Assembly: GCA_001798075.1 (NCBI GenBank)
Contig: MGRG01000014.1
Coordinates: 186,001-250,000 of the forward strand
Source of the DNA: Deltaproteobacteria bacterium RIFCSPHIGHO2_01_FULL_43_49
GTDB taxonomy: Bacteria > UBA10199 > SPLOWO2-01-44-7
Reading direction: 5' to 3'
DNA length: 64,000 nucleotides
Shown one piece after another: positions 1 through 64,000 of the stretch. Positions within the stretch are counted from its first letter, which is position 1. Each line of letters starts with the position of its first letter. Below the pieces are notes generated by a model. It was given only the letters and a program-made list of their open reading frames with translations, did no database searches and was not told the origin of the DNA. The position numbers were made by a program, and so were the translations under genes.

Positions 1-983
1 AGCCCCTCCTTGATCAACGTGTTGTAAATTTGTCTTGTAACGCCAATGCCACCCGCCCCGGCACCATAAACGCAAAATATCTGATCAACCAATCTCTCCT
101 TTTTGATTCTGACCGCATTGAGAATCCCGGCCACGGCAACTGCCCCGGTCCCTTGAACATCGTCATTAAAGGAGAGACAGGTGTTGCGATATCGATCCAG
201 AATAGTGAATGCATTTTGTTTGCTTAAATCCTCCCACTGGATGAGGGCATGAGGATAACATCGCGTAATTTCTTTGACGAACGTTTCGATAAACTGCGCG
301 TATTTTTCGTTGGTGTATCTTTTATGTTTCATTCCCAGATAGAGGGGATCTTTGAGCAGGCTTTCATTGTTTGTTCCCACGTCTAAACTGATGGGCAGAC
401 ATAACGAGGGATGAATTCCGGCAGCGAGCGTATATAATGAGAGTTTCCCGATTGGAATCCCCATTCCCCCCACTCCCTGATCGCCGATTCCCAAAATGCC
501 CTGGTTGTCGGTCACAACAATCATCTCGATCTGGCGGCTGGGGATGTGATCAATCGTCTCTTTGAGGTATTCAATATTTTCCGGTGAAATATAGAGGCCC
601 CGCGCAAAACTATAAATATGGCTATGGAGCTGGACGGCCTCGCCGACAGTTGGGGTGTAAATAATGGGGATCATCTCCTCAAGGTGTCTGTTCAGCAAGG
701 CATAGAAGAGGACTTCGTTGCGGTCTTGCAGGGCACGCAAATAAATGTATTTTTCCAGATTCGAGGTGTGTCGCTGGAAATTTTCATAAACCCGCGCCAC
801 CTGCACTTCCAGATTGGAACTGTGCGGCGGGAGAAGGCCTTCCAGGCCGAATGCGATCCGTTCTTCTTTGGGAAACGCCGTCCCTTTGTTGAGCAATGGG
901 TTGTGGAGAAGTTGGCTTCCCTCCAGCGTCACCTCAAGGCAGGAAGTTCCATCCGGCGCTGTTTTGGGAATATAGTCTCTCAT
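1..983 (-). CDS. maeA: NAD(P)-dependent malic enzyme, C-terminus beyond window
   Basis: Oxidative decarboxylation of malate to pyruvate in the cytoplasm. I translated the minus strand by hand from the ATG at 983; the frame stays open to the left edge, so about 327 N-terminal residues are present and the C-terminus is missing. Family signatures read clearly: YTPTVGEAVQLHSHIYS with the catalytic Tyr, the substrate-binding GDQGVGGMGIPIGKLSLY, FNDDVQGTGAVAVAGIL, and the start of the Rossmann site, VYGAGGIGV. The ATG has only a weak purine-rich upstream stretch, so a start a few codons upstream is possible. The gene is divergent from msrBA, with a 111-bp shared promoter region. NAD or NADP preference cannot be decided from this fragment. 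Confidence 0.93.
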   Translation of the reverse strand, partial: MRDYIPKTAPDGTSCLEVTLEGSQLLHNPLLNKGTAFPKEERIAFGLEGLLPPHSSNLEVQVARVYENFQRHTSNLEKYIYLRALQDRNEVLFYALLNRHLEEMIPIIYTPTVGEAVQLHSHIYSFARGLYISPENIEYLKETIDHIPSRQIEMIVVTDNQGILGIGDQGVGGMGIPIGKLSLYTLAAGIHPSLCLPISLDVGTNNESLLKDPLYLGMKHKRYTNEKYAQFIETFVKEITRCYPHALIQWEDLSKQNAFTILDRYRNTCLSFNDDVQGTGAVAVAGILNAVRIKKERLVDQIFCVYGAGAGGIGVTRQIYNTLIKEG

Positions 984-1094
984 GTTCTTTGTTATCAATG
1001 ACTTGACAGGCGTCGCTTGTCCAGTTGATTTTGATCAAACTTCTTGTTACCCGGCCAGCTTGCAAGATAGGAAAAGCGGCGCTACAATTCCCTA

Positions 1095-1961
1095 ATGGTT
1101 TATTTCTTGGGGACCGAGCCCCCTTTTCAAAATGCATATTGGGACAATAAAAAAGATGGGATTTATGTCGATGTGGTGACGGGGGAACCTCTTTTTAGTT
1201 CACTCGATAAATTTGATTCGGGGACCGGTTGGCCAAGCTTTACGAAACCGATCGATCCAAAAAATGTTACCACACACGAAGACAATGAATTAATGATGAC
1301 GCGAATCGAAGTCCGCTCTACGGGGGGTTCCCATTTGGGTCATGTCTTTCCGGACGGGCCTGGCCCAACGGGAGAGCGTTTTTGTATCAACTCGGCTTCT
1401 TTAAAATTCATTCCGGTAGAAAAACTGGAAGCAGAAGGTTACGGGCAGTATCTTGCCCTCATTAAGAAATCTCTCAAAAAAGAAGTAGCAACATTGGCGG
1501 GTGGATGTTTTTGGGGGGTAGAAGAAATTATTCGAGAACTGCCCGGCGTTTTGGAGACTGTTGCCGGTTACACCGGTGGCACATTTAAAAATCCAACTTA
1601 TGAAGATGTTCGCTCTGGAAAGACGGGTCATGCCGAATCGGTTCAAATCACCTATGATCCTTCAAAAATTAGCTACGAAGACATTTTAAAATATTTTTTC
1701 AAACTCCATGATCCGACGACTTTGAACCAGCAAGGAAATGATAGAGGGACTCAATATCGTTCCGCCATTTTTTATCAAAATGAAGAGCAAAAAAAGATTG
1801 CTCTAAAAGTTAAAGAAGAAGTGAGTCGGTCTGGAAAATGGAAGAAACCGATTGTAACTGAGGTTGTGAAGGCCCAAAACTTTTACCCCGCCGAGGATTA
1901 CCATCAAGACTACCTTCAGAAAAACCCCAACGGCTACACCTGCCATTATGTGAGGGATTAG
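1095..1961 (+). CDS. msrBA: Fused peptide methionine sulfoxide reductase MsrB-MsrA
   Basis: Repairs both R- and S-methionine sulfoxide. Residues 1-115 are an MsrB domain ([21 protein letters not shown], catalytic Cys97 in [11 protein letters not shown]). Residues about 130-288 are MsrA (catalytic Cys138 in LAGGCFWG, then [19 protein letters not shown]). The better-known fusion order is A then B; here it is B then A. MsrB normally begins about 15-20 residues before GTEPPF, but the frame has a stop at 1068-1070 and no other start, so the N-terminus is short. No CXXC zinc pairs are visible. There is no signal peptide, so it is probably cytoplasmic. It is divergent from the malic enzyme gene. Confidence 0.95.
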
Positions 1962-2048
1962 CTGCGTTAGGCATCGCATCGTGCCCGTCGCAAGAATATA
2001 GATTGATTTTAAAGATCAGTGTCAAACCCGATCTTGAATTTGAGTTGG

Positions 2049-2309
2049 TTATCTTGAACCCTCTGTCTTTAATCTTTCGTGAATCCAAATTTTAATTAAA
2101 GGTTGGCGAGCTATTCCAATCTTTTGTGCAATATGATCAATTTGTTGTACCAAATCAGCAGGCAAATCAAGATTGATTTTTTTCATTTGGGGCTTTTTCA
2201 CAACCCCCCTTTTATTGAAGTCTTCAGAAAGATCTTCATTTTCCAAGAACCGATCCATTTCGTCCTTATTCTTGAACTTTTTTGAAAAAGATTGCTTCTT
2301 CACGCCCAC
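2049..2309 (-). CDS. BrnA-like / CopG ribbon-helix-helix antitoxin
   Basis: An 86-aa basic protein. The C-terminal half (KKINLDLPADLVQQIDHIAQ, then IGIARQPLIKIWIHERL) is a ribbon-helix-helix DNA-binding fold of the CopG antitoxin type. The N-terminal part, rich in Lys, Asp and Glu, resembles the toxin-binding arm of BrnA-like antitoxins. Its start overlaps the end of the upstream brnT-like frame by 44 bp, the usual toxin-antitoxin order for BrnT/BrnA. Such antitoxins normally repress their own promoter. Because the partner toxin looks truncated, this may now be an orphan antitoxin. Confidence 0.75.
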   Translation of the reverse strand: MGVKKQSFSKKFKNKDEMDRFLENEDLSEDFNKRGVVKKPQMKKINLDLPADLVQQIDHIAQKIGIARQPLIKIWIHERLKTEGSR

Positions 2310-2541
2310 GAGCCCTCCTTACGGAAATAATTCGCATTCTTTCTTTTCGTTTTGTCCATATAACCACATAGAGTCTCTTTCCAATCCATCCCATGGTGGC
2401 ACTTTGTCTCTCCGCATCCTCTGAATAAGCGAGGTTTCCGACTTCCAAATGAATACCCTCCCAAACAGCGATGGCTTCCTCAAAAGAGACACAACCATCC
2501 AGACGGAGGACGGAAATAAAACAGACACAGACGAAAATCAA
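2266..2541 (-). CDS. BrnT-like toxin, N-terminus probably replaced
   Basis: BrnT toxins are small ribonucleases. The stretch from VSFEEAIAVW to RMRIISVRRARGREE matches the conserved middle and end of BrnT (SFEEA, the aromatic-rich strand, then RIISxRRA). The family's N-terminal strand (FEWDxxKxxxNxxKHGV) is absent. Upstream of VSFEEA the frame instead reads through a 40-bp repeat (2514-2553) found again in front of cydA, giving an implausible MIFVCVCFISV leader. I infer that the repeat, or the neighbouring RAYT element, replaced the 5' end. Whether any active protein is made is doubtful; the coordinates are those of the open frame. Confidence 0.5.
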   Translation of the reverse strand: MIFVCVCFISVLRLDGCVSFEEAIAVWEGIHLEVGNLAYSEDAERQSATMGWIGKRLYVVIWTKRKERMRIISVRRARGREEAIFFKKVQE

Positions 2542-2553
2542 TCACTGTTTTCT
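2514..2553. repeat. 40-bp dispersed repeat, copy A
   Basis: This matches 6849-6888 at 37 of 40 positions (shared core GACGAAAATCAATCACT). It lies about 57 bp upstream of the RAYT transposase start and replaces the expected 5' end of the brnT-like gene. It is not obviously palindromic, so it is not a classical REP. Confidence 0.8.
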
Positions 2554-2609
2554 CTCAAATCCAATTAAACCCATCTTAACCTGGCACGCCTTTTGCTTAT
2601 CCTTAGCTT

Positions 2610-3326
2610 ATGGCTTATCTCCCTCGCTACGCCATCATCTGGGATGGCGCTATCTTCCACGTCACTTGGCAATGCCATAACAAATCCTGGCTCCTCAAAT
2701 ACAGCTGGGCCAAACAACTTTATTATGACCTGTTGTTGAAATATAAGGACCAATACAAAGTCTGCTTCTTCTCCTACCATTTCATGGATAACCACATCCA
2801 CCTATCCGGCAAAATCTTGGGCACTAAAGAAGAATTCTCCTCCCTCTTCAAAATCGTCAATTCCCGCTTCGCAAAAGAAATCAATAAACAACTCAAAAGA
2901 AAAGGCCAAGTCGTCATGGATCGATTTAAATCTCCATGCATCCAATCGGACACAGCTCTATTGGCCGTTATGACTTATCAAGATTTGAACTCCTATCGAG
3001 CCAAAAAGGTGAACCACCCCAAAGAATACCGATGGTCTTCTTATCATTTCTACGCCTATGGCAAAAAAGACCCCCTCCTGACACCAGCCCCCTCTTATCT
3101 GGCCATGGGCAATACCGATCTGGAGCGACAGCAGGCTTATCGAAAGCTCGTAAAAGAAATCCTTGAAAAAGAGGGGTTTCAGAAAAAAGATTATTCGGAA
3201 AAATGCTATATCGGAGACCCCGATTGGGTCCTAAAACGATCCAGAGAGTTAAAAATAATCATGCAGGCTAAAAGACAAGCCTATCTCCTCAGACAACGGC
3301 GGCAACTTTATGCTGCCTCACCATGA
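2610..3326 (+). CDS. REP-associated tyrosine transposase (RAYT, IS200-like Y1 family)
   Basis: A 238-aa single-strand DNA transposase of the HUH/Y1 type, the class that mobilises or maintains dispersed repeats. The HUH motif is H62-I-H64 in FMDNHIHLSGK. A candidate nucleophile is Tyr123 in MTYQDLNSYR, where RAYTs usually have YIHxNP. HPKEYRWSSYHFYAYGKKDP is the typical C-terminal RAYT signature. The N-terminus (MAYLPRYAIIWDGAIFHVTW) corresponds to the usual RxRRxxxxxxxxHVTxR start. Repeat copy A lies just upstream. There are no obvious terminal repeats, so this is a domesticated-type RAYT rather than an insertion sequence. Confidence 0.9.
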   Translation: MAYLPRYAIIWDGAIFHVTWQCHNKSWLLKYSWAKQLYYDLLLKYKDQYKVCFFSYHFMDNHIHLSGKILGTKEEFSSLFKIVNSRFAKEINKQLKRKGQVVMDRFKSPCIQSDTALLAVMTYQDLNSYRAKKVNHPKEYRWSSYHFYAYGKKDPLLTPAPSYLAMGNTDLERQQAYRKLVKEILEKEGFQKKDYSEKCYIGDPDWVLKRSRELKIIMQAKRQAYLLRQRRQLYAASP

Positions 3327-3522
3327 CCTCAACTTGCAGATACAACAACAAAATTACCCCATCCAAATCCAATGAATAAGACTAAGCACCAACCCCAACA
3401 AAAGACCTCCACGAAAAACCAACAACAAAAAATCAGCTCCTAAAACGCTCGACCCCTTCACAAAAACAAAATTCAAAGACTAAATCTCAAAAATTCATCC
3501 AAAACCCATCCAATTCCAAATC

Positions 3523-3822
3523 TTAATCCGTCTGAGATTTTAGCTTAATTTCGGCAGCAGGATGTACACCAGAATTCCCAATCTTTAAATAAAATGCTGA
3601 ACCCATCAATTTTACGTTCTGTAATTGTAAAGGCTCAACAAAAATATAAGGCCTATTAGCCTCAAATTGACCCTTAAACGCTAATACTGCTACAATTAAT
3701 GCCAGCAAAGCTACAACTGGCATTCTCTTTATCAACTGAAATATAGAAATCACTATAGATTTACCCAAATTAATTATTTTTGTTTTAATCTTTCGATAGA
3801 GCCAATAGATTTTATTATTCAT
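3523..3822 (-). CDS. Small membrane-anchored protein of unknown function
   Basis: 99 aa from the ATG at 3822. A basic N-terminus (MNNKIYWLYRKIKTK) is followed by one hydrophobic segment (about residues 30-50, MPVVALLALIVAVLAFKG) and a roughly 45-residue outside domain, consistent with a single-pass membrane protein. The start lies 8 nt after the stop of the 75-aa secreted protein upstream, with a G-rich stretch (GGGGGGTGAT) that can serve as ribosome site, so the two form a small operon. The frame can be extended upstream to 3930, but that would overlap the neighbour completely. I do not recognise the family. Confidence 0.65.
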   Translation of the reverse strand: MNNKIYWLYRKIKTKIINLGKSIVISIFQLIKRMPVVALLALIVAVLAFKGQFEANRPYIFVEPLQLQNVKLMGSAFYLKIGNSGVHPAAEIKLKSQTD

Positions 3823-3830
3823 TTTTCCAA

Positions 3831-4058
3831 TCACCCCCCACACACCTTGCACGGCACGCCGCCGCGTTTGTAGGCTTCGGCTCGGGGAATAATAATACAA
3901 TTTTTGGTGCAGCGTTCGCCCCAAGGGCAAGTCAATTTATGCACCTTATGATTGCTTACATTGAAATAAACTTGGGTCTCTGTAGCCAACCCCGAAGAAG
4001 CACCGATAAAAGCGAGGAAAACAACACAAACAGCAAATCGTTTCAAAAGGAGGCGCAT
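3831..4058 (-). CDS. Secreted small Cys-rich protein
   Basis: 75 aa. The N-terminal signal peptide (MRLLLKRFAVCVVFLAFIGA) is followed by a mature part of about 50 residues with six cysteines and a histidine (HKLTCPWGERCTKNC, then GGVPCKVCGG). The layout YFNVSNHKVHKLTCPW...EAYKRGGVPCKVCG resembles the zinc-binding Ada-like or cell-envelope mini-domains that end in a CxxC. Metal or disulfide stabilisation is an inference. It is co-transcribed with the downstream membrane protein. The exact role is unknown. Confidence 0.75.
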   Translation of the reverse strand: MRLLLKRFAVCVVFLAFIGASSGLATETQVYFNVSNHKVHKLTCPWGERCTKNCIIIPRAEAYKRGGVPCKVCGG

Positions 4059-4114
4059 CGGTTTAAGAGCTAAAGAAATCGCAGGAGTCTTACAAGGATA
4101 AAATAATAGTGGTT

Positions 4115-4348
4115 TCAGCGATAAATCCCCGGCAGTTTATTTCGAACAACTTTTAAGGAGCGAACTTTAGGAGGAGGCTTCATCTTCCGGATCGCCTCTA
4201 GATAGAGAAAGTTTTCCTCAATCCTTTTTGCAATACGAAGAGCTTCGCCTCTCGCAGAAGCCCCCAAAGAAGCAATTCTTTTCCTAGTTTTGGCAAAATG
4301 GCGTATGCTCATAGTTCTATTTTTGTTTAGCGCTAAGCTAAATGTCAA
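4115..4348 (-). CDS. Small basic protein, unknown
   Basis: 77 aa, strongly basic (KTRKRIASLG, ARGEALRIAKRIEEN, KPPPKVRSLKVVRNK) and predicted mostly helical, with no signal peptide or membrane segment. The start is uncertain: the ATG at 4348, or the ATG 12 codons later at 4312. A 10-bp perfect palindrome TTAGCGCTAA (4327-4336) falls between the two and would be an operator if the shorter start is used. It follows the truncated transporter remnant. Family not recognised. Confidence 0.5.
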   Translation of the reverse strand: MTFSLALNKNRTMSIRHFAKTRKRIASLGASARGEALRIAKRIEENFLYLEAIRKMKPPPKVRSLKVVRNKLPGIYR

Positions 4349-4571
4349 ATCTTTTCTCGATACAGAAAACCGGATAGTATTAGCTTTTCGGGCAGTGGAA
4401 AATAAGAGAGCATGACAGATGAAAAGTTCAGTTCCTTTCCAATCGGAATTAAAAGAAAGGTGTAGAGGGTAAGATCATAAAAATCGAAAACCCATCCCAT
4501 CCAGCTCATCAAAAGAATAAGATAATGTTGCTTCGTCGGTTTTTTGCTTTCGCTGAGGAGCGGTTGAGCCG
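4345..4571 (-). pseudogene. Remnant of an MFS transporter N-terminus
   Basis: Directly after the cydB stop, in another frame, the peptide SESKKPTKQHYLILLMSWMG continues as WVFDFYDLTLYTFLLIPIGK. That is the first transmembrane helix and motif of sugar/acid MFS transporters. After MLSY the similarity ends and the frame closes 19 residues later, so eleven of the twelve expected helices are missing. No usable ATG/GTG/TTG precedes the conserved part. I interpret it as a deletion remnant. Confidence 0.7.
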
Positions 4572-5534
4572 TCAGGGGCGCTTTCCTTTGAACAGATAAA
4601 ATAAATAAAAAAGCGAAGGAATCAAAATAACGGAGCCCAGAGCCAAACTCCAAATCATGGACCACAAAACCGTATCGGGAGATTTGGCGCTCTCAATTGT
4701 CATGACGGATGGAATTAAAAAGGGATACTGGGCTGTTGCCCACCCCAAGATGACGCTGACAACGGCGATTTGCGAACAGGTGATGGCTGTCACAAATCGG
4801 CTTCGCAACAATGCCCACAATGAAGTGGCGCCGCTTAAAACAGACAAGATAACAAACGGCCAGGAACGAAGTTTGAAACCCTCCCACAGAGAAGGGGCAT
4901 CGGTTGCAATAATGGCAAGCCCTGTGACGGCCAAAATCCCCATCCAGACTCCCATGGTGAGGGAACGACGGCGCCACAAGGTCACCAGATCGGTTGCACC
5001 GCTCTGCCCTGCCTCCCTTGCCAAATAAACCGCCGACAGGTAGGCACAAACTCCGACAAAGAAAAAAGCCGAATAGATGGAAAAGGGAGAGAGCCAGCTC
5101 GATTTTCCAGAAGCCACGGCTCCAAAAGAAATTCCTAAGAAAAATGGCGTTGCGGTGGATCCAAAAGAAAATATGGCCCCCCAGATGGCTTGCTGTTTGA
5201 CCATCCCTGCGGCATAGGAGCGAAACGCAAACCCAACCCCGCGAAAAATGATTCCCACAAGGGCTAGCAAAAGTGGGAGCCACAAAGTCCGGCAAACGGA
5301 GGCAAAGGCTCTTGGAAAAGCGCTGAACAAAATGACCAGAATAAAAATCAGCCAGACATGGTTTGCCTCCCACACAGGCCCGATGGCGCGATAGAGATGA
5401 TTTTTTTCCTTTTCGGAGGACTGAAAGAAGGTACTGAATTCCCAAACGCCCACGCCGAAATCAGCACCACCCAAAAGGGTGTAGAGAATAATACCCGCGA
5501 CAAGAATGGCGGCCAGGATTTGTTCAGGCGGCAT
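4572..5534 (-). CDS. cydB: Cytochrome bd-type quinol oxidase subunit II
   Basis: 320 aa, about eight membrane helices. It is the partner of CydA in the inner-membrane bd oxidase that reduces O2 with quinol electrons. Diagnostic segments are the start MPPEQILAAILVAGIILYTL, GGADFGVGVWEF, and GPVWEANHVWLIFILVILFS, which is nearly invariant in CydB. The ATG lies inside the end of cydA (11-bp overlap), so translation is coupled. No small CydX-type frame was noticed downstream; the MFS remnant follows. Confidence 0.95.
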   Translation of the reverse strand: MPPEQILAAILVAGIILYTLLGGADFGVGVWEFSTFFQSSEKEKNHLYRAIGPVWEANHVWLIFILVILFSAFPRAFASVCRTLWLPLLLALVGIIFRGVGFAFRSYAAGMVKQQAIWGAIFSFGSTATPFFLGISFGAVASGKSSWLSPFSIYSAFFFVGVCAYLSAVYLAREAGQSGATDLVTLWRRRSLTMGVWMGILAVTGLAIIATDAPSLWEGFKLRSWPFVILSVLSGATSLWALLRSRFVTAITCSQIAVVSVILGWATAQYPFLIPSVMTIESAKSPDTVLWSMIWSLALGSVILIPSLFYLFYLFKGKRP

Positions 5535-6801
5535 AAATATTCTCCGGCAAGGGCCTTTTCGCCAAAACTCTCAGTATAAAAACAGTCCCCACTATCAAAA
5601 TGGCATAAATCAGAATCGTTCCCAAAAAGACCCAACCAATGCCCGAGGCATTCGTAACCGCCTCTTTTGTCTTCATAAAACCAGTCACAATCCAGGGTTG
5701 CCTTCCCACCTCGGTGACAATCCAACCAGCTTCAAGTGCTACAACAGAGATCACACCTGAACTAGCTAAAATTAAAAGGAAAAATATGTTTTTTGGAAAT
5801 GTCCGTTTTCGCCAGAGGGATGGAAAAGCCCAAAAAGAAAGAAAGAGAAGAAGGGTTCCTGCCGCCACCATCATTTGAAAGGCGAGATGGGTAGTTCCAA
5901 CAGGGGGCCAGTTTTCTTTTTGGAAGTCGCTTAATCCCTGCACGGTCGCAGTGGTCTCCCCTGCCACAAGCCAGGAGAGTCCCCCCGGAATTTCGAATCG
6001 GCCCAGGCGCAATGGCGCGTGGGCTTGCGTGACAAACTGTTTTTCAAAGGCGGCTAGTTTGACCGGCTGATTTTTTGCAACCGCTTTTCCGGCCCAGTCC
6101 CCAACGACGATTTGAAAAGGGGTCGTCAAAACAGCAAGCCATAAGCCGAGCAGAAGCGCCTTGGAGTGATATTGACTCTGGTTTCCCTTAAGCCAGGAGA
6201 CGGCATAAACAGAAGCGATGCAAAATCCGGTCACCATATACGCGGCCAAAATCATGTGGAGCGTTTGGTGGGCTGTGGCGGGGTTGAGCATGGCGGCGAT
6301 GGGGTCCACCTCTTTGACAATGCCGTTTACGATTGTAAATCCGTAGGGCGCATTCATCCAGGCGTTGGCGGTGACGACAAACCACGCAGAGGTAAAACCC
6401 GAGACCGCAATGGGAACGCCGGACCACCAGTGGGCTTTGGGGGATAACCGATCCCAAGCGTAGAGATAGATGCCGGCAAAAATCGCCTCAAGAAAAAAGG
6501 CGAAACCTTCCAGTGTGAACGGCAATCCGATGACACCTCCGAAAGTTTCCATGAACTGGGGCCACAATAATCCCATCTCAAAAGAGAGCACAGTTCCCGA
6601 GACGGCCCCCACGGCAAACAAAACGGCAAAGGCCTTGGACCAGCGCTGCGCGAGTATTTTCCAAATCTCATTTTTTGTTTTCAGATAACGATATTCGGCC
6701 GCCAACATCAACACGGGAAACCCCACTCCAAAGCAGGCAAACACAATGTGAAAGCCCAGTGTGATGGCCATTTGCAAACGGGCTATGAGCAGGGGTGTCA
6801 T
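5524..6801 (-). CDS. cydA: Cytochrome bd-type quinol oxidase subunit I (short Q-loop)
   Basis: 425 aa, inner membrane. Visible functional residues: the His of FHIVFACFGVGFP (haem b595 side), PFTLEGFAFFLEAIF with the two conserved acidic residues of the proton channel, the haem b558 His in HQTLHMILAAYM, the axial Met in THLAFQMMVAAG, and the quinol-site signature GWIVTEVGRQPW. The length and the missing insertion place it with short-Q-loop (CIO-like) oxidases rather than the long E. coli type. The upstream region carries repeat copy B at 6849-6888, which may include promoter sequence. First gene of the cydAB operon. Confidence 0.95.
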   Translation of the reverse strand: MTPLLIARLQMAITLGFHIVFACFGVGFPVLMLAAEYRYLKTKNEIWKILAQRWSKAFAVLFAVGAVSGTVLSFEMGLLWPQFMETFGGVIGLPFTLEGFAFFLEAIFAGIYLYAWDRLSPKAHWWSGVPIAVSGFTSAWFVVTANAWMNAPYGFTIVNGIVKEVDPIAAMLNPATAHQTLHMILAAYMVTGFCIASVYAVSWLKGNQSQYHSKALLLGLWLAVLTTPFQIVVGDWAGKAVAKNQPVKLAAFEKQFVTQAHAPLRLGRFEIPGGLSWLVAGETTATVQGLSDFQKENWPPVGTTHLAFQMMVAAGTLLLFLSFWAFPSLWRKRTFPKNIFFLLILASSGVISVVALEAGWIVTEVGRQPWIVTGFMKTKEAVTNASGIGWVFLGTILIYAILIVGTVFILRVLAKRPLPENIYAA

Positions 6802-6848
6802 AAATTCTCAATCCTTGATCTAAAAAGCAGATATCCGGGGAGAAGCGA

Positions 6849-6888
6849 AAATAAAACAGACATGGACGAAAATCAATCACTCTTTTCT
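6849..6888. repeat. 40-bp dispersed repeat, copy B
   Basis: 37 of 40 positions match 2514-2553. It sits 48 bp upstream of the cydA start codon on the cydA transcript side. See copy A. Confidence 0.8.
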
Positions 6889-6928
6889 TCTCTGTCTTGA
6901 GTTTTAATCCATCTGTTTTTTTGAGAGA

Positions 6929-8107
6929 TTAAATAGCGGAGACGCCGATTCCTGGATTTTGAGGGAGAATTAATTGAGCGCCGACATAGCCCATCCCCCC
7001 TGTTAAAAGTCTTTGGTGAAGAAGCAAAGGGGTGTCTAAATCGAACCACTCTAGGCCACCCAACGCTTTTGCAAGGTGAAGACTGGCCGTCATGGCTAAT
7101 GTCGTTTCAACCATTCCACCGATCATTAATTGAAGACCGTATCTTCTGGCCATTTCAGCAATGCGTATTGCCTCAAGTATTCCTCCATGCTTCATCAATT
7201 TGAGATTAATGCCATCCGCTGCATCACCATCAATAATGTGCGCTGCATCCATTTTAGTGTAAACGGATTCATCAGCAAAAACACGTGTATTTTGCTGATT
7301 AGCTTTCAGTTTGACTTGTCTCAGGCCAGTCAGATTTTTTCTTTGAACAGGCTGTTCAAAAATTTTGGGATATATCCCTTCATCGGATAATCGTTTTAAA
7401 AGTTCGATGGCGCCTTCAGCTGAGTAACCTTCATTCGCATCAATAAGAATTTCGAGATAGTGGTCATCAATCCTTTTAGTTCCATAAACTTCAACAATGG
7501 CTTTTACGCGCGCTACACTTTCTTCGACATCTTTTCCTACTTTAATTTTAATACGGTACAAGCCCAGTTCCAGATATTTTTGGGCAAGCACCCTTGCCTT
7601 TTCTGGAGTCACAATGGGAATGGTAATATCGGTGATCGGAAGTTCAGAAAAAGTTTGTCTACTCAAAAGCCTTCCTAAAGGAATTCCAGCTCGTTTTGCA
7701 AGGATATCAAAAAAGGCCATTTCAAGTGCAGCCCTGGATGCGGAAAATTTCATCGCCTGTCTTGTTTGATTTTCCAAATCAAAGAGAGTTAGTGAACGAC
7801 CAATAATTCTTTTTCGAAATCTTTTAATGTCTTTTAATAAAAGTGCTTGTGAATCTCCTGAGATGCCAGGAAAAGGGCTTGCTTCACCTAAGCCAACATA
7901 GCCGTCGACGCTAGTGAGGCGCACAAGGACATTGTCTACTGCTGTTTGTTTGCTAGAATCAGAAGCAATCACAAAGGGTTCCCGCAACTCACCGTCAAGG
8001 GGGACAGCCTCCAGATTGGCAATACCCAGTAAAATGTTAATGTCCGGAGATGTAGAAACAGAGCTGAAGGGCAAGACTCGCATGGCCGCGGGCTTTAAAG
8101 GGTTCAC
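6929..8107 (-). CDS. Dipeptide epimerase, enolase superfamily (L-Ala-D/L-Glu type)
   Basis: 392 aa, cytoplasmic, muconate-lactonising-enzyme subgroup. The catalytic KxK is visible in YRIKIKVGKD. The metal ligands are the Asp of LIDANEGYS, the Glu of FEQPV and the Asp of VFADESV, and the second catalytic Lys is in NLKLMKHGG. The WFDLDTPLLL segment near the end carries the DxD that binds the dipeptide ammonium group in Ala-Glu epimerases. The likely role is recycling of murein peptide (L-Ala-D-Glu). About 10 residues precede MRVLPFSS, so the start may be the internal ATG. It is monocistronic between the cyd operon and a two-gene group. Confidence 0.88.
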   Translation of the reverse strand: MNPLKPAAMRVLPFSSVSTSPDINILLGIANLEAVPLDGELREPFVIASDSSKQTAVDNVLVRLTSVDGYVGLGEASPFPGISGDSQALLLKDIKRFRKRIIGRSLTLFDLENQTRQAMKFSASRAALEMAFFDILAKRAGIPLGRLLSRQTFSELPITDITIPIVTPEKARVLAQKYLELGLYRIKIKVGKDVEESVARVKAIVEVYGTKRIDDHYLEILIDANEGYSAEGAIELLKRLSDEGIYPKIFEQPVQRKNLTGLRQVKLKANQQNTRVFADESVYTKMDAAHIIDGDAADGINLKLMKHGGILEAIRIAEMARRYGLQLMIGGMVETTLAMTASLHLAKALGGLEWFDLDTPLLLHQRLLTGGMGYVGAQLILPQNPGIGVSAI

Positions 8108-8146
8108 TTATTTTTTGCAAGTAAAATAAGCAGTCTAAAAAAGTAT

Positions 8147-8377
8147 TTAAGGCCAGAAGAGAAAAATCGTAAGGAGAGAGCCGACCAACAGAGACCACCA
8201 AGGGTTCGGCACGAAATAGGGATAAAACATCAGGGCTACCCCAAGGAGCATGTGGCGCCCACTTTGACTTTTGCGTCCATAGCGCCAGGCTCCAAAGCCG
8301 ACAATACTAAAAAAAATACCGATGAAAATTGTTTTATAATCGATCGAAAAATTTGTTCCTTGAAGAAGGTGATCCAA
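8147..8377 (-). CDS. Small two-helix membrane protein
   Basis: 76 aa. Two hydrophobic segments (YKTIFIGIFFSIVGFGAW and LLGVALMFYPYF...LLVGSLLTIFLF) are separated by a basic loop (RYGRKSQSGRH). The start codon is TTG, one base after the stop of the cupin lipoprotein gene, so the two are probably co-translated. The YFVPNPWWSLL signature occurs in uncharacterised small inner-membrane proteins I have seen before but cannot name. Function unknown. Confidence 0.65.
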   Translation of the reverse strand: MDHLLQGTNFSIDYKTIFIGIFFSIVGFGAWRYGRKSQSGRHMLLGVALMFYPYFVPNPWWSLLVGSLLTIFLFWP

Positions 8378-8378
8378 A

Positions 8379-8957
8379 TCAATGTCCCAATAATTCGATG
8401 ACTTCTTTCGCGTGAGGAAATTGTTTTAGAAGGTCCAAGCGGTTGCCCAGTTCAAAATCTTGAAAATCAAAACCCGGTGCAACCGTGGCGCCGATCAGTG
8501 AAAACCGACTTCCTTGATTGGGATAAGCCCCAAACCAATTGCCCGCTCGCACAATGTATTGAAGAGATTGCCCTGCTTTGACATCCTGGCCTAAAATTGT
8601 TTTTTTGATTTTTCCCGCCGGAGTAATTTCGACAACGGTTAATGGGTCTCCCAGATAAAAATGAAAAACTTCGTCTGAAGAGAGGCGATGTAATTGTGAT
8701 TTCGTTCCCTCTGGAAGCAAATAATAAATTGCGGTTGAATAATTGCGGTCTCCTTGAAACACATCGGGCAAAGCATTTTTTGCAATCGTTCCCTTTGCGC
8801 GATAGGTTTCTTTGTAATAACCACCTTCCGGATGTGGCTGGAGGCCAAAGAGTGCAATCAGTTCTTGTACGGTGATGTTCGTCACAGGGGTTTCCTTTTT
8901 TGAAAAACAAGCCAAAATGACAAAAATAAGCCAGCAAACTGCCAATATTTTTTTCAT
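8379..8957 (-). CDS. DUF985-type cupin lipoprotein
   Basis: 192 aa. The signal sequence ends in a lipobox (VILAC, Cys17), so the protein is lipid-anchored. The rest is a single cupin barrel of the DUF985 family: LIALFGLQPHPEGGYYKETY, then AIYYLLPEGTKSQLHRLSSDEVFHFYLGDP, then GATVAPGFDFQDFELGNR. The HxPEGG and HRLSSDEVFHF motifs supply the metal-binding type residues. DUF985 members are usually cytoplasmic without a signal, so the lipoprotein leader is a variation. Substrate unknown. Confidence 0.85.
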   Translation of the reverse strand: MKKILAVCWLIFVILACFSKKETPVTNITVQELIALFGLQPHPEGGYYKETYRAKGTIAKNALPDVFQGDRNYSTAIYYLLPEGTKSQLHRLSSDEVFHFYLGDPLTVVEITPAGKIKKTILGQDVKAGQSLQYIVRAGNWFGAYPNQGSRFSLIGATVAPGFDFQDFELGNRLDLLKQFPHAKEVIELLGH

Positions 8958-8978
8958 TTCTGATAAACAGTTTTATCT

Positions 8979-9000
8979 TTGCGTCCCTTACCGGGTTTAC
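8979..9000 (-). repeat. Degenerate tRNA-Glu 3' end (old attachment-site remnant?)
   Basis: TTGCGTCCCTTACCGG here matches the 3' end of the tRNA-Glu gene (18502 onward) at 17 of the first 19 positions, in the same orientation, then diverges. It lies immediately downstream of the cold-shock gene stop and 304 bp left of the attL candidate at 9283. I read it as the left end of an earlier insertion into the same tRNA gene. Confidence 0.45.
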
Positions 9001-9004
9001 GCTG

Positions 9005-9199
9005 CTACTTACGACTTACTTTTTCAGCGCAAGGACCCTTTTTTCCTTCACCAATTTCGAATTCAACCTTGTCATCTTTGGTGATTGGGCCATTCACGAT
9101 GGCTGAAGAGTGGACAAAGAGATCTTTGCCACCATTATCAGGCGTGATAAATCCAAAACCCTTGTCCTCATTGAAGAACTTCACTGTACCTGTTTCCAC
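9005..9199 (-). CDS. CspA-family cold-shock protein
   Basis: 64-aa single cold-shock domain, an RNA/ssDNA chaperone. RNP1 is KGFGFITPD and RNP2 is [10 protein letters not shown]. The start is GTG with a strong ribosome site AAGGAGG seven bases upstream. The gene is flanked by two tRNA-Glu 3'-end copies (8979 and 9283), so it may have arrived on a mobile segment. No long cold-shock-type 5' leader is evident on the 3' side of the flanking repeat. Confidence 0.95.
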
Positions 9200-9282
9200 T
9201 ATTGCCTCCTTTTGGTTGATGTCCCCATCATACTAAAAACAAACCAGCCTGACAACCCCTCATGAAGAGGATCTGCCTAACT

Positions 9283-9293
9283 TTGCGTCCCCT
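9283..9293. repeat. attL candidate of the tRNA-Glu element
   Basis: TTGCGTCCCCT, identical to 18502-18512 at the 3' end of the tRNA-Glu gene and in the same orientation. The two copies bracket the recombinase-bearing segment. Confidence 0.6.
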
Positions 9294-9405
9294 TACACCA
9301 CAATAGTGAACACACAACAAGAAGCTATTTTGTGGCCTATTGAGGCGTTGTTTTAGGAGGCTACACAAAAATATTATGCCAGAAGGATGAGGCCAAGGAG
9401 ATACA

Positions 9406-9777
9406 ATGCAGTTTGATAAACAGGGAAGAAACAGGGAAAAAGTCGGAAAAAATTGCCCTCCTCAACACTCCCAATGGAAGCAGGGACAGTCGGGGAATCC
9501 TAATGGAAGACCCCCAAAGCATGAGTGCTTCACTTCCCTTCTCAAGGAAGAAATTACAAAGATAGACCCTCAAGACAAAGAAGGCCGGACTTGGTTGGAG
9601 ATAATAGTTCGCGCCACATTGGAGCTTGCCATTAAGGGCAACGCTACGGCTCTGAAAGAGGTATGGCAAAGAGTGGATGGGAGACCTCCTCAGGCAATTG
9701 ATTTAAACACAAACGTTAGAACAATCGAAGACGAGCTTGCCGACCTCCCAGACCTAGATAAGTGGCAAGCAACATGA
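9406..9777 (+). CDS. DUF5681-domain protein
   Basis: 123 aa. The N-terminal WKQGQSGNPNGRPPKHECF is the hallmark of DUF5681, a small domain found in phage and island proteins often next to terminase or packaging functions. The remainder is helical and charged (LLKEEITKIDPQDKEG, then ATLELAIKGNATALKEVWQR). It is the first gene inside the element's left end, with a purine-rich ribosome site (AAGGAGATACA). No terminase gene is nearby, so the role stays open. Confidence 0.8.
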   Translation: MQFDKQGRNREKVGKNCPPQHSQWKQGQSGNPNGRPPKHECFTSLLKEEITKIDPQDKEGRTWLEIIVRATLELAIKGNATALKEVWQRVDGRPPQAIDLNTNVRTIEDELADLPDLDKWQAT

Positions 9778-9813
9778 GCAAAAGAAAAAGTTGATTGGCT
9801 TTTAGAAGATCAT

Positions 9814-10041
9814 TTAAAACTGGGCGAAAAATTGCTTTAAAGAAACACTCAGGGCATCTGCCAATTTTAAAACAGTTTTCATGTGGATAGGCTTCCCCGC
9901 CTCAATCCGCTGGTAAAAACGAACTGAAAAACCAAAATCCATCATATCTTCTTGGGTCAAGCTGGCTTTAAGCCGCAGTTTTTTAACCGTAGAGCCAAAC
10001 GTCTTGAAAAATTTGGTCTGATTGCCATATCGAGTGGCCAT
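9814..10041 (-). CDS. XRE-type HTH regulator
   Basis: 75 aa from the internal ATG MATRYGNQTK; the frame can extend upstream to 10143 but without family support. The helix-turn-helix reads STVKKLRLKASLTQEDMMDF, then GFSVRFYQRIEAGKPIHMKT, then LKLADALSVSLKQFF, typical of phage-repressor-like regulators. It is transcribed leftward, opposite to most element genes, and a perfect 18-bp dyad sits 39 bp upstream of this start, a good candidate for its operator. It probably controls the element's rightward genes. Confidence 0.85.
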   Translation of the reverse strand: MATRYGNQTKFFKTFGSTVKKLRLKASLTQEDMMDFGFSVRFYQRIEAGKPIHMKTVLKLADALSVSLKQFFAQF

Positions 10042-10079
10042 AATGGGCCGAACAATACGTGCCTTGGCCCTATTAAACC

Positions 10080-10097
10080 ACGGCCCGAACGGGCCGT
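10080..10097. promoter_or_regulatory. Perfect dyad, probable XRE operator
   Basis: ACGGCCCG-AA-CGGGCCGT, an 8-bp perfect inverted repeat with a 2-bp spacer, between the XRE gene and the divergent lipoprotein gene. Position and symmetry suit a dimeric repressor site. Confidence 0.5.
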
Positions 10098-10161
10098 AAT
10101 AGCTGTTGATTACAAAATGATAGGCTGATAGGTTAGCAAACAAACTGGCAATTGGTTCCCC

Positions 10162-10710
10162 ATGCTACTTATGAAGAGGTCGTATTTGATTCTAACAGTA
10201 TTTGTGATGTTGGCCATCTTGGGCGTCTCCTGTGCCACGACGCATCTTAATACGACCTACCACAGTGATGGTCGATTTTATCAACCTGCTCAGAAGTACC
10301 GTTTCGCAGTAATAAAGAGGTCTTTCGATATGGCAGATAATACAGGTTCGCAACTTGCTCTCGTTACATCAGGGTTGAGAGTAGGAGACATAGAGGCTGT
10401 TATTAGGGGACATATATTAAAGAATGGAATTTCTACTTTAAACGAACAAGAATATGGCAAGCTAAAAAGAAATCAAAAACTACGTTGCTTACTTATTGAA
10501 TGGGGTATCAGTGGCAGGAATGCGCGTGATAAAGATGGGGCATATAGTCAAGAAGTAACAGTTGGCATTACAGATGCAATGTCACAAGAATTAGTTTACC
10601 GAGGCATTGGAGAGTATATAGGGCAAACTGAAATTGATGATTTGCGAGGAGCGTTACTTGCAGCGCTAAAGAATTTTAGCATGCTACCCGATAAGCCAGA
10701 TAATCGATAG
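10162..10710 (+). CDS. Lipoprotein of unknown function, element cargo
   Basis: 182 aa (or 179 from the second ATG). The signal peptide ends in a lipobox LGVSC, followed by ATTHLNTTYH. The mature domain of about 155 residues has alternating strands and helices (FAVIKRSFDMADNTGSQLAL, then KLRCLLIEWGISGRNARD, then VTVGITDAMSQELVYRGIGE) and resembles small outer-membrane-associated lipoproteins of the DUF4136 kind without being a clear member. It is divergent from the XRE gene. Function unknown. Confidence 0.75.
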   Translation: MLLMKRSYLILTVFVMLAILGVSCATTHLNTTYHSDGRFYQPAQKYRFAVIKRSFDMADNTGSQLALVTSGLRVGDIEAVIRGHILKNGISTLNEQEYGKLKRNQKLRCLLIEWGISGRNARDKDGAYSQEVTVGITDAMSQELVYRGIGEYIGQTEIDDLRGALLAALKNFSMLPDKPDNR

Positions 10711-10921
10711 GTTCTCAATTTATTAACGGATTTTTAATCTTTTCAACGGTCTAGTTTTTGGGGAGGACGTCAAGCGGTGGGAAGGTCAGCAGTTAGAAGC
10801 TGTTTCAAAAATCTTCTTGATTTAGGTGCAAAACCTGTTTAATTTCGACCCCTAATTTTGGTCAAGGGCTATTTCAATTTTCGTCGACCTATTTTTGGCA
10901 GTTTGGGGTATAATTCATTTT

Positions 10922-11713
10922 ATGAAACAGGAGCACATTGATCTTTTATTAAAGTATTGTCTTGCTCTTGCTGGAGAAGAAGATTGGGGAAATCGAGAAT
11001 TAGGCCCAATTCATCTTATTAAGTATGTGTATCTCGCCGACCTTGCTTTTGCCGAAAGATACCAGGGGCGTACCTTTTCAGGCGTTACATGGAAGTTTTA
11101 TAATTATGGGCCTTGGTCCTTAGAAATTTATCAACGAATCAAACCAATTGTTTTAGCAACAGGCGCAGAGGAACGTTCAATTAGCACTAAGTATGAAGAC
11201 GACACAGTTAGATGGTCACTTTGTGATAGCCACCTATGTAAAGAGCTGGAAAGACAATTGCCAATCGAAATTACTAGCATACTTAAAAGAAGTATTCATC
11301 GTTTTGGGGCGGACACATCGGAATTATTAAATTATGTATATATGACTTCTCCAATGTTAAATGCGGCACCAGGCGACATCCTTTCTTTCTCACCTCAAAA
11401 TTCTTCTGCACAAAAAACCGATATGGAGGCCGCTGGGCAAAAACAATCGAATGCACATAGTTATAAAGAGGAAAAACGTCGTAAAAAGAAACTTCAAGAT
11501 TTAAGAGAGAGAGTTCAAAAAGCGCTACACACAATGGGTACAAAAAAACTTGTTTCGCCATCACCAAAACCTAGATACGATGAGATGTTTTTTGAAGGGC
11601 AGAAATGGTTGGAAGATATAGCTGGTGCTGAAATTAAACCTTGTGAGGGGGAACTTCTTTTTTCAGAAAAAATTTGGCTTTCTCCGGCAAGACGGGAACC
11701 CAATGTATCCTGA
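10922..11713 (+). CDS. Panacea/SocA-like (DUF4065-type) protein, probable antitoxin
   Basis: 263 aa from the ATG at 10922; nine more codons are open upstream. The N-terminal ~140 residues fit the Panacea fold: LIKYVYLADLAFAERYQGRT, then SGVTWKFYNYGPWSLEIYQR. That is the pattern of the antitoxin/adaptor domain seen in SocA and GepA-type proteins. A charged, Lys-rich linker (KEEKRRKKKLQDLRERVQKA) leads to a C-terminal tail. A TATAAT box at 10909-10914 ends only 7 bp before the ATG, suggesting a leaderless or very short-leader transcript. The stop overlaps the next gene's start by 10 bp. I infer a two-gene toxin-antitoxin-like module. Confidence 0.7.
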   Translation: MKQEHIDLLLKYCLALAGEEDWGNRELGPIHLIKYVYLADLAFAERYQGRTFSGVTWKFYNYGPWSLEIYQRIKPIVLATGAEERSISTKYEDDTVRWSLCDSHLCKELERQLPIEITSILKRSIHRFGADTSELLNYVYMTSPMLNAAPGDILSFSPQNSSAQKTDMEAAGQKQSNAHSYKEEKRRKKKLQDLRERVQKALHTMGTKKLVSPSPKPRYDEMFFEGQKWLEDIAGAEIKPCEGELLFSEKIWLSPARREPNVS

Positions 11714-12404
11714 TGATTCAATTCAATCCCTTGTAAAAGATTGGTGGTTAAATGATGAAACAAATAAAGTTTGCCGCGGAAGGTTAATATGGACCATCAT
11801 CCCACATGTTGATCTGCTTCCAATGATTCTTGTGCCAGAAGGCAGATCAGGTCCAACTGACCATACTAAGTGCCGCTTTACATTAAAACCTTTGGATATT
11901 GATAATCCTCCTCAAACTCCCCAGCTTCCTGTAGCTGCACTTCCAAATTTTCCAGATGAAACTCGCATAGTTTATAGGGCAAAAAGACGCCCTGCTATTA
12001 TATTAAGCATTGGAGGCCCTGAAATCCCTAGGGAGATTAGAACTGGTGGAGTACGCTGGCAAACTGCTCCAACTTTACTTGTAGTCCCCTGCTATGGCAT
12101 TGAAGCTTCTGGAAAGCGTGGAGGATTTCGAGAAGATTTTGTAAGTCGAATTAGGAGATGTGAATATCCACAATATATGTGGGATAAATTACCAACTACG
12201 AAAAGTGGTGTTGAATCCATTCTTTTTTTTAATCGTATTCAGCCTATAGGGAAACACTATAATTCGTTTGAAACAACCCCTTTTAAATTAAGCGAGGAAG
12301 CTATGAAGGTTGTCGATGAGTGGGCGCTCTGGATACTGACAGACTGCTTAGACGAAAACGGCACTTTGTTCGGTATCAGGCAGGGTTTGCTAGAGATAGG
12401 TTAA
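11704..12404 (+). CDS. Partner of the Panacea-type protein, possible MazF/PemK-like toxin
   Basis: 233 aa from the ATG at 11704, inside the end of the upstream gene. No family is recognised with certainty. The strands VYRAKRRPAIILSIGG and APTLLVVPCYG, then the late ILFFNRIQPIGKHYNSF, echo the RPAVVLS and LRLDRLQPI-type strands of MazF/PemK SH3-like barrels. A conserved-looking block SRIRRCEYPQYMWDKLP sits between them. The C-terminal helix (SEEAMKVVDEWALWILTDCL) resembles tails of such proteins. Tight overlap with a Panacea gene suggests it is the toxin. Assignment is tentative. Confidence 0.5.
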
Positions 12405-12427
12405 GCCGCAAAGTGACACTGTCAAAA

Positions 12428-12448
12428 AAGGGCTCATTACTAGCCCTT
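12428..12448 (-). terminator. Hairpin with T-run on the minus strand
   Basis: AAGGGCT-CATTACT-AGCCCTT, a 7-bp stem. Read on the minus strand it is followed by TTTTTT, and on the plus strand it is preceded by AAAAAA. It separates the Panacea module from the resolvase operon. Confidence 0.5.
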
Positions 12449-12512
12449 AAATTCCTTAATAAAATCAAGTCCTCAAATCTTCTACTTCACCGTCCAAAAA
12501 GGTACACCTTTC

Positions 12513-12539
12513 TTGACAAGCGTATAACGATGGTATAAC
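12513..12539 (+). promoter_or_regulatory. Sigma-70-type promoter for the resolvase operon
   Basis: TTGACA (12513-12518), 15-bp spacer, TATAAC (12534-12539), 9 bp before the GTG at 12549. Hence a very short leader. Confidence 0.5.
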
Positions 12540-12548
12540 ACTCATGGG

Positions 12549-12743
12549 GTGAAACCAAATCGGAATCCCCAATCAAATCTGCTTGCCTTTAGGCTCCCGG
12601 ACGATGTGCGGAGGCAGTTACCCAAAGAAAACCTCTCTGCATTCATAAAAGAGGCGATAACTGAAAAATTGGAAGGCATGAAAAATTTGGTGCCCTGTCC
12701 TACTTGTAAGGGTATCGGAAAAATAAGGAGGAAATCAGTGTGA
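12549..12743 (+). CDS. Small RHH-like protein with a CxxC
   Basis: 64 aa, GTG start (an in-frame ATG just before it closes at once). The N-terminal segment NLLAFRLPDDVRRQLPKENL, then SAFIKEAITEKLEG, looks like a short ribbon-helix-helix regulator. The end, VPCPTCKGIGKIRRKS, holds one CxxC plus a Gly-x-Gly as in DnaJ-type zinc repeats. The stop overlaps the resolvase GTG by 4 bp, so it is translationally coupled to it and may regulate it. Confidence 0.6.
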   Translation: MKPNRNPQSNLLAFRLPDDVRRQLPKENLSAFIKEAITEKLEGMKNLVPCPTCKGIGKIRRKSV

Positions 12744-13309
12744 AGATAGCCATTTATGCGAGGGTAAGTAGCGACGATCAGAAAACAGACCTACAATTGG
12801 ATGCTATTCGGAGTTATTCGGAAAATCGTGAGCTATCGGTTTTCAAAGAGTATGTGGACCGCATTTCGGGTGCCAAAGCCGACCGGCCCGCACTCAATGA
12901 GTTATTGGCTGATGCCAGGCGAAAAAGATTTGATGTCGTTGTTGTTTGGAAAATCGACCGCCTCGGTCGATCTGTCCCCCATCTTCTGAGTGTCCTAACC
13001 GAATTGCAGGCCCTTGGAATTGGCTTTGTTAGTCTACAAGAGGCGCTTGACACGAAAACACCTGCTGGCAGAATGGTTTTTACCTTTTTGGGAGCCGTAG
13101 CAGAATTTGAGCGTGCCATTATCGCCGAAAGGGTGAAGGCCGGAATGTCAGCCGCTAAAAAGCGGGGTAAGCATTGTGGAAGGCCGCAAATGTGCATAAA
13201 TGAGATTGAAATCCAATCAATGAAGGAACAGGGCATGAGTCTTAGAAAAATTGCAAAATCGCTGGGCGTCAGTCATCAAACGATTGCGAACCAGCTCAAG
13301 GCGGTATAG
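12740..13309 (+). CDS. Small serine recombinase (resolvase/invertase family)
   Basis: 189 aa. N-terminal catalytic domain with YARVSSDDQ (nucleophile Ser), DRISGAKADRPALNELLADA, VVVWKIDRLGRS and AVAEFERAIIAERVKAGM. The C-terminal helix-turn-helix of the Hin/resolvase type is MKEQGMSLRKIAKSLGVSHQ. GTG start with AGGAGG upstream. It is a second, smaller recombinase besides the large one at the right end of the element. It could resolve or invert element DNA; no res-type repeat array was identified next to it. Confidence 0.93.
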   Translation: MKIAIYARVSSDDQKTDLQLDAIRSYSENRELSVFKEYVDRISGAKADRPALNELLADARRKRFDVVVVWKIDRLGRSVPHLLSVLTELQALGIGFVSLQEALDTKTPAGRMVFTFLGAVAEFERAIIAERVKAGMSAAKKRGKHCGRPQMCINEIEIQSMKEQGMSLRKIAKSLGVSHQTIANQLKAV

Positions 13310-13341
13310 CTCAAGGCTGAATTGGATAACAAGGGACTGGA

Positions 13342-13968
13342 ATGGACGGGAATAAAAACCAAAAGCTTGATTACGACTACGAGATAAAGAAGGGTTATTG
13401 GAATTTGAGTGAGGCTGTTCACCTTCTTCTTGACGTTAATGCCGATAACTTTTCGGTAACAGAGGACGGTGTCCCTTATGAACTTAGAAAAAAAATTGAA
13501 AAAATGACCGATCTATTAGAGCGTGGCCCATATGATGGCTATGATAAGGTTGGGCCCGGCGAAGTCTTAGAATGGGCCATTGAGAAAGGTATTTCAATTC
13601 CCGAAGGTCTCGAAAGAGTTGCAAAGCAAGCAGACATTTTGCCTATAAAATCCGATAATATCGACCCCTCAGAACTCAAGGAACAAATTGAAGAATTGAA
13701 AAAAGAGAATGCCGATTTAAAACGTAAATCAAAAGAGACGGGAAAACAGTTCGCAAAAACAAAGGCTACCATTTTAGGAGCTGCTCTTTATTGTGTGATA
13801 AATTATCCTGATGAATGTCGTGCAAAAACAGGCTCTAAAGACTTTAAGATTAGCAAAATCGCTGAATGCATAAACGACCATATTCACAACTGGTTTAAAG
13901 ATGAAAACCCTCCGGCTATCGATACAATGAAAAAAAGGATTGGAGAATTCCTGTCAAGCAAAGAGTGA
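13342..13968 (+). CDS. Coiled-coil protein of unknown function
   Basis: 208 aa. The N-terminal ~110 residues are mixed (KKGYWNLSEAVHLLLDVNAD). A strong coiled coil runs over about residues 113-140 (SELKEQIEELKKENADLKRK), followed by a helical C-terminal domain (ATILGAALYCVINYP, then IDTMKKRIGEFLSSKE). The tail layout of a coiled coil followed by a helical bundle with EIN-like spacing resembles proteins seen on phage-like islands. It starts 32 bp after the resolvase stop and is probably in that operon. Not recognised. Confidence 0.6.
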   Translation: MDGNKNQKLDYDYEIKKGYWNLSEAVHLLLDVNADNFSVTEDGVPYELRKKIEKMTDLLERGPYDGYDKVGPGEVLEWAIEKGISIPEGLERVAKQADILPIKSDNIDPSELKEQIEELKKENADLKRKSKETGKQFAKTKATILGAALYCVINYPDECRAKTGSKDFKISKIAECINDHIHNWFKDENPPAIDTMKKRIGEFLSSKE

Positions 13969-14147
13969 GCTTCTTTTTTACGCATTATCAATTCTTTTCA
14001 AAAGATATCCATAGTAATAATCAATAGTTACACAATTTTCTGTTACCTCTAAATTATTAGTGCATTCACTCTAAAAATTTAGAAGCCCCAAATTTTAGGT
14101 ACCCCCATGTTATTTTGCTCACGAAATAATGAAAGGGTTTGGACGGA

Positions 14148-14375
14148 ATGGAAAATTCATCGGTCAATTTCAAATGGCAGCAAATCCAAGAGGCAATTCA
14201 CCTTTGCCGTAGTTTCGTCCTCGATTCAATTGAGTTAGAAGTGGGGGACAAACCTAACTGGAAGTACCTACGCTCAAGGCTCTTAAGAGCTTTTGGTGAT
14301 CGTGGTCTCGAAAACCGCATCCAGCAAATTTTAACTGAACAAGAGAGTAATGGAGGGAGACCCTTCAATGATTGA
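14148..14375 (+). CDS. Small helical protein, unknown
   Basis: 75 aa from the ATG at 14148 (a TTG at 14139 is the alternative). Contains FKWQQIQEAIHLCRSFVLDS and a basic helix WKYLRSRLLRAFGDRG. It is the first gene of a tightly overlapping series running to the recombinase. The 170 bp upstream are AT-rich and contain an imperfect inverted repeat (CTAAAAATTT / AAATTTTAG near 14076-14104). No family recognised. Confidence 0.5.
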   Translation: MENSSVNFKWQQIQEAIHLCRSFVLDSIELEVGDKPNWKYLRSRLLRAFGDRGLENRIQQILTEQESNGGRPFND

Positions 14376-14685
14376 CCACATTGACCTCCAAGCCGCCGCT
14401 TTTTGCGTCGATCATTATCTACGAGAATCGCTTAAGCATTGGGATAATCTTGATTGGCTCTACTCTGAAAAAGCCTACCTCGAACAAACATTTGCTAAAT
14501 ACTTACACAATCAAGGGCAATTGGATGACAAACAATTAAAAGCAGCGTGGAATGATTTGGACAGCCGAATGGCCGTTTATGACGACAAGTACATGGAACG
14601 CCGAGAACTCTCTAAATACCTCAAACAGCTTGCGCATTATCTAAGAGAGGAATCCCAGAGGATAAAAAATGGAAACCGGAAATGA
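14368..14685 (+). CDS. Small helical protein, unknown
   Basis: 105 aa from the ATG at 14368, overlapping the previous stop by 8 bp and the next start by 17 bp. Acidic and mostly helical (HIDLQAAAFCVDHYLRESLK, then DKYMERRELSKYLKQLAHYL). No motif recognised. The position, immediately before the P-loop ATPase, suggests a loader or accessory role for it, which is inference. Confidence 0.55.
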   Translation: MIDHIDLQAAAFCVDHYLRESLKHWDNLDWLYSEKAYLEQTFAKYLHNQGQLDDKQLKAAWNDLDSRMAVYDDKYMERRELSKYLKQLAHYLREESQRIKNGNRK

Positions 14686-16042
14686 AATTATCGACGAGGC
14701 TTTAAAAAAACCCGATTTGGAGATCGTTCTTCCACAAATTCGCACAGCTTACGGAGGATTAAGGGAAATTGTTACAAAACACTTTCCTTCTCTATGGCCA
14801 CAACTCCATGCCTTTTTGGCAGCTACTGTTTCCATTTGTTGGTCTGATGCTGATTTGCCGGTTGCTCTAATTGCAACGGGACCCAGCGGGAGCGGCAAAA
14901 CCGAACCTTTAATGTGGATTACACGATGTGGGTTGGACATAACGGTCCGAAGCGACGATTTCACTCCCGCCAGCTTTGTAAGCCATGCAGCCAACGTCAA
15001 AAAGGAAAAACTGGAAAAAAATGACCTTTTACCTCGCATCAAGGACAAAGTGTTTTGCACAAAGGAATTGGCTCCCCTGTTTTCGGGCCGAGAGGACGAA
15101 CTTCGCACTTCCTTTGCAAAATTAACAACTGTTTTAGACGGTGAAGGGCTACTCACGTCTAGTGGAACCCACGGAACACGGGGTTATAATGAGCGTATTG
15201 TTTTTGCTTGGTTAGGGGCTACGACCCCTCCTTCTAACAAGATTTTTAATCTTATGGCCGCTTTGGGGACCCGCCTCTTCTTTTTTTCAACAGACGTTCA
15301 ACCTCCAAGAGCCCAAGATTATGCAGCCATCATTAAAGGGGAAAAAAAGAAAGCGAGAGGAAAAACAGAATGTAGGGAAGTCGTTACAAATTATCTTGGC
15401 CAACTTTTCGATTTGATTCCTGTCCGCTCGCTCTCTACAGATTCCGTCAAAGTCCCAGATAAAATTGCGAATGATATTGGCCTCCTTTGCGAAGCATTAA
15501 CCAGACTTCGGGGAGGTATCTCATTAGGAGAAGGAATCTCCCAAGAAGAAGACCGCTACACCACGCCTTCCATTGAGCACGGGTGGCGGGCAGCAGAAGT
15601 TTTAGCAACATTAGCAAAAGGCTCTGCTCTCACCCGCGGCTCTCAAAGCGTAGAAAAGGTAGATTATGAAATGATCCGCCACATTTGCCTCTCATCCATG
15701 CCAGAGACCCGCAGAAAGGTATTTGAAGCCTTACTGACGCAAGAAGGAGCCGTTAAAGCCGAAACAATTGCCAAAAAAGCAAATATGGCCAAGAAGACGG
15801 CTCTCCACTATTTGAAAGAATTATCCATATTGGGGGTTGTTGATTCCGCTACTGATTCGGAGCCATACCTTTTTACACTGAAAGATGAGTTTCAAGGTCT
15901 CCGTCAGCACACAACCCCCGATCCGGTAACAGTTCAAAACTCTCAAAAAGAACCAACGCAAACTCAGCTAAGTATTGAAAATCATTACATTCAATGTGTT
16001 ACCCAAAATGACGGTGTGTGTGAGTTGCCGGAAGGGTTTTGA
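14669..16042 (+). CDS. P-loop ATPase, probable element replication/helicase protein
   Basis: 457 aa. The Walker A motif GPSGSGKTEP sits at about residue 70, and a helicase/AAA-like core follows (RIVFAWLGATTPPSNKIFNL, then LGTRLFFFSTD with an arginine and sensor-like polar residues). The C-terminal part carries a winged-helix-like region (ETIAKKANMAKKTALHYLKE, then LSILGVVD). This layout is common in primase/helicase-like proteins of phage satellites and integrative elements. The partner genes overlap it on both sides. I cannot place it in a named family. Confidence 0.65.
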   Translation: METGNEIIDEALKKPDLEIVLPQIRTAYGGLREIVTKHFPSLWPQLHAFLAATVSICWSDADLPVALIATGPSGSGKTEPLMWITRCGLDITVRSDDFTPASFVSHAANVKKEKLEKNDLLPRIKDKVFCTKELAPLFSGREDELRTSFAKLTTVLDGEGLLTSSGTHGTRGYNERIVFAWLGATTPPSNKIFNLMAALGTRLFFFSTDVQPPRAQDYAAIIKGEKKKARGKTECREVVTNYLGQLFDLIPVRSLSTDSVKVPDKIANDIGLLCEALTRLRGGISLGEGISQEEDRYTTPSIEHGWRAAEVLATLAKGSALTRGSQSVEKVDYEMIRHICLSSMPETRRKVFEALLTQEGAVKAETIAKKANMAKKTALHYLKELSILGVVDSATDSEPYLFTLKDEFQGLRQHTTPDPVTVQNSQKEPTQTQLSIENHYIQCVTQNDGVCELPEGF

Positions 16043-16473
16043 TGAAATATCCGCCGATTAAAGTTTTGAAGTTTGAGGGGACGAGTGACAAGGCAGTGCC
16101 TTTTGAAGAATTTTGCCAGCTAACCCTCCGGGAAATTTTAAGCGTCCATTCACACTATGCTCTCCGCATTGGCAAAGGACTCTTTGCCACCGGCGATGAA
16201 ACTCTGAAATCGGCAAAAAAACGAGAACCTGAAAACGCCTTCCCCCTTCACGAACTGATCCGTTGCGCGCTCCCCAACTGGTCGAGCGAGTTTATGGATA
16301 TGAAATTGGTGGACCTTCCTTTGCAGCACCACATTGAAGAAAACCCGGAACGTCTGCAAAGGATTATCACCCAGGTGAGGGAGATTTTCCCCGGCTCCAA
16401 AGAAGTGTCACAAGAAGAGGCTAACGAAATTTTGCCCAAATTAAAACTAGCAGACTGGGAAATTCCTCAATGA
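16042..16473 (+). CDS. Hypothetical protein in the ATPase operon
   Basis: 143 aa from the ATG that overlaps the ATPase stop by one base (TGATG). It is followed by an ATGA overlap with the next gene. Mixed alpha/beta (VPFEEFCQLTLREILSVHSH, then PENAFPLHELIRCALPNWSS). No recognised domain. Confidence 0.6.
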   Translation: MKYPPIKVLKFEGTSDKAVPFEEFCQLTLREILSVHSHYALRIGKGLFATGDETLKSAKKREPENAFPLHELIRCALPNWSSEFMDMKLVDLPLQHHIEENPERLQRIITQVREIFPGSKEVSQEEANEILPKLKLADWEIPQ

Positions 16474-16679
16474 GAGAAAAAGCTTTAGAAATGAGAGATA
16501 ATGCTCTAAATTTAAAAGTGTTCGTTAATAAACAAAACAGGCCCTGTGCGCCGGCGCACAAATTTGTCATTGAAGGCCGGGGCACTGGTTCAAAAACAGC
16601 ACTATCTGATGGCATGAAAAGGTTTTTGGACGCTTTGGTTGAAGACATGGTTAGAAACATGCTAGAAGAACGCAAGTAG
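16470..16679 (+). CDS. Small protein carrying a palindrome in its coding sequence
   Basis: 69 aa starting in an ATGA overlap. KFVIEGRGTGSKTALSDGMK, then RFLDALVEDMVRNMLEERK: the ending is helical. The 16-bp palindrome at 16545-16560 lies inside the gene, and the first copy of a repeat (GAAACATGCT...) overlaps its last codons, so coding and structural roles coincide. It may be a regulator of the recombinase. Not recognised. Confidence 0.45.
   Translation: MREKALEMRDNALNLKVFVNKQNRPCAPAHKFVIEGRGTGSKTALSDGMKRFLDALVEDMVRNMLEERK
16545..16560. repeat. GCCGGC-centred palindrome 1
   Basis: TGTGCGCCGGCGCACA, a perfect 16-bp palindrome, first of three such sites before the large recombinase gene. Confidence 0.7.
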
Positions 16680-16685
16680 ATTTGA

Positions 16686-16707
16686 ATCGTGCCGCCGGCG
16701 GCACGAT
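16686..16707. repeat. GCCGGC-centred palindrome 2 (22 bp, perfect)
   Basis: Half-site ATCGTGCCGCC followed by its exact reverse complement. It is the longest of the three palindromes, between repeat copies 1 and 2. Confidence 0.7.
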
Positions 16708-16768
16708 GTTGAATGGTCTTTTTGAAACATGCTAAAAGAACACAAGGAGACAGATGGTACTTTAGGGC

Positions 16769-16784
16769 TGTTCGCCGGCGAACA
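16769..16784. repeat. GCCGGC-centred palindrome 3
   Basis: TGTTCGCCGGCGAACA, a perfect 16-bp palindrome between repeat copies 2 and 3. Confidence 0.7.
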
Positions 16785-16829
16785 CTCGAAATGCGGCTAG
16801 AAACATGCTGGGAGAACAGGAGGAGGCAG

Positions 16830-18542
16830 ATGGGGCAGGCACAAAATAAGATAAAGGCCTTAAAGCTGGTTGCTAAAGCCGCTGTTTATAGCCGTTATAG
16901 CTCGGAAATGCAGGCCTCTTGCAGTTGCCAGGATCAAATTGACCGAATCGCTGACCTGGCCAAAAATGACCAGGTTGTTTCCAGACAATTTACAAATCAT
17001 AAAATCGCTATTGCCCCCGACTGGATATGTACAGACGAAGCCGTAAGCGGTCGGAAAGCCGGACGCTGGGGATACCAAAAGATTTTGAAGGGCATTCGTG
17101 AAAAGGCTTTTGACCTTCTTTTGGTTGATGATCTAAGCCGCCTCACCAGGGACTTAGGGGGATTGCTGGACCTTTACCAGCTTCTCAAACACCATGATAT
17201 TGAATTGATCTCGGTTTCCGATCGACTCTCCTCTCTTGACCCCAATGCTAAAATTTTTTTCACTGTCCGGGGAATGATTTCAGATTTTGGTAACGACATT
17301 CATGCAGAGCGAACCTTGCGAGGAATGGAGGCCAGAGCTCGCAATTTGTTCAGCACCGGCCAAAAACCGCATGGCTATGGTTCAAGGCCGACAATAACGG
17401 AAAACCGCAAGGGGAAAGAGGTTAAAAGCCATTTTGAGATTTTTATTATTCCCGAGCAAGCCGAAACCGTCCAAAAGATTTTTAAACTCTATTCAGAGGG
17501 GTTTGGGGTTCAATGTATTGCCAAGAAATTGAACGAAGAGAAAATTCCCCCTCCCAGGCCGAATGCCCACGGCTGGCAAACGGGGCCTATTCACCGTTTC
17601 CTCACGAACGAAAAATACATTGGAAAATGGGTGTTTAAGAAGCACACATTTTCAACCGACCCCGATACAGGAAAGAGAGTTAAAAAACCAAGGCCCCGAC
17701 ACGAGTGGATTGAAAAACATTGTGAGGCCTTAAGAATCATCCCTCAAACCATTTGGGATAAAGTGCAATCCATTTTGGCAGAGAACCAGAAGACTGCACA
17801 AAAAAGATTTCCCAAAAATCCTAAAGCAACTTGGGGAAACAAAGGGCGCGTGGATAACCGCTATCTCCTTTCTGGCAGCCTGAAGTGCCATAAATGCAAT
17901 GGAGCCCTTGTGACCGTTTCCGGGCGATCGGGCGGGTATTATGGCTGTGTCAATGCCAACCGCCACGGAACCTGCGACAACCGCTTTTTAACAAGCCGTG
18001 TAAAGCTGGAGAGGGCCTTTATTCAATACCTCTCGGAAAATATCGTCCCCAGCACGGAAGTAATCGAATACGCAACGCAAAAATTTAACGCCCTGGTCAG
18101 GCAATACCTTCAACGTGGCCCTACCAGAAAAAACGAATTGGAAACGGAGCTTAAAAAAATAACGACTGAATTAAATCGCTTGGTCGAGTTTATTGTCCAA
18201 GGAAACGTTTCGGAAGCCGTGGCAGGGGCAATCAAACAAAGAGAGACTAGAAAAACCAGAATATCAGAGGAATTGGCCAGCCTGGCCAGGGCGGATGATA
18301 AGAAATTATTTATTACTCCCCATTATGTTCAAAGTAGGCTTGCGGAGATGGTCAAAAACCTAAGCTCTCATGCAGATAAGTACAACGGCCTAGTGCGGGA
18401 AATCTTGCAGGAGCCGCTCATTATCGAAAAACTGGATAACAAATACCGGCTCAAAGGCATGTTAAATCTGGGCAATATCTTGTGTTCAGACAATGTACTG
18501 CTTGCGTCCCCTACCGGATTCGAACCGGTGCTGCCGCCGTGA
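16830..18542 (+). CDS. Large serine recombinase (element integrase)
   Basis: 570 aa from the ATG at 16830 with AGGAGG upstream; the frame is open further upstream, but through repeats. Resolvase-type catalytic domain (YSRYSSEMQ with the nucleophile Ser, then LLVDDLSRLTRDLGGLLDLY, then FGNDIHAERTLRGMEAR). A recombinase domain follows (FKLYSEGFGVQCIAKKLNEE, then GPIHRFLTNEKYIGKW). The zinc ribbon is CHKCNG...YYGC...GTC, and a coiled coil sits near the C-terminus. The last 14 or so codons (ASPTGFEPVLPP) are antisense to tRNA-Glu, so the reading frame runs out through the attachment site. It should catalyse integration at the tRNA 3' end. Confidence 0.93.
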   Translation: MGQAQNKIKALKLVAKAAVYSRYSSEMQASCSCQDQIDRIADLAKNDQVVSRQFTNHKIAIAPDWICTDEAVSGRKAGRWGYQKILKGIREKAFDLLLVDDLSRLTRDLGGLLDLYQLLKHHDIELISVSDRLSSLDPNAKIFFTVRGMISDFGNDIHAERTLRGMEARARNLFSTGQKPHGYGSRPTITENRKGKEVKSHFEIFIIPEQAETVQKIFKLYSEGFGVQCIAKKLNEEKIPPPRPNAHGWQTGPIHRFLTNEKYIGKWVFKKHTFSTDPDTGKRVKKPRPRHEWIEKHCEALRIIPQTIWDKVQSILAENQKTAQKRFPKNPKATWGNKGRVDNRYLLSGSLKCHKCNGALVTVSGRSGGYYGCVNANRHGTCDNRFLTSRVKLERAFIQYLSENIVPSTEVIEYATQKFNALVRQYLQRGPTRKNELETELKKITTELNRLVEFIVQGNVSEAVAGAIKQRETRKTRISEELASLARADDKKLFITPHYVQSRLAEMVKNLSSHADKYNGLVREILQEPLIIEKLDNKYRLKGMLNLGNILCSDNVLLASPTGFEPVLPP

Positions 18543-18577
18543 AAGGGCGGTGTCCTAGGCCTCTAGACGAAGGGGAC
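18505..18577 (-). tRNA. tRNA-Glu (UUC)
   Basis: The minus strand folds as a cloverleaf: acceptor GTCCCCT/AGGGGAC, discriminator G, anticodon stem CCGCC/GGCGG around the loop CTTTCAC (anticodon TTC), T-arm CCGGTTCGAATCCGG. CCA is not encoded; the bases after the discriminator are CAA. The 3' end doubles as the element's right attachment site. Confidence 0.95.
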
Positions 18578-18600
18578 TCCTTCATATTTTTGTGGTGGGG

Positions 18601-18673
18601 TGAGGCGCCCGGGGCTCGAACCCGGGACCCTTTCCTTAAAAGGGAAATGCTCTACCAGCTGAGCTAGCGCCTC
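18601..18673 (-). tRNA. tRNA-Lys (UUU)
   Basis: Minus strand: acceptor GAGGCGC/GCGCCTC, D-arm TAGCTCAGCTGGTAGAGC, anticodon stem TTTCC/GGAAA with loop CTTTTAA (anticodon TTT), T-arm CCCGGGTTCGAGCCCCGGG. No encoded CCA. Lies 23 bp upstream of tRNA-Glu; both probably come from one transcript. Confidence 0.95.
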
Positions 18674-18725
18674 ACCTCACAAACCACCGTTGATGGTAAA
18701 GAACCGTTTAAAAAAGTGGGCGGAT

Positions 18726-18752
18726 GCTATATAAGGGCCTATAAAGTGTCAA
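18726..18752 (-). promoter_or_regulatory. Promoter of the tRNA-Lys/tRNA-Glu transcript
   Basis: On the minus strand TTGACA (18752-18747), 15-bp spacer, TATAGC (18731-18726), about 50 bp upstream of tRNA-Lys. Confidence 0.6.
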
Positions 18753-18783
18753 CAACTTAAGGGTTAATGCCGTAGTCAATCCT

Positions 18784-19275
18784 ATGGATACCATTACGAA
18801 AATTGTTATTCTTTTTCTCTTTTTTGTTTGTTCCGGCAATCTCTATGCAAACCCGCCAAAGGGACTCGAGCTTTTAAGTACATTTCCTCAAGGATGGATA
18901 GGGGTTGAAAAAATAAAGGGTGAATTTGTGGTTTTCGAGCCGTGCAATCATGATGCCCCCTCAATCAATATTGGAAAAAAGGGAAATCAATATACTTTCG
19001 CAAAGAGCGACGGATGGGGTGTTTTTATCGACCACATTGTATCCATTCATCAAAAAGATGGCAGTAACTTTACCCTCACAATAAAAACAGGAGGATTTGG
19101 CGAGATTGTCAAAGAAGAAGCTTCGTTCCTAGATAAAGATAAAAAAATAGCAAGCTGGCGCCGAGTATATCCGAAGAGTGGAATTACTGAAAAGCTTGAT
19201 TATTTTATCCCCAAACAATACGAAAAAGAGTTAAAACATGTTAAGGAAGACCCAAAAGCTTGCCCGGAATCGTAA
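18784..19275 (+). CDS. Secreted protein, family A copy 1
   Basis: 163 aa with a signal peptide (ITKIVILFLFFVCSGNLYAN). The mature start PPKGLELLSTFPQGWIGVEK is shared with the protein at 27003 (APKGLELLKDFPQKW), and both continue with a Cys-containing strand, charged beta-rich middle and a C-terminal Cys (DPKACPES versus PRKNCFPEG). They are paralogues. Expected to be periplasmic or extracellular, with a possible single disulfide. Function unknown. It starts a rightward group of secreted proteins. Confidence 0.8.
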   Translation: MDTITKIVILFLFFVCSGNLYANPPKGLELLSTFPQGWIGVEKIKGEFVVFEPCNHDAPSINIGKKGNQYTFAKSDGWGVFIDHIVSIHQKDGSNFTLTIKTGGFGEIVKEEASFLDKDKKIASWRRVYPKSGITEKLDYFIPKQYEKELKHVKEDPKACPES

Positions 19276-19333
19276 CTCTAACTTTACACACCCCATTATT
19301 TAATGTTAAGAAAAGGGATCATAAGGAGATATT

Positions 19334-20272
19334 ATGAAAAAACAATTGTTTGTGGTTATGCTGCTTTTGCTTTCAAACGTTGCCCTAGGGCAGTCACAAC
19401 AGAAATGCCCCGTTTCTTTAGCCATTCAAGCTGAAAATAAAACAGGAAGGCCTCTTCCCTTGTTCGACGATGTCATTCAGCAAGAATTTGTAGAGGCTTT
19501 TAAAAAGAAATTTGGGGATAAAATCAATATTGTCGGCGGGGGTGGTGATTTTCTCCTGAAAGCACCTTTAACTAAACTTGGCGCAACAACCCTCTTTGAA
19601 CCGAATCTATTCAACAAAAGCGGAGCCCTGCTTGGAAAAAGCACACACACCTACCCTTCAGATGCAGCGATACAAACGGGTCTCCGACGCGATGCGAAGC
19701 TGGATTTTGAAAAATTTAGCGCCCTATTGACACCACATATAATATGTTCCGCCGATGTTGTTACAACAGGCACTTTATGTCTAAAATTCAGTGGGAAAAG
19801 TTCGACGATCATCAAAGAACCGGAATCAGGAACCAAATTTGATCATAACTATGCTGCTTCCGGAGACATTCCACTCAGGCTGGAACCATCCACCAAAACA
19901 ATCCAAGGCAATGGAAAAATGAAACGGGACACAGCCGTCGGCGCCACCAGCACGGGACTTCCCTTTTCCGGGGCCGGCAGTTCCCCGAAAAAAGAGACGT
20001 CGGCGCAGGTAACCGGAAAGTTGTTGGAAAATAATGTGGCCAGGTTGAAAATTTCAACGACGGCGACCAGAAACTATGATGTTAACTATCAAATAGAGAG
20101 TGTCAACAAAACGATCCCCTATTTTGAGGGAAATTTTGAGATAGATTTGGAAATTCCTTTTCACGCAGGTGCCGAAAAAACAGAATCGAAAATCTGGCAA
20201 CCGGCTCCCGGGTATGATATTACTAGCAGCTACAATTATCACTTTGAACTTAGAAACTGTGGAGGTCAATAA
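19334..20272 (+). CDS. Secreted protein of unknown function
   Basis: 312 aa with a signal peptide ending NVALGQ and an AAGGAG-type ribosome site. The mature part begins SQQKCPVSLAIQAENKTG. A helix-strand region follows (QQEFVEAFKKKFGDKINIVG, then a glycine run) and a long beta-rich C-terminal half ending NYHFELRNCGGQ. Four cysteines. Could be an outer-membrane-associated beta-sandwich protein; I do not recognise it. The L,D-transpeptidase gene follows after 6 bp, so the two are co-transcribed. Confidence 0.75.
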   Translation: MKKQLFVVMLLLLSNVALGQSQQKCPVSLAIQAENKTGRPLPLFDDVIQQEFVEAFKKKFGDKINIVGGGGDFLLKAPLTKLGATTLFEPNLFNKSGALLGKSTHTYPSDAAIQTGLRRDAKLDFEKFSALLTPHIICSADVVTTGTLCLKFSGKSSTIIKEPESGTKFDHNYAASGDIPLRLEPSTKTIQGNGKMKRDTAVGATSTGLPFSGAGSSPKKETSAQVTGKLLENNVARLKISTTATRNYDVNYQIESVNKTIPYFEGNFEIDLEIPFHAGAEKTESKIWQPAPGYDITSSYNYHFELRNCGGQ

Positions 20273-20278
20273 AGCTTA

Positions 20279-21400
20279 ATGCCGTTTTTAATTGTTTTTT
20301 TCATCATTTTTATTTTTTCCCCCTCTCTTTTGGGTCAGGACGCGCCGTTGGAAAAGGCGTTGGCTAACTATGAGAAGATCGCCCAAAAAGGGGGCTGGCC
20401 TGAAATTCCAGCTGGTCCCAAGATTGAGCCAGGGCTTGCGGACGCTCGCGTTGCGGTTTTGCGTGAGCGGCTTCGGATTACCGGTGATTTGAAAAAGAAA
20501 AAAGAGGTCAAAAAGGAACTCGATCTTTTGGATAGAGACCTTGAGGATGCGATAAAAATTTTTCAAAAACGGCACGGTATTGTAGAAGATGGGCTTGTGG
20601 GAGAAGGAACACGCAAAGCTCTGAATGTTTCTGTTGAAGATCGCATCAGCCAAATCAAGGTCAATTTGCAGCGGACCCACAATTTGCCGCCAGAGCTTGG
20701 GCCAAAATATATTATGGTCCATATTCCCAACTATCGCTTGTATGTGGTCGAAAATGGAAAAACGGTTATCGACATGCGTGCCATTGTGGGTCTTCCCAGC
20801 TGGCCGACCCCCCTGCTCAGCACACAGGTTACTTCTCTTGTTTTCAATCCAACTTGGCATATCCCAAAAAACATCATGCAAAAAGAGATTGTGGGAAAAA
20901 TTGAGAAACAAGCAGACTATCTGACTAAAGAAGGAATAAAAGTTTATAAGACAACCGAAACGGGTCGCGAAGAAGTGGACTCATCCACCATTGATTGGAA
21001 CCAACAAGATGTTTTGGCCACACATCATTTTCAACAACCTCCCAGTGCGTATAATCCTTTGGGAAAGGTGAAGTTTATTATGCCCAATAAAGATGATATT
21101 TATTTGCATGACACCTCTTCTAGAAAACTTTTTGGGCGTGATACTCGGAGCTTAAGTCACGGTTGCATTCGCATTGAAAAGCCAATCGATCTGGTAACCT
21201 ATCTTTTACAGCCGGACCCGGAATGGGATGAAGAAAAAATTCAAGCCACCATCAAACGGGGGGTAGAAAAGCATGTTAAAATCCCTGAGGCTGTCCCAAT
21301 CTACATTATTTATCAGACCGCCTGGGTTGACCCAGAGGGTCTGGTTCATTTCAGACCTGATGTTTATCATCTGGACAAAAAACTTTTAAGTGATTTATAG
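20279..21400 (+). CDS. L,D-transpeptidase, YcbB/LdtD-like, with PG-binding domain
   Basis: 373 aa with a short N-terminal signal (FLIVFFIIFIFSPSLLG). A peptidoglycan-binding type 1 domain (AIKIFQKRHGIVEDGLVGEG, then TRKALN) precedes the YkuD catalytic domain. That domain runs from YIMVHIPNYRLYVVENGKTV to the active-site signature HDTSSRKLFGRDTRSLSHGC, then IRIEKP, with catalytic His and Cys. It forms 3-3 cross-links or attaches proteins to murein in the periplasm. The catalytic domain has the insert typical of YcbB-like enzymes. Neighbours are secreted, consistent with an envelope operon. Confidence 0.92.
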   Translation: MPFLIVFFIIFIFSPSLLGQDAPLEKALANYEKIAQKGGWPEIPAGPKIEPGLADARVAVLRERLRITGDLKKKKEVKKELDLLDRDLEDAIKIFQKRHGIVEDGLVGEGTRKALNVSVEDRISQIKVNLQRTHNLPPELGPKYIMVHIPNYRLYVVENGKTVIDMRAIVGLPSWPTPLLSTQVTSLVFNPTWHIPKNIMQKEIVGKIEKQADYLTKEGIKVYKTTETGREEVDSSTIDWNQQDVLATHHFQQPPSAYNPLGKVKFIMPNKDDIYLHDTSSRKLFGRDTRSLSHGCIRIEKPIDLVTYLLQPDPEWDEEKIQATIKRGVEKHVKIPEAVPIYIIYQTAWVDPEGLVHFRPDVYHLDKKLLSDL

Positions 21401-21420
21401 CGTCCAAAAAAGGAGGCTCT

Positions 21421-21804
21421 ATGGTTAAGTTGCTGATTGGTTTTGCGGTTGTCTTGTTCTTAACAAGCTTACAAGCTTGCGGTTCCCTAAACGTAGGAGG
21501 GGGTGGTGGAACCGACGCTTCTTTGAGTGAAGCGGATGACTTCAGCAGCGCTTGCCTGACGGCGAATGATTGTGCCGGTAGTTCCATTTGCGTTTCTGGT
21601 CGTGTTTGCACTGTGAGTGCATTTAGTGGCAATTGCGATTGTTTGGGAGATCCCGATGGTCAGTGCGCCAACTTAGGTTTGAGTACCTGCACACTCTCTG
21701 GTGGTTCTTGTGCTACCATTGCCAGCTGTTGTCAGGGTCTTTCTTGCAACAATGGAACCTGTGAAGGACCCAGTGGGCGCTGTCCGTTCACATTGTTACA
21801 GTAA
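21421..21804 (+). CDS. Cys-rich lipoprotein
   Basis: 127 aa, lipobox LQACG (Cys20). The mature part has a glycine run and then a compact domain with 13 or more cysteines in Dickkopf/EB-like spacing (CLTANDCAGSSICVSGRVC, then CQGLSCNNGTC). Such domains are common on the surface of deltaproteobacteria. It probably follows the transpeptidase in the same operon. It overlaps the convergent maf gene by 9 bp. Role unknown. Confidence 0.8.
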   Translation: MVKLLIGFAVVLFLTSLQACGSLNVGGGGGTDASLSEADDFSSACLTANDCAGSSICVSGRVCTVSAFSGNCDCLGDPDGQCANLGLSTCTLSGGSCATIASCCQGLSCNNGTCEGPSGRCPFTLLQ

Positions 21805-22359
21805 TTTTCCTTGCTCGAGCCATTTGCGAAGAATTTTTAGAGGGAGTCCTACAACAGCCTCTAATTCCCCTTCTACTTTTCTAACAAAAGCCTTCCCCTT
21901 TTCCTGAATCGCATAGGCCCCCGCTTTTCCCATCGCCTCTCCTGAAGCAACATAATCTTGAATCTCTTTTTCTGAAAGCTCTCGAAAAGTGACTAAAACT
22001 TTTTCTACATGTTTTTTGATTTTATCCGTCTTTGTGTTCAACAATACAACCGCGGTGAAAAGATGATGTGTCGTACCGGAAAGTTTTTGAAGCATCTGGA
22101 TGGCTTCCTTTTTACTATTTGGCTTCCCCATTTTAATTCCATTGCATTCGATCAAGGTATCACTCCCAATAATCAAGGCGTTGGGACAAAGTTTTTCAAC
22201 AGAACGGGCTTTTTGTTCAGAAAAATAGAGGGCCTCATCGGCTGTTGACATGGAAGTCAGCCTTTCTTCGAATTGAGGTTCAATCACCTCAAAAGGGATC
22301 CCCAACTGAGTCAATAACTGGCGCCTGCGAGGCGATGTTGATGCCAAGTAAACTTTCAT
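21796..22359 (-). CDS. maf: Maf-family nucleotide pyrophosphatase
   Basis: 187 aa, cytoplasmic. Hydrolyses non-canonical or canonical NTPs to NMPs and pyrophosphate. Signature motifs: LASTSPRRRQLLTQLG at the N-terminus, the EQKARSVE block, IIGSDTLI with the catalytic Asp, KMGKPNSKKEAIQML, and the end GKAGAYAIQEKGKAFVRKVE, then GLPL. Substrate class (dTTP/UTP type versus m7GTP type) cannot be fixed by eye. Divergent from dus with 14 bp between start codons. Confidence 0.93.
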   Translation of the reverse strand: MKVYLASTSPRRRQLLTQLGIPFEVIEPQFEERLTSMSTADEALYFSEQKARSVEKLCPNALIIGSDTLIECNGIKMGKPNSKKEAIQMLQKLSGTTHHLFTAVVLLNTKTDKIKKHVEKVLVTFRELSEKEIQDYVASGEAMGKAGAYAIQEKGKAFVRKVEGELEAVVGLPLKILRKWLEQGKLL

Positions 22360-22373
22360 GTATAGGCCCTGCT

Positions 22374-23345
22374 ATGGAGACCTTTTTAGGGTTTTGGGAG
22401 AATTTGTCAAAGCCAATCATCGGTCTTTCTCCAATGGATGGGGTGACCGATTTTGCTTGTCGCTACATCACGGCGCGCTACGGAAAGCCTCATGTGATGT
22501 TCACCGAATTTGTAACCGTTGAAGGCCTCTTGCACGCGCCGGAAAGAATTTTAAAAGATTTTGAATATAATGAAATCGAGCGTCCGATTGTTGCCCAAAT
22601 TTATGGAAGCAATCCCGATGATTTTTATAAAGCAACGCAGATTGTCTGTGGACTTGGGTTTGACGGGATCGATATCAATATGGGTTGCCCCGCCAAAACG
22701 GTTGTTTCAAGAAATGCCGGCGCCAAACTGATCACAACCCCTGAATTGGCGCTCGAAATTATTCGGGCAACACGCAGTGCCGTTCAAGATTGGACTAGTA
22801 GTCAGGCCTCAAGAAAACCGACCCCCTACTCCGTCAAAACGAGGATTGGCTTTGACTCCGTGGTTATCGAAAAATGGGTGGAAGTCCTGTTGGAAGAAAA
22901 ACCGGCTGCCATTTCCATTCACGGTCGTACTTTAAAACAGATGTATAAGGGGTCGGCCGATTGGGAAGCCATTACGCGGGCGGCCCAAATCATCAAAAAA
23001 ACAAAGACGTTGGTGTTGGGAAATGGAGATGTTGAAAATCTTTCCCAAGCAAAACTCTTAATTGAACAAACTGGTGTCGATGGTGTTTTGATTGGCAGAA
23101 GTGCGATTGGCAATCCTTGGGTTTTTTTGGATTCTTGTCCGGCTCCAAATCGGGACCAAAGGATCCAAATGGCCTTGGAACACGCCAGATACTATACAGA
23201 CAAGCGGGGTGATCGCTTTATTAGAAACTTGGGTAAACATCTGGCTAGCTATTTAAAACATTTTCCGGATGCCGCTTTATTGCGCACCAAAGCCTTGCAG
23301 GCAAAAAACTTTGAAGAATTAAAAAGCACTTTATTGACGATATAA
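22374..23345 (+). CDS. dus: tRNA-dihydrouridine synthase
   Basis: 323 aa from the ATG at 22374; an upstream extension to 22245 overlaps maf and lacks family support. FMN TIM barrel: IGLSPMDGVTDFACR, VAQIYGSNPD, INMGCPAKTVVSRNAGAKL with the catalytic Cys, SIHGRTLKQMYKGSADW, and VLIGRSAIGNPW (phosphate site). Reduces uridines in the tRNA D-loop. It is a NifR3/DusB-like member. Divergent from maf. Confidence 0.92.
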   Translation: METFLGFWENLSKPIIGLSPMDGVTDFACRYITARYGKPHVMFTEFVTVEGLLHAPERILKDFEYNEIERPIVAQIYGSNPDDFYKATQIVCGLGFDGIDINMGCPAKTVVSRNAGAKLITTPELALEIIRATRSAVQDWTSSQASRKPTPYSVKTRIGFDSVVIEKWVEVLLEEKPAAISIHGRTLKQMYKGSADWEAITRAAQIIKKTKTLVLGNGDVENLSQAKLLIEQTGVDGVLIGRSAIGNPWVFLDSCPAPNRDQRIQMALEHARYYTDKRGDRFIRNLGKHLASYLKHFPDAALLRTKALQAKNFEELKSTLLTI

Positions 23346-23400
23346 AGGGCTTGAGCTATGCAATATTTAAGAAGAAACTTATGTTGAAAATATTGGATGT

Positions 23401-24054
23401 ATGAACAAACAGAATATCTATGTTGCTATAGTCAATGCCCTCGTGGGTGTCTGTTTCAGCCTGCTCCTGCAAGGTCACATGCTGATTTATGTGCTGGCCT
23501 GCATTCTTATCCTCACCCTTCTCTTTTTTGAGCGCCAGCGGATTTACGAGCATGTCCTCAGAAAGAAGAAATGGGCGGTTGTTTCGTCTGCTTTTGGTCT
23601 TGTAATCGTCATGACCGGTTTTTCAACCATGTTGACACAACCGGGTCGGGAAACAACCTCGGTAGTGAAAACGGTCCAGGCTTTTTTGAACTTGGTCAAA
23701 AATGCAGAATTTGAAAAAGCCTACGAAGGACTTTCAGAAGTGTCGAAGCAGACCTATACCTTACAAAATTTCGTTCGGGATCAGGAATATTATCGTAACA
23801 AACTGAAAGATTATCGAATCGATGAGGTAACGTTCAATCAATTTGATGAAAGAAAGGCCGTTGTCCAGGTCTCCAGCCCATTTTTAATTTATGGACAAGA
23901 TTCGATTCCCTTTGAGTTAGTGAAAGAAGATGCTGAGTGGAAGTTAGTTTTTAGCCCCAAGATGCTCGAACCAAGAATTGCGAAACCGCAGCCAAATGGC
24001 AAAAAAAAGAAAGAGTCAGGGGTCATCACCGGATTTTTCAAAAAACTTTTCTAA
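23401..24054 (+). CDS. Membrane protein with NTF2-like outside domain
   Basis: 217 aa. Hydrophobic segments lie near residues 5-25 and 30-43, with a third near 60-78 (VSSAFGLVIVMTGFSTML). A soluble domain (TVQAFLNLVKNAEFEKAYEG, then LVKEDAEWKLVF) has the helix-then-strand order of NTF2/DUF4878-like folds. It ends in a Lys-rich tail (PNGKKKKESG). Function unknown. Overlaps the convergent response-regulator gene by 4 bp. Confidence 0.7.
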   Translation: MNKQNIYVAIVNALVGVCFSLLLQGHMLIYVLACILILTLLFFERQRIYEHVLRKKKWAVVSSAFGLVIVMTGFSTMLTQPGRETTSVVKTVQAFLNLVKNAEFEKAYEGLSEVSKQTYTLQNFVRDQEYYRNKLKDYRIDEVTFNQFDERKAVVQVSSPFLIYGQDSIPFELVKEDAEWKLVFSPKMLEPRIAKPQPNGKKKKESGVITGFFKKLF

Positions 24055-24452
24055 GGTCGTTCTTCTTTGTCCCCTTCCTTCTTTCGAAGCAGGGCGCGGA
24101 TTTTTTGGATGAGAACGGCGCCCTCAAAGGGTTTTTTCATAAAATCGGCGGCACCCGTCGCCCTCTTTTCCTTTTCCAAATTGGGTTTGTCCACGCCGGT
24201 CAGTATAATAACAGGGATATCTCTAGTATCATCCTGGAACCTCAGATTATTTAGAACCGCGTGACCACCCCCTACGGGCATCATCAAATCCAAAATGATT
24301 AAATCGGGTTTTTCCTTGCGGGCCATCTGGACCGCACGTACCCCTTCACCCGCTGTAATGGTTTCAAACCCCTCCGATTCCAATCTTGCCTTGAGGATTT
24401 CAATCAGATTGACATCATCATCGGCAATAAGGATTTTATATTTTCTGTTCAT
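24051..24452 (-). CDS. Stand-alone response regulator (receiver domain only)
   Basis: 133 aa from MNRKYKILIADDD with GAGGGG upstream. Acidic pocket in IADDD, phospho-acceptor Asp in LIILDLMMP, conserved Thr in VIILTGVD, and Lys in FMKKPFEGA. No output domain is present, so it acts by protein contact. It is the last gene of the symporter-kinase-regulator operon and is presumably phosphorylated by the adjacent kinase. Confidence 0.92.
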   Translation of the reverse strand: MNRKYKILIADDDVNLIEILKARLESEGFETITAGEGVRAVQMARKEKPDLIILDLMMPVGGGHAVLNNLRFQDDTRDIPVIILTGVDKPNLEKEKRATGAADFMKKPFEGAVLIQKIRALLRKKEGDKEERP

Positions 24453-24483
24453 AAACCCCTCTTTCCTTGACGTTAATACCAGA

Positions 24484-25599
24484 TTATATCCGGGAAGGAA
24501 AGACAACGGAGAATTTGCTTCCCTTGCCCGGGATGCTTTTTACGGAAATAGTTCCCTTATGCTCGGTGATAATTTGGCGGCAAATGGCCAATCCCAAGCC
24601 GGACCCGCCTCGTCTATGCATTCCCTCAAAAATTTTGTCCAGATTCTCCTTTTTAATTCCGGAACCGGCATCCTCCACTCTAATCGCGACCCTATTTTTA
24701 TCACTTTCCAGCCGAATAGAGATCTTTCCCTGGTCCGTAAACTTTATCGCATTGTCGACCAAATTAATGATGACTTCCTTGATTTTATCCCGATCACAAA
24801 CAGCCGAAACCGCTTCTTCCGGCAAAATCAAAACGAAATCAATTTTTTTCTTTTCCGCCGCTCGCTTCATCATTCCGTAAACTTCTGCCAGCAGTTTGTT
24901 CAACATCGTTTTCTCAAAGAGAAACTTCATCTTTCCGGCTTCGAGCTGGCTAAAACCAAGCACGTTATTAGCGAGTCTTGCCAGTCGATCGACACTCTCT
25001 TTTGCAATGCCCAAAATGGTTTTCTGAGCTTCGTTTACAGGGCCTTCGGCCCCATCCAGAATCAGCTGGAGGCCCTCCTTGATCGAGCTCAAGGGTGTTT
25101 TTAATTCATGGGAAACCATGGAGGCAAAAAAGGATTTGATTTGACTCAGACGTTCCAATTCTTCATTCGCCTTTTTTAATTCCTCCTCCATCTGTTTGCG
25201 TTTGGTGATGTCAATAATGGCGGCCAGGACGATCACCCCATCGGCGGTCTCGATGGGATTGAGACCGATCTCCACGGGGATCTCACGGCCGTCTTTGCGC
25301 AGGCCGCATAGATCCCGGCCGGCACCCATGGACCTGCTGGAAGGGTGACCGAAGAAATTCCTGCGATCTTTGGAATGTTGGCTCCGAAAACGTTTGGGGA
25401 CAAGAATATCCATCGGCTTGCCAATCAACTCTTCACGCGAGTAGCCGAATGTTTTTTCTATCTGCCTGTTGACGAGTGCAATATGACCTTCCTTGTTGAC
25501 GATCAGGATGCCATTGGGCGCTGATTCCACAATTTTTTTTAAAAAATTCGTAGATCGGGCCACTTCTTGCGCAAGCTTGTCCGACTTTGTCATTGGCAT
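24484..25599 (-). CDS. PAS-domain sensor histidine kinase
   Basis: 371 aa, cytoplasmic (no membrane helices). PAS domain about residues 15-130 (IVESAPNGILIVNKEGHIAL), short coiled coil, H-box SMVSHELKTPLSSIKE, N-box EVIINLVDNAIKFTDQGK, G-boxes VEDAGSGIKKENLDKIF and GGSGLGLAICRQI. I chose the ATG at 25599 because AGGTGG precedes it; a GTG nine bases earlier abuts the symporter stop. It probably signals to the adjacent receiver protein. Confidence 0.9.
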   Translation of the reverse strand: MPMTKSDKLAQEVARSTNFLKKIVESAPNGILIVNKEGHIALVNRQIEKTFGYSREELIGKPMDILVPKRFRSQHSKDRRNFFGHPSSRSMGAGRDLCGLRKDGREIPVEIGLNPIETADGVIVLAAIIDITKRKQMEEELKKANEELERLSQIKSFFASMVSHELKTPLSSIKEGLQLILDGAEGPVNEAQKTILGIAKESVDRLARLANNVLGFSQLEAGKMKFLFEKTMLNKLLAEVYGMMKRAAEKKKIDFVLILPEEAVSAVCDRDKIKEVIINLVDNAIKFTDQGKISIRLESDKNRVAIRVEDAGSGIKKENLDKIFEGMHRRGGSGLGLAICRQIITEHKGTISVKSIPGKGSKFSVVFPSRI

Positions 25600-25608
25600 A
25601 TGACCCAC

Positions 25609-26952
25609 CTATTCTGCATTGTCACTCCACAGATGTTCTCGCGTGACGCTGACAATCACGCCGCTCAGGGCAATCAATGAAATCAGATTTGGAACCGCCA
25701 TCAAACCGTTAGTAATATCGGCAAAAGACCAGACCATGGGGAGTGTGATAACGGATCCCACCATCACCGCAACAACCCAAAGCCAGCGATACGGTTTGAT
25801 GACCTTTGTGCCAAACAGATATTCCGCTGCCTTCTCGCCGTAATAAGACCACCCAAGGATCGTTGAGAAAACAAAGGTCAAGAGTCCAACAGTCAAGATA
25901 GTTGGACCGACATAAGGAATATGGCTGAAGGCCGCTTTTGTTAAGGCTGCGCCTTTGAGACCTTCCTGCCAATCTCCGGAGCTCACCAAAACCAAACCAG
26001 TCATGGCACAAACAACAACGGTATCCCAAAAGACCCCTGTTGAAGAAACTAACGCCTGACGTACAGGATTTTTAGTCTGAGCCGCAGCGGCAACGATGGG
26101 TGCAGAGCCTAATCCAGCCTCATTGGAAAAAAGTCCGCGGGCAATTCCAAAGCGCATGGCTTCTCTCATCCCCGCACCCAAAAAGCCACCGAGGGCCGCC
26201 TGTCCCGTGAAAGCGCTTTTGCAAATAAGAATAATAGTGGCGGGAAGCAGGCTGGCATTCATGATTAAAATAATAACGCAACCCAAGACATAAAAAATAG
26301 CCATAAAGGGGACTAAAAATTCACAAAAACGGGCGATCGATTTAATGCCACCCAAAATAACGAGTGCCGTAACAAAAGTCATTATTCCACCGGAGATCCA
26401 AGGTGAAATACTCAAGGTTTCCTTTAACATTTGTGAAATGGAATTGGCCTGAACCATGTTCCCGATCCCAAAAGCCGCGAGAGCCGTCAGGGCCGCAAAA
26501 ATGACCCCTAACCATTTGGCATTCATCCCTCTTTCCAGGACATACATGGGGCCACCCGCCATCATTCCCAAATCATCTTTTATCCGATATTTGACCGATA
26601 AAAGGGCTTCACTATATTTAGTGGCAATTCCAAAAACACCGGTGAGCCACATCCACAAAACGGCACCCGGGCCTCCTGCCGCCACAGCGGTAGCAACCCC
26701 CACAATATTTCCTGTCCCAATTGTTGCCGCTAAAGCGGTCGTGAGGGCCCCAAACTGACTGATATCCCCTTCTCCCTCTTTTTCGCGACTGAATGAGATT
26801 TTGATGGCTTTAAACAGGTAGCGCTGGATAATGCGAAGTCGAAACGTCAAAAAAATGTGGGTGCCGACCAGCAAGATTAAGAGAGGAGGTCCCCAGACCC
26901 AATTGCTAATTTCGCCCAGCCAAAATTCTAACGTTTGTAAAAATCCTTGCAT
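25609..26952 (-). CDS. AGCS-family sodium:alanine/glycine symporter
   Basis: 447 aa, about ten or eleven membrane helices. Family signatures are GALTTALAATIGTGNIVGVA, WLTGVFGIATKYSEALLSVKYR, GIARGLFSNEAGLGSAPI and GEKAAEYLFGTKVIKPYRW. It imports small neutral amino acids with Na+. The ATG is preceded by GGGGGAGACG. It is first in an operon with a PAS kinase and a lone receiver, an arrangement suggesting that the pair senses transport or the transported amino acid. Confidence 0.94.
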   Translation of the reverse strand: MQGFLQTLEFWLGEISNWVWGPPLLILLVGTHIFLTFRLRIIQRYLFKAIKISFSREKEGEGDISQFGALTTALAATIGTGNIVGVATAVAAGGPGAVLWMWLTGVFGIATKYSEALLSVKYRIKDDLGMMAGGPMYVLERGMNAKWLGVIFAALTALAAFGIGNMVQANSISQMLKETLSISPWISGGIMTFVTALVILGGIKSIARFCEFLVPFMAIFYVLGCVIILIMNASLLPATIILICKSAFTGQAALGGFLGAGMREAMRFGIARGLFSNEAGLGSAPIVAAAAQTKNPVRQALVSSTGVFWDTVVVCAMTGLVLVSSGDWQEGLKGAALTKAAFSHIPYVGPTILTVGLLTFVFSTILGWSYYGEKAAEYLFGTKVIKPYRWLWVVAVMVGSVITLPMVWSFADITNGLMAVPNLISLIALSGVIVSVTREHLWSDNAE

Positions 26953-27002
26953 CGTCTCCCCCTTTCATGGCAGCGAATCTATCTATAACTCAAGGAGGCA
27001 TA

Positions 27003-27476
27003 ATGAAAAAGCTTATTTTGTTTGTTTTTTTAATTTCGAGCCCACTTTTTGCAGCCCCCAAGGGCCTGGAACTTCTAAAAGACTTCCCACAAAAATGGAC
27101 AAGGCTAGAAACTCATAAAGGGGCACGAGTTGTTTATCGGTATTGCAGTGCAGATACGCCCACCGTAGAAATCACTAACAGAGAAGGCAAAAAGATTATG
27201 GTTTTTAATTATGGGCAAGATGCGGATGAAGTGGAACTCCTTGGCGTTGAGAAGACAAACAATGGCCTTAAGTTTCAGTTCAAATCGCTTCTTTATAAAG
27301 ATAATAAAGTCAAAAACCTAGAGTTCGCCTATGTTGGTAATAACAAAAAAATCGGTCGGTGGAAAGGTTCTTTAGAATCCTTCTGGCAAGATGGCCCTGA
27401 ATTTGTTGCAGAACCCTATCAAAAAGAGTTCAAGGAGATTATAGAACCCAGAAAAAATTGCTTTCCAGAGGGCTAG
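27003..27476 (+). CDS. Secreted protein, family A copy 2
   Basis: 157 aa with a signal peptide ending SSPLFA and a consensus ribosome site (AAGGAGG). The mature start APKGLELLKDFPQKWTRLET and two Cys (YRYC, RKNC) mirror the protein at 18784, so the two are paralogues with about the same length and layout. Likely periplasmic. Convergent with a second small secreted protein. Function unknown. Confidence 0.8.
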   Translation: MKKLILFVFLISSPLFAAPKGLELLKDFPQKWTRLETHKGARVVYRYCSADTPTVEITNREGKKIMVFNYGQDADEVELLGVEKTNNGLKFQFKSLLYKDNKVKNLEFAYVGNNKKIGRWKGSLESFWQDGPEFVAEPYQKEFKEIIEPRKNCFPEG

Positions 27477-27482
27477 ATCAAG

Positions 27483-27863
27483 CTATTCCCACGCATTAGG
27501 GTCATTGCATTTTTTGTTTGAAATTTTATCATCCGTCAGCGTTGTTTCAGCGCTAACCCCAACACATTCCCCTATTTTTCTTCCCCATTTTTCACCATCT
27601 CTCGGCTGAACAATTTTGGATGGGATTTGAGTTTCAATTTGCTTGAAACAAACCCTGGTTGCACTGGCAATGATATCTTCGCATTCTTCCTGGCTTATTT
27701 TAAAACAGTCCCTGAAATATTCATCCCGTTTGCACAACAGGACAGGAAGGCCCGATTTCATGGCATCCCCCCATTCCTTTTTTGAGAGGGTTTCCGCTTG
27801 TGTCAGGCTTGGCAAAACAAACCCCCCTAATAATAAGCTTACAAATATGAATCCTTTAATCAT
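27483..27863 (-). CDS. Small secreted Cys-containing protein
   Basis: 126 aa from the ATG with AAGGAGG upstream. Signal peptide MIKGFIFVSLLLGGFVLPSL, then TQA. The mature part has six cysteines (VLLCKRDEYFRDCFKISQEE, then CEDIIASATRVCF) and ends KKCNDPNAWE. It resembles short periplasmic proteins with paired CxxxxxC helices. No family recognised. Confidence 0.75.
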   Translation of the reverse strand: MIKGFIFVSLLLGGFVLPSLTQAETLSKKEWGDAMKSGLPVLLCKRDEYFRDCFKISQEECEDIIASATRVCFKQIETQIPSKIVQPRDGEKWGRKIGECVGVSAETTLTDDKISNKKCNDPNAWE

Positions 27864-27930
27864 GTATTCCTCCTTGGAATAAAATGACTTTAACAAAATT
27901 TAAAAATAATGCTATTGGATTTAACAGAGT

Positions 27931-28176
27931 ATGAACCAAAAGAAATTCAAAAAATTGTTCGAGGAACATCGGGATAAAATCCTTGAGGCATGGAATAAAA
28001 TTTCAGATAATGATATGCGCTTTATTGATGGCGATATAGAAAAATTTCTGGAGAAAACCTCTAAACTGTATCAGATCCCTCGGGAAATTATTTTACGAGA
28101 GCTAGACGCCGTGCAGAAAAACATTGATGAAGGGATTGAAACTGACTTTGCCTCTCGCCTGGATCCAACTGAATAA
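27931..28176 (+). CDS. CsbD-like stress protein
   Basis: 81 aa. LFEEHRDKILEAWNKISDND, then MRFIDGDIEKFLEKTSKLYQ, follows the CsbD pattern (K..W.KlTddDl..i.G....L.gkiq..yG). CsbD proteins are small hydrophilic proteins induced by general stress in many bacteria; the biochemical role is unknown. The extra C-terminal helix (REIILRELDAVQKNIDEGIE) is longer than in the core family. Confidence 0.75.
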   Translation: MNQKKFKKLFEEHRDKILEAWNKISDNDMRFIDGDIEKFLEKTSKLYQIPREIILRELDAVQKNIDEGIETDFASRLDPTE

Positions 28177-28189
28177 AATCGTTTGGGCG

Positions 28190-28219
28190 TTGGATTTTGG
28201 AAATTGGTACTTGGAACTT
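28190..28219. repeat. TTGGAA-CTTG simple dispersed repeat
   Basis: Holds GGAAATTGGTACTTGGAAC, close in composition and phase to the repeat inside carA (36039-36072, GGAATTTGAAACTTGGAAC). Such tracts are common genome litter in deltaproteobacteria-like genomes. Confidence 0.5.
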
Positions 28220-28823
28220 GTCTTTGAAAAGCTCTCAAAAAATCGTTTAGGTTGGTGGCTCAAGCGTCTCTCCAGAGTATTTGCGCTAAAGAGTAGGTCG
28301 TTACCCTTTCGGGCCCGCATTCTCTCTTGTTTTTTTAAACTTAAGGTTCGTACGGCCTTAAGCCTTAACTTCAGAGATTTCTACCATCTATTAGCGCGAG
28401 TGGCTTTTGCTTGGCTGGACGGCCAAGCTTTGGTCACTTATCCTCTCCTGAGCTTTCCTTATGACTTATAGGGTTTTTTCCAAAACTCAAGGGATGCTGC
28501 TTCCAACACCTCATCCTCTTTCACCCTTTGTTTAGATATCCATTCCCTAGGGGTTGAATATCTAGTGGATCTTAGAGACTTGCTCTCGCTTCAGATACTT
28601 AAACTCCCTTTTGGAGAGTTCAGGCTCCCTTTTAGCCTTATCGTCCGCTTAACCCTTTTCCTTTAAGAAACAAAGTATTTTTAGTTCCGGGTCCCCCATG
28701 GATTAGGTGATATCACTATCCCTTAATCTATGGTTCAAAATACCTTTATTTCAACCTTGCGGAGAAAAAGCGGCCAGTTCGGCAATGCCACCCCTAAACG
28801 ATTATTCAAAAGCTTGTCAAAGA
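28220..28823 (-). ncRNA. Candidate large structured RNA, ~600 nt, unknown family
   Basis: The two ends pair over 31 bp with no gaps (28220-28250 with 28793-28823). In minus-strand RNA this gives 26 Watson-Crick pairs, 3 G-U pairs and 2 mismatches; on the plus strand the wobbles would be A-C clashes, so the minus strand is the likelier sense. Internal hairpins: 28338-28360 (CTTAAGG/CCTTAAG), 28409-28428 (GCTTGGC/GCCAAGC), 28492-28516, 28535-28562, 28602-28620 and 28622-28638. No convincing ORF lies inside. A terminal-inverted-repeat element is the main alternative reading. Confidence 0.5.
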
Positions 28824-29253
28824 ACTCAATGTTGAGGGTACCTTTCACCATTTCCAAAAAAATCTCGCAATAATTTTTTTTGGACCTGCCCGCAAATGTA
28901 GAACAGGCGCGGAAACATTTTTTGAAAAAGTTATCCACAGGGCATGGTTTTTTTGACTTAAAAAAGAGAACTTAAATTACTTAATAAAAATCAAGTAGAT
29001 GACTAAATGTGTTTTAGTGAATAAGGTGCTTCAGATCATCTAGAACGAAAGCGACAAACTTCATTCCGGTTGCAAACCCAACAAAATAGCCTATTAGACG
29101 GTGAATTGCTCTCACATTAGAGTTATCCTTTCCGCGCTATCGCGCTTCAAGGACTTCCTCGGCCACCCCGCATTTTCTTGAAAGCGCGGGGTTCCCGGCC
29201 TCGGTCGTCGGCCACGTTATACCTAAATTCCGCACTAACTACCTACACTAGAG
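28824..29253. other. Gene-free stretch between RNA candidate and promoter
   Basis: AT-rich to about 29100, then GC-rich with hairpins (CCCCGC/GCGGGG at 29167-29192, and CGCG-CTAT-CGCG). The 14-mer ACAYTAGAGTTATC occurs at 29112 and 29248, 136 bp apart. A 67-codon minus-strand GTG frame (28735-28938) lacks a ribosome site and overlaps the RNA candidate; I do not call it. One DnaA-box-like TTATCCACA lies at 28931. Confidence 0.5.
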
Positions 29254-29280
29254 TTATCGGCAGATCCCCAAAAAAGTTGC
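29254..29280 (-). promoter_or_regulatory. FliA-like promoter, site 4 (canonical -10)
   Basis: On the minus strand GCAACTTT, 11 bp, GCCGATAA. The -10 element equals the FliA consensus exactly, and the -35 and spacing match the three other sites. Transcription would run left into the gene-free region and toward the RNA candidate. Confidence 0.65.
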
Positions 29281-29289
29281 TTCGAGCGA

Positions 29290-29427
29290 CTGTTGAAAAA
29301 GGTCCATCTGTCTCAAAGGGACCCCTTCAGGGCGTTGTTGCCCTCGTCGGCGCTCCTTGCGGTGTACGTTCAAGTACACCTCAGTCGGCCTCCTCGGGCT
29401 GCCTAGCATCTGGACTTTTTTGAGCAG
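29290..29427. repeat. MITE-like GC-rich palindromic repeat
   Basis: Ends CTGTTGAAAAAGGTCC and, inverted, CTGCTCAAAAAAGTCC (16 of 21 terminal bases match). The centre holds a perfect hairpin GGTGTAC-GTTCAA-GTACACC. From memory it resembles a multi-copy intergenic repeat of deltaproteobacteria; no second copy is seen in this window. Confidence 0.65.
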
Positions 29428-29467
29428 CCTATTGAAATCCTTCGGATTTTTCTCCGTCTGAAGTGTT

Positions 29468-30805
29468 TTATCCACTTAGCACCCCTTCTGCATAAGCGAC
29501 CAAACGACTTAACCGTTGTTCAAGTTTGCGATAGCGGCTATACGACTCTCCACTTCGTTCAATCAGAATTTCACCAAGCGTTCGAGAATAGTCTTCAAGA
29601 CCCTTGAGTAGATCTTTTAAGTGATACTTTTCTTCAAAGTGTTGTTTTCCCAGAAGAGAGGATAATGAATCCCGCTTCTTTTTGAGCTTCTGAACTAATT
29701 CCCTCAGCAAATCCCGAAAAAGGGCTATTTCCGCAAAGTCGATGAATCTAACTGTTAGGGGAAAGGGAATTGGAATGGATGGATTGACCACTTGTGCTGA
29801 TTTTTCTCTCAGCCCAATCATCATAGGGTGGTTATTGATCTCCATAAATATTATAAGACTTAAAAATGAAGGCTTCTCCGTTTTTTCAATCAACTGACGC
29901 CAAAATGCTGCATATCCGTGTGGGTTCGGATTACTCTGAAGGGCAATCAATTTTACTGCACCAATTGCGTTTTCATCGAGAACCGCTATCTGCATTAGTC
30001 TTATTAAGGCATCTTGATTGCCTGATTCCGCGCAAGCCTTCAAAAAATCAATCATACGCTGATACCCCCTAAGCCATATTTGAAAAAATGGTGTTGGGTC
30101 TAAATATTTTAAGAAAGAGCGTACAAGGGGAATAGCAATTGCATCCTTGAGAGGAAGAAGAACAAAAGGCTCACGTTCTCCCCGTTTGATCAAGAGATGA
30201 AAAGCCTTCTGATCTCCTTGAACCGCCAAAGTTTGCAAAGTTTCTATAGCAACCGGAGGGATCTCAACTTCCACTTCTACTTCCAGTTCTATTTTTGATG
30301 CCGATACAACAGGAATAACCGTCGCCGCAGGAGGTTTACTTTTTACTAATTGACCTTGATTTAAATGATAATCCTTGACCACCATTTGAATTTTCTTTCC
30401 ATTCTCAAGTGGAGGAGTAGGATCACGGTAACCTGCAAAAAAAACCGCAACTTCACGCCTTAAAACTTCCCATCGGGATCTTGGTGGCCTATTTTTTTCT
30501 TCCAAAATGGGTTCCGCACGCGAAACAATTCTTGTCCAAACTTCTTTTGGAGTCCTAGCAACTATGGAAACCATTTGGTTTTGGCGAAGCCTTGCCGATG
30601 TCAAATCTCTAAGTCTAAAACGTTCCATCTGATAGGAATAAAACGCATCTGGAAACTTGGAACGAGGGTCCTCTTTATAATAAATTGCCGAAAGGACAGG
30701 TAATTCACTTCCTAACTGTTCTACAGGAGCAAAACCCAAGGCCAAGGCAGCCGTAGAAGGGTAATGATAAAGAGGGGCATTTATTCCAAAAATAGTAATG
30801 GGCAT
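29468..30805 (-). CDS. Protein of unknown family under a FliA-like promoter
   Basis: 445 aa, no signal peptide or membrane helix. The N-terminus is apolar and flexible (MPITIFGINAPLYHYPSTAA). The first 150 residues are mixed, with an acidic ELEVEVEVEI linker near residue 175, then helical repeats (DQKAFHLLIKRGEREPF, SGNQDALIRLMQIAVLDENA) of HEAT/ankyrin-like spacing. The C-terminal part is strongly helical (LLRELVQKLKKKRDSLSSLL). Promoter site GCAACTTT-N11-GACGATAA lies 19 bp upstream of the ATG, and no ribosome site is visible. Not recognised; an exported or effector-type role is speculation. Confidence 0.7.
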   Translation of the reverse strand: MPITIFGINAPLYHYPSTAALALGFAPVEQLGSELPVLSAIYYKEDPRSKFPDAFYSYQMERFRLRDLTSARLRQNQMVSIVARTPKEVWTRIVSRAEPILEEKNRPPRSRWEVLRREVAVFFAGYRDPTPPLENGKKIQMVVKDYHLNQGQLVKSKPPAATVIPVVSASKIELEVEVEVEIPPVAIETLQTLAVQGDQKAFHLLIKRGEREPFVLLPLKDAIAIPLVRSFLKYLDPTPFFQIWLRGYQRMIDFLKACAESGNQDALIRLMQIAVLDENAIGAVKLIALQSNPNPHGYAAFWRQLIEKTEKPSFLSLIIFMEINNHPMMIGLREKSAQVVNPSIPIPFPLTVRFIDFAEIALFRDLLRELVQKLKKKRDSLSSLLGKQHFEEKYHLKDLLKGLEDYSRTLGEILIERSGESYSRYRKLEQRLSRLVAYAEGVLSG

Positions 30806-30824
30806 AAAACCGTTTCTATAGAGA

Positions 30825-30851
30825 TTATCGTCAAATTGAAGAAAAAGTTGC
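30825..30851 (-). promoter_or_regulatory. FliA-like promoter, site 1
   Basis: GCAACTTT, 11 bp, GACGATAA on the minus strand, ending 19 bp before the ATG of the 445-aa gene. It lies two bases from the 29-bp dyad at 30853-30881. Confidence 0.7.
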
Positions 30852-30852
30852 T

Positions 30853-30881
30853 TACCACAGGGTACCTGTTACTATATGGTA
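30853..30881. promoter_or_regulatory. 29-bp operator-like dyad, copy 1
   Basis: Half-sites TACCACAGGGTA and TACTATATGGTA separated by 5 bp (CCTGT). The same architecture recurs at 49786-49814. It lies between the -35 box of the leftward FliA-like promoter and the PAP2 start codon 7 bp away, so a bound protein would affect both genes. Confidence 0.6.
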
Positions 30882-30888
30882 ATTAATC

Positions 30889-31752
30889 ATGTCAAAGCTT
30901 CTAAGTCTTCAAGAACCCTTTATTGTTTGGCTTCAGTCGCTTTTTCACCCTCAGGCTGACTCTATTTTTGAGTTCATCACCCATATAGGGGGGATGAGCA
31001 ATTCCCTTTTCATCTGGGGATTTTTTATTTGGTGTGTCTCCTATTCTTTTGGATGCCGACTAGTTCTTTTATGGCTGATATCCAGTTACATGGCGTTGGG
31101 GCTCAAAGGTCTCGTAGCTTCTCCACGGCCTTTTCAAGCTTCATCCGCCGTTATACCCATTCATTCAGAAAGAGGGTTTGGTTTTCCTTCAGGGCATTCT
31201 ACGGGGGCGATGATCACTTGGGGTTATTGGGCTGTCTTTGAAAAGAAAAAGTTTGTCATCGCACTTGCTGCGCTTTTCATTTTTTTGATTGGTCTCTCGC
31301 GCATCTACTTGGGGGTTCACTATCCCATAGATGTTATCGGTGGCTGGGTTTTAGGCGGGGTCAATATATGCATCCTTGTTAAACTGACGCCCCACTTGGA
31401 ACAGTTTTTTTCACGGCGTGATATTTTTGGCAAAATCATCATCATTTTATTGGGAGCAGCAATTATTTTAGCAGTCATCTACCAGTTTGCGCCTCCCGGT
31501 GCTGTTTCAAGATGGATAGCGACCTCCTTTATTTTTTATTTATCTGTTTGTTTGGGTTGGCTTTTTCAAAATCATTTTGTGAAATTCGACGTTAGCGGGT
31601 GGTGGCTTCAGAAAATCTTACGGTTTCTGATTGGCGGCGCGGTTTTGTTTTGCCTGATGCATTTTTCAAGAAAAGGCTTCTTATTTTATTCATCAGCTGG
31701 CCTTTGGCTCACCCTCGGCGCCCCCGCCTTATTTAAAGCATTACGCCTTTAG
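30889..31752 (+). CDS. PAP2-family membrane phosphatase
   Basis: 287 aa, about eight hydrophobic segments. The three PAP2 phosphatase motifs are complete: KGLVASPRPF, PSGHSTGA and SRIYLGVHYPIDVIGG. Likely dephosphorylates undecaprenyl pyrophosphate or another lipid phosphate at the outer face of the inner membrane. The C-terminal ~110 residues form extra helices beyond the core domain. The start is only 7 bp from the 29-bp dyad. Overlaps the convergent thioesterase by 12 bp. Confidence 0.9.
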   Translation: MSKLLSLQEPFIVWLQSLFHPQADSIFEFITHIGGMSNSLFIWGFFIWCVSYSFGCRLVLLWLISSYMALGLKGLVASPRPFQASSAVIPIHSERGFGFPSGHSTGAMITWGYWAVFEKKKFVIALAALFIFLIGLSRIYLGVHYPIDVIGGWVLGGVNICILVKLTPHLEQFFSRRDIFGKIIIILLGAAIILAVIYQFAPPGAVSRWIATSFIFYLSVCLGWLFQNHFVKFDVSGWWLQKILRFLIGGAVLFCLMHFSRKGFLFYSSAGLWLTLGAPALFKALRL

Positions 31753-32166
31753 TTTTTGAACCTCTTTTTTCAAATTTTCTGGGACAGAGACGGGCTTCAT
31801 TTTATCATAATCGTACATGACTAAGATGGTGTAGGCTTGGGCGATGAGCTTTCCTGTTTTGGCATGCTTCATTTCGTAATCGATACGAAAGCTGGTGTTT
31901 CCAAACGAAGTCGTTCCCATTTCAATCAAAATTTCATCATTAAGATAGGCTGGAGCCTTATAATCACAATGTGCGGCCGCTACGATAAAGGGAATTGATC
32001 GAAAGTCATGGGTTGCCTTGAAACCCAGTTTCCCAAAATATTCCACACGCGCCTGTTCTAAAAAAGAAAGGTACTTGGCATGGTTCAGATGCTGATGCAT
32101 ATCGCAATCGGCATATTTGATTTTGTCTCGAAAGGTGAATTCAAATTTTCGTTTTTGGTCTGCCAT
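31741..32166 (-). CDS. Acyl-CoA thioesterase, hotdog fold (YbgC/4HBT type)
   Basis: 141 aa. The catalytic segment IKYADCDMHQHLNHAKYLSF corresponds to the 4HBT motif with the active-site Asp/His, followed by EQARVEYFGKLGF, as in YbgC-like thioesterases. It hydrolyses acyl-CoA thioesters; the substrate is not predictable. The last gene of the MEDS-carA-carB transcript, starting 5 bp after the carB stop. Confidence 0.88.
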   Translation of the reverse strand: MADQKRKFEFTFRDKIKYADCDMHQHLNHAKYLSFLEQARVEYFGKLGFKATHDFRSIPFIVAAAHCDYKAPAYLNDEILIEMGTTSFGNTSFRIDYEMKHAKTGKLIAQAYTILVMYDYDKMKPVSVPENLKKEVQKLKA

Positions 32167-32171
32167 TTTGA

Positions 32172-35100
32172 TTAAAGGATATTCAAAGGGATGGGGATTA
32201 GCGTTCCCGTTTTATTGAGATAAGCCATGGCCTGGATGGCAGCGTTCGCGCCAGAGAGGTTTGTAAAATAAGGAACCCCTCTTTCCAAAGCCGTGCGGCG
32301 GATTAAAAAAGAATCGGCAATCTGTTGCTTCTGAAGAGTTGTGTTGATGATCAGTTGAATTTCTTTTTGTTCCAGGGCCCCGACGATGTGTGGTGGTCCT
32401 TCCGCTACCTTGTTAATTGGGATGGAAGCAATGCCGTGGCTTTTCAGATAGGCATGAGTCCCATGGGTCGAGACAATTTCATAACCACCTTGAGATAATT
32501 TTTTTGCCAAATCGAGAATGAAGGGCTTGTCATCGTCATGAACACTCAAGAAAACTTTTGCGGGGGCCTTTGGCAAAAACTGACCAACGGCAATCTGGGC
32601 TTTTGTATAACCTTCCGCAAACGTTTTTCCCCGTCCCATCACTTCTCCAATCGAAGTCATTTCGGGGGAAAGAATCGTGTCGACACCCGGAAATTTAATA
32701 AAAGGAAAAACCGGTGACTTCACCGCAAAAAGTTTTTGTTTGGATGGCTGCAACTTCAAATCTTTTAAAGTTTGGCCGGCTAAAACCCTAGCAGCCAATT
32801 TTGCCCATGGGATCCCCGTTGCCTTGGAAACAAAGGGAACGGTTCGGGAAGCCCTTGGGTTGACTTCCAAAACATAAATGGTCCCTTCATGAATGGCGAA
32901 CTGGACATTCATTAGACCTTTAACATTTAGGGCAATTCCCAACGCTTTCGTTTCTTTCTCAATTTTTTGGATAACTTCTTGAGACAAAGTGTGGGGCGGC
33001 AGACAACAAGAACTATCCCCCGAATGGATTCCTGCCTCTTCAATGTGTTCCATCACACCAGCAATCATGATTTCTTTACCATCTCCAATGGCGTCAACAT
33101 CGACTTCGATGGCTCTCTTTAAAAATTGATCAATCAGCACTGGGTATCCTTGTGAAACTTCAAAGGCTTCTTTCAAAACCGAGTCGAGGTTGCTTTCGTC
33201 ATAGACAACTACCATCGCTCTTCCCCCCAAAACATATGAGGGTCTCACCAAAATGGGAAAGCCGACTTGTTTTGCCAAAAATTTGGCCTCTTCTACATTG
33301 TTAGCCAAACCATTTGAGGGTTGTTTCAATTTCAATTCGTCCAACAGGTGTTTGAAAAGCTTGCGATCTTCGGCCCTGTCAATGTCGTTTGCTGAAGTTC
33401 CCAACAAGGGGACTCCCGCTTTCACCAGTGACACAGCCAATTTTAAAGGAGTCTGTCCTCCAAACTGAACCACCACACCGGTTGGTTTTTCTTTTTCAAC
33501 AATGTGCAAAACATCTTCCAAAGTGAGAGGCTCAAAATAGAGCCGATCGGAAATATCATAATCGGTGGAAACAGTTTCAGGATTGCAATTGACCATGATG
33601 GTTTCAAAACCGGCTTCTCGAAATGCCATGCAAGCATGGACACACGCATAATCAAATTCAATCCCTTGCCCGATACGATTTGGCCCACTTCCTAATATGA
33701 CAACCTTTTTATTTGCAGTCGGAGGGAACTCCTCTTCATTTTCATAAGTAGAATAGAGATAGGGGGTAGAAGCCTCAAATTCTGCGGCACAAGTGTCCAC
33801 CCCTTTATAAACAGGACGGATCCCTTGTTGATAACGCAACTTCCTGACCTCTTCTTCCTCACATTTTAAAAATGTTGCGATATGTCTGTCTGAAAAACCG
33901 GCTGCCTTGAGAGAGCGCATCTCTTCGGCAGTTAACTTTTGGAGAGAATGCCCTTTCAATTCCCTTTCCATCGCAACGATGTCTCGTATCTGGTGCAAAA
34001 ACCAAGGGTCGATGTGTGTTACCTCATAAATTTTTTCTACAGAAATTCCTTGCCAGAAAGCATTGGCAATACTCCAAAGACGATTGGGTCTCGGTTGTTT
34101 GAGAATTTGCAGAATATCTTGATCCTTATCTTCATTTTTTCTGCCTTCAAATGCAACGTATTGGACCTCCATAGAGCGAATTGCTTTTTGGAGCGATTCC
34201 TTGAAAGTTCTTCCAATTGCCATCACTTCTCCCACCGATTTCATCTGAGTCGTTAAAACACTCGGTGTCTTTGGAAATTTATCAAAGTTAAAACGAGGCA
34301 CCTTGGTCACGACGTAATCGATGGAGGGTTCAAAAGAGGCGGGTGTTTTCTTTGTGATATCATTTGGAAGTTCATCTAAAGTATAGCCCACAGCCAGTTT
34401 AGCCGCAATTTTTGCGATCGGAAATCCGGTTGCTTTGGAAGCCAATGCTGAAGAGCGAGAGACTCTGGGGTTAATTTCTATCATAACCTGTTCGCCTGTT
34501 TTTGGATTAACGGCAAATTGTATATTGCAACCGCCGGTATCGACTCCAATTGCCCGAATGGCTTTGATCGCACTATCACGCATCTGCTGATATTCTTTGT
34601 CAGTTAGCGTTTGGGCCGGAGCCACGGTGATACTATCGCCGGTATGAACTCCCATCGGGTCTAAGTTTTCAATGGAACAGATGATAACAACATTATCTTT
34701 GCAATCGCGCATCACTTCCAACTCAAATTCCTTCCACCCTTCAACCGATTGTTCGACAAGGATTTGTTGCACCGGGCTTCGGCTCAAACCCCACTGGGCA
34801 TACTGTTCAAACTCATAGGCCTGGTGGGCAATGCTTCCCCCTGCTCCACCCAGAGTAAAAGCAGGCCTAATGACACAGGGAAAACCAATTTCTTTGATGA
34901 CTTCCCTTGCTTCTTCCAAAGAGTGGGCCAGTCCGCTTTTGGGAACTTTTAATCCAATCGAGAGCATGCATTCTTTAAAAGCTTTGCGATCTTCTGCTTT
35001 AAAAATAGCCTCTGCCGAGGCCCCAATAAGCCGCACATTATATTTTTTTAAAACTCCTGCGCGATCGAGTTCCATGGCCAAATTAAGAGCCGTTTGACCG

Positions 35101-35372
35101 CCAACGGTTGGCAGTAGGCAATCGGGTCTTTCTTTTTCAATAATGCTGCTCAGGCACTCGACTGTGAGAGGTTCGATATAGGTGACGGTTGCAAACTCCG
35201 GATCGGTCATGATGGTCGCCGGATTTGAGTTGACTAGAACGGTTTCAAAACCTTCCTGCGTCAAAGCTTTGAGGGCTTGAGTTCCGGAATAGTCAAACTC
35301 GCAGGCCTGGCCGATCTGGATCGGGCCGGAGCCGATCACCAGAATCTTTTTTATGTCTGTTCTTTTTGGCAT
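32172..35372 (-). CDS. carB: Carbamoyl-phosphate synthase large subunit
   Basis: 1066 aa, full length. Two duplicated ATP-grasp halves ([20 protein letters not shown] at the start, [20 protein letters not shown] in the second half), and a C-terminal MGS-like allosteric domain ([20 protein letters not shown]). Makes carbamoyl phosphate for pyrimidine and arginine synthesis from bicarbonate, ATP and the ammonia channelled from CarA. The start codon lies 80 bp inside the 3' end of carA, an unusually long overlap. Confidence 0.98.
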
Positions 35373-36465
35373 AAGTCATTAACTCACAAAAACTGTCGAA
35401 AATATCTTTTGCATCATGGGGGCCGGGGGCTGCTTCCGGATGATATTGAAACGACAAAATCGGAAATTTTTTGTGTCGAAAGGCCTCCACTGTTTTGTCA
35501 TTAAGATTGATCTGGCTTACTTCTAAATCAGGCGGAAAGTTGTTGGAATCAACGGCAAACCCATGATTTTGGGAGGTGATCAACACTTTGCCAGAGGCAA
35601 AATCTTTGACTGGTTGATTGCCCCCTCGATGGCCAAATTTGAGTTTAAAAGTCTTAGCACCCAGCGCTAGACTTAAAAGTTGATGGCCCAGGCAAATGCC
35701 CAAAATGGGAAGTTTTCCGACCAACGATCGAATATTTTCTATGATGGGCAAGCAGGCCGCCGGATCTCCCGGTCCGTTCGACAACAAAACTCCATCCGGA
35801 TTTTCAGCTAACACCTCTTTTGGCGATGTCAAGGCGGGCACGACTTTGACTCGACAGTCTCTTTTCACTAACTCTCGAACCATGTTTTGTTTAATTCCAA
35901 AGTCATAAGCGATAACGAAGTATTTTTGGCCATCCCCAGTTGGTTTCATCTCATAGGGTTTTTTGCACGTTACAACAGAGACGAGCTCCTGACCCTCCAT
36001 TGTTGCCAACTTCGCTGCGCGCTTTTTTAAATCTTCTAAATTTGAAACTTGGAATTTGAAACTTGGAACTTGTAGTATACCCGGCATCGCCCCCTTTTCG
36101 CGAATATGGCGGACGATTTCCCGAGTTGGCAGCCCTTCTACTCCAACAATTTTGTTTTGTTTGAGATAATCGCCAAGTGTTTGTGTAGAGCGCCAGTTGC
36201 TGGGGATTTTACAATATTCTTTGACAATGAGTCCTGCCACCTGGGGTTTCGCGGACTCAGCATCCTCAAGGTTGACCCCGTAGTTACCAATCATCGGATA
36301 GGTCAGGATGACGATTTGTTTGCAATAAGAGGGATCTGTCAGGATTTCTTGATAGCCGGTAATGCTGGTATTGAAAACGACTTCCCCTGCCGATTCTGAC
36401 TCAAAACCAAAAGAGCTGCCTTCAAAGATTTTGCCGTCGCTTAAGGCCAAAAAAGCCTTTTTCAT
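35293..36465 (-). CDS. carA: Carbamoyl-phosphate synthase small subunit
   Basis: 390 aa. Glutamine amidotransferase: N-terminal CarA domain ([20 protein letters not shown]), then the class I GATase with nucleophile Cys in [15 protein letters not shown] and the His/Glu pair in [13 protein letters not shown]. Two oddities. Residues encoded at 36039-36072 ([10 protein letters not shown]) come from a dispersed TTGGAA-type repeat. The C-terminus also runs about 27 residues past the usual end ([20 protein letters not shown]) through the start of carB. Its ATG overlaps the MEDS gene stop (TAATG). Confidence 0.97.
36039..36072. repeat. Simple dispersed repeat inserted in carA coding sequence
   Basis: GAAACTTGGAATTTGAAAC and neighbouring bases form an imperfect 14-bp tandem. 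Encodes part of [13 protein letters not shown] in frame, between the N-terminal and GATase domains of CarA. Related tract at 28190-28219. Confidence 0.6.
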
Positions 36466-37091
36466 TAGCGCGGGTGTTTATAATGAACAGTATGGGAATG
36501 CAACTGGTTTGTTTCGCTTAACAACCATTCCCACTCGTCGCCATGATGGATCAGACAATGGGTATGGTTTTCAGCAATGGAGGGGATGGCGGCAGCAGGA
36601 CAGTCCATCAAAGAATAGCCGCAAAAATTAAGAAGCGGTTTTGATTTTACGCCCCTTCCAATAGTCTCTTCAAAAACCAAAAAATCCTTCCAATAGGCGG
36701 AGGATCTGGATGGGGCGTGACCCAAAATTCTTAAACCTTCAAAACCTTCCTTAAGAGTTTCTCGAAGGAGATGTCTGCTACGCTTCATCAATTCTGCGAT
36801 AGCCACTTCGGTTCCATACCATTTTTCCCACGGGATCATCATAAAGCGCCTCATTCTAAGGAGGGGGTCAAGGTGAAAAGAAAATTGCCCCTGTAGGTCT
36901 TGCTTGGCTTTCAAAAAGGAATAACTGGGGGGTAATATCCAGAGGCAACGTTCCTTTAAAGAGGAAAGCCCATCCCGCAAATAATCGGCGACGATCGAGA
37001 TAAATTCTTCGTTGGTGGTATAGAAAAAGCAAGCGTGAGTTCCCCATGTCAGGGGAGCTAACCAATCAGGTTTAGAGTGGTTAGTGTGCAT
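36465..37091 (-). CDS. MEDS-domain (DcmR-type sensory) protein
   Basis: 208 aa, one domain. LTWGTHACFFYTTNEEFISI, VADYLRDGLSSLKERCLWIL and HAPSRSSAYWKDFLVFEETI, then FCGYSLMDCP, fit the MEDS domain first described in DcmR and methanogen/methylotroph sensors, usually fused to an output domain; here it stands alone. It keeps several Cys and His residues that could bind a ligand or metal. The stop overlaps the carA start (TAATG), so it is co-translated with carAB and may sense a signal linked to carbamoyl phosphate. That link is inference. Confidence 0.75.
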   Translation of the reverse strand: MHTNHSKPDWLAPLTWGTHACFFYTTNEEFISIVADYLRDGLSSLKERCLWILPPSYSFLKAKQDLQGQFSFHLDPLLRMRRFMMIPWEKWYGTEVAIAELMKRSRHLLRETLKEGFEGLRILGHAPSRSSAYWKDFLVFEETIGRGVKSKPLLNFCGYSLMDCPAAAIPSIAENHTHCLIHHGDEWEWLLSETNQLHSHTVHYKHPR

Positions 37092-37420
37092 TGAGATGGG
37101 ACATTTATAACATTGTTAAAGTTGAGAGACAATAATTTTAATACTTTTATAAATCATCTAGATAGACAAAAACATTAAAGTTTACTTTAACTTTTATGAA
37201 TTTTACCGTCGAGAGGTAAAGCCCTTCAAAGTGAATAAATAAGGAGATTTTTGGCCAGAAACCTATTGAAATTACATACCAAATCACCTAGTGACGGATT
37301 TTGGCTCAAAAAAGTTAGCAACTTTAGCAGGCCCCTTGCCGAAAACAAATAGAGAAGGGCGTGGTAATTGTGCCACGGACTTTCACGAAATTGAATTGAG
37401 TAACAATTAAGGAGTCAAAC
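37092..37420. other. Gene-free AT-rich region upstream of the 118-aa gene
   Basis: Holds an inverted repeat TTAAAGTTTACTTTAA (37170s), an AAAGTT-AGC-AACTTT dyad, and at 37318-37345 a weak FliA-like pair: GCAACTTT, 12 bp, GCCGAAAA. No ORF. Confidence 0.4.
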
Positions 37421-37777
37421 ATGACGGAAATAATAAAACCACTCATTGACCCGCCAGCCCCTAAAGTTCAACTTTGTACCTCTGCAGAACAAGAAAAAGT
37501 GGATCAAATTAGTGAAATCCTAGGGGTAAAGCTCCCAGAGTGTTCGAAGATAACAGCTGCGAGCAATGGTTTAAAAATTACTCGAACAGATGAATCAGGC
37601 TTCGAAGAAGCCAGCGTACTTGAGCTTGAGGCCGCTAGGGACAAGTTCGGTAAGCCGATTGTTAAGGGATGCAGTTATACTGGAAAAGATGCTTTTTGTA
37701 GCGAGACGTGGGGATCTGTTACTCCGAAAAAGTTGACGAAAGCCAGAGAAATCATTTTAAGCAAAAAAGAAGACTGA
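37421..37777 (+). CDS. Small protein of unknown function
   Basis: 118 aa, no signal peptide, with four Cys (VQLC, PEC, GCSY, AFC). The N-terminus is proline-rich and flexible (MTEIIKPLIDPPAPKVQLCT). Contains EQEKVDQISEILGVKLPECS and a Lys-rich helix at the end. Ribosome site AAGGAG. A degenerate FliA-like promoter (37318) lies about 75 bp upstream, so it may belong with the other FliA-like-promoter genes. Convergent with lepB. Not recognised. Confidence 0.65.
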   Translation: MTEIIKPLIDPPAPKVQLCTSAEQEKVDQISEILGVKLPECSKITAASNGLKITRTDESGFEEASVLELEAARDKFGKPIVKGCSYTGKDAFCSETWGSVTPKKLTKAREIILSKKED

Positions 37778-37805
37778 AGAGCAGGCAAAATAAGACCCAC
37801 CGTCA

Positions 37806-38543
37806 TTAATAAATCCATCTGCCGAAGCGGTGGAAGCGAATAAGGTCTTTTACAGAGCGGCTCCAGTCAAAAGAGAGCCAGATAAACATCGCCCTTCCCT
37901 TGATGTTGTCTCTAGGGACAAAGCCCCAGTCTCTCGAATCAGAACTGTGGTCCCTGTTGTCCCCCATTACAAAATAGTGACCTGCCGGGATTTGAAACTC
38001 TGTTTCTGGATACCAGGCGGCGTCATGTTGGATGAGATGATATTGGTCATTCAATTTTTCTCTATAAATTGCAAAAGTGTCCCATTGAGGGAATAGAGTC
38101 AGCTTTTCGTAAGGCTCAGATGGGTTTAAGAGTCTCCTATCTTCATTTTGAGGGTCTTTTGCGAAGTTCAAAGCCTCTTTTGGAATCAACTCCCCATTCA
38201 CATAAACTTTGTCTCCATTGACCTGAATGGTGTCTCCTGGCAGTCCAACAACTCGTTTGATGAAGTCTAATTTTTCATCTTTTGGGTAGATAAAAACAAT
38301 GACCTCTCCCCTTTTGGGGTCCCGCCCATCCCAAAGGCGCTTTTTGGTGAAGGGAACCCTCAACCCATAAACAAATTTGTTTACGAAAATTTGGTCGCCA
38401 ATCAACAAAGTTGGCACCATGGAAGGAGATGGGATTTTGAAGGGCTCCACCAGAAACGAACGGATGGTGAGGGCGATTAATAAAGCAATCCCAATCGACT
38501 CAACTGTCTCTAAAAATTTTTTCTTCTTAGATTGCTTCGTCAC
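37806..38543 (-). CDS. lepB: Signal peptidase I
   Basis: 245 aa. One N-terminal membrane anchor (ESIGIALLIALTIRSFLV), nucleophile Ser in IPSPSMVPTLLIGD, general-base Lys in DFIKRVVGLPGD, and GDNRDHSSDSRDWGFVP (box E). Cleaves signal peptides of exported proteins in the inner membrane. Follows lepA by 20 bp in the same transcript, the classic lepA-lepB order. Confidence 0.97.
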   Translation of the reverse strand: MTKQSKKKKFLETVESIGIALLIALTIRSFLVEPFKIPSPSMVPTLLIGDQIFVNKFVYGLRVPFTKKRLWDGRDPKRGEVIVFIYPKDEKLDFIKRVVGLPGDTIQVNGDKVYVNGELIPKEALNFAKDPQNEDRRLLNPSEPYEKLTLFPQWDTFAIYREKLNDQYHLIQHDAAWYPETEFQIPAGHYFVMGDNRDHSSDSRDWGFVPRDNIKGRAMFIWLSFDWSRSVKDLIRFHRFGRWIY

Positions 38544-38563
38544 TTCGCTCCTCGCAATGACAA

Positions 38564-40360
38564 CTACTTAACTTTCAACACGCTCAAAAACGCTTCTTGA
38601 GGAATCTCCACACTCCCAACTTTTTTCATCCGTTTCTTCCCCTCTTTTTGTTTTTCAAGCAATTTGCGTTTGCGTGTAATATCGCCCCCGTAGCATTTTG
38701 CAATGACATCTTTGCGTAGAGCTTTCACGGTTTCTCTGGCGATGACTTTGTTCCCAATCGCTGCTTGAATTGCGATTTCAAACATCTGCCTTGGGATGAG
38801 CTCCTTGAGCTTGGCCGCCAGCTCCCGCCCCTTGTAATAGGCCTGGTCTCTGTGAACAATGCAGGAAAGGGCATCGACTGGATCAGAATTAATCAGTATA
38901 TTTAATTTGATTAGGTCGCCCGGTTCATAATTAGTGATGGTGTAATCAAGAGAGGCATAACCTTTGCTCACACTTTTAAGCTGGTCATGAAAACCAAACA
39001 TCATTTCACCAAAAGGGATGTGATAGGTGATCAAAACACGCTCCGTCCCAAAATATTGAATCCCCTCCTGCATGCCCCGCGAGCTTTCGCATAACTTTAA
39101 AACGGGTCCGACAAAGGTTGCAGGGGCGTGTATGTGAGCCTTGGCATAGGGCTCTAAAATCGTATCAATAAATTGCACTTCAGGAAGTTTGGCGGGGTTA
39201 TCGACTGTAATCGTCTCTCCCTGCGTCGTTTTTACTTCATAGACAACGGTTGGAGCTGTTGTGATCAAAGAGAGTTGGTATTCCCGCTCTAGGCGCTCTT
39301 GAATGATCTCCATGTGAAGCGAACCAAGAAAACCGCAGCGAAATCCAAAACCGAGGGCCAACGAAGTCTCTGGCTCAAAAGTAAACGAAGAGTCATTGAG
39401 GCGCAATTTTTCAAGGGCGGTTTTAAAATCTTCGTATTGATCGGGGTCGGTGGGATAGAGCCCTGCAAAGACCATCGGCTTGATTTCTTTAAAGCCGGGT
39501 AGAGGTTTTGTGGCGGGGTTTGCCGTGTCGGTAATCGTATCACCAATTTTTGTATCTCGAACCTCTTTGATGTTGGCGATGACAAAACCGACCTCTCCTG
39601 CTTGCAATTCGTTCACCGGTTGGGCAACGGGAGTAAAAACGCCGAGCTTTTGCACTGTAAAATTTTTTCCGACATTCACCAGATGAATTTCTTGATTTAC
39701 TTTGAGTGCTCCATCAACGACCCGAACCAGCATGATCACACCCTGATAGGCATCAAACCAACTATCCATGATGAGGGCTCTCGGTGATGCTAGGGGATTT
39801 CCCCTCGGTGAGGGAAGATGTGAAATGATCGCCTCCAAAATTTCATCCATCCCCTTCCCTGTTTTGCCACTGGCTTCGATGGCTCCTGTGGCATCAAGGG
39901 CTAAAATCTCTTCAATCTCTTTGCGGGCTTTTTCTGGATCGGCACTCGGCAAATCGACTTTGTTGATAACAGGGATCAGTTCCAGTTTTTGCTCCATGGC
40001 CAACAAAGCATTCGCCACCGTTTGCGCCTCTACTCCTTGTGTCGCATCGACCAAAAGCAAAGCCCCCTCGCAAGCAGCCAAACTTCTGGAGACTTCGTAA
40101 TTAAAATCAACATGCCCAGGGGTATCGATCAGATTGAGCTGATACTCTTGGCCATTTTTGGCAATGTATTTTAGGCGCACCGTCTGGGCCTTGATAGTTA
40201 TGCCCCTCTCCCGTTCAATATCCATCTGATCGAGGAATTGCTCACGCATATCCCGATCACTAATCGCCCCCGTTTTTTGCAAAAACCGATCGGCCAAGGT
40301 CGATTTGCCATGGTCGATGTGGGCGATAATACAAAAGTTGCGAATGTGAGATTGGTCCAT
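38564..40360 (-). CDS. lepA: Elongation factor 4 (LepA)
   Basis: 598 aa, full length. G1 [14 protein letters not shown]3 [16 protein letters not shown]4 NKVDLP, EF-G-like domains and the LepA-specific C-terminal domain ([20 protein letters not shown]). Ribosome-bound GTPase that back-translocates or rescues stalled ribosomes. A second copy of the first 31 codons, in the same orientation, sits at 41101-41194 with a two-gene insert between them, so the current 5' end appears to have been acquired. Confidence 0.98.
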
Positions 40361-40381
40361 AAATTTAATGTGGGAGGTATA

Positions 40382-40849
40382 TTACCTTTTCTTCCAATAA
40401 TCTCGGAATGCTTTTAAGCGAGGGAGAGATTCTCTATCCTTCACGCGATTTGCCTTTTCTTTACTGTGTATAATGTCATCTAGATGACAGACAGGAAAAC
40501 CCTGGACATCGATATGCCGTTTCCAAGCTTCCTCAAAATTTTCTATTCCATCTGGTGCAAAGACCAGATCCATGTCAAAAGGACCATTGCGAAGCTGAAT
40601 GAAATCTTTCCCTTGAAGAACATCCTTTGCTATCGCTGGATTCAGCTTGAAACGGAGCTCTCTTAAAGCACTCACCAATCTGCTCGTATTGTCTGGATCT
40701 TTTTTAACAAAAACGTCAGCGTCTTGAGTCGTGTCCGAATATCCCAACAAGATAGCACCTGATTTGCCAATAAAGAGATATTTGACATGGTGTTTTTTAA
40801 AAATTTTCTTTAGTGTTTCCGCCTGACGAAAACTAAAGGCTTTTTCCAT
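40382..40849 (-). CDS. Nucleotidyltransferase (AbiEii/MNT-like fold), probable module toxin or modifier
   Basis: 155 aa. NTase core: KYLFIGKSGAILLGYSDTTQ, then DADVFV, gives the GS motif followed by the DxD metal pair, and a third Asp is in FDMDLVF. The end (HLDDIIHSKEKANRVKDRES) is the helix typical of small minimal nucleotidyltransferases. Such proteins act in toxin-antitoxin pairs by modifying tRNA or partner proteins. Overlaps the 84-aa gene by 17 bp. The lepA start follows 21 bp downstream. Confidence 0.8.
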   Translation of the reverse strand: MEKAFSFRQAETLKKIFKKHHVKYLFIGKSGAILLGYSDTTQDADVFVKKDPDNTSRLVSALRELRFKLNPAIAKDVLQGKDFIQLRNGPFDMDLVFAPDGIENFEEAWKRHIDVQGFPVCHLDDIIHSKEKANRVKDRESLPRLKAFRDYWKKR

Positions 40850-41087
40850 AGCCTAGCCATTTGGGAAGTTTTTCTTCGCACCATTCTCTATACTCTCTCA
40901 TGGTGTTAAAGGACCGACAAGAAGCGTCATCCATCACCGGTTTGTAAGTATGAATGAAAGCATTATTAAAGTGGACATGCAAAGGTCTTTTTCTGGCTGC
41001 CTCAAATTCTTGAACCCACTCCAAACGTTGCGAAGTCTTTTGCATATTGCCTATAAAATTTCTAGCATACCCCTTCTCTTTATTCAA
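40833..41087 (-). CDS. Small partner of the nucleotidyltransferase
   Basis: 84 aa. Consists of [20 protein letters not shown], then [20 protein letters not shown] and [19 protein letters not shown] have seen this kind of short protein directly upstream of minimal nucleotidyltransferase genes. Mixed fold, acidic end. The 17-bp overlap with the next gene implies coupled translation. It could be the antitoxin or regulator of the pair; inference only. Confidence 0.65.
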
Positions 41088-41100
41088 CGAAGAAAGTCCA

Positions 41101-41194
41101 CCCCCGTTTTTTGCAAAAAACGATCAGCCAACGTCGATTTTCCATGGTCTATGTGGGCGATGATACAAAAATTGCGGATGTGGGATTGATCCAT
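41101..41194 (-). pseudogene. Displaced 5' fragment of lepA (31 codons)
   Basis: Reads [20 protein letters not shown], then [11 protein letters not shown], identical in protein to intact LepA. Against 40267-40360 it differs at 10 of 94 positions, all third-codon synonymous changes. After the 19-bp core the frame leaves lepA (VDFLR then stop). It is the original start of the gene cut off by the inserted unit. Confidence 0.85.
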
Positions 41195-41322
41195 AGAGTT
41201 CGCAGACATTCGCCTGAAGATAACTAAAAATTCAATGGCTCATTTAAATGGTTTCGTTCGAAGAGGATGGGTATCAAAAACTATGCACTGAGGAGCAAAT
41301 TCTGAACTGGTTTAGACGTGAT

Positions 41323-42396
41323 TTAAACTTTTTTGGACGTTTCTGATTCATGAACGATCCGATCAATAGAAGCTCTATAGGTGTAAAAATTTATAAGCCC
41401 ACTAAAAACTCTTCGTCTCCTTTCAAAATCGAAATGGGTGAAAAAATCGATGATAATTCTTGCGGCTTCCTTTAAGGGAAATCCTGTTCTTTGAGCACTG
41501 AATAGGGAGATCTTCATCCCCTCAATATGTTCTCTAATAACATCTTCAAATTCACTCTCAGATACCTCTTCACTATGATCTAGATCGATCAAATAGTCTC
41601 CCACGCTGATTTCATATTCTCTAACAATATCCTTCAAAGCATAATAGACTTTCCGAGCACTTCCTGTAAAAATACTGTCTTTGAGTATTAAAGAAGAATT
41701 ATCCATTTCTATTCTCTCTAAGCCTCCTTCAAAAACTTCCGTGGCCATCCTAATTATGTTTGCCGTTAACAAAGCAATACATTTTTCCTCTAAAATATCT
41801 CTGAATTTATAACGTTCATAGGCTTCTTTATAAGCGAGCAGCATCAATCGAAAAGGTATCTTTTCTTCTTTAGACCATACCCTAATTTTTTCAAGCTCTT
41901 CCTCACCTATTTCAGAATCCAAAAAGAGATCTATTTTTAAATTAACATATTCATCCACAAAACCGCTTTCGAGCTGTGGCACCTCTTTAAGAGTCTCTGG
42001 ATCAGATCTTTCTGGGCCAAGAAGCTTTCGAACCTCTCCTAAAATATTTCTATCTGAAAATCGGAAACGATTCATGGTTGCCTGATCCTTTGCTTTTAAA
42101 AGGGTTCCCATTTTATCTAACTGATCAAGGGAAGCATGTACTAGTCTTGAAGCAAAGAGCTCTTGATAAAAAGACCTGCTTTGTTCATGGCTTTCTATTT
42201 CGTCAAGTAACTCGAAGAAAGGTCGGCTCATCTCTAGTCCATAAAGAATCTTGTAGGCTTCTACAGCAGGCGCAAGAGCAGCACGTTCATTGGCCTCTCC
42301 CATCTGCATGACAGATTGTGCGGCCTCATAGGGAAGTCCCGCTGCAATACCCGCATAAAGATTAACCGCGGAAATGGGCAAAACCATTTGTGACAT
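41323..42396 (-). CDS. Helical protein of unknown family under a FliA-like promoter
   Basis: 357 aa, almost entirely helical, no signal peptide. The N-terminus is apolar and small-residue-rich (MSQMVLPISAVNLYAGIAAG). Long helices follow (EAYKILYGLEMSRPFFELLD, then EEELEKIRVWSKEEKIPF) and a charged C-terminus. Ribosome site AAGGAGAT; promoter site 2 (GCAACTTT-N11-GACGATAA) ends 27 bp upstream of the ATG. It is followed leftward by the displaced lepA fragment. Helical secretion chaperone, effector or regulator are all possible; I do not recognise it. Confidence 0.7.
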   Translation of the reverse strand: MSQMVLPISAVNLYAGIAAGLPYEAAQSVMQMGEANERAALAPAVEAYKILYGLEMSRPFFELLDEIESHEQSRSFYQELFASRLVHASLDQLDKMGTLLKAKDQATMNRFRFSDRNILGEVRKLLGPERSDPETLKEVPQLESGFVDEYVNLKIDLFLDSEIGEEELEKIRVWSKEEKIPFRLMLLAYKEAYERYKFRDILEEKCIALLTANIIRMATEVFEGGLERIEMDNSSLILKDSIFTGSARKVYYALKDIVREYEISVGDYLIDLDHSEEVSESEFEDVIREHIEGMKISLFSAQRTGFPLKEAARIIIDFFTHFDFERRRRVFSGLINFYTYRASIDRIVHESETSKKV

Positions 42397-42423
42397 TCTC
42401 GTTTCAATCTCCTTCTACCAAAG

Positions 42424-42450
42424 TTATCGTCAATTTTTCAAAAAAGTTGC
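42424..42450 (-). promoter_or_regulatory. FliA-like promoter, site 2
   Basis: GCAACTTT, 11 bp, GACGATAA on the minus strand, 27 bp before the ATG of the 357-aa gene. Confidence 0.7.
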
Positions 42451-42538
42451 TTACAATTTTCAAGGTGTTACTCCAACGCAAGAATGTCCGCCTTATTGCA
42501 ACGCTAAAATGTCCTCTCTGTTTTCTAAGTAGTTGTTT

Positions 42539-43684
42539 TTATTCTCTGTTCAGAAGAGATTCCAAAACGCCCTCTCTGTGGACATCTAAAGTCGCACAGT
42601 GGAAAGCACCGCCTAATGAATAAAAATTCCGAAAAGGACATCGAATAGGTTGCAATCCCAAATATTTCATAGATTGGACCATTGGTTCGTCTTCTGCCTC
42701 AACAATAACCCTGTTTTGGTCGAGCATTAAAACATTCATGTTCAGCCACTTGCTTGTCATATAAAGAGGCTGCGTGTCCGGAATAATAGGCTTAGGAGCA
42801 AAAACAAAATCCCAACCTAAAAACAGACCATTTATCAGATTTTGTACTACTGTTTCGGATACCCTTTCTGGATTGACCAGAACCAGACCAGGCTTGAGAG
42901 GCATAAAAGTTGCGTCAATATGCATGGGGTGGGAATCATCAAATTGCAACACGTGAATTCGATAACGAGATCCCAAGTGGGTTTGTAGCCAATCGATACC
43001 CATTCTGTTAGTCACATGACTTTGCTGAACAACAATATCTGCACCCAAACGGATAAAATCGGCGGCATCAAAAAGAGGCTCCTCTTCCGTAATAACAGAT
43101 TCAAATTGATCTTCTTTATAGCGCCAATTTTTATTATAACTCCGATCCGTAAGTTCAGGTCTGGGAGCAACCGTATATCTGAATCCACGCTGTTGGTAGG
43201 CACCTAGCAACTCTTGGTAAGGTTCATGTTCTCTATAACGTGATCGCCATGCCATCGGGGCTGCTATAATTTCATCACCCACAACCAACAGAGCATCTCG
43301 GGGCATAGCAGCGTAGAAACCTCCCTTTGTTTTCCAGCCCTCTTTTTCAATGGGTTTATGAAATAAATCACCAGGATCCTTTGGACGCCTAACTTTTACT
43401 CCTTCTGATTCAAGGATATGAACAAACGCGTCCAAATCTTTCTTTGCTGCATCGAGAACATCTTGCGGAAATGGCGACCCGGCACGATCACGAAAGAATT
43501 GCCAATACCCTTTAGGAAGGGTTGCCTGAATCATTTGAAATGATTCGTCCGGAACGGTGGCACCCTCTACCCTTCCGACAATAGCCTCTCGGAGAGGATC
43601 CCATTCGTTATAGGAACCTAACGTACCAGCTGAAGAGGCTGAACTTAAAGATCCACCGAGAGTGAGACCTGGTGATGTATACAT
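42539..43684 (-). CDS. Arginine amidinotransferase (glycine amidinotransferase family)
   Basis: 381 aa from the ATG at 43684. The frame continues 15 codons further, but those overlap promoter site 3. Family blocks: GSYNEWDPLREAIVGRVEGA, DAADFIRLGADIVVQQSHVT, then NRMGIDWLQTHLG, HPMHIDATFMPLKPGLVLVN (catalytic His/Asp), and GGAFHCATLDVHREG (nucleophile Cys). Transfers the amidino group of arginine to an amine, as in creatine, streptidine or cyanotoxin synthesis; the acceptor here is unknown. The N-terminal extension is Ser/Gly-rich. The -10 box ends 8 bp before the ATG, so the mRNA is likely leaderless. Confidence 0.88.
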   Translation of the reverse strand: MYTSPGLTLGGSLSSASSAGTLGSYNEWDPLREAIVGRVEGATVPDESFQMIQATLPKGYWQFFRDRAGSPFPQDVLDAAKKDLDAFVHILESEGVKVRRPKDPGDLFHKPIEKEGWKTKGGFYAAMPRDALLVVGDEIIAAPMAWRSRYREHEPYQELLGAYQQRGFRYTVAPRPELTDRSYNKNWRYKEDQFESVITEEEPLFDAADFIRLGADIVVQQSHVTNRMGIDWLQTHLGSRYRIHVLQFDDSHPMHIDATFMPLKPGLVLVNPERVSETVVQNLINGLFLGWDFVFAPKPIIPDTQPLYMTSKWLNMNVLMLDQNRVIVEAEDEPMVQSMKYLGLQPIRCPFRNFYSLGGAFHCATLDVHREGVLESLLNRE

Positions 43685-43692
43685 CAATACTA

Positions 43693-43719
43693 TTATCGTC
43701 AATTCTCGGAAAAAGTTGC
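43693..43719 (-). promoter_or_regulatory. FliA-like promoter, site 3
   Basis: GCAACTTT, 11 bp, GACGATAA on the minus strand, 8 bp before the amidinotransferase ATG. Confidence 0.7.
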
Positions 43720-43792
43720 GCCTTTGCAAGCTTGTTTCTAGTATTCACGAGGCAGCGCATACCTCATGCTTATAATAAATAACCCTTGCCAA

Positions 43793-43821
43793 TGTAGTCA
43801 CATTGATCTAATATAACTACA
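43793..43821. promoter_or_regulatory. Inverted repeat upstream of the PIN toxin-antitoxin operon
   Basis: TGTAGT (43793) and ACTACA (43816) flank 17 bp just before the antitoxin ribosome site GGAGGTG. A plausible autoregulatory operator. Confidence 0.45.
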
Positions 43822-43832
43822 TCGGAGGTGTT

Positions 43833-44144
43833 ATGAGAGAAGTTGGTATCAGAGAGCTTAAAGCCCGCCTCAGTTATTATGTTCAACTGATGCAGGCGGG
43901 GGAAACCATTGCCATAAAAGTGCGTAACAAGATTGTAGGATTTTTTTCCAACTTGAAGCCATCCAAAAAACCCAAACCGAAAGAAATGAGTACACGGGAG
44001 CTTAAAAAGAAAATTGAGCAGTGGAAAAAGGAGGGAATTCTTATTAGCGGTGGTTTTTATCATCACGTCCCTTTTAAACGGGTCAAAATGACGCCCGGCC
44101 CAACTTCAACAGAGATGATTCGACAGATGAGGGATGAGGAATGA
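43833..44144 (+). CDS. Phd/YefM-family antitoxin
   Basis: 103 aa. REVGIRELKARLSYYVQLMQ, then AGETIAIKVRNKIVGFF, is the Phd/YefM DNA-binding fold (strand, helix, 'G..I.I...g..va'). A Lys-rich linker and C-terminal toxin-binding tail (GPTSTEMIRQMRDEE) follow. Overlaps the PIN gene by 4 bp (ATGA). Probably neutralises the toxin and represses the operon through the 43793-43821 dyad. Confidence 0.85.
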   Translation: MREVGIRELKARLSYYVQLMQAGETIAIKVRNKIVGFFSNLKPSKKPKPKEMSTRELKKKIEQWKKEGILISGGFYHHVPFKRVKMTPGPTSTEMIRQMRDEE

Positions 44145-44584
44145 TCGCTTACATTGATACCTCAGCATTTACCAAAAAATATCTTGAGGAAATCGGATCT
44201 CGTCATCTTGACTCACTTCTTTTGGAGGCAAAACATCTGGAAACATCTGTTTTGACTGAATTGGAGGTGGTCTCCTCCATCGAACGAGCCAAAATGATTA
44301 AAAGAATCAACTCACCGGAATATAGAGATATTGTCAGACGGTTGGACCAGGATATTCAAAATGGAAGGATCAGTTTTATGCAAGTTGAGCCGGAACATTG
44401 GAAAACTGCAAAGCGTCTTATCAAACAGCGGCGATTGCGTGTTGGAGATGCCATTCAACTTGCCTGTGCGCTAGATGCACAAGAACGGCTTGGTGATTCC
44501 ATGCAATTTCTCTGTGCCGATCATGGTTTGTTGGAAGCGGCCCGTTTAGAAGGATTAAAATGCAAAGATGTGTCTAGGGATTAA
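44141..44584 (+). CDS. PIN-domain ribonuclease toxin (VapC-like)
   Basis: 147 aa. PIN acidic residues: Asp in AYIDTSAF, Glu in TSVLTELEV, Asp in LRVGDAIQLACAL, Asp in LCADHGL. VapC-type toxins cleave tRNA or rRNA. Coupled to the upstream Phd-type antitoxin. The pairing of VapC with a Phd/YefM antitoxin is common. Ends 4 bp from the convergent SPOR gene. Confidence 0.88.
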   Translation: MIAYIDTSAFTKKYLEEIGSRHLDSLLLEAKHLETSVLTELEVVSSIERAKMIKRINSPEYRDIVRRLDQDIQNGRISFMQVEPEHWKTAKRLIKQRRLRVGDAIQLACALDAQERLGDSMQFLCADHGLLEAARLEGLKCKDVSRD

Positions 44585-44588
44585 AAAA

Positions 44589-45335
44589 CTATTCATTCGT
44601 CACAACAAAGGCCTCGACTTCTTCATTGCCTTGCAGTTTGTCGATGAAATCTTGTGCATCTTCCTTGCTTTCAAAGCCACCTAAACGAACGCGATACCAC
44701 CGGCCACGGTTAGGAATGTCGGCCGAAACAAGATAGGCGGGATACCCTTTGGCCTTCCAACGATCAACCATCGTGTGCGCTTCATCAACGTTGGGGTAAG
44801 CCCCTACTTGAATGGAAAATGGTTTTGCCGTTGGTGTTGTTTGGATAACCGGCTCTCGTTTTTTGGGGAGTGGTTCTGTTGGAGGCGTTCCCACGATAAT
44901 GACCGGTCTTTCTTTGGCAACACCCTCTGGTTTTTCTTCCGGTTTCGGTGCTGCTTTAAATTCGACCGGTTTTTTGGTTTTCGGCAACGACTCTTTTCGC
45001 GCCGCACTTTCTTGGAGCATTTCTTGAACTCTTTGTTTTAAGTCGGCCGTTGGGGCTTGCTCAAGCAAATCTTTCGCCAAAGCCTTGATTTCAGGGTCTT
45101 GGGTCGTCGCAACGACATTGGGATTGGTCATCGCCAACTTCGGAAAACCAGATTCTTCCGCAATAGCGGTTTGCGGCACTCTCTTTACACTCAATAATTC
45201 ATCCCCATATCTAGCCCCCAGATAAAAAACAAAAAAGAGTGTAAAAATTTCGAGGACCAAAATGGTGAAAAATTGCCCAAAGGTGAAACGGCAAAAATAA
45301 CTACTCTCTTTCTTGTTATAATGTGCTGGCAGCAT
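44589..45335 (-). CDS. SPOR-domain membrane protein
   Basis: 248 aa. Single N-terminal anchor (FFTILVLEIFTLFFVFYLGA), a proline- and lysine-rich periplasmic linker (about residues 110-170), and a C-terminal SPOR domain (PFSIQVGAYPNVDEAHTMVD, then RWYRVRLGGFESKEDAQDFI). SPOR domains bind denuded glycan at the division septum, so this is a FtsN/DamX-like division or cell-wall protein. It overlaps argS by 20 bp, so they are co-transcribed. Confidence 0.9.
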   Translation of the reverse strand: MLPAHYNKKESSYFCRFTFGQFFTILVLEIFTLFFVFYLGARYGDELLSVKRVPQTAIAEESGFPKLAMTNPNVVATTQDPEIKALAKDLLEQAPTADLKQRVQEMLQESAARKESLPKTKKPVEFKAAPKPEEKPEGVAKERPVIIVGTPPTEPLPKKREPVIQTTPTAKPFSIQVGAYPNVDEAHTMVDRWKAKGYPAYLVSADIPNRGRWYRVRLGGFESKEDAQDFIDKLQGNEEVEAFVVTNE

Positions 45336-46983
45336 CTTCTTTTTTCATCCTTTGCGGGGCTGAAACACCAAGGATCCCAAGCGCGTTTTGTAACACAATT
45401 TGAATATTTTTCAAGAGATACAATTTGGCGTTGGTCGTCTCAAAATTGCCCAGATCAACAACTTTGTAGCGAGGATCGTGCTTGGCCTGTGAGTAATAAG
45501 ATTGAAATTGTTTGGCTAATTCCAAGACATAAAACGCCAGATGGTGTGGTTCTAGCTCTTTGGCAGTTTTAGCAAGAACATTGGGAAACTCCAGCAAATG
45601 TTTGGCGATCTCACCCTCTTCAGGCAGGTTTAGTAATTCTAGTGCGACCTTTTTAAAGTCGGCTTTGATCTTTGTCTGAAGGGCTTTTCTGAAAATGCTG
45701 GCAATGCGGGCATGGGCATATTGAATGTAAAAGACCGGGTTTTCCGGTGTCTCTTTTTTGGCCAGCTCTAAATCAAAATCAAGATGACTACTCGTTGACC
45801 GCATTAAGAAAAAATAGCGGGCGACATCTTTCCCCACCTCTTTCATTAAGTCATCCATGGTGATTAACTTACCTGCCCGTTTTGACATTTTGACCAACAC
45901 TTCATTTTGCAAAAGATTGACCTGCTGGGAAATAAGTACAGTGAGTTGATTCGAGTCATAACCTAAAGCTTGCAGTGCAGCTTTCGTTCGGGAGACATAG
46001 CCATGGTGGTCCGGGCCCAAAATATCGATCACCCAATTAAATTTTCTTGCGAATTTGTCATTATGATAAGCGATGTCGGATGCGAAGTAGGAGTATTCGC
46101 CATCTTGTTTGCGAACGACCCGATCTTTATCATCACCAAAAGTTGTCGATCTAAAAAAAATGGCTCCCTCACTTTCATAAAGATGTCCTGTTTTTTGCAA
46201 ACGAGATAGAGACTTTTCGATCTCTTTTTTCTTCAAAAGCTCTGATTGTAAAAACCATTTATTAAAAACCACGCCAAAATTTTTTAAACTTTCTTTCTGG
46301 CTGGCAACCATCGCCTTTACACCCAACTGACCTATCTGCTGAGCTGAAAAAGCTTTCTTTTTTGGAAGCTTTTTTGCAAATTCCTTTAAATATTCTCCTT
46401 GATAGCCTTCTTGAGGAATTTCAGCTTCCTTTCCTTGTATTTGTAAGTGACGAGCCAGCAAAGATTGCGCAAAAAGATCAATTTGGTTTCCAACATCATT
46501 GACGTAGTATTCGCGGTGCACTTTGTAGCCAACCTTTTCTAAAATATTGGCAAGAGTGTCCCCAACAGCAGCTGCCCTGGCACTGACCACGTTCAAAGGT
46601 CCTGTTGGATTGGCACTGACAAATTCCAAAATGACTTTTGTCCCCTTCCCCAACTGTTGAGACCCAAATTTTTTCCCTTGTTTGAAAATGGTGCTTAACA
46701 ATTGGAAATAGGCATTGGGATGAATATGGAAATTAATAAATCCCGGGTTCGCGACATCAATTTTTTTAAGAAAAGAGGGTGATGGTTGGATGCGCGCAAC
46801 TAGCTCTTGAGCAACGGCAATTGGAGGCTTTCCGACCTGTTTTGCCAAAATAAAAGCAATGTTGGTTGCTAAATCACCATGCTCTTTTTGTTTGGGGAGA
46901 GTGAATGTCGGCTCTGCTAGCCGCCATCCCAGGGTTTCAATGGCTTTCATCAAAACTTCTTTTAATTTTTTTTCCAAAATCAT
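45316..46983 (-). CDS. argS: Arginyl-tRNA synthetase
   Basis: 555 aa from the ATG at 46983, one base after the M16 gene stop. The N-terminal Add1 domain, the class I core, KMSKR as KMSKRAGKLITMDD, and the C-terminal DALR anticodon domain (NPVFYIQYAHARIASIFRK) are complete. The first catalytic signature reads ANPTGPLNVVSARAAAVGD: the HxGH (HIGH) motif is NVVS here. The rest of the protein is normal for ArgS, so I take it as functional with a variant motif. Confidence 0.95.
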   Translation of the reverse strand: MILEKKLKEVLMKAIETLGWRLAEPTFTLPKQKEHGDLATNIAFILAKQVGKPPIAVAQELVARIQPSPSFLKKIDVANPGFINFHIHPNAYFQLLSTIFKQGKKFGSQQLGKGTKVILEFVSANPTGPLNVVSARAAAVGDTLANILEKVGYKVHREYYVNDVGNQIDLFAQSLLARHLQIQGKEAEIPQEGYQGEYLKEFAKKLPKKKAFSAQQIGQLGVKAMVASQKESLKNFGVVFNKWFLQSELLKKKEIEKSLSRLQKTGHLYESEGAIFFRSTTFGDDKDRVVRKQDGEYSYFASDIAYHNDKFARKFNWVIDILGPDHHGYVSRTKAALQALGYDSNQLTVLISQQVNLLQNEVLVKMSKRAGKLITMDDLMKEVGKDVARYFFLMRSTSSHLDFDLELAKKETPENPVFYIQYAHARIASIFRKALQTKIKADFKKVALELLNLPEEGEIAKHLLEFPNVLAKTAKELEPHHLAFYVLELAKQFQSYYSQAKHDPRYKVVDLGNFETTNAKLYLLKNIQIVLQNALGILGVSAPQRMKKEDAASTL

Positions 46984-46984
46984 T

Positions 46985-48295
46985 TTATGGCCCCACAATA
47001 ACTACTTTTAAACCATCAGGTTGGATATATTTTTTGGCGACTTCTTTGACTTGCTCCAAAGTGATCCTTTTCATTCGCTCTGGATACTTCGAGAGATAAT
47101 CTTTTTCAAATCCCAATAAATCCATTTTGGCCTTTAGGGCAACAACATGAAAAGGAGAATCAAACCAGAAAATATATTTATTGAGCAGCGATTCTTTTGC
47201 CAAGGCTAATTCCTCCGGGGTAATATCTGCCTGCTGCGAAATGCGCACTAAATGTTCTTTGATTTTTTCTAAAGCGATTTCTTCAGCATCGGCCCTGGTT
47301 TGAAGGGAGATTCTAAAATACCCTCTGGTCGGATTCGTGTCCCAATGAGAATAGACACTATAAGCAAGCCCCCTGTCGGAGCGAATATCTCTCCCCAGTC
47401 TGCTTGTAAAAGGCTCGCCACCCAGAATGTATTGCAAAACGGCAAACGGAAATTCATCCGGGGAATGTCTCTCAAGACCTAAATGCCCCATTTCAATAAA
47501 TGATTGCGTCACTTTTTTATGAATTCTTTTTTGCTTTGACTTGCTACCCAAGGGGAGTTTTTCCCACTTAGGTTCTTGAACGGGAGTTTCTTGAAGAGAA
47601 GAGGCCCATTTTTCTAACCACTTCTTGATAGCCAATGATGAAAAATCACCAGAAACGGTTAACAACATTCGGCTGGGCTGAAAATAACTTTGATAGAACT
47701 TTTTAATATCCTCAATGCGAATGCGCCCAATAGAGGCAAGTGTTGGGCTTTTTCCCCAAGGATGTTTGGCGCCGTAGAGTTCCTCGCGAAAGGCTCTTTC
47801 AGCAACAGTACCTGGTTCGTCATCATCCCTTCGCAATTCTTCCAAATAACGATTGATGGTCAACTCGAATCGTTCTTGGTCCCAACGAGGTTGCAACAAA
47901 ACCTCGACCAAAAAATTAAAGGCCTCTTCCCATTGTTTGGATAGGCAAGAGAGTGTAATAACAGAAAGTTCTCTTCCCGCCTCAGCGGTCAAATGAACGG
48001 CCCTTTCATCAAGCCATTCATCTACTTCTTTGGGAGATTTCGACTTTGTTCCTCCCGTGACCAACAAACTGGTCATGATATCGGCCAAACCAGCCAATTT
48101 GACTTCTTCATAGGCATCACCCACTTTTATGAAAAGTTTTGTTTCAATGAGAGGAAGGTGATGGTCTTCTAAAAGGTAAAGCTTAAACCCATTAGAGAGT
48201 GTGTGGATGGAAATGGGAGGAGAACTAAAGGGTTTGGCAAACGCTGTCGGGATAAAACAAAAAATAAAAAAGATTATAAACAGCTTTTTTTTCAC
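46985..48295 (-). CDS. M16 peptidase, non-catalytic subunit
   Basis: 436 aa with a signal peptide (MKKKLFIIFFIFCFIPTAFA). M16 fold (LSNGFKLYLLEDHHLPLIET, then FREELYGAKHPWGKSP), but the zinc motif HxxEH is replaced by AGLADIMTSLL. It therefore serves as the structural partner of the active subunit encoded upstream, with a 4-bp gene overlap. Periplasmic. Its C-terminal substrate-chamber domain (GEPFTSRLGRDIRSDRGLAY) is intact. Confidence 0.92.
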   Translation of the reverse strand: MKKKLFIIFFIFCFIPTAFAKPFSSPPISIHTLSNGFKLYLLEDHHLPLIETKLFIKVGDAYEEVKLAGLADIMTSLLVTGGTKSKSPKEVDEWLDERAVHLTAEAGRELSVITLSCLSKQWEEAFNFLVEVLLQPRWDQERFELTINRYLEELRRDDDEPGTVAERAFREELYGAKHPWGKSPTLASIGRIRIEDIKKFYQSYFQPSRMLLTVSGDFSSLAIKKWLEKWASSLQETPVQEPKWEKLPLGSKSKQKRIHKKVTQSFIEMGHLGLERHSPDEFPFAVLQYILGGEPFTSRLGRDIRSDRGLAYSVYSHWDTNPTRGYFRISLQTRADAEEIALEKIKEHLVRISQQADITPEELALAKESLLNKYIFWFDSPFHVVALKAKMDLLGFEKDYLSKYPERMKRITLEQVKEVAKKYIQPDGLKVVIVGP

Positions 48296-49773
48296 GATTT
48301 TCTTTTTCCTCGTATTTGATAAACGATAACCCTGTTTTCCTGTGTAAAATAGTGTTTTGCGGTCTTTTTAATTTCATCAATACTAATGGTCTCAATGATT
48401 TTTGGATAATGAACGACATATTTCCAATCTTTAATGACTGCCTGGTCTATTGCAAGTTGCTCTGCCAATTCTGAATTAGAAGCGAGGGACCAAAAAAAGT
48501 TATACGATATTTGTGCGCGCACTTTTTCCAATTCTTTTGGCTGCAGATCTGTCGTGATTCTTTGAAGTTCTTCATGAATGGCTTTTTCTAATTCCTCCAA
48601 CGAGTGCCCGTTGATTGGTTGGGAATAGATGACAAAAAGATTATTTTGTCTGCTCCCCGGAAACGAGGCTGCACAACTAATTGTAGAGGCAATTTTAAGT
48701 TCTTTGACCAGTTTTTGATAGAGTCTTCCCGTTCTCCCCTCGCATAACAGGCCATCCAGCATATCAAATATATAATCCTCTCTTTGAGGGGCCTTTGGCT
48801 TGTGAAATGCGACGACCAAAGATGGTTCCGCAGGAAAGGAAATTGTTTTTCTTTTTTCCCCTTTAAAAGAAAAATCAGGGGCTGAAATATCTTTGGGAGG
48901 TTTTCGAGCGGGAACTTTGCCAAAATATTTTTCTAAGGTCGCTCTGGCCTGATCGCGACTCAAATCTCCCACCAAAACCCCAACCATATTTTGTGGAGTA
49001 TAATGGGTGCTATGAAATAACGCTGCATCTTTCATGGTCAGAGAAACCAAATCTTTTGCATGGCCAATAGTAGACCAATGATAGGGCCCTTCAGGAAATG
49101 CCTCTTGCGCAACCACCTCCCAAAGAAAACCATTGGGAGAATTGTCATAGCGAAGTCTTCTTTCTTCCATGACAACATCGCGTTCTTGATAAAATTCTCT
49201 CATGATCGGATCAAAAACCATTTCAGAAGTGACAGAAGCCCAAAGAGGAAATTGAGCCACCGGCATGCTGGCATGGTAGGCAGTCACATCTTTGGCGGTA
49301 AAGGCATTCAAATCTTCTGCACCTTTGCGGCTCAAAATCTCCCAAACCTCATTTTTCTTCATGGTTTGGTACTCTTCTTGGGTGAGCTTTTGGATTTTTG
49401 CCTTCAGCTCGGCAATTCTTTTCAAATCGGGGGCGTCACTTTGAGTCAGTTGCGACATCTCCTCACCACAGTTTTCAATTTCCTTTAAAAGGGGGGCTTC
49501 TTTCTGAAAATCGCGGGTCCCAATCTTTTTGGAGCCTTTAAAGGCCATATGTTCAAACATATGGGCAAGTCCCGTTTTGCCCGGAACTTCATCCGCACCC
49601 CCTGCTCGAATCATCACAATCCCGGAAAAGACGGGAACCTGGGGCCTGTGGACTATTAGCCAAATCATCCCATTGGAGAGCTTTAGCTCTTGAATTTGGC
49701 TCGCCAAATCGAACCCAAAAGCGCGATCAGGTACCGAGATAAGTATTGAAAATATAATAACAATTAGCTTCAT
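48292..49773 (-). CDS. M16 zinc peptidase, catalytic subunit
   Basis: 493 aa with a signal peptide (LIVIIFSILISVPDRAFG). Active site HMFEH in GLAHMFEHMAFKGSKKIGT, and the downstream Glu in the ERDVVMEERRLR segment. A ~50-residue acidic/helical insert follows the active site (CGEEMSQLTQSDAPDLKRIA). Periplasmic processing or degradation of peptides with the downstream inactive subunit. The 29-bp dyad copy 2 lies 13 bp upstream of the ATG. Confidence 0.93.
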   Translation of the reverse strand: MKLIVIIFSILISVPDRAFGFDLASQIQELKLSNGMIWLIVHRPQVPVFSGIVMIRAGGADEVPGKTGLAHMFEHMAFKGSKKIGTRDFQKEAPLLKEIENCGEEMSQLTQSDAPDLKRIAELKAKIQKLTQEEYQTMKKNEVWEILSRKGAEDLNAFTAKDVTAYHASMPVAQFPLWASVTSEMVFDPIMREFYQERDVVMEERRLRYDNSPNGFLWEVVAQEAFPEGPYHWSTIGHAKDLVSLTMKDAALFHSTHYTPQNMVGVLVGDLSRDQARATLEKYFGKVPARKPPKDISAPDFSFKGEKRKTISFPAEPSLVVAFHKPKAPQREDYIFDMLDGLLCEGRTGRLYQKLVKELKIASTISCAASFPGSRQNNLFVIYSQPINGHSLEELEKAIHEELQRITTDLQPKELEKVRAQISYNFFWSLASNSELAEQLAIDQAVIKDWKYVVHYPKIIETISIDEIKKTAKHYFTQENRVIVYQIRGKRKS

Positions 49774-49785
49774 CAGCCCTCACAT

Positions 49786-49814
49786 TACCACAGGGTAACA
49801 GGTACCATATGGTA
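49786..49814. promoter_or_regulatory. 29-bp operator-like dyad, copy 2
   Basis: Half-sites TACCACAGGGTA and TACCATATGGTA with a 5-bp spacer (ACAGG). The second half is itself a palindrome. It shares both half-sites with 30853-30881 and lies directly upstream of the M16 operon. Confidence 0.6.
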
Positions 49815-49908
49815 GTAGGGGTTCAAATAACACAAGAGAGGGGAGGCTACAATTGAGAGTTTTAAGAGCATTAATTTAAATAAACTCATGTTTAATAAAT
49901 GCTTTTTC

Positions 49909-49937
49909 TTGACAAATGTTAAAAAGTTAATTAAAAT
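49909..49937 (+). promoter_or_regulatory. Sigma-70-type promoter for the 63-aa gene
   Basis: TTGACA, 17-bp spacer, TAAAAT, 32 bp before the ATG at 49970. AT-rich flank. Confidence 0.6.
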
Positions 49938-49969
49938 TTAGCAAAATTATATATAATTATACCTATTTT

Positions 49970-50161
49970 ATGGACTCCGCACTTCGAAGGCTTTTGCTAG
50001 AGGTCCTGAATGATAATGTGGTGAGTCAGCAGTTCAACGAGCTGCTCATTGAGACCGGTATTTCTCTGGAAAGCCCTGAATGGGATGTCACTAATCACAT
50101 GCTCGAAATGGCCGATGAGATTTTACTCGCTGTCGGCGGCCGCTCTACCCTACCCAATTAA
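49970..50161 (+). CDS. Small protein, unknown
   Basis: 63 aa, acidic, helical (ALRRLLLEVLNDNVVSQQFN, then EMADEILLAVGG). A good promoter stands upstream but no strong ribosome site. Convergent with aguA, overlapping it by 12 bp. No family recognised. Confidence 0.5.
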   Translation: MDSALRRLLLEVLNDNVVSQQFNELLIETGISLESPEWDVTNHMLEMADEILLAVGGRSTLPN

Positions 50162-51229
50162 AGCGGGTTGCTGTTGGGTGACGCAGTGGATGGCGCCTAG
50201 GCCCCAAACGAGGTCCTTGCAATCGATTCCTACTACTTTTCTATCGGGAAAGAGCTCTTTTAGAATATTCAGGGCCCTAGCATCATTATTCACTGGGACA
50301 CTCGCTGATTTTTTTTGGAAAGTTGGGACCAAGACAACATTGTTGGCGATATAAAAGTTGGCGTAACTTGCCGGAAGCCGCCCTTCTTTCCCCTCTAGTT
50401 TTCCAGGCATCGGCAAAGTCACAACCGTCAATGGTTTTCCATCCTGATCTGTTGCTTTTCGCAAAATTTCAAAATTCGTCTCCAAAATTTCATAATTTTC
50501 ATCGAGAGAGTCTTCCGACACAGCACAAACAACGGTGGTTGGATTTACAAAGCGGGCAATATCATCAATATGACCATCGGTGTCGTCGCCAACAATTCCC
50601 TCCTCAAGCCAGATGACTTTATTTACCCCTAAATACTCTTTTAAAGAATCTTCGATTTGGTTTTGGTTGAGCTGAGGATTGCGTTTTGGATTTAAAAGAC
50701 ATTGTTTCGTTGTCAGACAAGTGCCAGCGCCATTCACATCAATCGAGCCCCCTTCTAAAACAAGCCCCGGTTTGAAAACCGGAATTTTTAAAAAAGAAGA
50801 AATTTTTTCTGGAATTTTTGTATCTTCCATCAGCTCTGCATACTTTCCTCCCCAGGCATTGAAAATCCAATGGTTGAAGGCTAACTCTTTTTTATTTCCA
50901 ATCTCTCGGACCAAAAAGTTAGGGCCGTAATCGCGAATCCAGGAGTCAACGGTGGGAATAACATGGCAAATAACATTTTTAAGATTTGTTCTTTTTATTT
51001 GTAGCCTGTTCAAAACTTTTTCTTGCGTAGCAATATCATCGACCAACAAAAAAACTTTTTCGCCTTGAGAAATCCAATAAATCATTTCTAAATAGATTTC
51101 TTCCACTTGAGGAACACGATCGGGCCAGGTGATGGGATCTTTGGGCCAAGTGAGCCATGTCCCCTCATGTTTTTCCCACTCGGCGGGCATTCTAAACCCA
51201 AGGCTTTTGGGTGTTTTATGATTTTCCAT
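50150..51229 (-). CDS. aguA: Agmatine deiminase
   Basis: 359 aa from MENHKTPKSLGFRMPAEWEK. Guanidine-modifying fold: FRMPAEWEKHEGTWLTWP, DSWIRDYGPNFLV, GLVLEGGSIDVNG, GDDTDGHIDDIARFV (catalytic His/Asp), and GLGAIHCVTQQQPA with the nucleophile Cys. Converts agmatine to N-carbamoylputrescine and ammonia. Its start lies 14 bp inside the aguB 3' end. Third gene of the polyamine operon. Confidence 0.96.
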   Translation of the reverse strand: MENHKTPKSLGFRMPAEWEKHEGTWLTWPKDPITWPDRVPQVEEIYLEMIYWISQGEKVFLLVDDIATQEKVLNRLQIKRTNLKNVICHVIPTVDSWIRDYGPNFLVREIGNKKELAFNHWIFNAWGGKYAELMEDTKIPEKISSFLKIPVFKPGLVLEGGSIDVNGAGTCLTTKQCLLNPKRNPQLNQNQIEDSLKEYLGVNKVIWLEEGIVGDDTDGHIDDIARFVNPTTVVCAVSEDSLDENYEILETNFEILRKATDQDGKPLTVVTLPMPGKLEGKEGRLPASYANFYIANNVVLVPTFQKKSASVPVNNDARALNILKELFPDRKVVGIDCKDLVWGLGAIHCVTQQQPALIG

Positions 51230-52055
51230 AGAGATCAGACCGCCTACAAGAAAGGAATGGCCAATCTTTACGCACTTCTTCAATGAGATTTAAATCACAG
51301 TCGACAACCAAATTTTCCTCTTTATCTATGCTTGCCTGTTTCAAAATGCGCCCTAATGGATCGGCTACAAAAGAGGTCCCCCAAAAATTGAGATGGTCTT
51401 CAACGCCCACCCTATTAACCGCCGCCACAAAAACATTGTTGGCAATGGCATGAGAGCGTTGAATAATCTGCCAAGCTTCCTGTTCCGCTTTGTTGATTGC
51501 CTCTGGACCTTTAACCTGAAAGCCAATCGCCGTAGGATAAAAAATAACTTGAGCGCCGGCTTGGGCCAGCATTCTAGCCCCTTCTGGATACCATTGATCC
51601 CAGCAGACCATCACGCCAATCGTTCCAAAAGGAGTTTTGAAAACGGGAGTGCCAAGGTCGCCAGGAGAAAAATAAAATTTCTCTCCATAGTAATGCTCAA
51701 GGTCATCTGGAATATGTGTCTTTCGGTATTTTCCAAGTAAACCACCGTCGGTGTTCAAAACGACAGCGGTGTTATAGAATTTTTTTTCTGACTTTTCATA
51801 AAGAGAAGCGATGATGACGATTTTTAATTCCTTCGCCCATTGAGACAATACTTTTGTTGAAGGCCCCGGAATAGACTCAGCTAGTTCAAAATATTTTTTG
51901 TCTTCTTTTTGGCAAAAATAAAGAGAGCCAAATAATTCGGAAAGGCAAACGACCTGAGCCCCTTTTTTAGCAACTTGGAAAACGGAGTCCTTTGCCTTGG
52001 CGAAATTCGCCTCAAGGTCAGCCGACATTTTCATTTGGATGAGACCTATTCTCAC
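51216..52055 (-). CDS. aguB: N-carbamoylputrescine amidase
   Basis: 279 aa, nitrilase superfamily. Catalytic triad Glu in CLSELFGSLYF, Lys in GKYRKTHIPDD, Cys in VMVCWDQWYPEGAR. The ending (PFLSCRRSDLYG) is shared with plant and bacterial AguB. Releases putrescine, CO2 and ammonia from N-carbamoylputrescine. Overlaps pdaD by 4 bp and aguA by 14 bp. Confidence 0.95.
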   Translation of the reverse strand: MRIGLIQMKMSADLEANFAKAKDSVFQVAKKGAQVVCLSELFGSLYFCQKEDKKYFELAESIPGPSTKVLSQWAKELKIVIIASLYEKSEKKFYNTAVVLNTDGGLLGKYRKTHIPDDLEHYYGEKFYFSPGDLGTPVFKTPFGTIGVMVCWDQWYPEGARMLAQAGAQVIFYPTAIGFQVKGPEAINKAEQEAWQIIQRSHAIANNVFVAAVNRVGVEDHLNFWGTSFVADPLGRILKQASIDKEENLVVDCDLNLIEEVRKDWPFLSCRRSDLYGKS

Positions 52056-52603
52056 GGAACAAAAATAGCACCGGCTAGGACGGTCGTCCAGAGGCCGTTT
52101 TTGTCTCCAATAGCGGACTGCGTAATGTTGAGGGTTTTGACGATCTCGCCAGAAATCGTCCAGAGGTTCTTGCGATCGTTCCAGGATTTATCGGCCTCAA
52201 AGGGAACGCCCAATGTTGTAGCCAACATCTCCGCAGCTAAATCTTCGGTGTAGTCTCCTGCTTGTTGCTCGGTCTGCCCAAAGCTTTTGTGTTCAGAGAG
52301 ATAGCCGTGATGATCGGGATTTTTGGGAAGGGCTAAACCAACGGAGGCTGCAACCAAGCGGTGAGGCTCATTCGTTGCGTTGTCGTAGAGGACACAAAAA
52401 ACAACTTCACCAGCATTTAAGAGCTCAATACCTTTTGCTCTCGGAATAATTTTGCAGCGTGGGGGAAAAATACTGGAAACACGCACTAAATTATATTGCG
52501 CAATGCCCGCATCGCGAAGGGCCATTTCAAAACTTTGCAATTTTTCGCGATGTCTTCCGACACCCTTTGTCAAAAAAAGCTTATCCGGAACAAAACCTCT
52601 CAT
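52052..52603 (-). CDS. pdaD: Pyruvoyl-dependent arginine decarboxylase
   Basis: 183 aa from the ATG with AAGGAGA upstream (MRGFVPDKLFLTKGVG). The self-cleavage site is the Ser-Ser pair in NLVRVSSIFPPRCKIIP, where the second Ser becomes the pyruvoyl group. GEVVFCVLYDNATNEPHRLV is also family-typical. Makes agmatine from arginine, the first step of the three-gene arginine-agmatine-putrescine operon. This archaeal/chlamydial-type enzyme replaces the PLP-dependent SpeA. Confidence 0.95.
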   Translation of the reverse strand: MRGFVPDKLFLTKGVGRHREKLQSFEMALRDAGIAQYNLVRVSSIFPPRCKIIPRAKGIELLNAGEVVFCVLYDNATNEPHRLVAASVGLALPKNPDHHGYLSEHKSFGQTEQQAGDYTEDLAAEMLATTLGVPFEADKSWNDRKNLWTISGEIVKTLNITQSAIGDKNGLWTTVLAGAIFVP

Positions 52604-52726
52604 TGGTTTCTCCTTTGAAGTGAAGCGGGCTAACATATTTAGTCAGGCACTACAACTAAAAAATCTTCTCCGACCCTTGCGAAAAACACTTTCATGAATA
52701 GAGTGGAGCTTCGGGGCTCTTCCATT

Positions 52727-52859
52727 ATTTGAAAATGACGGGGCCTAACTGGAGTGGCGGGTCCTGCCCCTCCGTGTTGCTGCGGGGGCCCCTAACTAAA
52801 CCCCACAGCCAACACTCCGGGTCACCCACCACTCCACCCATCACCCACCATTTTCAAAT
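52727..52859. repeat. Nested palindromic repeat element, copy 1
   Basis: ATTTGAAAATG at the left end is inverted exactly at the right end, and GGAGTGG/CCACTCC lies inside. The 70-bp core 52758-52827 is 90% identical to 59789-59858. The whole can fold into one long hairpin. MITE-like. Confidence 0.7.
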
Positions 52860-52963
52860 CTTTTAAAATACCTTACCCCTTCGCTCCAATCACACCACAT
52901 TGAGGCGTTTTTCGCAGGGGCGCTCCAAACTATCGCGATAATTCGGAGTGTATAGGTGCAATA

Positions 52964-53200
52964 GCACAAGCGAGCTTCATTATGTTTGTGTAAAATTTGT
53001 CTCCGACTAGCGTGACGGCGAGGGTCTCTGAGGGCTTCTCACAGGCGATTTTTACTTTACGGGGGATCTAAAGACAAAATCGCCGAGAGAGAACGCTAAT
53101 TGGGGGTGGCAATCCCCAATTAGATAGTGTCCCTCAGAGACCTTTGCCGTCAGGTAGCTAGGAGGAAACAAACCGAAGTAAAAATAAATCTCGCTTGTGC
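52964..53200 (+). ncRNA. Candidate structured RNA, 237 nt, three-way junction
   Basis: Closing stem GCACAAGCGAG/CTCGCTTGTGC (52964-52974 with 53190-53200). A 22-bp uninterrupted stem pairs 53013-53034 with 53131-53152; its two non-Watson-Crick pairs are G-U only on the plus strand. Above it are two hairpins, GGCGATTTT/AAAATCGCC (53044-53084) and CTAATTGGGG/CCCCAATTAG (53096-53123). No ORF. Ends 63 bp before coaE. Not tmRNA, 6S, SRP or RNase P by eye. Confidence 0.55.
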
Positions 53201-53263
53201 GACGATCAGCTACATCGAAGAAGCACTCTTTACAAAAATTAGAGAGGATGGCATGAGGTTTCT

Positions 53264-53863
53264 ATGCGACAATTTGCTTTGACGGGTGGTTTTGGTACTG
53301 GAAAATCGACAGTGGGAAGAATGTTCGAGGATTTAGGAATTCCCCGGATCGACGCGGATTCTCTAACCCATGAGGTAACCGCCCCAGACAGAACTGCTTG
53401 GCGCCAAATTGTCTCTGCCTTTGGCGAAGATGTCCTCCTTGGTGATCGCAACCTCGATCGCCACAAACTGGCCGAAATTGTCTTTAACAACCCTGCTCAA
53501 AGAAAGCGCCTGGAGGCCATTATTCATCCCAAGGTAAAGGAAACGATGCATGAGCGGATTGAGGCCCTACGCCGTCAAGGACATTCAAGGGTCATTCTAG
53601 AAATTCCCCTCCTTTTTGAAGCGGGTTGGGATAGGGAAGAGCCTTTGGACGCCATCATCGTGGTTACAACCGACGAACAGACTCAAATCAAACGGGCCAA
53701 ACAGAAATTTGGACTCGATGAAAAGGCAATCAAGGCGAGAATTGCGGCCCAACAGCCTTTGGATACAAAAGCAAAGAAAGCAACTTTTGTAGTCGATAAT
53801 GGTGGAGACGTTAGTAAAACCAAAGCCCAGGTCGACGAAATTTTCAAAAAACTGCCTAGTTAA
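53264..53863 (+). CDS. coaE: Dephospho-CoA kinase
   Basis: 199 aa. P-loop GGFGTGKSTVGRMFEDLG, IDADSLTHEV, HPKVKETMHERIEA and the lid region (TTDEQTQIKRAKQKFGLDEK). Last step of coenzyme A synthesis. Overlaps the convergent pnp by 8 bp. The 237-nt RNA candidate lies just upstream on the same strand, so it could be a long 5' leader of this gene. Confidence 0.95.
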   Translation: MRQFALTGGFGTGKSTVGRMFEDLGIPRIDADSLTHEVTAPDRTAWRQIVSAFGEDVLLGDRNLDRHKLAEIVFNNPAQRKRLEAIIHPKVKETMHERIEALRRQGHSRVILEIPLLFEAGWDREEPLDAIIVVTTDEQTQIKRAKQKFGLDEKAIKARIAAQQPLDTKAKKATFVVDNGGDVSKTKAQVDEIFKKLPS

Positions 53864-55961
53864 TCACTTCCGCTTCGTGACCGACTGCCTCTTTGCGAGA
53901 AAGTCTCACTTTGCCGCTATCGGGGTCAACTTCCAGGACCTTGACGACAATTTCATCTCCTTCTTTAACCACGTCGGAGACTTGTTTGACCCGATGGTTT
54001 TCCAGCTGGGAAATATGAACCAAGCCATCTGTATTGGGCATGAACTCGACAAAAGCACCAAAATCCATAATTTTAACAACAGTCCCTTTGTAATATTTAC
54101 CAACCTCAGGGACAGCCGTTACACTTTTGACTCTCCTTAAAGCTTTTTCTCCAGATTCCTGATCGACAGCAAAGATAAAGACGGTTCCATCGTCTTCCAC
54201 ATCGATCTTGGCACCCGTTTCATCAACAATGGAGCGAATCATTTTGCCGCCGGGTCCAATCAGAGCTCCAATTTTTTCAGGATTAATCTTGATCATTACA
54301 ATTTTGGGGGCATGTGGAGAGAGTTCTTCACGCGATTTTGCTAATACAGCTTCCATTTTGTCTAAAATATGAAGTCTTCCCTCTCTGGCTTGCGTGAGGG
54401 CTTCTTGAAGAATCTCTTCGGATATACCACCGATCTTGATATCCATCTGCAGGGCGGTGACTCCCTTTCTTGTTCCAGCAACTTTAAAATCCATATCACC
54501 CAAATGATCTTCATCACCTAAAATGTCAGAAAGGATGGCGTAATTTTTCCCCTCTTTAATCAGTCCCATTGCAATTCCCGCAACAGGGGCTTTGATCGGA
54601 ACTCCGGCATCCATTAACGCCAAAGCTCCACCGCAAACGGTGGCCATTGAAGAAGAACCATTCGATTCCAAGACTTCAGAAACTAAACGGATCGTATAAG
54701 GAAAACTCTCTTCCGATGGCAAAACTTTTGATAAGGCTCTTTCCGCCAAGGCCCCGTGTCCCACTTCTCTTCTGCCGGGTGATCTTAAAAATTTCACCTC
54801 ACCGGTTGAAAAGGGAGGAAAATTGTAATGAAGCATAAAGCGTTTGTAATACGATTCTCCCAGGGCATCGATGAGCTGTTGATCATCTGAAGAGCCAAGC
54901 GTGGTGACTGCCAAGGCTTGCGTCTCCCCCCTTGTGAACAAGGCAGAGCCGTGTGTCCTAGGGAGCAAACCCGCTTCGCAGCTAATCGGACGGATATCTT
55001 TAAGGGAACGAGCATCGATGCGTTTTTTTTCGCGAAGAATCATTTGACGCACCCATTGTCTCTCTTCTTCTTCAAAAAGGTGGGTTACTAATCCCAAATT
55101 GGGGTCTTCTTTGCCCAGCGGACAAAACTTTTGTGTCAACTCTTCTTTGAGATCTTTTTTGGCCTTGTTTCTTTCTTGTTTTAAAGAAATGGAAAAGATC
55201 TCTTGCATCTTTCCTTTCAAAAAATCGGAAGTTTTTTTAGCAAGTTCTTGATCAACAGTTGGCGAAACGATCTCCAATTTTGGTTTTCCAACTTTTTTTG
55301 CCAATTCTTCTTGAATCGCTAGAACGGGTTGCATGGCTTCGTGGCCAAAACGAATGGCGGCAATCATATCTGCCTCTGAGGCCTCGTCAGCGCCCCCTTC
55401 CACCATAACCACCGCATCTTTTGTTCCAGCAACAATAATATCTAGATCACAAGTTTCCACCTGTTTTGGTGTTGGATTGATGACCAATTTGCCTTCAATG
55501 CGTCCAACTCTAACTCCAGCAATGGGACCCAAAAAAGGAGCGGGTGAAATCATTAAAGCTGCAGAAGAGCCCACCATTGCCAAAATATCGGGTTCATTGT
55601 CCAAGTCGACTGAAAGGACAGTCGCAATGACCTGCGTTTCATGGTGATAATGTTCTGGAAACAAAGGACGCACGGGACGATCGATAAAACGAGAGGTCAG
55701 AGTTGCCAATGTGGAAGGTCTTCCCTCTCTTTTGAAAAACCCACCTGGAATTTTTCCAGCGGCAAATGTTTTTTCAACATAATCAACCGTGAGTGGCAAA
55801 AAATCGGCATTTTCTTTTGGTTTTTCAGAAGCCGTCGCCGTCACCAAAACAATGGTATCACCGTAACGAACGGTTACAGAACCCCCTGCTTGCTTCGCTA
55901 GCTTCCCTGTTTCGATGGTCAAAGTCCTGCCACCGAATTCGGTTTTTACTGAATGAGACAT
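53856..55961 (-). CDS. pnp: Polynucleotide phosphorylase
   Basis: 701 aa, full length. Two RNase PH domains (GDTIVLVTATASEKPKENAD; FTRGETQALAVTTLGSSDDQ), KH domain with GALIGPGGKMIRSIVDETGA, and a C-terminal S1 domain (YYKGTVVKIMDFGAFVEFMP). 3'-5' phosphorolytic RNA decay in the degradosome. Lies downstream of rpsO, the usual order, 124 bp apart. Confidence 0.98.
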   Translation of the reverse strand: MSHSVKTEFGGRTLTIETGKLAKQAGGSVTVRYGDTIVLVTATASEKPKENADFLPLTVDYVEKTFAAGKIPGGFFKREGRPSTLATLTSRFIDRPVRPLFPEHYHHETQVIATVLSVDLDNEPDILAMVGSSAALMISPAPFLGPIAGVRVGRIEGKLVINPTPKQVETCDLDIIVAGTKDAVVMVEGGADEASEADMIAAIRFGHEAMQPVLAIQEELAKKVGKPKLEIVSPTVDQELAKKTSDFLKGKMQEIFSISLKQERNKAKKDLKEELTQKFCPLGKEDPNLGLVTHLFEEEERQWVRQMILREKKRIDARSLKDIRPISCEAGLLPRTHGSALFTRGETQALAVTTLGSSDDQQLIDALGESYYKRFMLHYNFPPFSTGEVKFLRSPGRREVGHGALAERALSKVLPSEESFPYTIRLVSEVLESNGSSSMATVCGGALALMDAGVPIKAPVAGIAMGLIKEGKNYAILSDILGDEDHLGDMDFKVAGTRKGVTALQMDIKIGGISEEILQEALTQAREGRLHILDKMEAVLAKSREELSPHAPKIVMIKINPEKIGALIGPGGKMIRSIVDETGAKIDVEDDGTVFIFAVDQESGEKALRRVKSVTAVPEVGKYYKGTVVKIMDFGAFVEFMPNTDGLVHISQLENHRVKQVSDVVKEGDEIVVKVLEVDPDSGKVRLSRKEAVGHEAEVIN

Positions 55962-56085
55962 GTGTTACTCCTTTGGTTTTGAGGAATTTAAGTTGAAGAA
56001 TTTAGGCTTATTAGGGATTTCTGATAACTTATAACAAGCGCTTAATCGCGCCTTTTATCAATTATCAGCGAATCCAATCGCCCCG

Positions 56086-56355
56086 TTATTTTCTTAAACC
56101 CAACACCTCTATTATTTTTTTATAACGTTCAATATCTGCTTTTTTTAAATAATTCAAAAGTCTGCGACGATGCCCCACCATTTTTAAAAGGCCTTGCCTG
56201 CTGGCATGGTCTTTGCGATGCGCTGCAAAATGTTTGTTGAGCTCTTCGATGCGAGAAGAAATCAAGGCAACCTGAATTTCTGGAGAACCGGTATCGCCTG
56301 TGTGTTTCTCAAATTTCTTAATCAACGTTTGCTTTTCTGTAACCGTCATTGTCAT
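56086..56355 (-). CDS. rpsO: Ribosomal protein S15
   Basis: 89 aa. FEKHTGDTGSPEIQVALISS, then RIEELNKHFAAHRKDHASRQ and GLLKMVGHRRRLLNYLKKAD: canonical four-helix S15. Binds the 16S central domain. Starts 12 bp after rnhB in the same orientation; upstream of pnp. Confidence 0.98.
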   Translation of the reverse strand: MTMTVTEKQTLIKKFEKHTGDTGSPEIQVALISSRIEELNKHFAAHRKDHASRQGLLKMVGHRRRLLNYLKKADIERYKKIIEVLGLRK

Positions 56356-56367
56356 GCCAAAAACCTA

Positions 56368-57009
56368 TCATGAGACTCCTCGAAAGGTCAAGCGGTGAAT
56401 GGGTGTGGGGCCGTGTGTTTTAATCTCTCTCAAGTGCCTTTTTGTGCCGTATCCTTTATGTTGTGCAAAACTAAAATGAGGAAATTCTTGGCCCAATTCC
56501 TTCATCAGACGATCCCTAGTCACTTTGGCAATGATGGAAGCGGCTGCAATCGATAAGCTTAAAGCATCTCCATTGACAATCGGGCGCTGCTCCATTTCTA
56601 AAGGGATTTGGAATCGCCCATCCACTAAAAGAATGTCTGGCCTTGTAGACATACTTTGCACAGCCAGCTGCATCGCTTTCAGCGAGGCTTTCAAAATATT
56701 GATTTGGTCAATTTCTTTCGAATCGACAATACCCACAGAAAAACCCAAAACCTTCTCAACCAATATCGAATAACATTCTTCACGTTGTGCCGGACTCAGT
56801 AATTTGGAATCATTGATACCTTCTTGCCAAGGCTCGCCTTGAGCCAGTGTTAGAGAGTCGAAGGGCAAAATCACGCAAGCGGCCACAACCGGGCCGGCAA
56901 GAGAACCTCTTCCTGCTTCATCAACGCCAGCAATTTTTTGGAAACCTTTTTTGAATGCCGCACTTTCAAAATCACGATGCGGTTTGTGGGGTAGAAGGTG
57001 TCTTTTCAC
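56368..57009 (-). CDS. rnhB: Ribonuclease HII
   Basis: 213 aa. Metal-site motif [20 protein letters not shown], the central [11 protein letters not shown] with the third Asp, and [20 protein letters not shown], then HKGYGTKRH. Removes RNA from RNA/DNA hybrids and single ribonucleotides. Its first 38 bp overlap the rplS 3' end, so the start is set by the neighbour context and [15 protein letters not shown] is probable. Confidence 0.95.
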
Positions 57010-57352
57010 TCTGTTCCTGACCTTCGATACGGGCTTTTCTTCCTGATAATTTTCTCAAATAATAAAGACGGGCACGACGAACTTTTCCTTTTTGGACCAC
57101 TTCAATATGATCGATCACGGGAGAATGAAGGGGGAAAATACGTTCTACCCCGACACCATAAGAAACTTTGCGAACGGTCAGGGTCTCCCTTGTCCCGCCC
57201 CCTCGGTGACGCAGCACCACTCCTTCAAAAGCTTGCAGGCGCTCTTTCTCCCCTTCTCTAATTTTGGCAAAAATCTTGATGGTATCCCCAGGTCTGAAAT
57301 TGGGGGCCCCTTTTTTTAAGTAAGCTTCTTCAATCCGATCGACTAAATTCAT
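56972..57352 (-). CDS. rplS: Ribosomal protein L19
   Basis: 126 aa. [20 protein letters not shown], then [20 protein letters not shown] and the end [14 protein letters not shown] are canonical L19. A short Ser/Thr/Pro tail ([14 protein letters not shown]) extends into rnhB. The start overlaps trmD by 4 bp. Confidence 0.98.
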
Positions 57353-58068
57353 GTGGGCTCCTTAGCCGGTTTCTTTTCGTTTTGCAACTTCTTTAATAAA
57401 TCGGGCCGACGTTTTTTTGTCATTTTTATGGCCTGTGACCCTCTCCATGCCTCTATTTCCTTATGATTGCCTGAGAGAAGAACTTTCGGGACTTTAAGCC
57501 CTCTCAATTCAGGGGGGCGGGTATATTGTGGATATTCCAAAAGTCCCTCATTAAAAGATTCATGTGAAAGGGAGGCTTCGTTTCCCAAGACACCTGGAAT
57601 CAAACGCGCAACGGTTTCCAGCAAAACTAAAGCAGCCACCTCTCCACCATTCAAAACATAATCACCAATGGAGATTTCTTCATCCACTACGAGTTCGCAT
57701 ACCCTTTCATCCACCCCTTCATAGCGGCCACAAATTAAAATGAGTTGATCAAGTTTGGCCATTTGCCTGGCCATTTTCTGATTAAAAAGTGTTCCCCTAG
57801 GTGTGAGCAAAATACATTTCGATTTTTTCTTTCCAGAGATCGATTCGATGGTGTTGACCAGCGGCTCTGGCTTTAAAACCATTCCAGGGCCACCGCCATA
57901 GGGAACATCGTCGACTGTTTTGTGTTTGTCGGTGGCAAAGTCTCTGAAATTATGGAGGGCAACGTTTAATTTTTTTTGTGTGATGGCTTTTCCAAGCAAA
58001 GAAACTTGCAGGGAGGATTCAAAAAATTGAGGGAAAATTGTCAGGATATCAAACTGCACACTATTCAA
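57349..58068 (-). CDS. trmD: tRNA (guanine-N1)-methyltransferase
   Basis: 239 aa. SPOUT knot: [59 protein letters not shown], then [17 protein letters not shown] and the [20 protein letters not shown] helix. Methylates G37 of tRNAs. It overlaps the preceding khpA by 8 bp. The rimM gene that usually stands between them is absent. Confidence 0.97.
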
Positions 58069-58306
58069 TGATTTCCAGAACTGAGCGGCGGCGCAATTTT
58101 GTTGAAACCGCTCCCAAAATTATTCTTAAAGCTCCGGCGGTTCTTCCTTGTTTGCCAATGACTTTGCCTAAATCTTCCTTGGCAACCTTGAGCTCAATGA
58201 CTGTGGTTTGTTCCCCTTCTACTTCAGTGACTTCTACTGCTTCTGGTTTATCCACTAATGCCTTCGCCATCATTTCAACCAGACTTCTGATTGTCTCTTC
58301 TCCCAT
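58061..58306 (-). CDS. khpA: KH-domain RNA-binding protein KhpA
   Basis: 81 aa from the ATG with GGGAGGTG upstream. Single KH domain with [20 protein letters not shown], then RIILGA (GxxG loop GKQG). In other bacteria KhpA pairs with KhpB/EloR in RNA control of division and envelope. Conserved position between rpsP and trmD. Confidence 0.95.
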
Positions 58307-58339
58307 AATCACCTCCCGCGTCCGCTCTACCCCACTGGG

Positions 58340-58600
58340 CTAACTTTCACACTTTGTGACGATCCTTAAGTCTTTCTTTAACATTTGGCCAACGACTCTC
58401 GAAGGGATGGCTCCTTTTTTGAGCCAAAATTCAATACGCTCTTTGTTGACATTGAACTTCTTTTCCTTCAATTTTGGATTGTAAACCCCCAATACTTCCA
58501 AAAAACTCCCATCTCTGGGCTTTTCTCTGGAGGCGGCAACCACTCTGAAAAATGGTTTTTGGTTTGTTCCAATCCTTGTTAATCGAATGCGTACCGGCAT
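58340..58600 (-). CDS. rpsP: Ribosomal protein S16
   Basis: 86 aa. PVRIRLTRIGTNQKPFFRVV, then AASREKPRDGSFLEVLGVYN and GAIPSRVVGQMLKKD are canonical S16. First gene of the rpsP-khpA-trmD-rplS-rnhB-rpsO-pnp series. Confidence 0.98.
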   Translation of the reverse strand: MPVRIRLTRIGTNQKPFFRVVAASREKPRDGSFLEVLGVYNPKLKEKKFNVNKERIEFWLKKGAIPSRVVGQMLKKDLRIVTKCES

Positions 58601-58665
58601 AGTAACCCCTTAAATTTGAGGGCTTTCTTAGCAACGCTTCTTCTAACCGTCAAGTATTTATAAAA

Positions 58666-59895
58666 CTATTTAAATTCGAACGAATAAAGGCGGCTGGCAT
58701 TGGAGAGTAAAAAGAGTCGGTTGCCTTGCAAAACAGGGTCGGAGTAACTTCCCCCTTTTACAAACCAGGACCGTTTAATATCCCCTGTTTCTCTATCTAA
58801 AAAATAGATTTTGCCTTTCGTGGCGACTACAGCAAGCCATTTGCCATAAACAACTGGAGAGGAAGATTCATCAACCTCTTCTAGGGCTTGCTCCCAAACT
58901 GTCTGCCCGTTATCTCCCCTAAAACAATAAGTAACCCCGCCCGCTGTTACATAAAGGAAGCCATCTTGCAAAACAGCATCGTTTACACTCCCCACGGGGA
59001 CTTGCCAAACCGATTGGCCAGTCCTGGGATCGAGTGCAAAGAATTTTCCATCAGCCGAAGCAACATAAGCCAATCCTGAGCTTGTCGAAGGACCCGCAAG
59101 TAGAATAGTCGAATCAACATCATGAAAAGATTGGGCACGATCTCCCAACTGTTTGGTCCAACGCAATGCTCCTGTAGCAGCATCGTGGGCTGCTAAACTA
59201 CCATCGGAGTAACCAACCAAAATGTTACCATTTAAGAAAACAGGGTCAGCCGATCCGCGAACGGTAAAGCCAGACTCTCTTGAGCCGTAACTTGTTTCCC
59301 ACAAAACGGTTCCCTTGGCAGCGTCCAAGGCAGCCAATTGCTTTGACAGGGTTACAATGTATATTCTATCCCCGTGAATAAGGGGGGCCGACATGACCTC
59401 TCCTTCTAATTTAGAGGCCCAAATGGGAGTCCCATTTTCTTTGTTGAGGGCGTAGACCATCCCTTTGGTGTCGGCAAAAAAAACAGCTTCCCCGGAAGTT
59501 CTTGCTTGAGCGTGAATGGGAGCTTGAGTTTTAAAAGTCCAAAGCTTTTTTCCTTTTTTTACATCGACTGCATAAAAAATCTCCCGATGCACACCGACAA
59601 AAACCTTGTCGCCATCCACAAAAGGGGTGGCAAACTGAAAAGGCCTTCTGTTCATCCAAGAATTTTGCTTGAGCTTGACCACCCATTTGCGTTCCAAAGG
59701 GACACTACTTTTCCCAGCAGCGTGAAGAGGACTGTGGACTAAGGACAATGGACTAAGGACCAAAATCAAAGCAGGAATAAAAAAATGTCGGGTCCTGCCC
59801 CTCCGTGTTTTTGTGGGGGCCCCTAACAAAACCCCACAACAAACACTCCGGGCCACCCGACATTTTTTTATAATTGCTTCTGTAATTGAAGCCAT
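58666..59895 (-). CDS. BamB-like PQQ beta-propeller protein
   Basis: The open frame is 409 aa. From KSSVPLERKWVVKLKQNSWM onward it is an eight-bladed PQQ-type propeller (FVGVHREIFYAVDVKKGKKL, YVASADGKFFALDPRTGQSV). It is the outer-membrane assembly lipoprotein BamB type, or a close PQQ-repeat relative; no lipobox Cys is obvious. The region before it is repeat-derived: residues 10-38 fall in the palindromic repeat copy 2 and the hydrophobic FFIPALILVLSPLSLVHSPL in a TCCTTAGTCC tract. The true start and signal peptide are therefore uncertain. Neighbours (YfgM-like, der) support BamB. Confidence 0.8.
   Translation of the reverse strand: MASITEAIIKKCRVARSVCCGVLLGAPTKTRRGRTRHFFIPALILVLSPLSLVHSPLHAAGKSSVPLERKWVVKLKQNSWMNRRPFQFATPFVDGDKVFVGVHREIFYAVDVKKGKKLWTFKTQAPIHAQARTSGEAVFFADTKGMVYALNKENGTPIWASKLEGEVMSAPLIHGDRIYIVTLSKQLAALDAAKGTVLWETSYGSRESGFTVRGSADPVFLNGNILVGYSDGSLAAHDAATGALRWTKQLGDRAQSFHDVDSTILLAGPSTSSGLAYVASADGKFFALDPRTGQSVWQVPVGSVNDAVLQDGFLYVTAGGVTYCFRGDNGQTVWEQALEEVDESSSPVVYGKWLAVVATKGKIYFLDRETGDIKRSWFVKGGSYSDPVLQGNRLFLLSNASRLYSFEFK
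59729..59761. repeat. GGACTAAGGAC-type simple repeat in the BamB-like leader
   Basis: GGACTGTGGACTAAGGACA and continuation, an imperfect 7-14-bp tandem. Translated on the minus strand it gives the hydrophobic LVLSPLSLVHSPL and so supplies part of the apparent signal peptide. Confidence 0.6.
59789..59858. repeat. Palindromic repeat element, copy 2
   Basis: 70 bp, 63 identical to 52758-52827. Flanked by its own inverted arms AAATGTCGGGT/ACCCGACATTT, different from the arms of copy 1. Lies in the 5' part of the BamB-like frame. Confidence 0.75.
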
Positions 59896-60422
59896 AAATA
59901 CCTTTCTTCAATCTTATTTTTAAGTTCAGGATTTAGATCACTTTCTTTAAGTAATACTTGATAGGCTGTCTCTGCCGTGGGGTCCTTCGCTAGCTCCAAG
60001 CAGACCGCGGCCTCAAAACGACTTAAGTTAGGTTCGACGTGGCCTGGCTCTTTGGAGGCTCGGTCCAAATATTCATAAGCCTTTTTGAAGTCATTTTGGG
60101 CTTTATAGCAACTAGCCAAGCCATGAAGGGCTAAAATCCTGTAAAAAGGTTGTCTTGTGGCTGTTTGGTAGAGCTTTTCATAGTTGGCACTACAGGCCTC
60201 AAAATTCTTATTATCAAGGCTCTGCTTGGCCGAATGACTCAAAGATACAAGTGTTTCCAGGGCTGCCCCCTCTCTTTTCTCTGACAAAAAAATAGTCCCC
60301 ATTAGGAGGCCAGTGAAGGCAATACCCCCTGCTAAGGTTAAAACGAGGTGTATTCTGTGGGTATCGGCCCAATGAAATAAGCGGTGGGCCAGATCTTTTT
60401 GCTGTATCCCTTGCAAATCCAT
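59868..60422 (-). CDS. YfgM-like TPR membrane protein
   Basis: 184 aa from the internal ATG (MDLQGIQQKD). Single N-terminal anchor (IHLVLTLAGGIAFTGLLMGT), then TPR-like helices (NYEKLYQTATRQPFYRILAL, then HGLASCYKAQNDFKKAYEYL). In enterobacteria YfgM sits next to BamB and Der and acts in periplasmic chaperoning with the translocon; the same neighbours occur here. Divergent from the lipase gene. Confidence 0.75.
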   Translation of the reverse strand: MDLQGIQQKDLAHRLFHWADTHRIHLVLTLAGGIAFTGLLMGTIFLSEKREGAALETLVSLSHSAKQSLDNKNFEACSANYEKLYQTATRQPFYRILALHGLASCYKAQNDFKKAYEYLDRASKEPGHVEPNLSRFEAAVCLELAKDPTAETAYQVLLKESDLNPELKNKIEERYLWLQLQKQL

Positions 60423-60483
60423 TGAGAAAGCCCCTAACAAATTTCTTTTGAATCTGCAATCTAAGTTCTGTAGAATTGTAGGT

Positions 60484-61278
60484 ATGTGGTTGCGTCATCG
60501 ACTCAAAAGGCTGCGTATTAAATGGGGCAATCTTGAAACCTATTTTAAAACCCTCTCAGACGCCAACGAAGTGGAAAAACGAACCGACCTTACCCAATGC
60601 AAAAACCCTGTTTTGCTTTTATACGGTTTTGGAGCAACCAGGAGAAGTCTTTCCATTTTAGAATCGAGACTTAGAAAAGATGGATTTGGAGTCTTTTCAA
60701 TCGATTTGGGTGGGTTTCTAGAACTCTTTAATACCTCACCGATTGATAAATTGGCCAAACTCGTCGCACAAAAAATTGAAAAACTCTGTCAGCGCCATGA
60801 CCTTCCTCGCTTGAGCATTATCGGTTTTTCCAAAGGAGGTTTGATTGGTCGCTATTATGTCACCAACTTGGGTGGTGCCAAAAGAGTCCATACATTAATC
60901 ACGCTGGCTACCCCTCATCGTGGTAATCCATGGCTTCTTTTAACAGGATTTTTTTCAAAAGGATTGAGACAGATGATTCCAGCTTCGCGTTTTATGCGCA
61001 AATTGAATGCTATGCCTCCACCAAAAAATGTCTACACGGTGTCGATTTATTCCTCTCGTGACAAGACATCTCCCGCGAAATATTGCGAACTGCCAACCAA
61101 CCATCATGGCAAAAGGGTTCAAAACGTGATGTTAAACCACCTTCATCATTCTGATTTTGTGATCAAACAGAGCGCCTACCGAGAAATTTCAAAGCACCTG
61201 AACGAAGGTTTGAAGTTGGCCTCAAACGCCGTAGTTGAAGATGAGCCACAATCTCTGCAGAGAGCAGCAGAATGTTAG
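60484..61278 (+). CDS. Alpha/beta-hydrolase, triacylglycerol-lipase-like
   Basis: 264 aa from the ATG at 60484. Strand and nucleophile elbow LSIIGFSKGGLIGRYYVTNL (GFSKG, Ser nucleophile), preceded by KNPVLLLYGFGATRRSLSIL with the oxyanion-hole segment. LITLATPHRGNPWLLL and the late HLHHSDFVI supply the acidic residue and His of the triad. No signal peptide. Probably an esterase or lipase with an unknown substrate. The 3' end overlaps the convergent yihY by 116 bp. Confidence 0.85.
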   Translation: MWLRHRLKRLRIKWGNLETYFKTLSDANEVEKRTDLTQCKNPVLLLYGFGATRRSLSILESRLRKDGFGVFSIDLGGFLELFNTSPIDKLAKLVAQKIEKLCQRHDLPRLSIIGFSKGGLIGRYYVTNLGGAKRVHTLITLATPHRGNPWLLLTGFFSKGLRQMIPASRFMRKLNAMPPPKNVYTVSIYSSRDKTSPAKYCELPTNHHGKRVQNVMLNHLHHSDFVIKQSAYREISKHLNEGLKLASNAVVEDEPQSLQRAAEC

Positions 61279-62011
61279 AGACATAATAAATCCACAGAAG
61301 AAGCAAAACGAGTGCGGTGAGGGAACCGTAGATGAGGTTGTATTGATCAAAGGCCCTTAAGAAATACCAGCGAAACCACTGTTTGGCCAATAAAATGACC
61401 GCCGCAAAGAAAAGTCCTCCAAAAACCGCATACCGGAGACGGACTCGATGATGCGGAATTACGACAATAATGAAAACAAAGGCGAAGGTTGAAAATAGAA
61501 AATAAAATGGTTTGCCCCTTAAGATTTCACCCAAAGGAAAATGAAAGCCAAAACGAGTTAGAGCCCTTGTCAAAAGATCGGCGGCGGTTGGTAAAAAGAA
61601 AAAGAGAGAAATGACGCCAATCAAAACAATAGCCAAAAGGCGGGAATGAAAAAAATTGCGACTTTTTTCCGCCTCAAAAATAACATCGAGGGCTCGCTCG
61701 ATGGCCCCAAATAACAAGGTGGCAATGAATGTTAAAATAACAACACCCAAAATTCCCATAGAGTGATGTTGGCCCACCACTTGATTCAAGTTACTCGTCA
61801 GCAATTCTTTGCCTCTCGGCAATAAACTAGCAATGGCTGACAATAATTGTTGGTAGACCTCTTGAGAAGAACCCAGCAAAAATCCGACAATCGAAATGGC
61901 AATCAAGATTAATGGGATGAGAGAAAGAAGGGCACAAAAAGAGATGTGGCTCGCCAAATAAAAACAATCGTGTTTCAAAAAATTCTTAAAAACGGTTTGA
62001 GCGTGTTTCAT
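61163..62011 (-). CDS. YihY/BrkB-family membrane protein
   Basis: 282 aa with six membrane helices. The family start HDCFYLASHISFCALLSLIP, the LLFGAIERALDVIFEAEKSR segment and the ending FDQYNLIYGSLTALVLLLLW, then IYYVSNILLLSAEI, are diagnostic. Formerly misnamed ribonuclease BN; the function is unresolved. The start overlaps the der stop by 4 bp; the end is antisense to the lipase gene. Confidence 0.93.
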   Translation of the reverse strand: MKHAQTVFKNFLKHDCFYLASHISFCALLSLIPLILIAISIVGFLLGSSQEVYQQLLSAIASLLPRGKELLTSNLNQVVGQHHSMGILGVVILTFIATLLFGAIERALDVIFEAEKSRNFFHSRLLAIVLIGVISLFFFLPTAADLLTRALTRFGFHFPLGEILRGKPFYFLFSTFAFVFIIVVIPHHRVRLRYAVFGGLFFAAVILLAKQWFRWYFLRAFDQYNLIYGSLTALVLLLLWIYYVSNILLLSAEIVAHLQLRRLRPTSNLRSGALKFLGRRSV

Positions 62012-63327
62012 CTTTTAGAGCTCTTTTTCTTGAAGGTAATGCCGATCGGTATTCCTTCAACATCCAAAGCGTCCTCCAGTTGATGAATCATATAGCGACG
62101 ATAGGAGTCGGGAATCCCTTCCGGTGCATTTGCAAAAAAAATAAAATGGGGAGGAGCGCTGGCAACTTGTGTTCCATAGAAAAATTTGACCGATTTTCCT
62201 TTATGCATCGGCAAAGGATGATCCATCATGACTTTTTCAAGCCATTGGTTGAGTTTTGCGGTCGTCATCTTTTTTTGCATGGCAGCGTTTATTTCAAAGA
62301 TGGCATCCCAAATTCTTTCTGTTCCAAAACCGGTTTCTGCAGAGATAAACACAATTGGAACTTTTTGCAAATCACGCAGTTGCGGTCTCAAATCTTTCTC
62401 ATATTGTTTGAGAGTGGTTTTCATCATATCCCATTTATTAACTAAAATCAGCAGGCCCTTCCTTGCCTCCCAGACAATATGTGCCAATTGTAAATCTTGA
62501 TGCGTGACTCCTTGAGTGGCGTCCAGCAAAAAACAGACCAGATTGCTTTCATCAATAGCCTTGAGGCTTTTGAGAACACTAAATTTTTCAAGCCTTGTTT
62601 TGGTGGCACTTTTCTTTTTGATGCCCGCCGTGTCTACCAAAATAAGTTTTTTTCCATCTCGTTCTAGCAAAACATCAATGGCATCTCTTGTGGTGCCGGC
62701 TTCCTCATGAACGACTACCCTTTCTTGGCCAACCAGTTGGTTAATGAGCGTTGATTTACCGACATTGGGTCTGCCGACAATGGCTAAACGCAAAACCTTT
62801 TCAACAGGAACTTCTGTTCCCTCTTTGACAACGGGAAGTTTCTCATAAAGTGCTTCTAAAAGCTCAGAAATGCCTCTCCCATGTTCTGCCGAAATAGAAA
62901 AAATGGGGTCGAGACCGAGTTTGCTAAATTCAAGATAGCCTGTCTCTCTAGAGGAGCTATCGATCTTGTTGATGGTATAAAAACAGGGTTTTTTGATTTT
63001 ACGTAAATTTTCGACTAACGCTTGATCTAATGGGGTGAGGCCTTCAAAACCGTCCATTAAACAAATGATAAGATCAGCTTCTTGAATGGCTTGAAAAGCT
63101 TGGCCCCAAACTTTTTGATCGAGAGGTTCTTCAGCCCCGGGAATGAGTCCGCCCGTATCCACTACAACGAAGGAGCGACCGCGCCAATCGGCTAATCCAT
63201 AATGGCGGTCCCTCGTGACACCCGGTTGGTCGTCGACCAACGCTCTATATTTGCCGACAAGCCTGTTGAACAAGCGCGACTTGCCGACATTGGGTCTTCC
63301 AACAATGGCGATGATGGGTAAACTCAT
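62008..63327 (-). CDS. der: Ribosome-assembly GTPase Der (EngA)
   Basis: 439 aa from the ATG of MSLPIIAIVGRPNVGKSRLF, preceded by AAGGATG. Two tandem G domains (GRPNVGKSRLF, GRPNVGKSTLINQLVGQERV), each with DTGG/DTAG switch II and NKxD, then the KH-like C-terminal domain (PHFIFFANAPEGIPDSYRRY). Acts in 50S assembly. An upstream in-frame extension to 63375 lacks conservation and a ribosome site. Confidence 0.97.
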   Translation of the reverse strand: MSLPIIAIVGRPNVGKSRLFNRLVGKYRALVDDQPGVTRDRHYGLADWRGRSFVVVDTGGLIPGAEEPLDQKVWGQAFQAIQEADLIICLMDGFEGLTPLDQALVENLRKIKKPCFYTINKIDSSSRETGYLEFSKLGLDPIFSISAEHGRGISELLEALYEKLPVVKEGTEVPVEKVLRLAIVGRPNVGKSTLINQLVGQERVVVHEEAGTTRDAIDVLLERDGKKLILVDTAGIKKKSATKTRLEKFSVLKSLKAIDESNLVCFLLDATQGVTHQDLQLAHIVWEARKGLLILVNKWDMMKTTLKQYEKDLRPQLRDLQKVPIVFISAETGFGTERIWDAIFEINAAMQKKMTTAKLNQWLEKVMMDHPLPMHKGKSVKFFYGTQVASAPPHFIFFANAPEGIPDSYRRYMIHQLEDALDVEGIPIGITFKKKSSKR

Positions 63328-63455
63328 GGTGGGCATCCTTGACAAACTTAAACCCAAAAGGCAAGTTTCATCCACCCAAACTCATTTATAAGAAGGAACT
63401 GGCAAATTTCTTGTTGCAACCCCTTCTCTTATGTCATAATGAAGCTGCATCTACT

Positions 63456-63497
63456 CCCCGTTGGATCAGCCGCAAGGCCTCTGACGGGGTTTTGTTT
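63456..63497 (+). promoter_or_regulatory. Hairpin followed by T-run in the NYN gene leader
   Basis: CCCCGT (63456-63461) pairs with ACGGGG (63484-63489), followed by TTTTGTTT. The loop holds GGATCAGCCGCAAGGCCT with an inner GCC-GCAA-GGC tetraloop. It ends 3 bp before the ATG. Looks like an attenuator or protein-bound leader element. Confidence 0.5.
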
Positions 63498-63499
63498 AT

Positions 63500-64000
63500 A
63501 TGCCCAATGAGCCTGTTACTAAGCGCACTGTAGCCTTTATTGATGGCCAAAATCTCTTTTATTCCGTCAAGAAAGCCTTCGGCTACAAATTCCCAAATTA
63601 CGATGTCGAAAAATTGGCAAAGAAGGTCTGTCTGGAAAAAGGATGGCAACTGGATTCAATACGCTTTTACACCGGCATGCCAGATGCATCAGCCGATCCA
63701 TTTTGGCACCATTTCTGGACTGCGAAACTTGCAATCATGGGAACACGGGGCATCTACTCCTTTTCCCGCCCATTAAGATATCGTCACCAAACAACCCTGT
63801 TACCGGATGGAACCTCTACTGCAATCCTTGTTGGCCAAGAAAAAGGAGTTGATGTCCGTATAGCACTCGGTGTTGTGCGTTTGGAACTAGACAATATTTA
63901 TGATGTTGCTTTGATATTCAGCCAAGATCAGGATCTTTCTGAAGTTTCAGATGAGGTTAAAAAGATATCGACAGTCCAACACCGATGGATAAAAGTAGCG
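63500..64000 (+). CDS. NYN-domain (LabA-like) protein, C-terminus beyond window
   Basis: 167 codons by hand translation from the ATG at 63500; open at the right edge. NYN/PIN-like nuclease fold: VAFIDGQNLFYSVKKAFGYK with the first catalytic Asp, an inner IRFYTGMP strand, EKGVDVRIALGVVRLELD (second acidic set) and VALIFSQDQDLSEVSDEV. NYN proteins are predicted RNases, some acting in defence or RNA decay. The promoter (TTGCAA, then CATAAT at 63435-63440) and the hairpin leader lie just upstream. Confidence 0.85.
   Translation, partial: MPNEPVTKRTVAFIDGQNLFYSVKKAFGYKFPNYDVEKLAKKVCLEKGWQLDSIRFYTGMPDASADPFWHHFWTAKLAIMGTRGIYSFSRPLRYRHQTTLLPDGTSTAILVGQEKGVDVRIALGVVRLELDNIYDVALIFSQDQDLSEVSDEVKKISTVQHRWIKVA

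Follow-up and report, generated by a model that had tools for sequence, protein, structure and literature searches.

To our knowledge, only few large structured bacterial RNAs are known, with OLE, ROOL, and GOLLD as the three best studied. These RNAs form RNA-only homo-oligomers, found to be ordered by cryo-EM, and ROOL can equal 16S rRNA in abundance (PMC12286853). Such RNA-only complexes were without precedent. Another related system is the leader/trailer module of pre-rRNA: in E. coli, formation of active 30S subunits requires the leader-trailer helix and is aided by boxA (PMC10250234). Outside rRNA operons, boxA is known from suhB and a toxin-antitoxin gene (PMC5725501). In the literature considered, which covers the field only partially, boxA was found on rRNA and on these two, and none was found on a large orphan RNA.

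In this study, we analysed a structured noncoding RNA of about 600 nt encoded on the minus strand (28823-28221) of a 64,000-nt stretch of DNA (the window), which is present as a single copy in the 2.2-Mb genome. In the absence of transcript data, we consider it virtually certain that the locus is a real, conserved, and stand-alone structured RNA. With ROOL (PMC12286853, PMC5643018) it shares a size of about 600-660 nt, an ornate fold, the lack of an ORF, and the lack of a known partner. Unlike ROOL, which occurs in phages and near tRNA islands, it is chromosomal, lies among housekeeping genes, and is accompanied by boxA and DnaA boxes. OLE is likewise about 600 nt long with a long elaborate structure and a poorly understood function, but the window RNA has no Rfam match and no conserved adjacent partner gene. 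GOLLD is also a very large ornate RNA, and some relatives of the window RNA in a second phylum may exceed 1 kb; however, the window RNA matched no Rfam family and no phage or tRNA-island association was found for it. The RNA thus resembles the OLE/ROOL/GOLLD kind but belongs to none of them.

The resemblance to pre-rRNA (PMC10250234) concerns the position of boxA shortly before a long-range closing stem and the multi-unit arrays with one terminator, whereas the enclosed RNA is unrelated and DnaA boxes are located upstream, which are absent at 16S promoters. The rRNA-type module accordingly consists of boxA upstream of the closing helix and of a long leader-trailer-like helix with compensatory changes, enclosing an RNA that is not rRNA. 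In contrast to the sites at suhB and the toxin-antitoxin gene (PMC5725501), which are regulatory sites on mRNAs, the window boxA precedes a large structured RNA. The RNA represents a new, previously unlisted family of large RNAs that combines an rRNA-type module with an unusual link to DnaA. An original prediction made from the sequence of the window had already read the locus as a large structured RNA; this reading is supported, but boxA, DnaA boxes, tandem arrays, and repeated arms had been overlooked.

Conserved fold of the minus-strand RNA

The following features were assigned to the RNA (positions in the window):

28221..28823, minus strand: structured noncoding RNA, 5′ end near 28823 and 3′ end near 28221 (27-sequence alignment, 83 covarying pairs)
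28793..28805, minus strand: closing stem, conserved 5′ arm, pairing with 28239-28251 (helices 1-2)
28239..28251, minus strand: closing stem, conserved 3′ arm, pairing with 28793-28805 (helices 1-2)
28806..28823, minus strand: outer section of the 31-bp stem, 5′ arm, pairing with 28221-28238; not generally conserved
28221..28238, minus strand: outer section of the 31-bp stem, 3′ arm, pairing with 28806-28823; not generally conserved
28696..28733, minus strand: 5′ domain hairpin (helices 4 and 5), consensus helices, absent in two relatives (L065, L070)
28684..28691, minus strand: conserved CCGGAAC motif with a CCGG palindrome inside, unpaired in the consensus fold
28463..28637, minus strand: arm 1 (helices 6-10), two modules of 4 bp - 3x3 loop - 4 bp and a GGAA-loop hairpin
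28267..28453, minus strand: arm 2 (helices 11-19), again with two such modules, additional stem-loops, and a CGAAAG loop; the region of the RNA covered by models R1 and R2

A 31-nt inverted repeat (28221-28251/28793-28823; 84% complementary) was found where the original prediction had placed it, and the proposed pairing of the ends without gaps was reproduced, with 29 of 31 positions pairing in minus-strand RNA if G-U is allowed. As a closing stem it is among the best-supported helices, but it had been predicted to extend over 31 bp and only the inner ~13-19 bp are conserved. Compensatory changes, which had been suggested as a check of this stem, are present: helix 2 comprises 11 pairs, is 98% paired, and has two-sided changes in 10 of them.

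For the whole RNA, 27 full-length sequences were aligned and an RNAalifold consensus of 83 pairs was obtained. In these pairs 93.9% of the cells are paired, and 75 of the 83 show two-sided changes (0 of 500 shuffles). Two-sided changes were counted in 491 cells (153 in shuffles), and with the partner shifted by one base at most 48% pairing was left. Because the consensus structure comes from the very alignment on which it was scored, it has an advantage over the shifted versions, but an effect of this size far exceeds such a bias. Hairpins had been predicted as well, but the count of at least six was too low, since 19 helices are supported. The claimed absence of an ORF needs qualifying, as ORFs of 67-115 aa, attributed to chance, overlap the locus; conservation there concerns the covarying helices and no reading frame.

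None of 20 shuffles folds as well as the minus-strand RNA (z = -5.68). The plus strand also beats its shuffles, over a slightly longer stretch, and therefore folding energy alone cannot decide the strand. The decision is based on the consensus pairs, which in the minus-strand reading hold 199 G-U versus 50 A-C cells, and on the direction of boxA and of the terminators in relatives; thus the minus strand is the conserved one.

A plan of ~4 bp - 3x3 purine-rich loop - 4 bp recurs in four paired regions (helices 6/7, 8/9, 11/12, and 16/17, the last fitting without exact length). Covariance models R1 and then R2 were built for the 3′ domain of the RNA (arm 2) and used to find relatives. The arm-2 model also matches weakly just 5′ of arm 2 in seven RNAs (E = 0.00005 to 0.03), including arm 1 of the window (E = 0.028), and in second-phylum copies it matches beside the main match. 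These weak matches next to arm 2 suggest that the RNA may be composed of two similar arms, with more arms in the second phylum. For the unpaired CCGGAAC motif, a role in self-association is merely an inference.

boxA, DnaA boxes, and proposed expression

Upstream of the RNA, three elements are relevant:

28814..28825, minus strand: boxA-like antitermination signal GTTCTTTGACAA, PWM score 15.3, never reached by shuffles; located 5′ of the outer closing stem and overlapping it
28865..28870, minus strand: possible -35 element TTGCGA, recognised by eye from upstream sequences and tentative; TTGCRN in near relatives
28931..28939, plus strand: exact DnaA box TTATCCACA, 106 nt upstream of boxA

The rRNA leaders of the examined genomes carry boxA as GYTCTTTGAAAA, and the 16S leader of the window genome itself has TGCTCTTTGAAAACT. 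The boxA PWM (maximum score 19.9) was built solely from 16S leaders, and therefore its match at the RNA is independent evidence. In the window, the signal starts 23 nt before the closing stem. Before this stem the mean score was 14.4 versus 2.1 in shuffles, and 24 of the 27 copies reached at least 9 bits at a distance of 15-28 nt. Low scores of two copies (L069, L073_2) resulted from a misplaced automatic anchor, boxA being plain by eye; L070 and L076 have only a weak or degenerate signal. As boxA is a short motif and data on binding of Nus factors are lacking, its function is inferred; we regard it as likely that the signal acts as boxA.

Two lineages have head-to-tail tandem arrays, of four (G041) and two copies (G044), in which boxA precedes each copy and the last copy alone is followed by a strong intrinsic terminator. 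From this arrangement it is inferred that an array is one long transcript, which would be antiterminated and cut at each closing stem. At most loci, a terminator is located directly behind the closing stem; for the window copy, no clear intrinsic terminator was found within 130 nt. Just 3′ of the RNA end, where a terminator would be expected, positions 28190-28220 consist of repetitive TTGGATTTTGGAAATTGGTACTTGGAACTTG. Scans of the window with promoter and terminator consensus sequences gave chance level only, and the -10 matching the possible -35 element is weak in the window copy.

The exact DnaA box TTATCCACA occurs only three times in the 252,608-base contig, including the one in the window. 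In the 350 nt upstream of 23 genes of this RNA, 43 matches with at most one mismatch were found versus 2.3 expected from shuffles; the background in the window's own contig is 0.086 per 350 nt, and six 16S upstream regions had no DnaA box. Most boxes cluster at a near-constant position ~100-125 nt upstream of boxA, and they are often palindromic, like TTATCCACAGCTGTGGATAA. No DnaA box at this threshold was found for three of the 23 genes, which all belong to the window's family, and DnaA control is therefore not universal. In related genomes, similar palindromes elsewhere adjoin the dnaA gene (recognised by eye), as expected for oriC. Because DnaA is a transcription factor as well as an initiator (PMC8203912), control of the RNA gene by DnaA is plausible. 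It is unproven, and we would call it quite possible without leaning towards it.

As the probable explanation, we regard the locus as an independent gene that encodes a large structural RNA and has rRNA-operon-like expression; the mature product most likely acts as a scaffold, and its output may be tied to DnaA. Transcription and function are inferred here. RNA polymerase reading boxA would pick up NusB-S10, NusA, NusG, and SuhB, and the Nus-loaded polymerase would resist Rho and internal hairpins and keep hold of the 5′ end until the 3′ arm has been transcribed. Once the ends are joined by the leader-trailer-like closing stem, an RNase III-type enzyme would cut this stem and, in tandem arrays, release the individual units from one another. 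RNA output would be coupled to replication or growth by DnaA bound to the upstream boxes. The mature RNA, with its repeated purine-loop arms and GNRA-like loops, would most likely be an abundant scaffold that self-associates or binds proteins. Taken separately, a self-associating scaffold can only be put forward tentatively, by comparison with the known large RNAs, and oligomerisation would rest on analogy alone.

A further-reaching version appears unlikely at present: DnaA would set transcription, Nus factors would provide antitermination, and the purine-loop arms would assemble the RNA into a structure, RNA-only or RNP, that differs in size through added arms. The sizes behind this idea are ~600 nt in one phylum and possibly >1 kb in another. 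If true, such a DnaA/Nus-controlled RNA machine ties a large noncoding RNA to the control of rRNA and of replication initiation. boxA at the RNA suggests that Nus antitermination serves large RNAs besides rRNA, and the DnaA boxes offer a connection of an orphan RNA to replication control that can be tested directly.

The strongest alternative keeps boxA as real and assumes a large orphan RNA with another biochemical role, e.g. a catalytic one, the DnaA boxes being a titration site or a relic without a role in expression. Clusters that titrate DnaA are known from other bacteria, the boxes have been lost from some members of the window's family that retain the RNA, and the oriC-like palindromic sites beside dnaA in several genomes indicate that DnaA sites serve other ends. 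However, the distance between DnaA box and boxA is near-constant despite different gene neighbours between families, and the second phylum has a box as well (L064); both observations indicate selection on the pair. We rate this alternative as rather unlikely, well behind the explanation given above.

Class, distribution, and gene neighbourhood

Except for two tRNAs, the whole window had no match in Rfam. The best hit of the window RNA was Ocean-VII with E = 0.3, far below the family cut-off, and its relatives matched no family either. This Rfam scan included the ROOL, GOLLD, and OLE covariance models, and neither the window RNA nor its relatives matched these or the rRNA models; the 16S gene is located elsewhere in the genome. 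The Rfam search had been proposed along with the original prediction, whose exclusions by eye stand: canonical tmRNA and RNase P RNA genes are found elsewhere in the genome, which ruled out both identities, and 6S RNA and group II introns are excluded solely via the empty Rfam scan. For the group II intron, the scanned neighbours were also not reverse transcriptases. In one relative, L045:2487-2613 gave a below-cut-off match to the animal microRNA model MIR9486 (E = 4e-6), which presumably reflects a hairpin arising by chance, or else a repeat that was not recognised. Having strong comparative support and no Rfam match, the RNA is an additional large-RNA family, for which approximate ends and ready covariance models are available.

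By DNA search, five further genomes of the window's family were found to have near-full-length relatives (67-75% identity), and partial matches were found in another family. With R1/R2, the RNA was detected in 24 of 46 genomes of the phylum, which has received little study; these belong to 12 families (labels of the tool). In the 22 negative genomes a more sensitive search was also empty; since 22 of 46 genomes are without a detectable copy, the RNA is not essential across the phylum. Distant copies were found by covariance model in two of five genomes of a second phylum (E = 6e-15 to 3e-11), and several hundred further genomes yielded no additional lineage. Among the distant relatives in the second phylum are L064 (G223:C61, RNA strand) and L061; L064 has an exact DnaA box upstream, is possibly >1 kb, and tentatively, by single-sequence folding, contains many modules of 4 bp - 3x3 loop - 4 bp. 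In two further distant copies, L062 (G385:C202) and L063 (G385:C21), both in one genome, no clear boxA and no convincing closing stem were found.

The RNA tree follows taxonomy, and all families represented by at least two copies are monophyletic on it. Phage and plasmid records did not contain the RNA, nor did viral contigs (pattern plus covariance model); four viral contigs with a short-pattern match did not fit the covariance model and were discarded as chance matches. By sequence comparison, the pattern of inheritance is vertical and chromosomal, with losses.

A domesticated mobile or phage-derived element, i.e. a ROOL/GOLLD-like cargo, an ORF-less intron, or a transposon-associated RNA, would fit the patchy spread (24 of 46 genomes), the tandem arrays in one family, and a truncated copy (L054 in G042). 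It is contradicted by the single copy in its own genome, the vertical tree, the carA-carB synteny in six genomes, the housekeeping neighbours, and the lack of matches in phages, plasmids, and viral contigs, and is very unlikely. Multiple copies of a transposable element, which would have refuted the original prediction, were not found; with one genomic copy, synteny, and an RNA tree that is vertical family by family, a transposable element was ruled out. The truncated copy L054 (G042:C103:3986-4098) is internally deleted, has an unrelated 5′ side, and is likely a pseudogene.

In six genomes of the window's family, the RNA gene lies behind the carA-carB region in the same orientation, and in another family (f11) it lies between an endonuclease/exonuclease-type gene and a hisG-like gene (by eye). 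The neighbours of the RNA gene in the window are housekeeping genes. A comparison between families, without an OapA-profile scan of the relatives' neighbours, revealed no shared neighbour, and an association with prophages or tRNA islands as for ROOL and GOLLD was not found in neighbours, phage, plasmid, and viral contigs. Convergent to the RNA, an 81-aa ORF without Pfam match is located at 27931-28176 of the window, and similar ORFs are present at the same place in L080 and L083.

The same-strand position downstream of carA-carB in the window's family is what would be expected if the RNA acted in cis as the leader or trailer of a neighbouring gene; as the neighbours differ in every other family, and as closed ends, boxA, and terminators right after the closing stem in most loci mark a separate unit, we consider this reading scarcely tenable compared with a free RNA. 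Equally improbable is an element acting at the DNA level, i.e. a secondary origin or a DnaA-titrating locus with the RNA signal as a by-product, for which the upstream DnaA boxes, some of them palindromic pairs, could be cited, but the G-U pairs kept on one strand (199 versus 50 A-C) need RNA, there is no sharp GC-skew switch at the locus, and dnaA-linked sites exist elsewhere. For the same last two reasons, the oriC-like palindromes adjoining dnaA in relatives and the missing sharp skew switch, an oriC reading of the locus was set aside.

The intergenic region upstream of the RNA gene also contains a sequence (29116-29221) with a copy of ~106 bases and 89% identity on the same contig (82463-82566). 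Weaker copies exist as well, indicating a dispersed repeat.

What the first reader, a model, noticed from the sequence alone, without database searches (positions are those of the whole stretch)
52964..53200. 237-nt three-way-junction RNA candidate upstream of coaE
A 22-bp perfect stem (with two plus-strand-only G-U pairs), an 11-bp closing stem and two strong apical hairpins. The strand inferred from wobble is the coaE strand, 63 bp before its ATG, so it is either an independent RNA or a long 5' leader of the CoA pathway gene.
Basis: partly seen in the sequence, partly recalled or inferred. Interest (0 to 1): 0.66.

Follow-up and report, generated by a model that had tools for sequence, protein, structure and literature searches.

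The report
Dispersed Y-shaped hairpin repeat family
The hairpin before coaE is not a coaE switch but one of dozens of scattered copies of an apparently undescribed, strongly folding Y-shaped repeat that recurs in unrelated uncultured bacteria, with the same tip each time but stem arms that are often particular to the copy.

Summary
The structure is real: 22-bp and 11-bp stems, two apical hairpins, a fold far beyond shuffles. It is not a coaE leader. The same three-way-junction core has 68 matches in this 2.2-Mb genome, beside unrelated genes, and none near coaE in 8 other genomes that have coaE. The core model R2 matches 17 of 46 genomes of the class, WOR-3/Stahlbacteria and candidate-phyla bacteria; Rfam has no match. 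In 39 aligned cores 34 of 35 pairs show double compensatory changes; G·T exceeds A·C on the coaE strand. Outside the core, arms are often copy-specific yet complementary (mean duplex -28.4 versus -11.9 kcal/mol for swapped flanks). In one case one arm holds the native end of recF and the other its inverted copy. Listed neighbouring copies are divergent in 31 of 32 cases. Best reading: a dispersed, mobile hairpin element with a conserved cap and partly target-derived arms, analogous to REP/RPE and mitochondrial hairpin elements. The mobilising enzyme is unknown.

The parts
52964..53200 (+). whole A hairpin: closing stem, long stem, three-way junction and two apical hairpins
   Evidence: 9 DNA-level copies incl. 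itself in the own genome
53023..53143 (+). conserved core (model R2 match, 93.4 bits, E 2.8e-22)
   Evidence: model built from 39 cores
52964..52974 (+). outer closing stem, 5' arm (pairs with 53190-53200)
53190..53200 (+). outer closing stem, 3' arm
53013..53034 (+). long stem P1, 5' arm (pairs with 53131-53152; 20 WC + 2 G.U)
   Evidence: covariation
53131..53152 (+). long stem P1, 3' arm
53038..53089 (+). apical hairpin P2: short lower stem 53038-53040/53087-53089, 3-nt 5' bulge, variable upper stem 53044-53052/53076-53084
   Evidence: (I7)
53096..53123 (+). apical hairpin P3 (53096-53105/53114-53123)
   Evidence: compensatory changes
52674..52920 (.). adjacent B hairpin, left partner of the A hairpin in the same unit
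   Evidence: multi-copy
52664..52676 (.). left end motif of the composite unit (TCTTCTCCGACC-type terminal repeat)
   Evidence: paired with a right end in 4 other units
53212..53224 (.). degenerate right end motif of the composite unit
   Evidence: found only with up to 4 mismatches allowed
53264..53863 (+). coaE, downstream neighbour; not part of the element

Best explanation
It is a copy of a dispersed hairpin element. The constant part is a cap of about 105-150 nt that folds as a three-way junction; the cap sits on a stem whose outer arms are often copy-specific but still complementary. In the window the hairpin is the right half of a two-hairpin unit (B hairpin at 52674-52920 plus this A hairpin) with degenerate terminal motifs. 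Shown: multi-copy dispersal at unrelated sites; a conserved folded core in several phyla; covariation; strand asymmetry; copy-specific complementary arms; near-uniform divergent order of neighbouring copies. Inferred: the element is (or was) mobile and largely selfish; at or after insertion, the free end of the folded cap is extended by copying the adjacent host flank (fold-back or template-switch synthesis), so one arm is host sequence and the other its inverted copy; in some lineages the arms are then inherited with the cap. The active single strand (RNA or ssDNA) and the mobilising enzyme are not known.
For: 68 R2 matches in the own genome, earlier 9 at DNA level. 34 of 35 pairs with changes on both sides, 90.8% of 1333 cells paired against 61.2% in shuffles and at most 55.8% with slid partners. 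G.T against A.C: 31:0 (A2), 89:24 (A3, well-paired columns), 29:15 (A4); among copies at least 90% alike 17:5. In G040 two cores are 98% identical over exactly 105 nt with unrelated flanks, each on its own near-perfect stem; three G066 copies likewise. 122 copies: matched flank duplex mean -28.4 versus -11.9 (sd 5.2) for flanks of different copies, 62 of 122 beyond the 1% quantile. recF of G004: the D-G-K codons, present at the same place in the G005 homologue which has no hairpin there, lie inside one arm and their exact inverted copy is the other arm. Neighbours under 700 nt apart: 31 of 32 divergent in G000 and G002, gaps mostly 87-107 nt in G002. In-frame insertions in the mutL linker of G003 and G005.
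Against: No transposase or other enzyme was linked to it: Y1_Tnp genes are in 48 of 60 relatives but not in G002 and G040, which carry the element. No true empty site was found; relatives are too far apart. The target-derived-arm step rests on one clear case. In WOR-3, and partly in G073, G134 and G068, arms are shared between copies, so arms are not always new. In G060 0 of 4 and in G073 1 of 4 copies beat the 1% quantile in the swap test within the genome. Template switching alone can produce compensatory changes (PMC8794818, passages read), so covariation does not prove function.
Confidence: 0.55

Rival explanations
1. The cap inserts into the tips of hairpins that already exist (terminators, REP-like palindromes, MITE stems); the copy-specific arms are simply the old stems.
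For: Hairpin edges often lie within a few nt of stop codons. Caps sit inside larger palindromic units in G000, where the same place holds different modules.
Against: 26-35 bp near-perfect arms unlike ordinary terminators; no T-run recognisable beside most arms by eye; in G004 recF the arm is native coding DNA and homologues have no hairpin there.
Confidence: 0.2
2. A conventional MITE family moved by a TIR-recognising transposase, with the folded cap as a passenger or regulatory part.
For: Composite units in G000 with TCTTCTCCGACC...GGTCGGAGAAGA ends (4 units of 467-524 bp); WOR-3 copies with shared arms and terminal ATGTCACATTT-like repeats (by eye).
Against: Most copies inspected lack those ends and share only the cap; the cap is common to unrelated units and phyla, the ends are not.
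Confidence: 0.15
3. A host-beneficial dispersed structured RNA (for example a 3'-end stabiliser or terminator-like structure), kept by selection at many loci.
For: Strong covariation and G.T over A.C asymmetry on one strand; frequent place at gene ends.
Against: Copy number from 0 to about 70 among genomes of one class, 29 of 46 without a match, and 140 of 148 genomes without one in a candidate-phyla set; no consistent neighbouring gene or orientation; copies inside mutL.
Confidence: 0.08
4. A 5' leader or riboswitch of coaE.
For: Same strand, 63 nt before the ATG.
Against: Multi-copy beside unrelated genes; no R2 match near coaE in 8 of 8 other genomes; no Rfam match.
Confidence: 0.02

Closest known systems
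REP/REPIN elements of bacteria (RAYT-associated)
   Same: extragenic, palindromic, many copies, single or in inverted pairs
   Different: REPs are 14-40 nt in E. coli (PMC12306157, passages read); here the unit is 105-250 nt with a conserved three-way junction, and genomes without a Y1_Tnp match (G002, G040) carry it. The RAYT link is recalled.
Rickettsia palindromic elements (RPE)
   Same: 105-146 bp palindromes, intergenic and in frame within protein genes (PMC2229807, section 9 read); here in frame in mutL
   Different: RPEs are described as Rickettsia-specific long stem-loops; here a Y-shaped cap shared by several phyla and often copy-specific arms
Double-hairpin / repetitive hairpin-forming elements of mitochondrial genomes
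   Same: hairpins invading intergenic regions with scattered distribution (PMC2800124, abstract and outline read; further papers in the listing)
   Different: organellar; no sequence relation was tested; a shared three-way-junction core is not mentioned in what I read
Bacterial MITEs (ERIC, Correia, RUP and others)
   Same: non-autonomous, dispersed, folding (PMC2229807, abstract and outline read)
   Different: MITEs have fixed terminal repeats; here what is constant is the middle and the ends vary
Parvovirus (AAV) terminal hairpins
   Same: three-way-junction fold on a stem and hairpin-primed copying, as an analogy (hairpin priming of parvovirus is mentioned in PMC8794818; the AAV fold is recalled)
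   Different: no sequence relation claimed or tested; works-like comparison only

Membership tests
Any Rfam 15 RNA family | match at the family's gathering score | tested here: not met
   window: only two tRNAs; the element at E up to 10: three chance-level hits; 9 and 11 further loci: none
coaE leader / riboswitch | conserved position before coaE in relatives | tested here: not met
   R2 at 0 of 8 other coaE loci with about 1.5 kb flanks
REP/REPIN | short (about 14-40 nt) extragenic palindrome | tested here: not met
   core of 105-150 nt with a three-way junction
REP/REPIN | many extragenic copies, with inverted pairs | tested here: met
   68 matches; 31 of 32 close neighbours divergent
REP/REPIN | RAYT (Y1 transposase) in the genome | tested here: inconclusive
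   48 of 60 relatives have Y1_Tnp; carriers G002 and G040 have none found, but both are drafts
RPE | palindromic element inserted in frame in coding genes | tested here: met
   mutL of G003 and G005
RPE | sequence homology to Rickettsia RPE | not tested
   no RPE sequence was compared
MITE | constant terminal inverted repeats at element ends | tested here: not met
   met in the composite units (4 units) but not for the family: constant core with copy-specific outer arms
MITE | target site duplication | tested here: inconclusive
   none evident by eye in the ends printed; no systematic test
MITE | autonomous partner with the same ends | not tested
   not searched systematically

The most novel reading that the evidence does not exclude
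A new class of mobile nucleic acid: a conserved Y-shaped single-stranded (RNA or ssDNA) cap that is inserted alone and builds its own stem by copying the host flank, giving an inverted duplication of the target instead of a direct one, and that has spread between distant bacterial phyla.
Probability: 0.25. Interest if true: 0.85.

Novelty: new variant of a known kind. Interest (0 to 1): 0.66.

Why it matters
If right, a repeat family shared by candidate-phyla bacteria, WOR-3 and a Bdellovibrio/deltaproteobacteria-labelled group has gone uncatalogued (no Rfam match). Its copy-specific arms would record an insertion or growth process that duplicates the target in inverted orientation, which is testable from strain-level genomes. 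It also warns that covariation across paralogous repeats can look like a riboswitch.

Tried and rejected
coaE leader: rejected. Unique independent RNA gene: rejected by copy number. RAYT as the obligatory mobiliser: not supported. Phage origin: the core pattern gives 0 hits in viral contigs (an exact and rather strict pattern). I first expected very low G.U content to point to a DNA-level palindrome; a small control of 12 tRNAs gave G.U 17 of 258 pairs (6.6%) against 31 of 468 (A2), 128 of 2921 (A3) and 29 of 1333 (A4), so that argument was dropped. mutL could not serve as an empty site: the linker is not conserved and holds other repeats. A joined-flank query for an empty site of one unit found outer-module copies with other contents, not an empty site. 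Prevotella hit L149 is judged chance: it folds unlike the core and R1 does not match it. L190 was printed at a wrong offset (its contig start is truncated) and was left out of later counts.

Rows dropped before counts: three antisense echoes of palindromic copies (L105 +, L106 -, L070 +), so 59 of 62 rows were used in later scripts; one search lists only part of its matches, so one search used 64 of 68 (G000) and 63 of 70 (G002); one search used 122 copies with full 50-nt flanks (of 59 + 29 + 19 + 16 = 123 assembled), among them an apparently identical pair, L212 and L208. In one search, L133 and L171 hold masked Ns.

Full report
Observation. The 237-nt structure is present as described and folds far better than shuffles on both strands (z -11.1 and -13.5). 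coaE starts 63 nt downstream. Rfam has no match in the region, even at E up to 10 beyond chance-level hits.

It is a repeat. DNA search of the own genome gave 11 matches: itself, eight further long copies at 69-80% identity and two short pieces. The nine long copies align end to end with a conserved junction, and 28 of 52 predicted pairs have compensated double changes. Model R1 from these nine gave 51 matches in G000 (the number of candidates scored in that call) and matches in 10 of 60 genomes. A broader model R2 from 39 cores gives 68 matches in G000 and 70 in G067; G067 and G002 give the same contigs and places for the same matches, so I take them as one genome, deposited as JAUSII01.

Where it occurs. 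In the class 17 of 46 genomes have R2 matches, from 1 to 68 per genome. A pattern scan of named genomes gave 18 loci: Bdellovibrio- and Deltaproteobacteria-labelled MAGs, WOR-3, Stahlbacteria, and Uhr-, Colwell-, Yanofsky-, Terry- and Peregrinibacteria, plus one Prevotella hit judged chance. R2 finds 2 to 18 matches in each of the seven non-deltaproteobacterial genomes behind these loci, and matches in 8 of 148 relatives of the Peregrinibacteria genome. Five of the 39 cores used to build R2 came from four of those genomes (L134, L138, L140, L142, L150), so their own hits are by construction; the Uhrbacteria and Terrybacteria genomes and the other genomes were not in the model. G003, G005 and G040 equal JAHFSU (nzgw604), JAUYJH (C24 bin 128) and DYJF (Bdellovibrio sp. 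FI88_57_8) by 100% identity over about 1.9-3.2 kb.

Fold. On the 39 cores 34 of 35 pairs show changes on both sides; 90.8% of cells are standard pairs against 61.2% in column shuffles and at most 55.8% with slid partners; covariation score 0.71 against 0.195. The structure was derived from the same alignment, which favours it over the slid versions. Non-Watson-Crick cells are biased to G.T over A.C on the strand that in the window is the coaE strand: 31:0, 128:25 (89:24 in well-paired columns) and 29:15 in three alignments, and 17:5 and 96:24 among close copies (pairs of sequences are not independent). G000 copies lie about equally on both contig strands (33:31), so a replication-strand bias should average out. 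This favours a folded single strand, RNA or ssDNA. It does not prove an RNA function: template switching can create and maintain hairpins with compensatory changes (PMC8794818, passages read).

Arms. Two G040 cores are 98% identical over exactly 105 nt and unrelated outside it, each standing on its own long stem. Peregrinibacteria and G134 copies show the same abrupt change from shared core to copy-specific but complementary outer arms. Over 122 copies the flanks of the same copy form duplexes of -28.4 kcal/mol on average, those of different copies -11.9 (sd 5.2); 62 of 122 pass the 1% quantile of the mismatched ones. Against this: 0 of 4 copies in G060 and 1 of 4 in G073 pass within their genome, and WOR-3 copies share their arms. 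In G004 a copy abuts recF. The gene ends inside the left arm; the codons for D-G-K are native, as the G005 homologue has them at the same place, and the right arm repeats them inverted. Among the nine recF loci R2 finds a core only in G004 (next to the gene end) and G005 (on the other side of the gene). This single case favours arms copied from the target over insertion into an old hairpin.

Surroundings. Copies are mostly intergenic, with no consistent neighbour or orientation. Relative to the core, of the 73 copies with ORFs called on both sides 42 lie between co-directional, 21 between convergent and 10 between divergent ORFs; these are simple ORF calls. Many hairpin edges lie within a few nt of a stop codon (no random control was run). 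In mutL of G003 and G005 the core lies in frame in the linker, and the G002 mutL is split between two contigs there. Close neighbours are nearly always divergent, 13 of 13 in G000 and 18 of 19 in G002, with gaps near 94 nt in G002. In G000 several copies form the right hairpin of two-hairpin units with terminal motifs; the window copy is of this kind, with the B hairpin on its left. The tips of such units are exchanged between modules.

Not coaE. coaE was found in 8 other genomes; R2 finds no core within about 1.5 kb in any of them.

Mechanism. Shown: dispersal, fold, covariation, strand bias, copy-specific arms, paired geometry. Inferred: mobility, and arm synthesis by fold-back or template-switch copying. 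Unknown: enzyme, transcription. Y1 transposases do not track it (48 of 60 genomes have one; carriers G002 and G040 do not).

Comparison and novelty. It works like REP, RPE or mitochondrial hairpin elements but is not filed under any of them (membership table). Not found in print: searches (open-licence PMC papers only; listings seen) showed no title or abstract start describing it; that is a limited search.

Noticed in passing
window 52674-52920: Second large hairpin (B) beside the finding, itself multi-copy (42 rows); its inner part of about 75-80 nt alone accounts for most rows, a separate repeat or cap family.
   Followed up: partly
L155-L162: Another palindromic module (GGGCAGGAGTGGGGGTG...CACCCCCACTCCTGCCC ends) that can hold either the core or a different tip, and can sit in the place of the core in the composite units.
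   Followed up: partly
window about 2652-2900 (+): Y1_Tnp (REP-associated transposase-like) match G000:C14:188652-188900, one of six in the genome; no REP was looked for.
   Followed up: no
window 43573-43712 (+): Weak second R2 match (19.3 bits, E 0.0063), perhaps a decayed copy.
   Followed up: no
mutL linker in G001-G005 (L109-L113, L119): The linker differs strongly between genera and seems to collect repeats; in G004 it reads VIPAKAGIQ, which I recall as a peptide read from other REP-like repeats.
   Followed up: partly
G002 contig ends (e.g. C100:1-91, C107:7-101, C104:14-135, C62:9-126): Cores lie at several contig ends of the draft, so copy numbers in drafts are probably underestimates.
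   Followed up: no
G073:C1: The six best matches in this candidate-phyla genome all lie on the + strand of one long contig.
   Followed up: no
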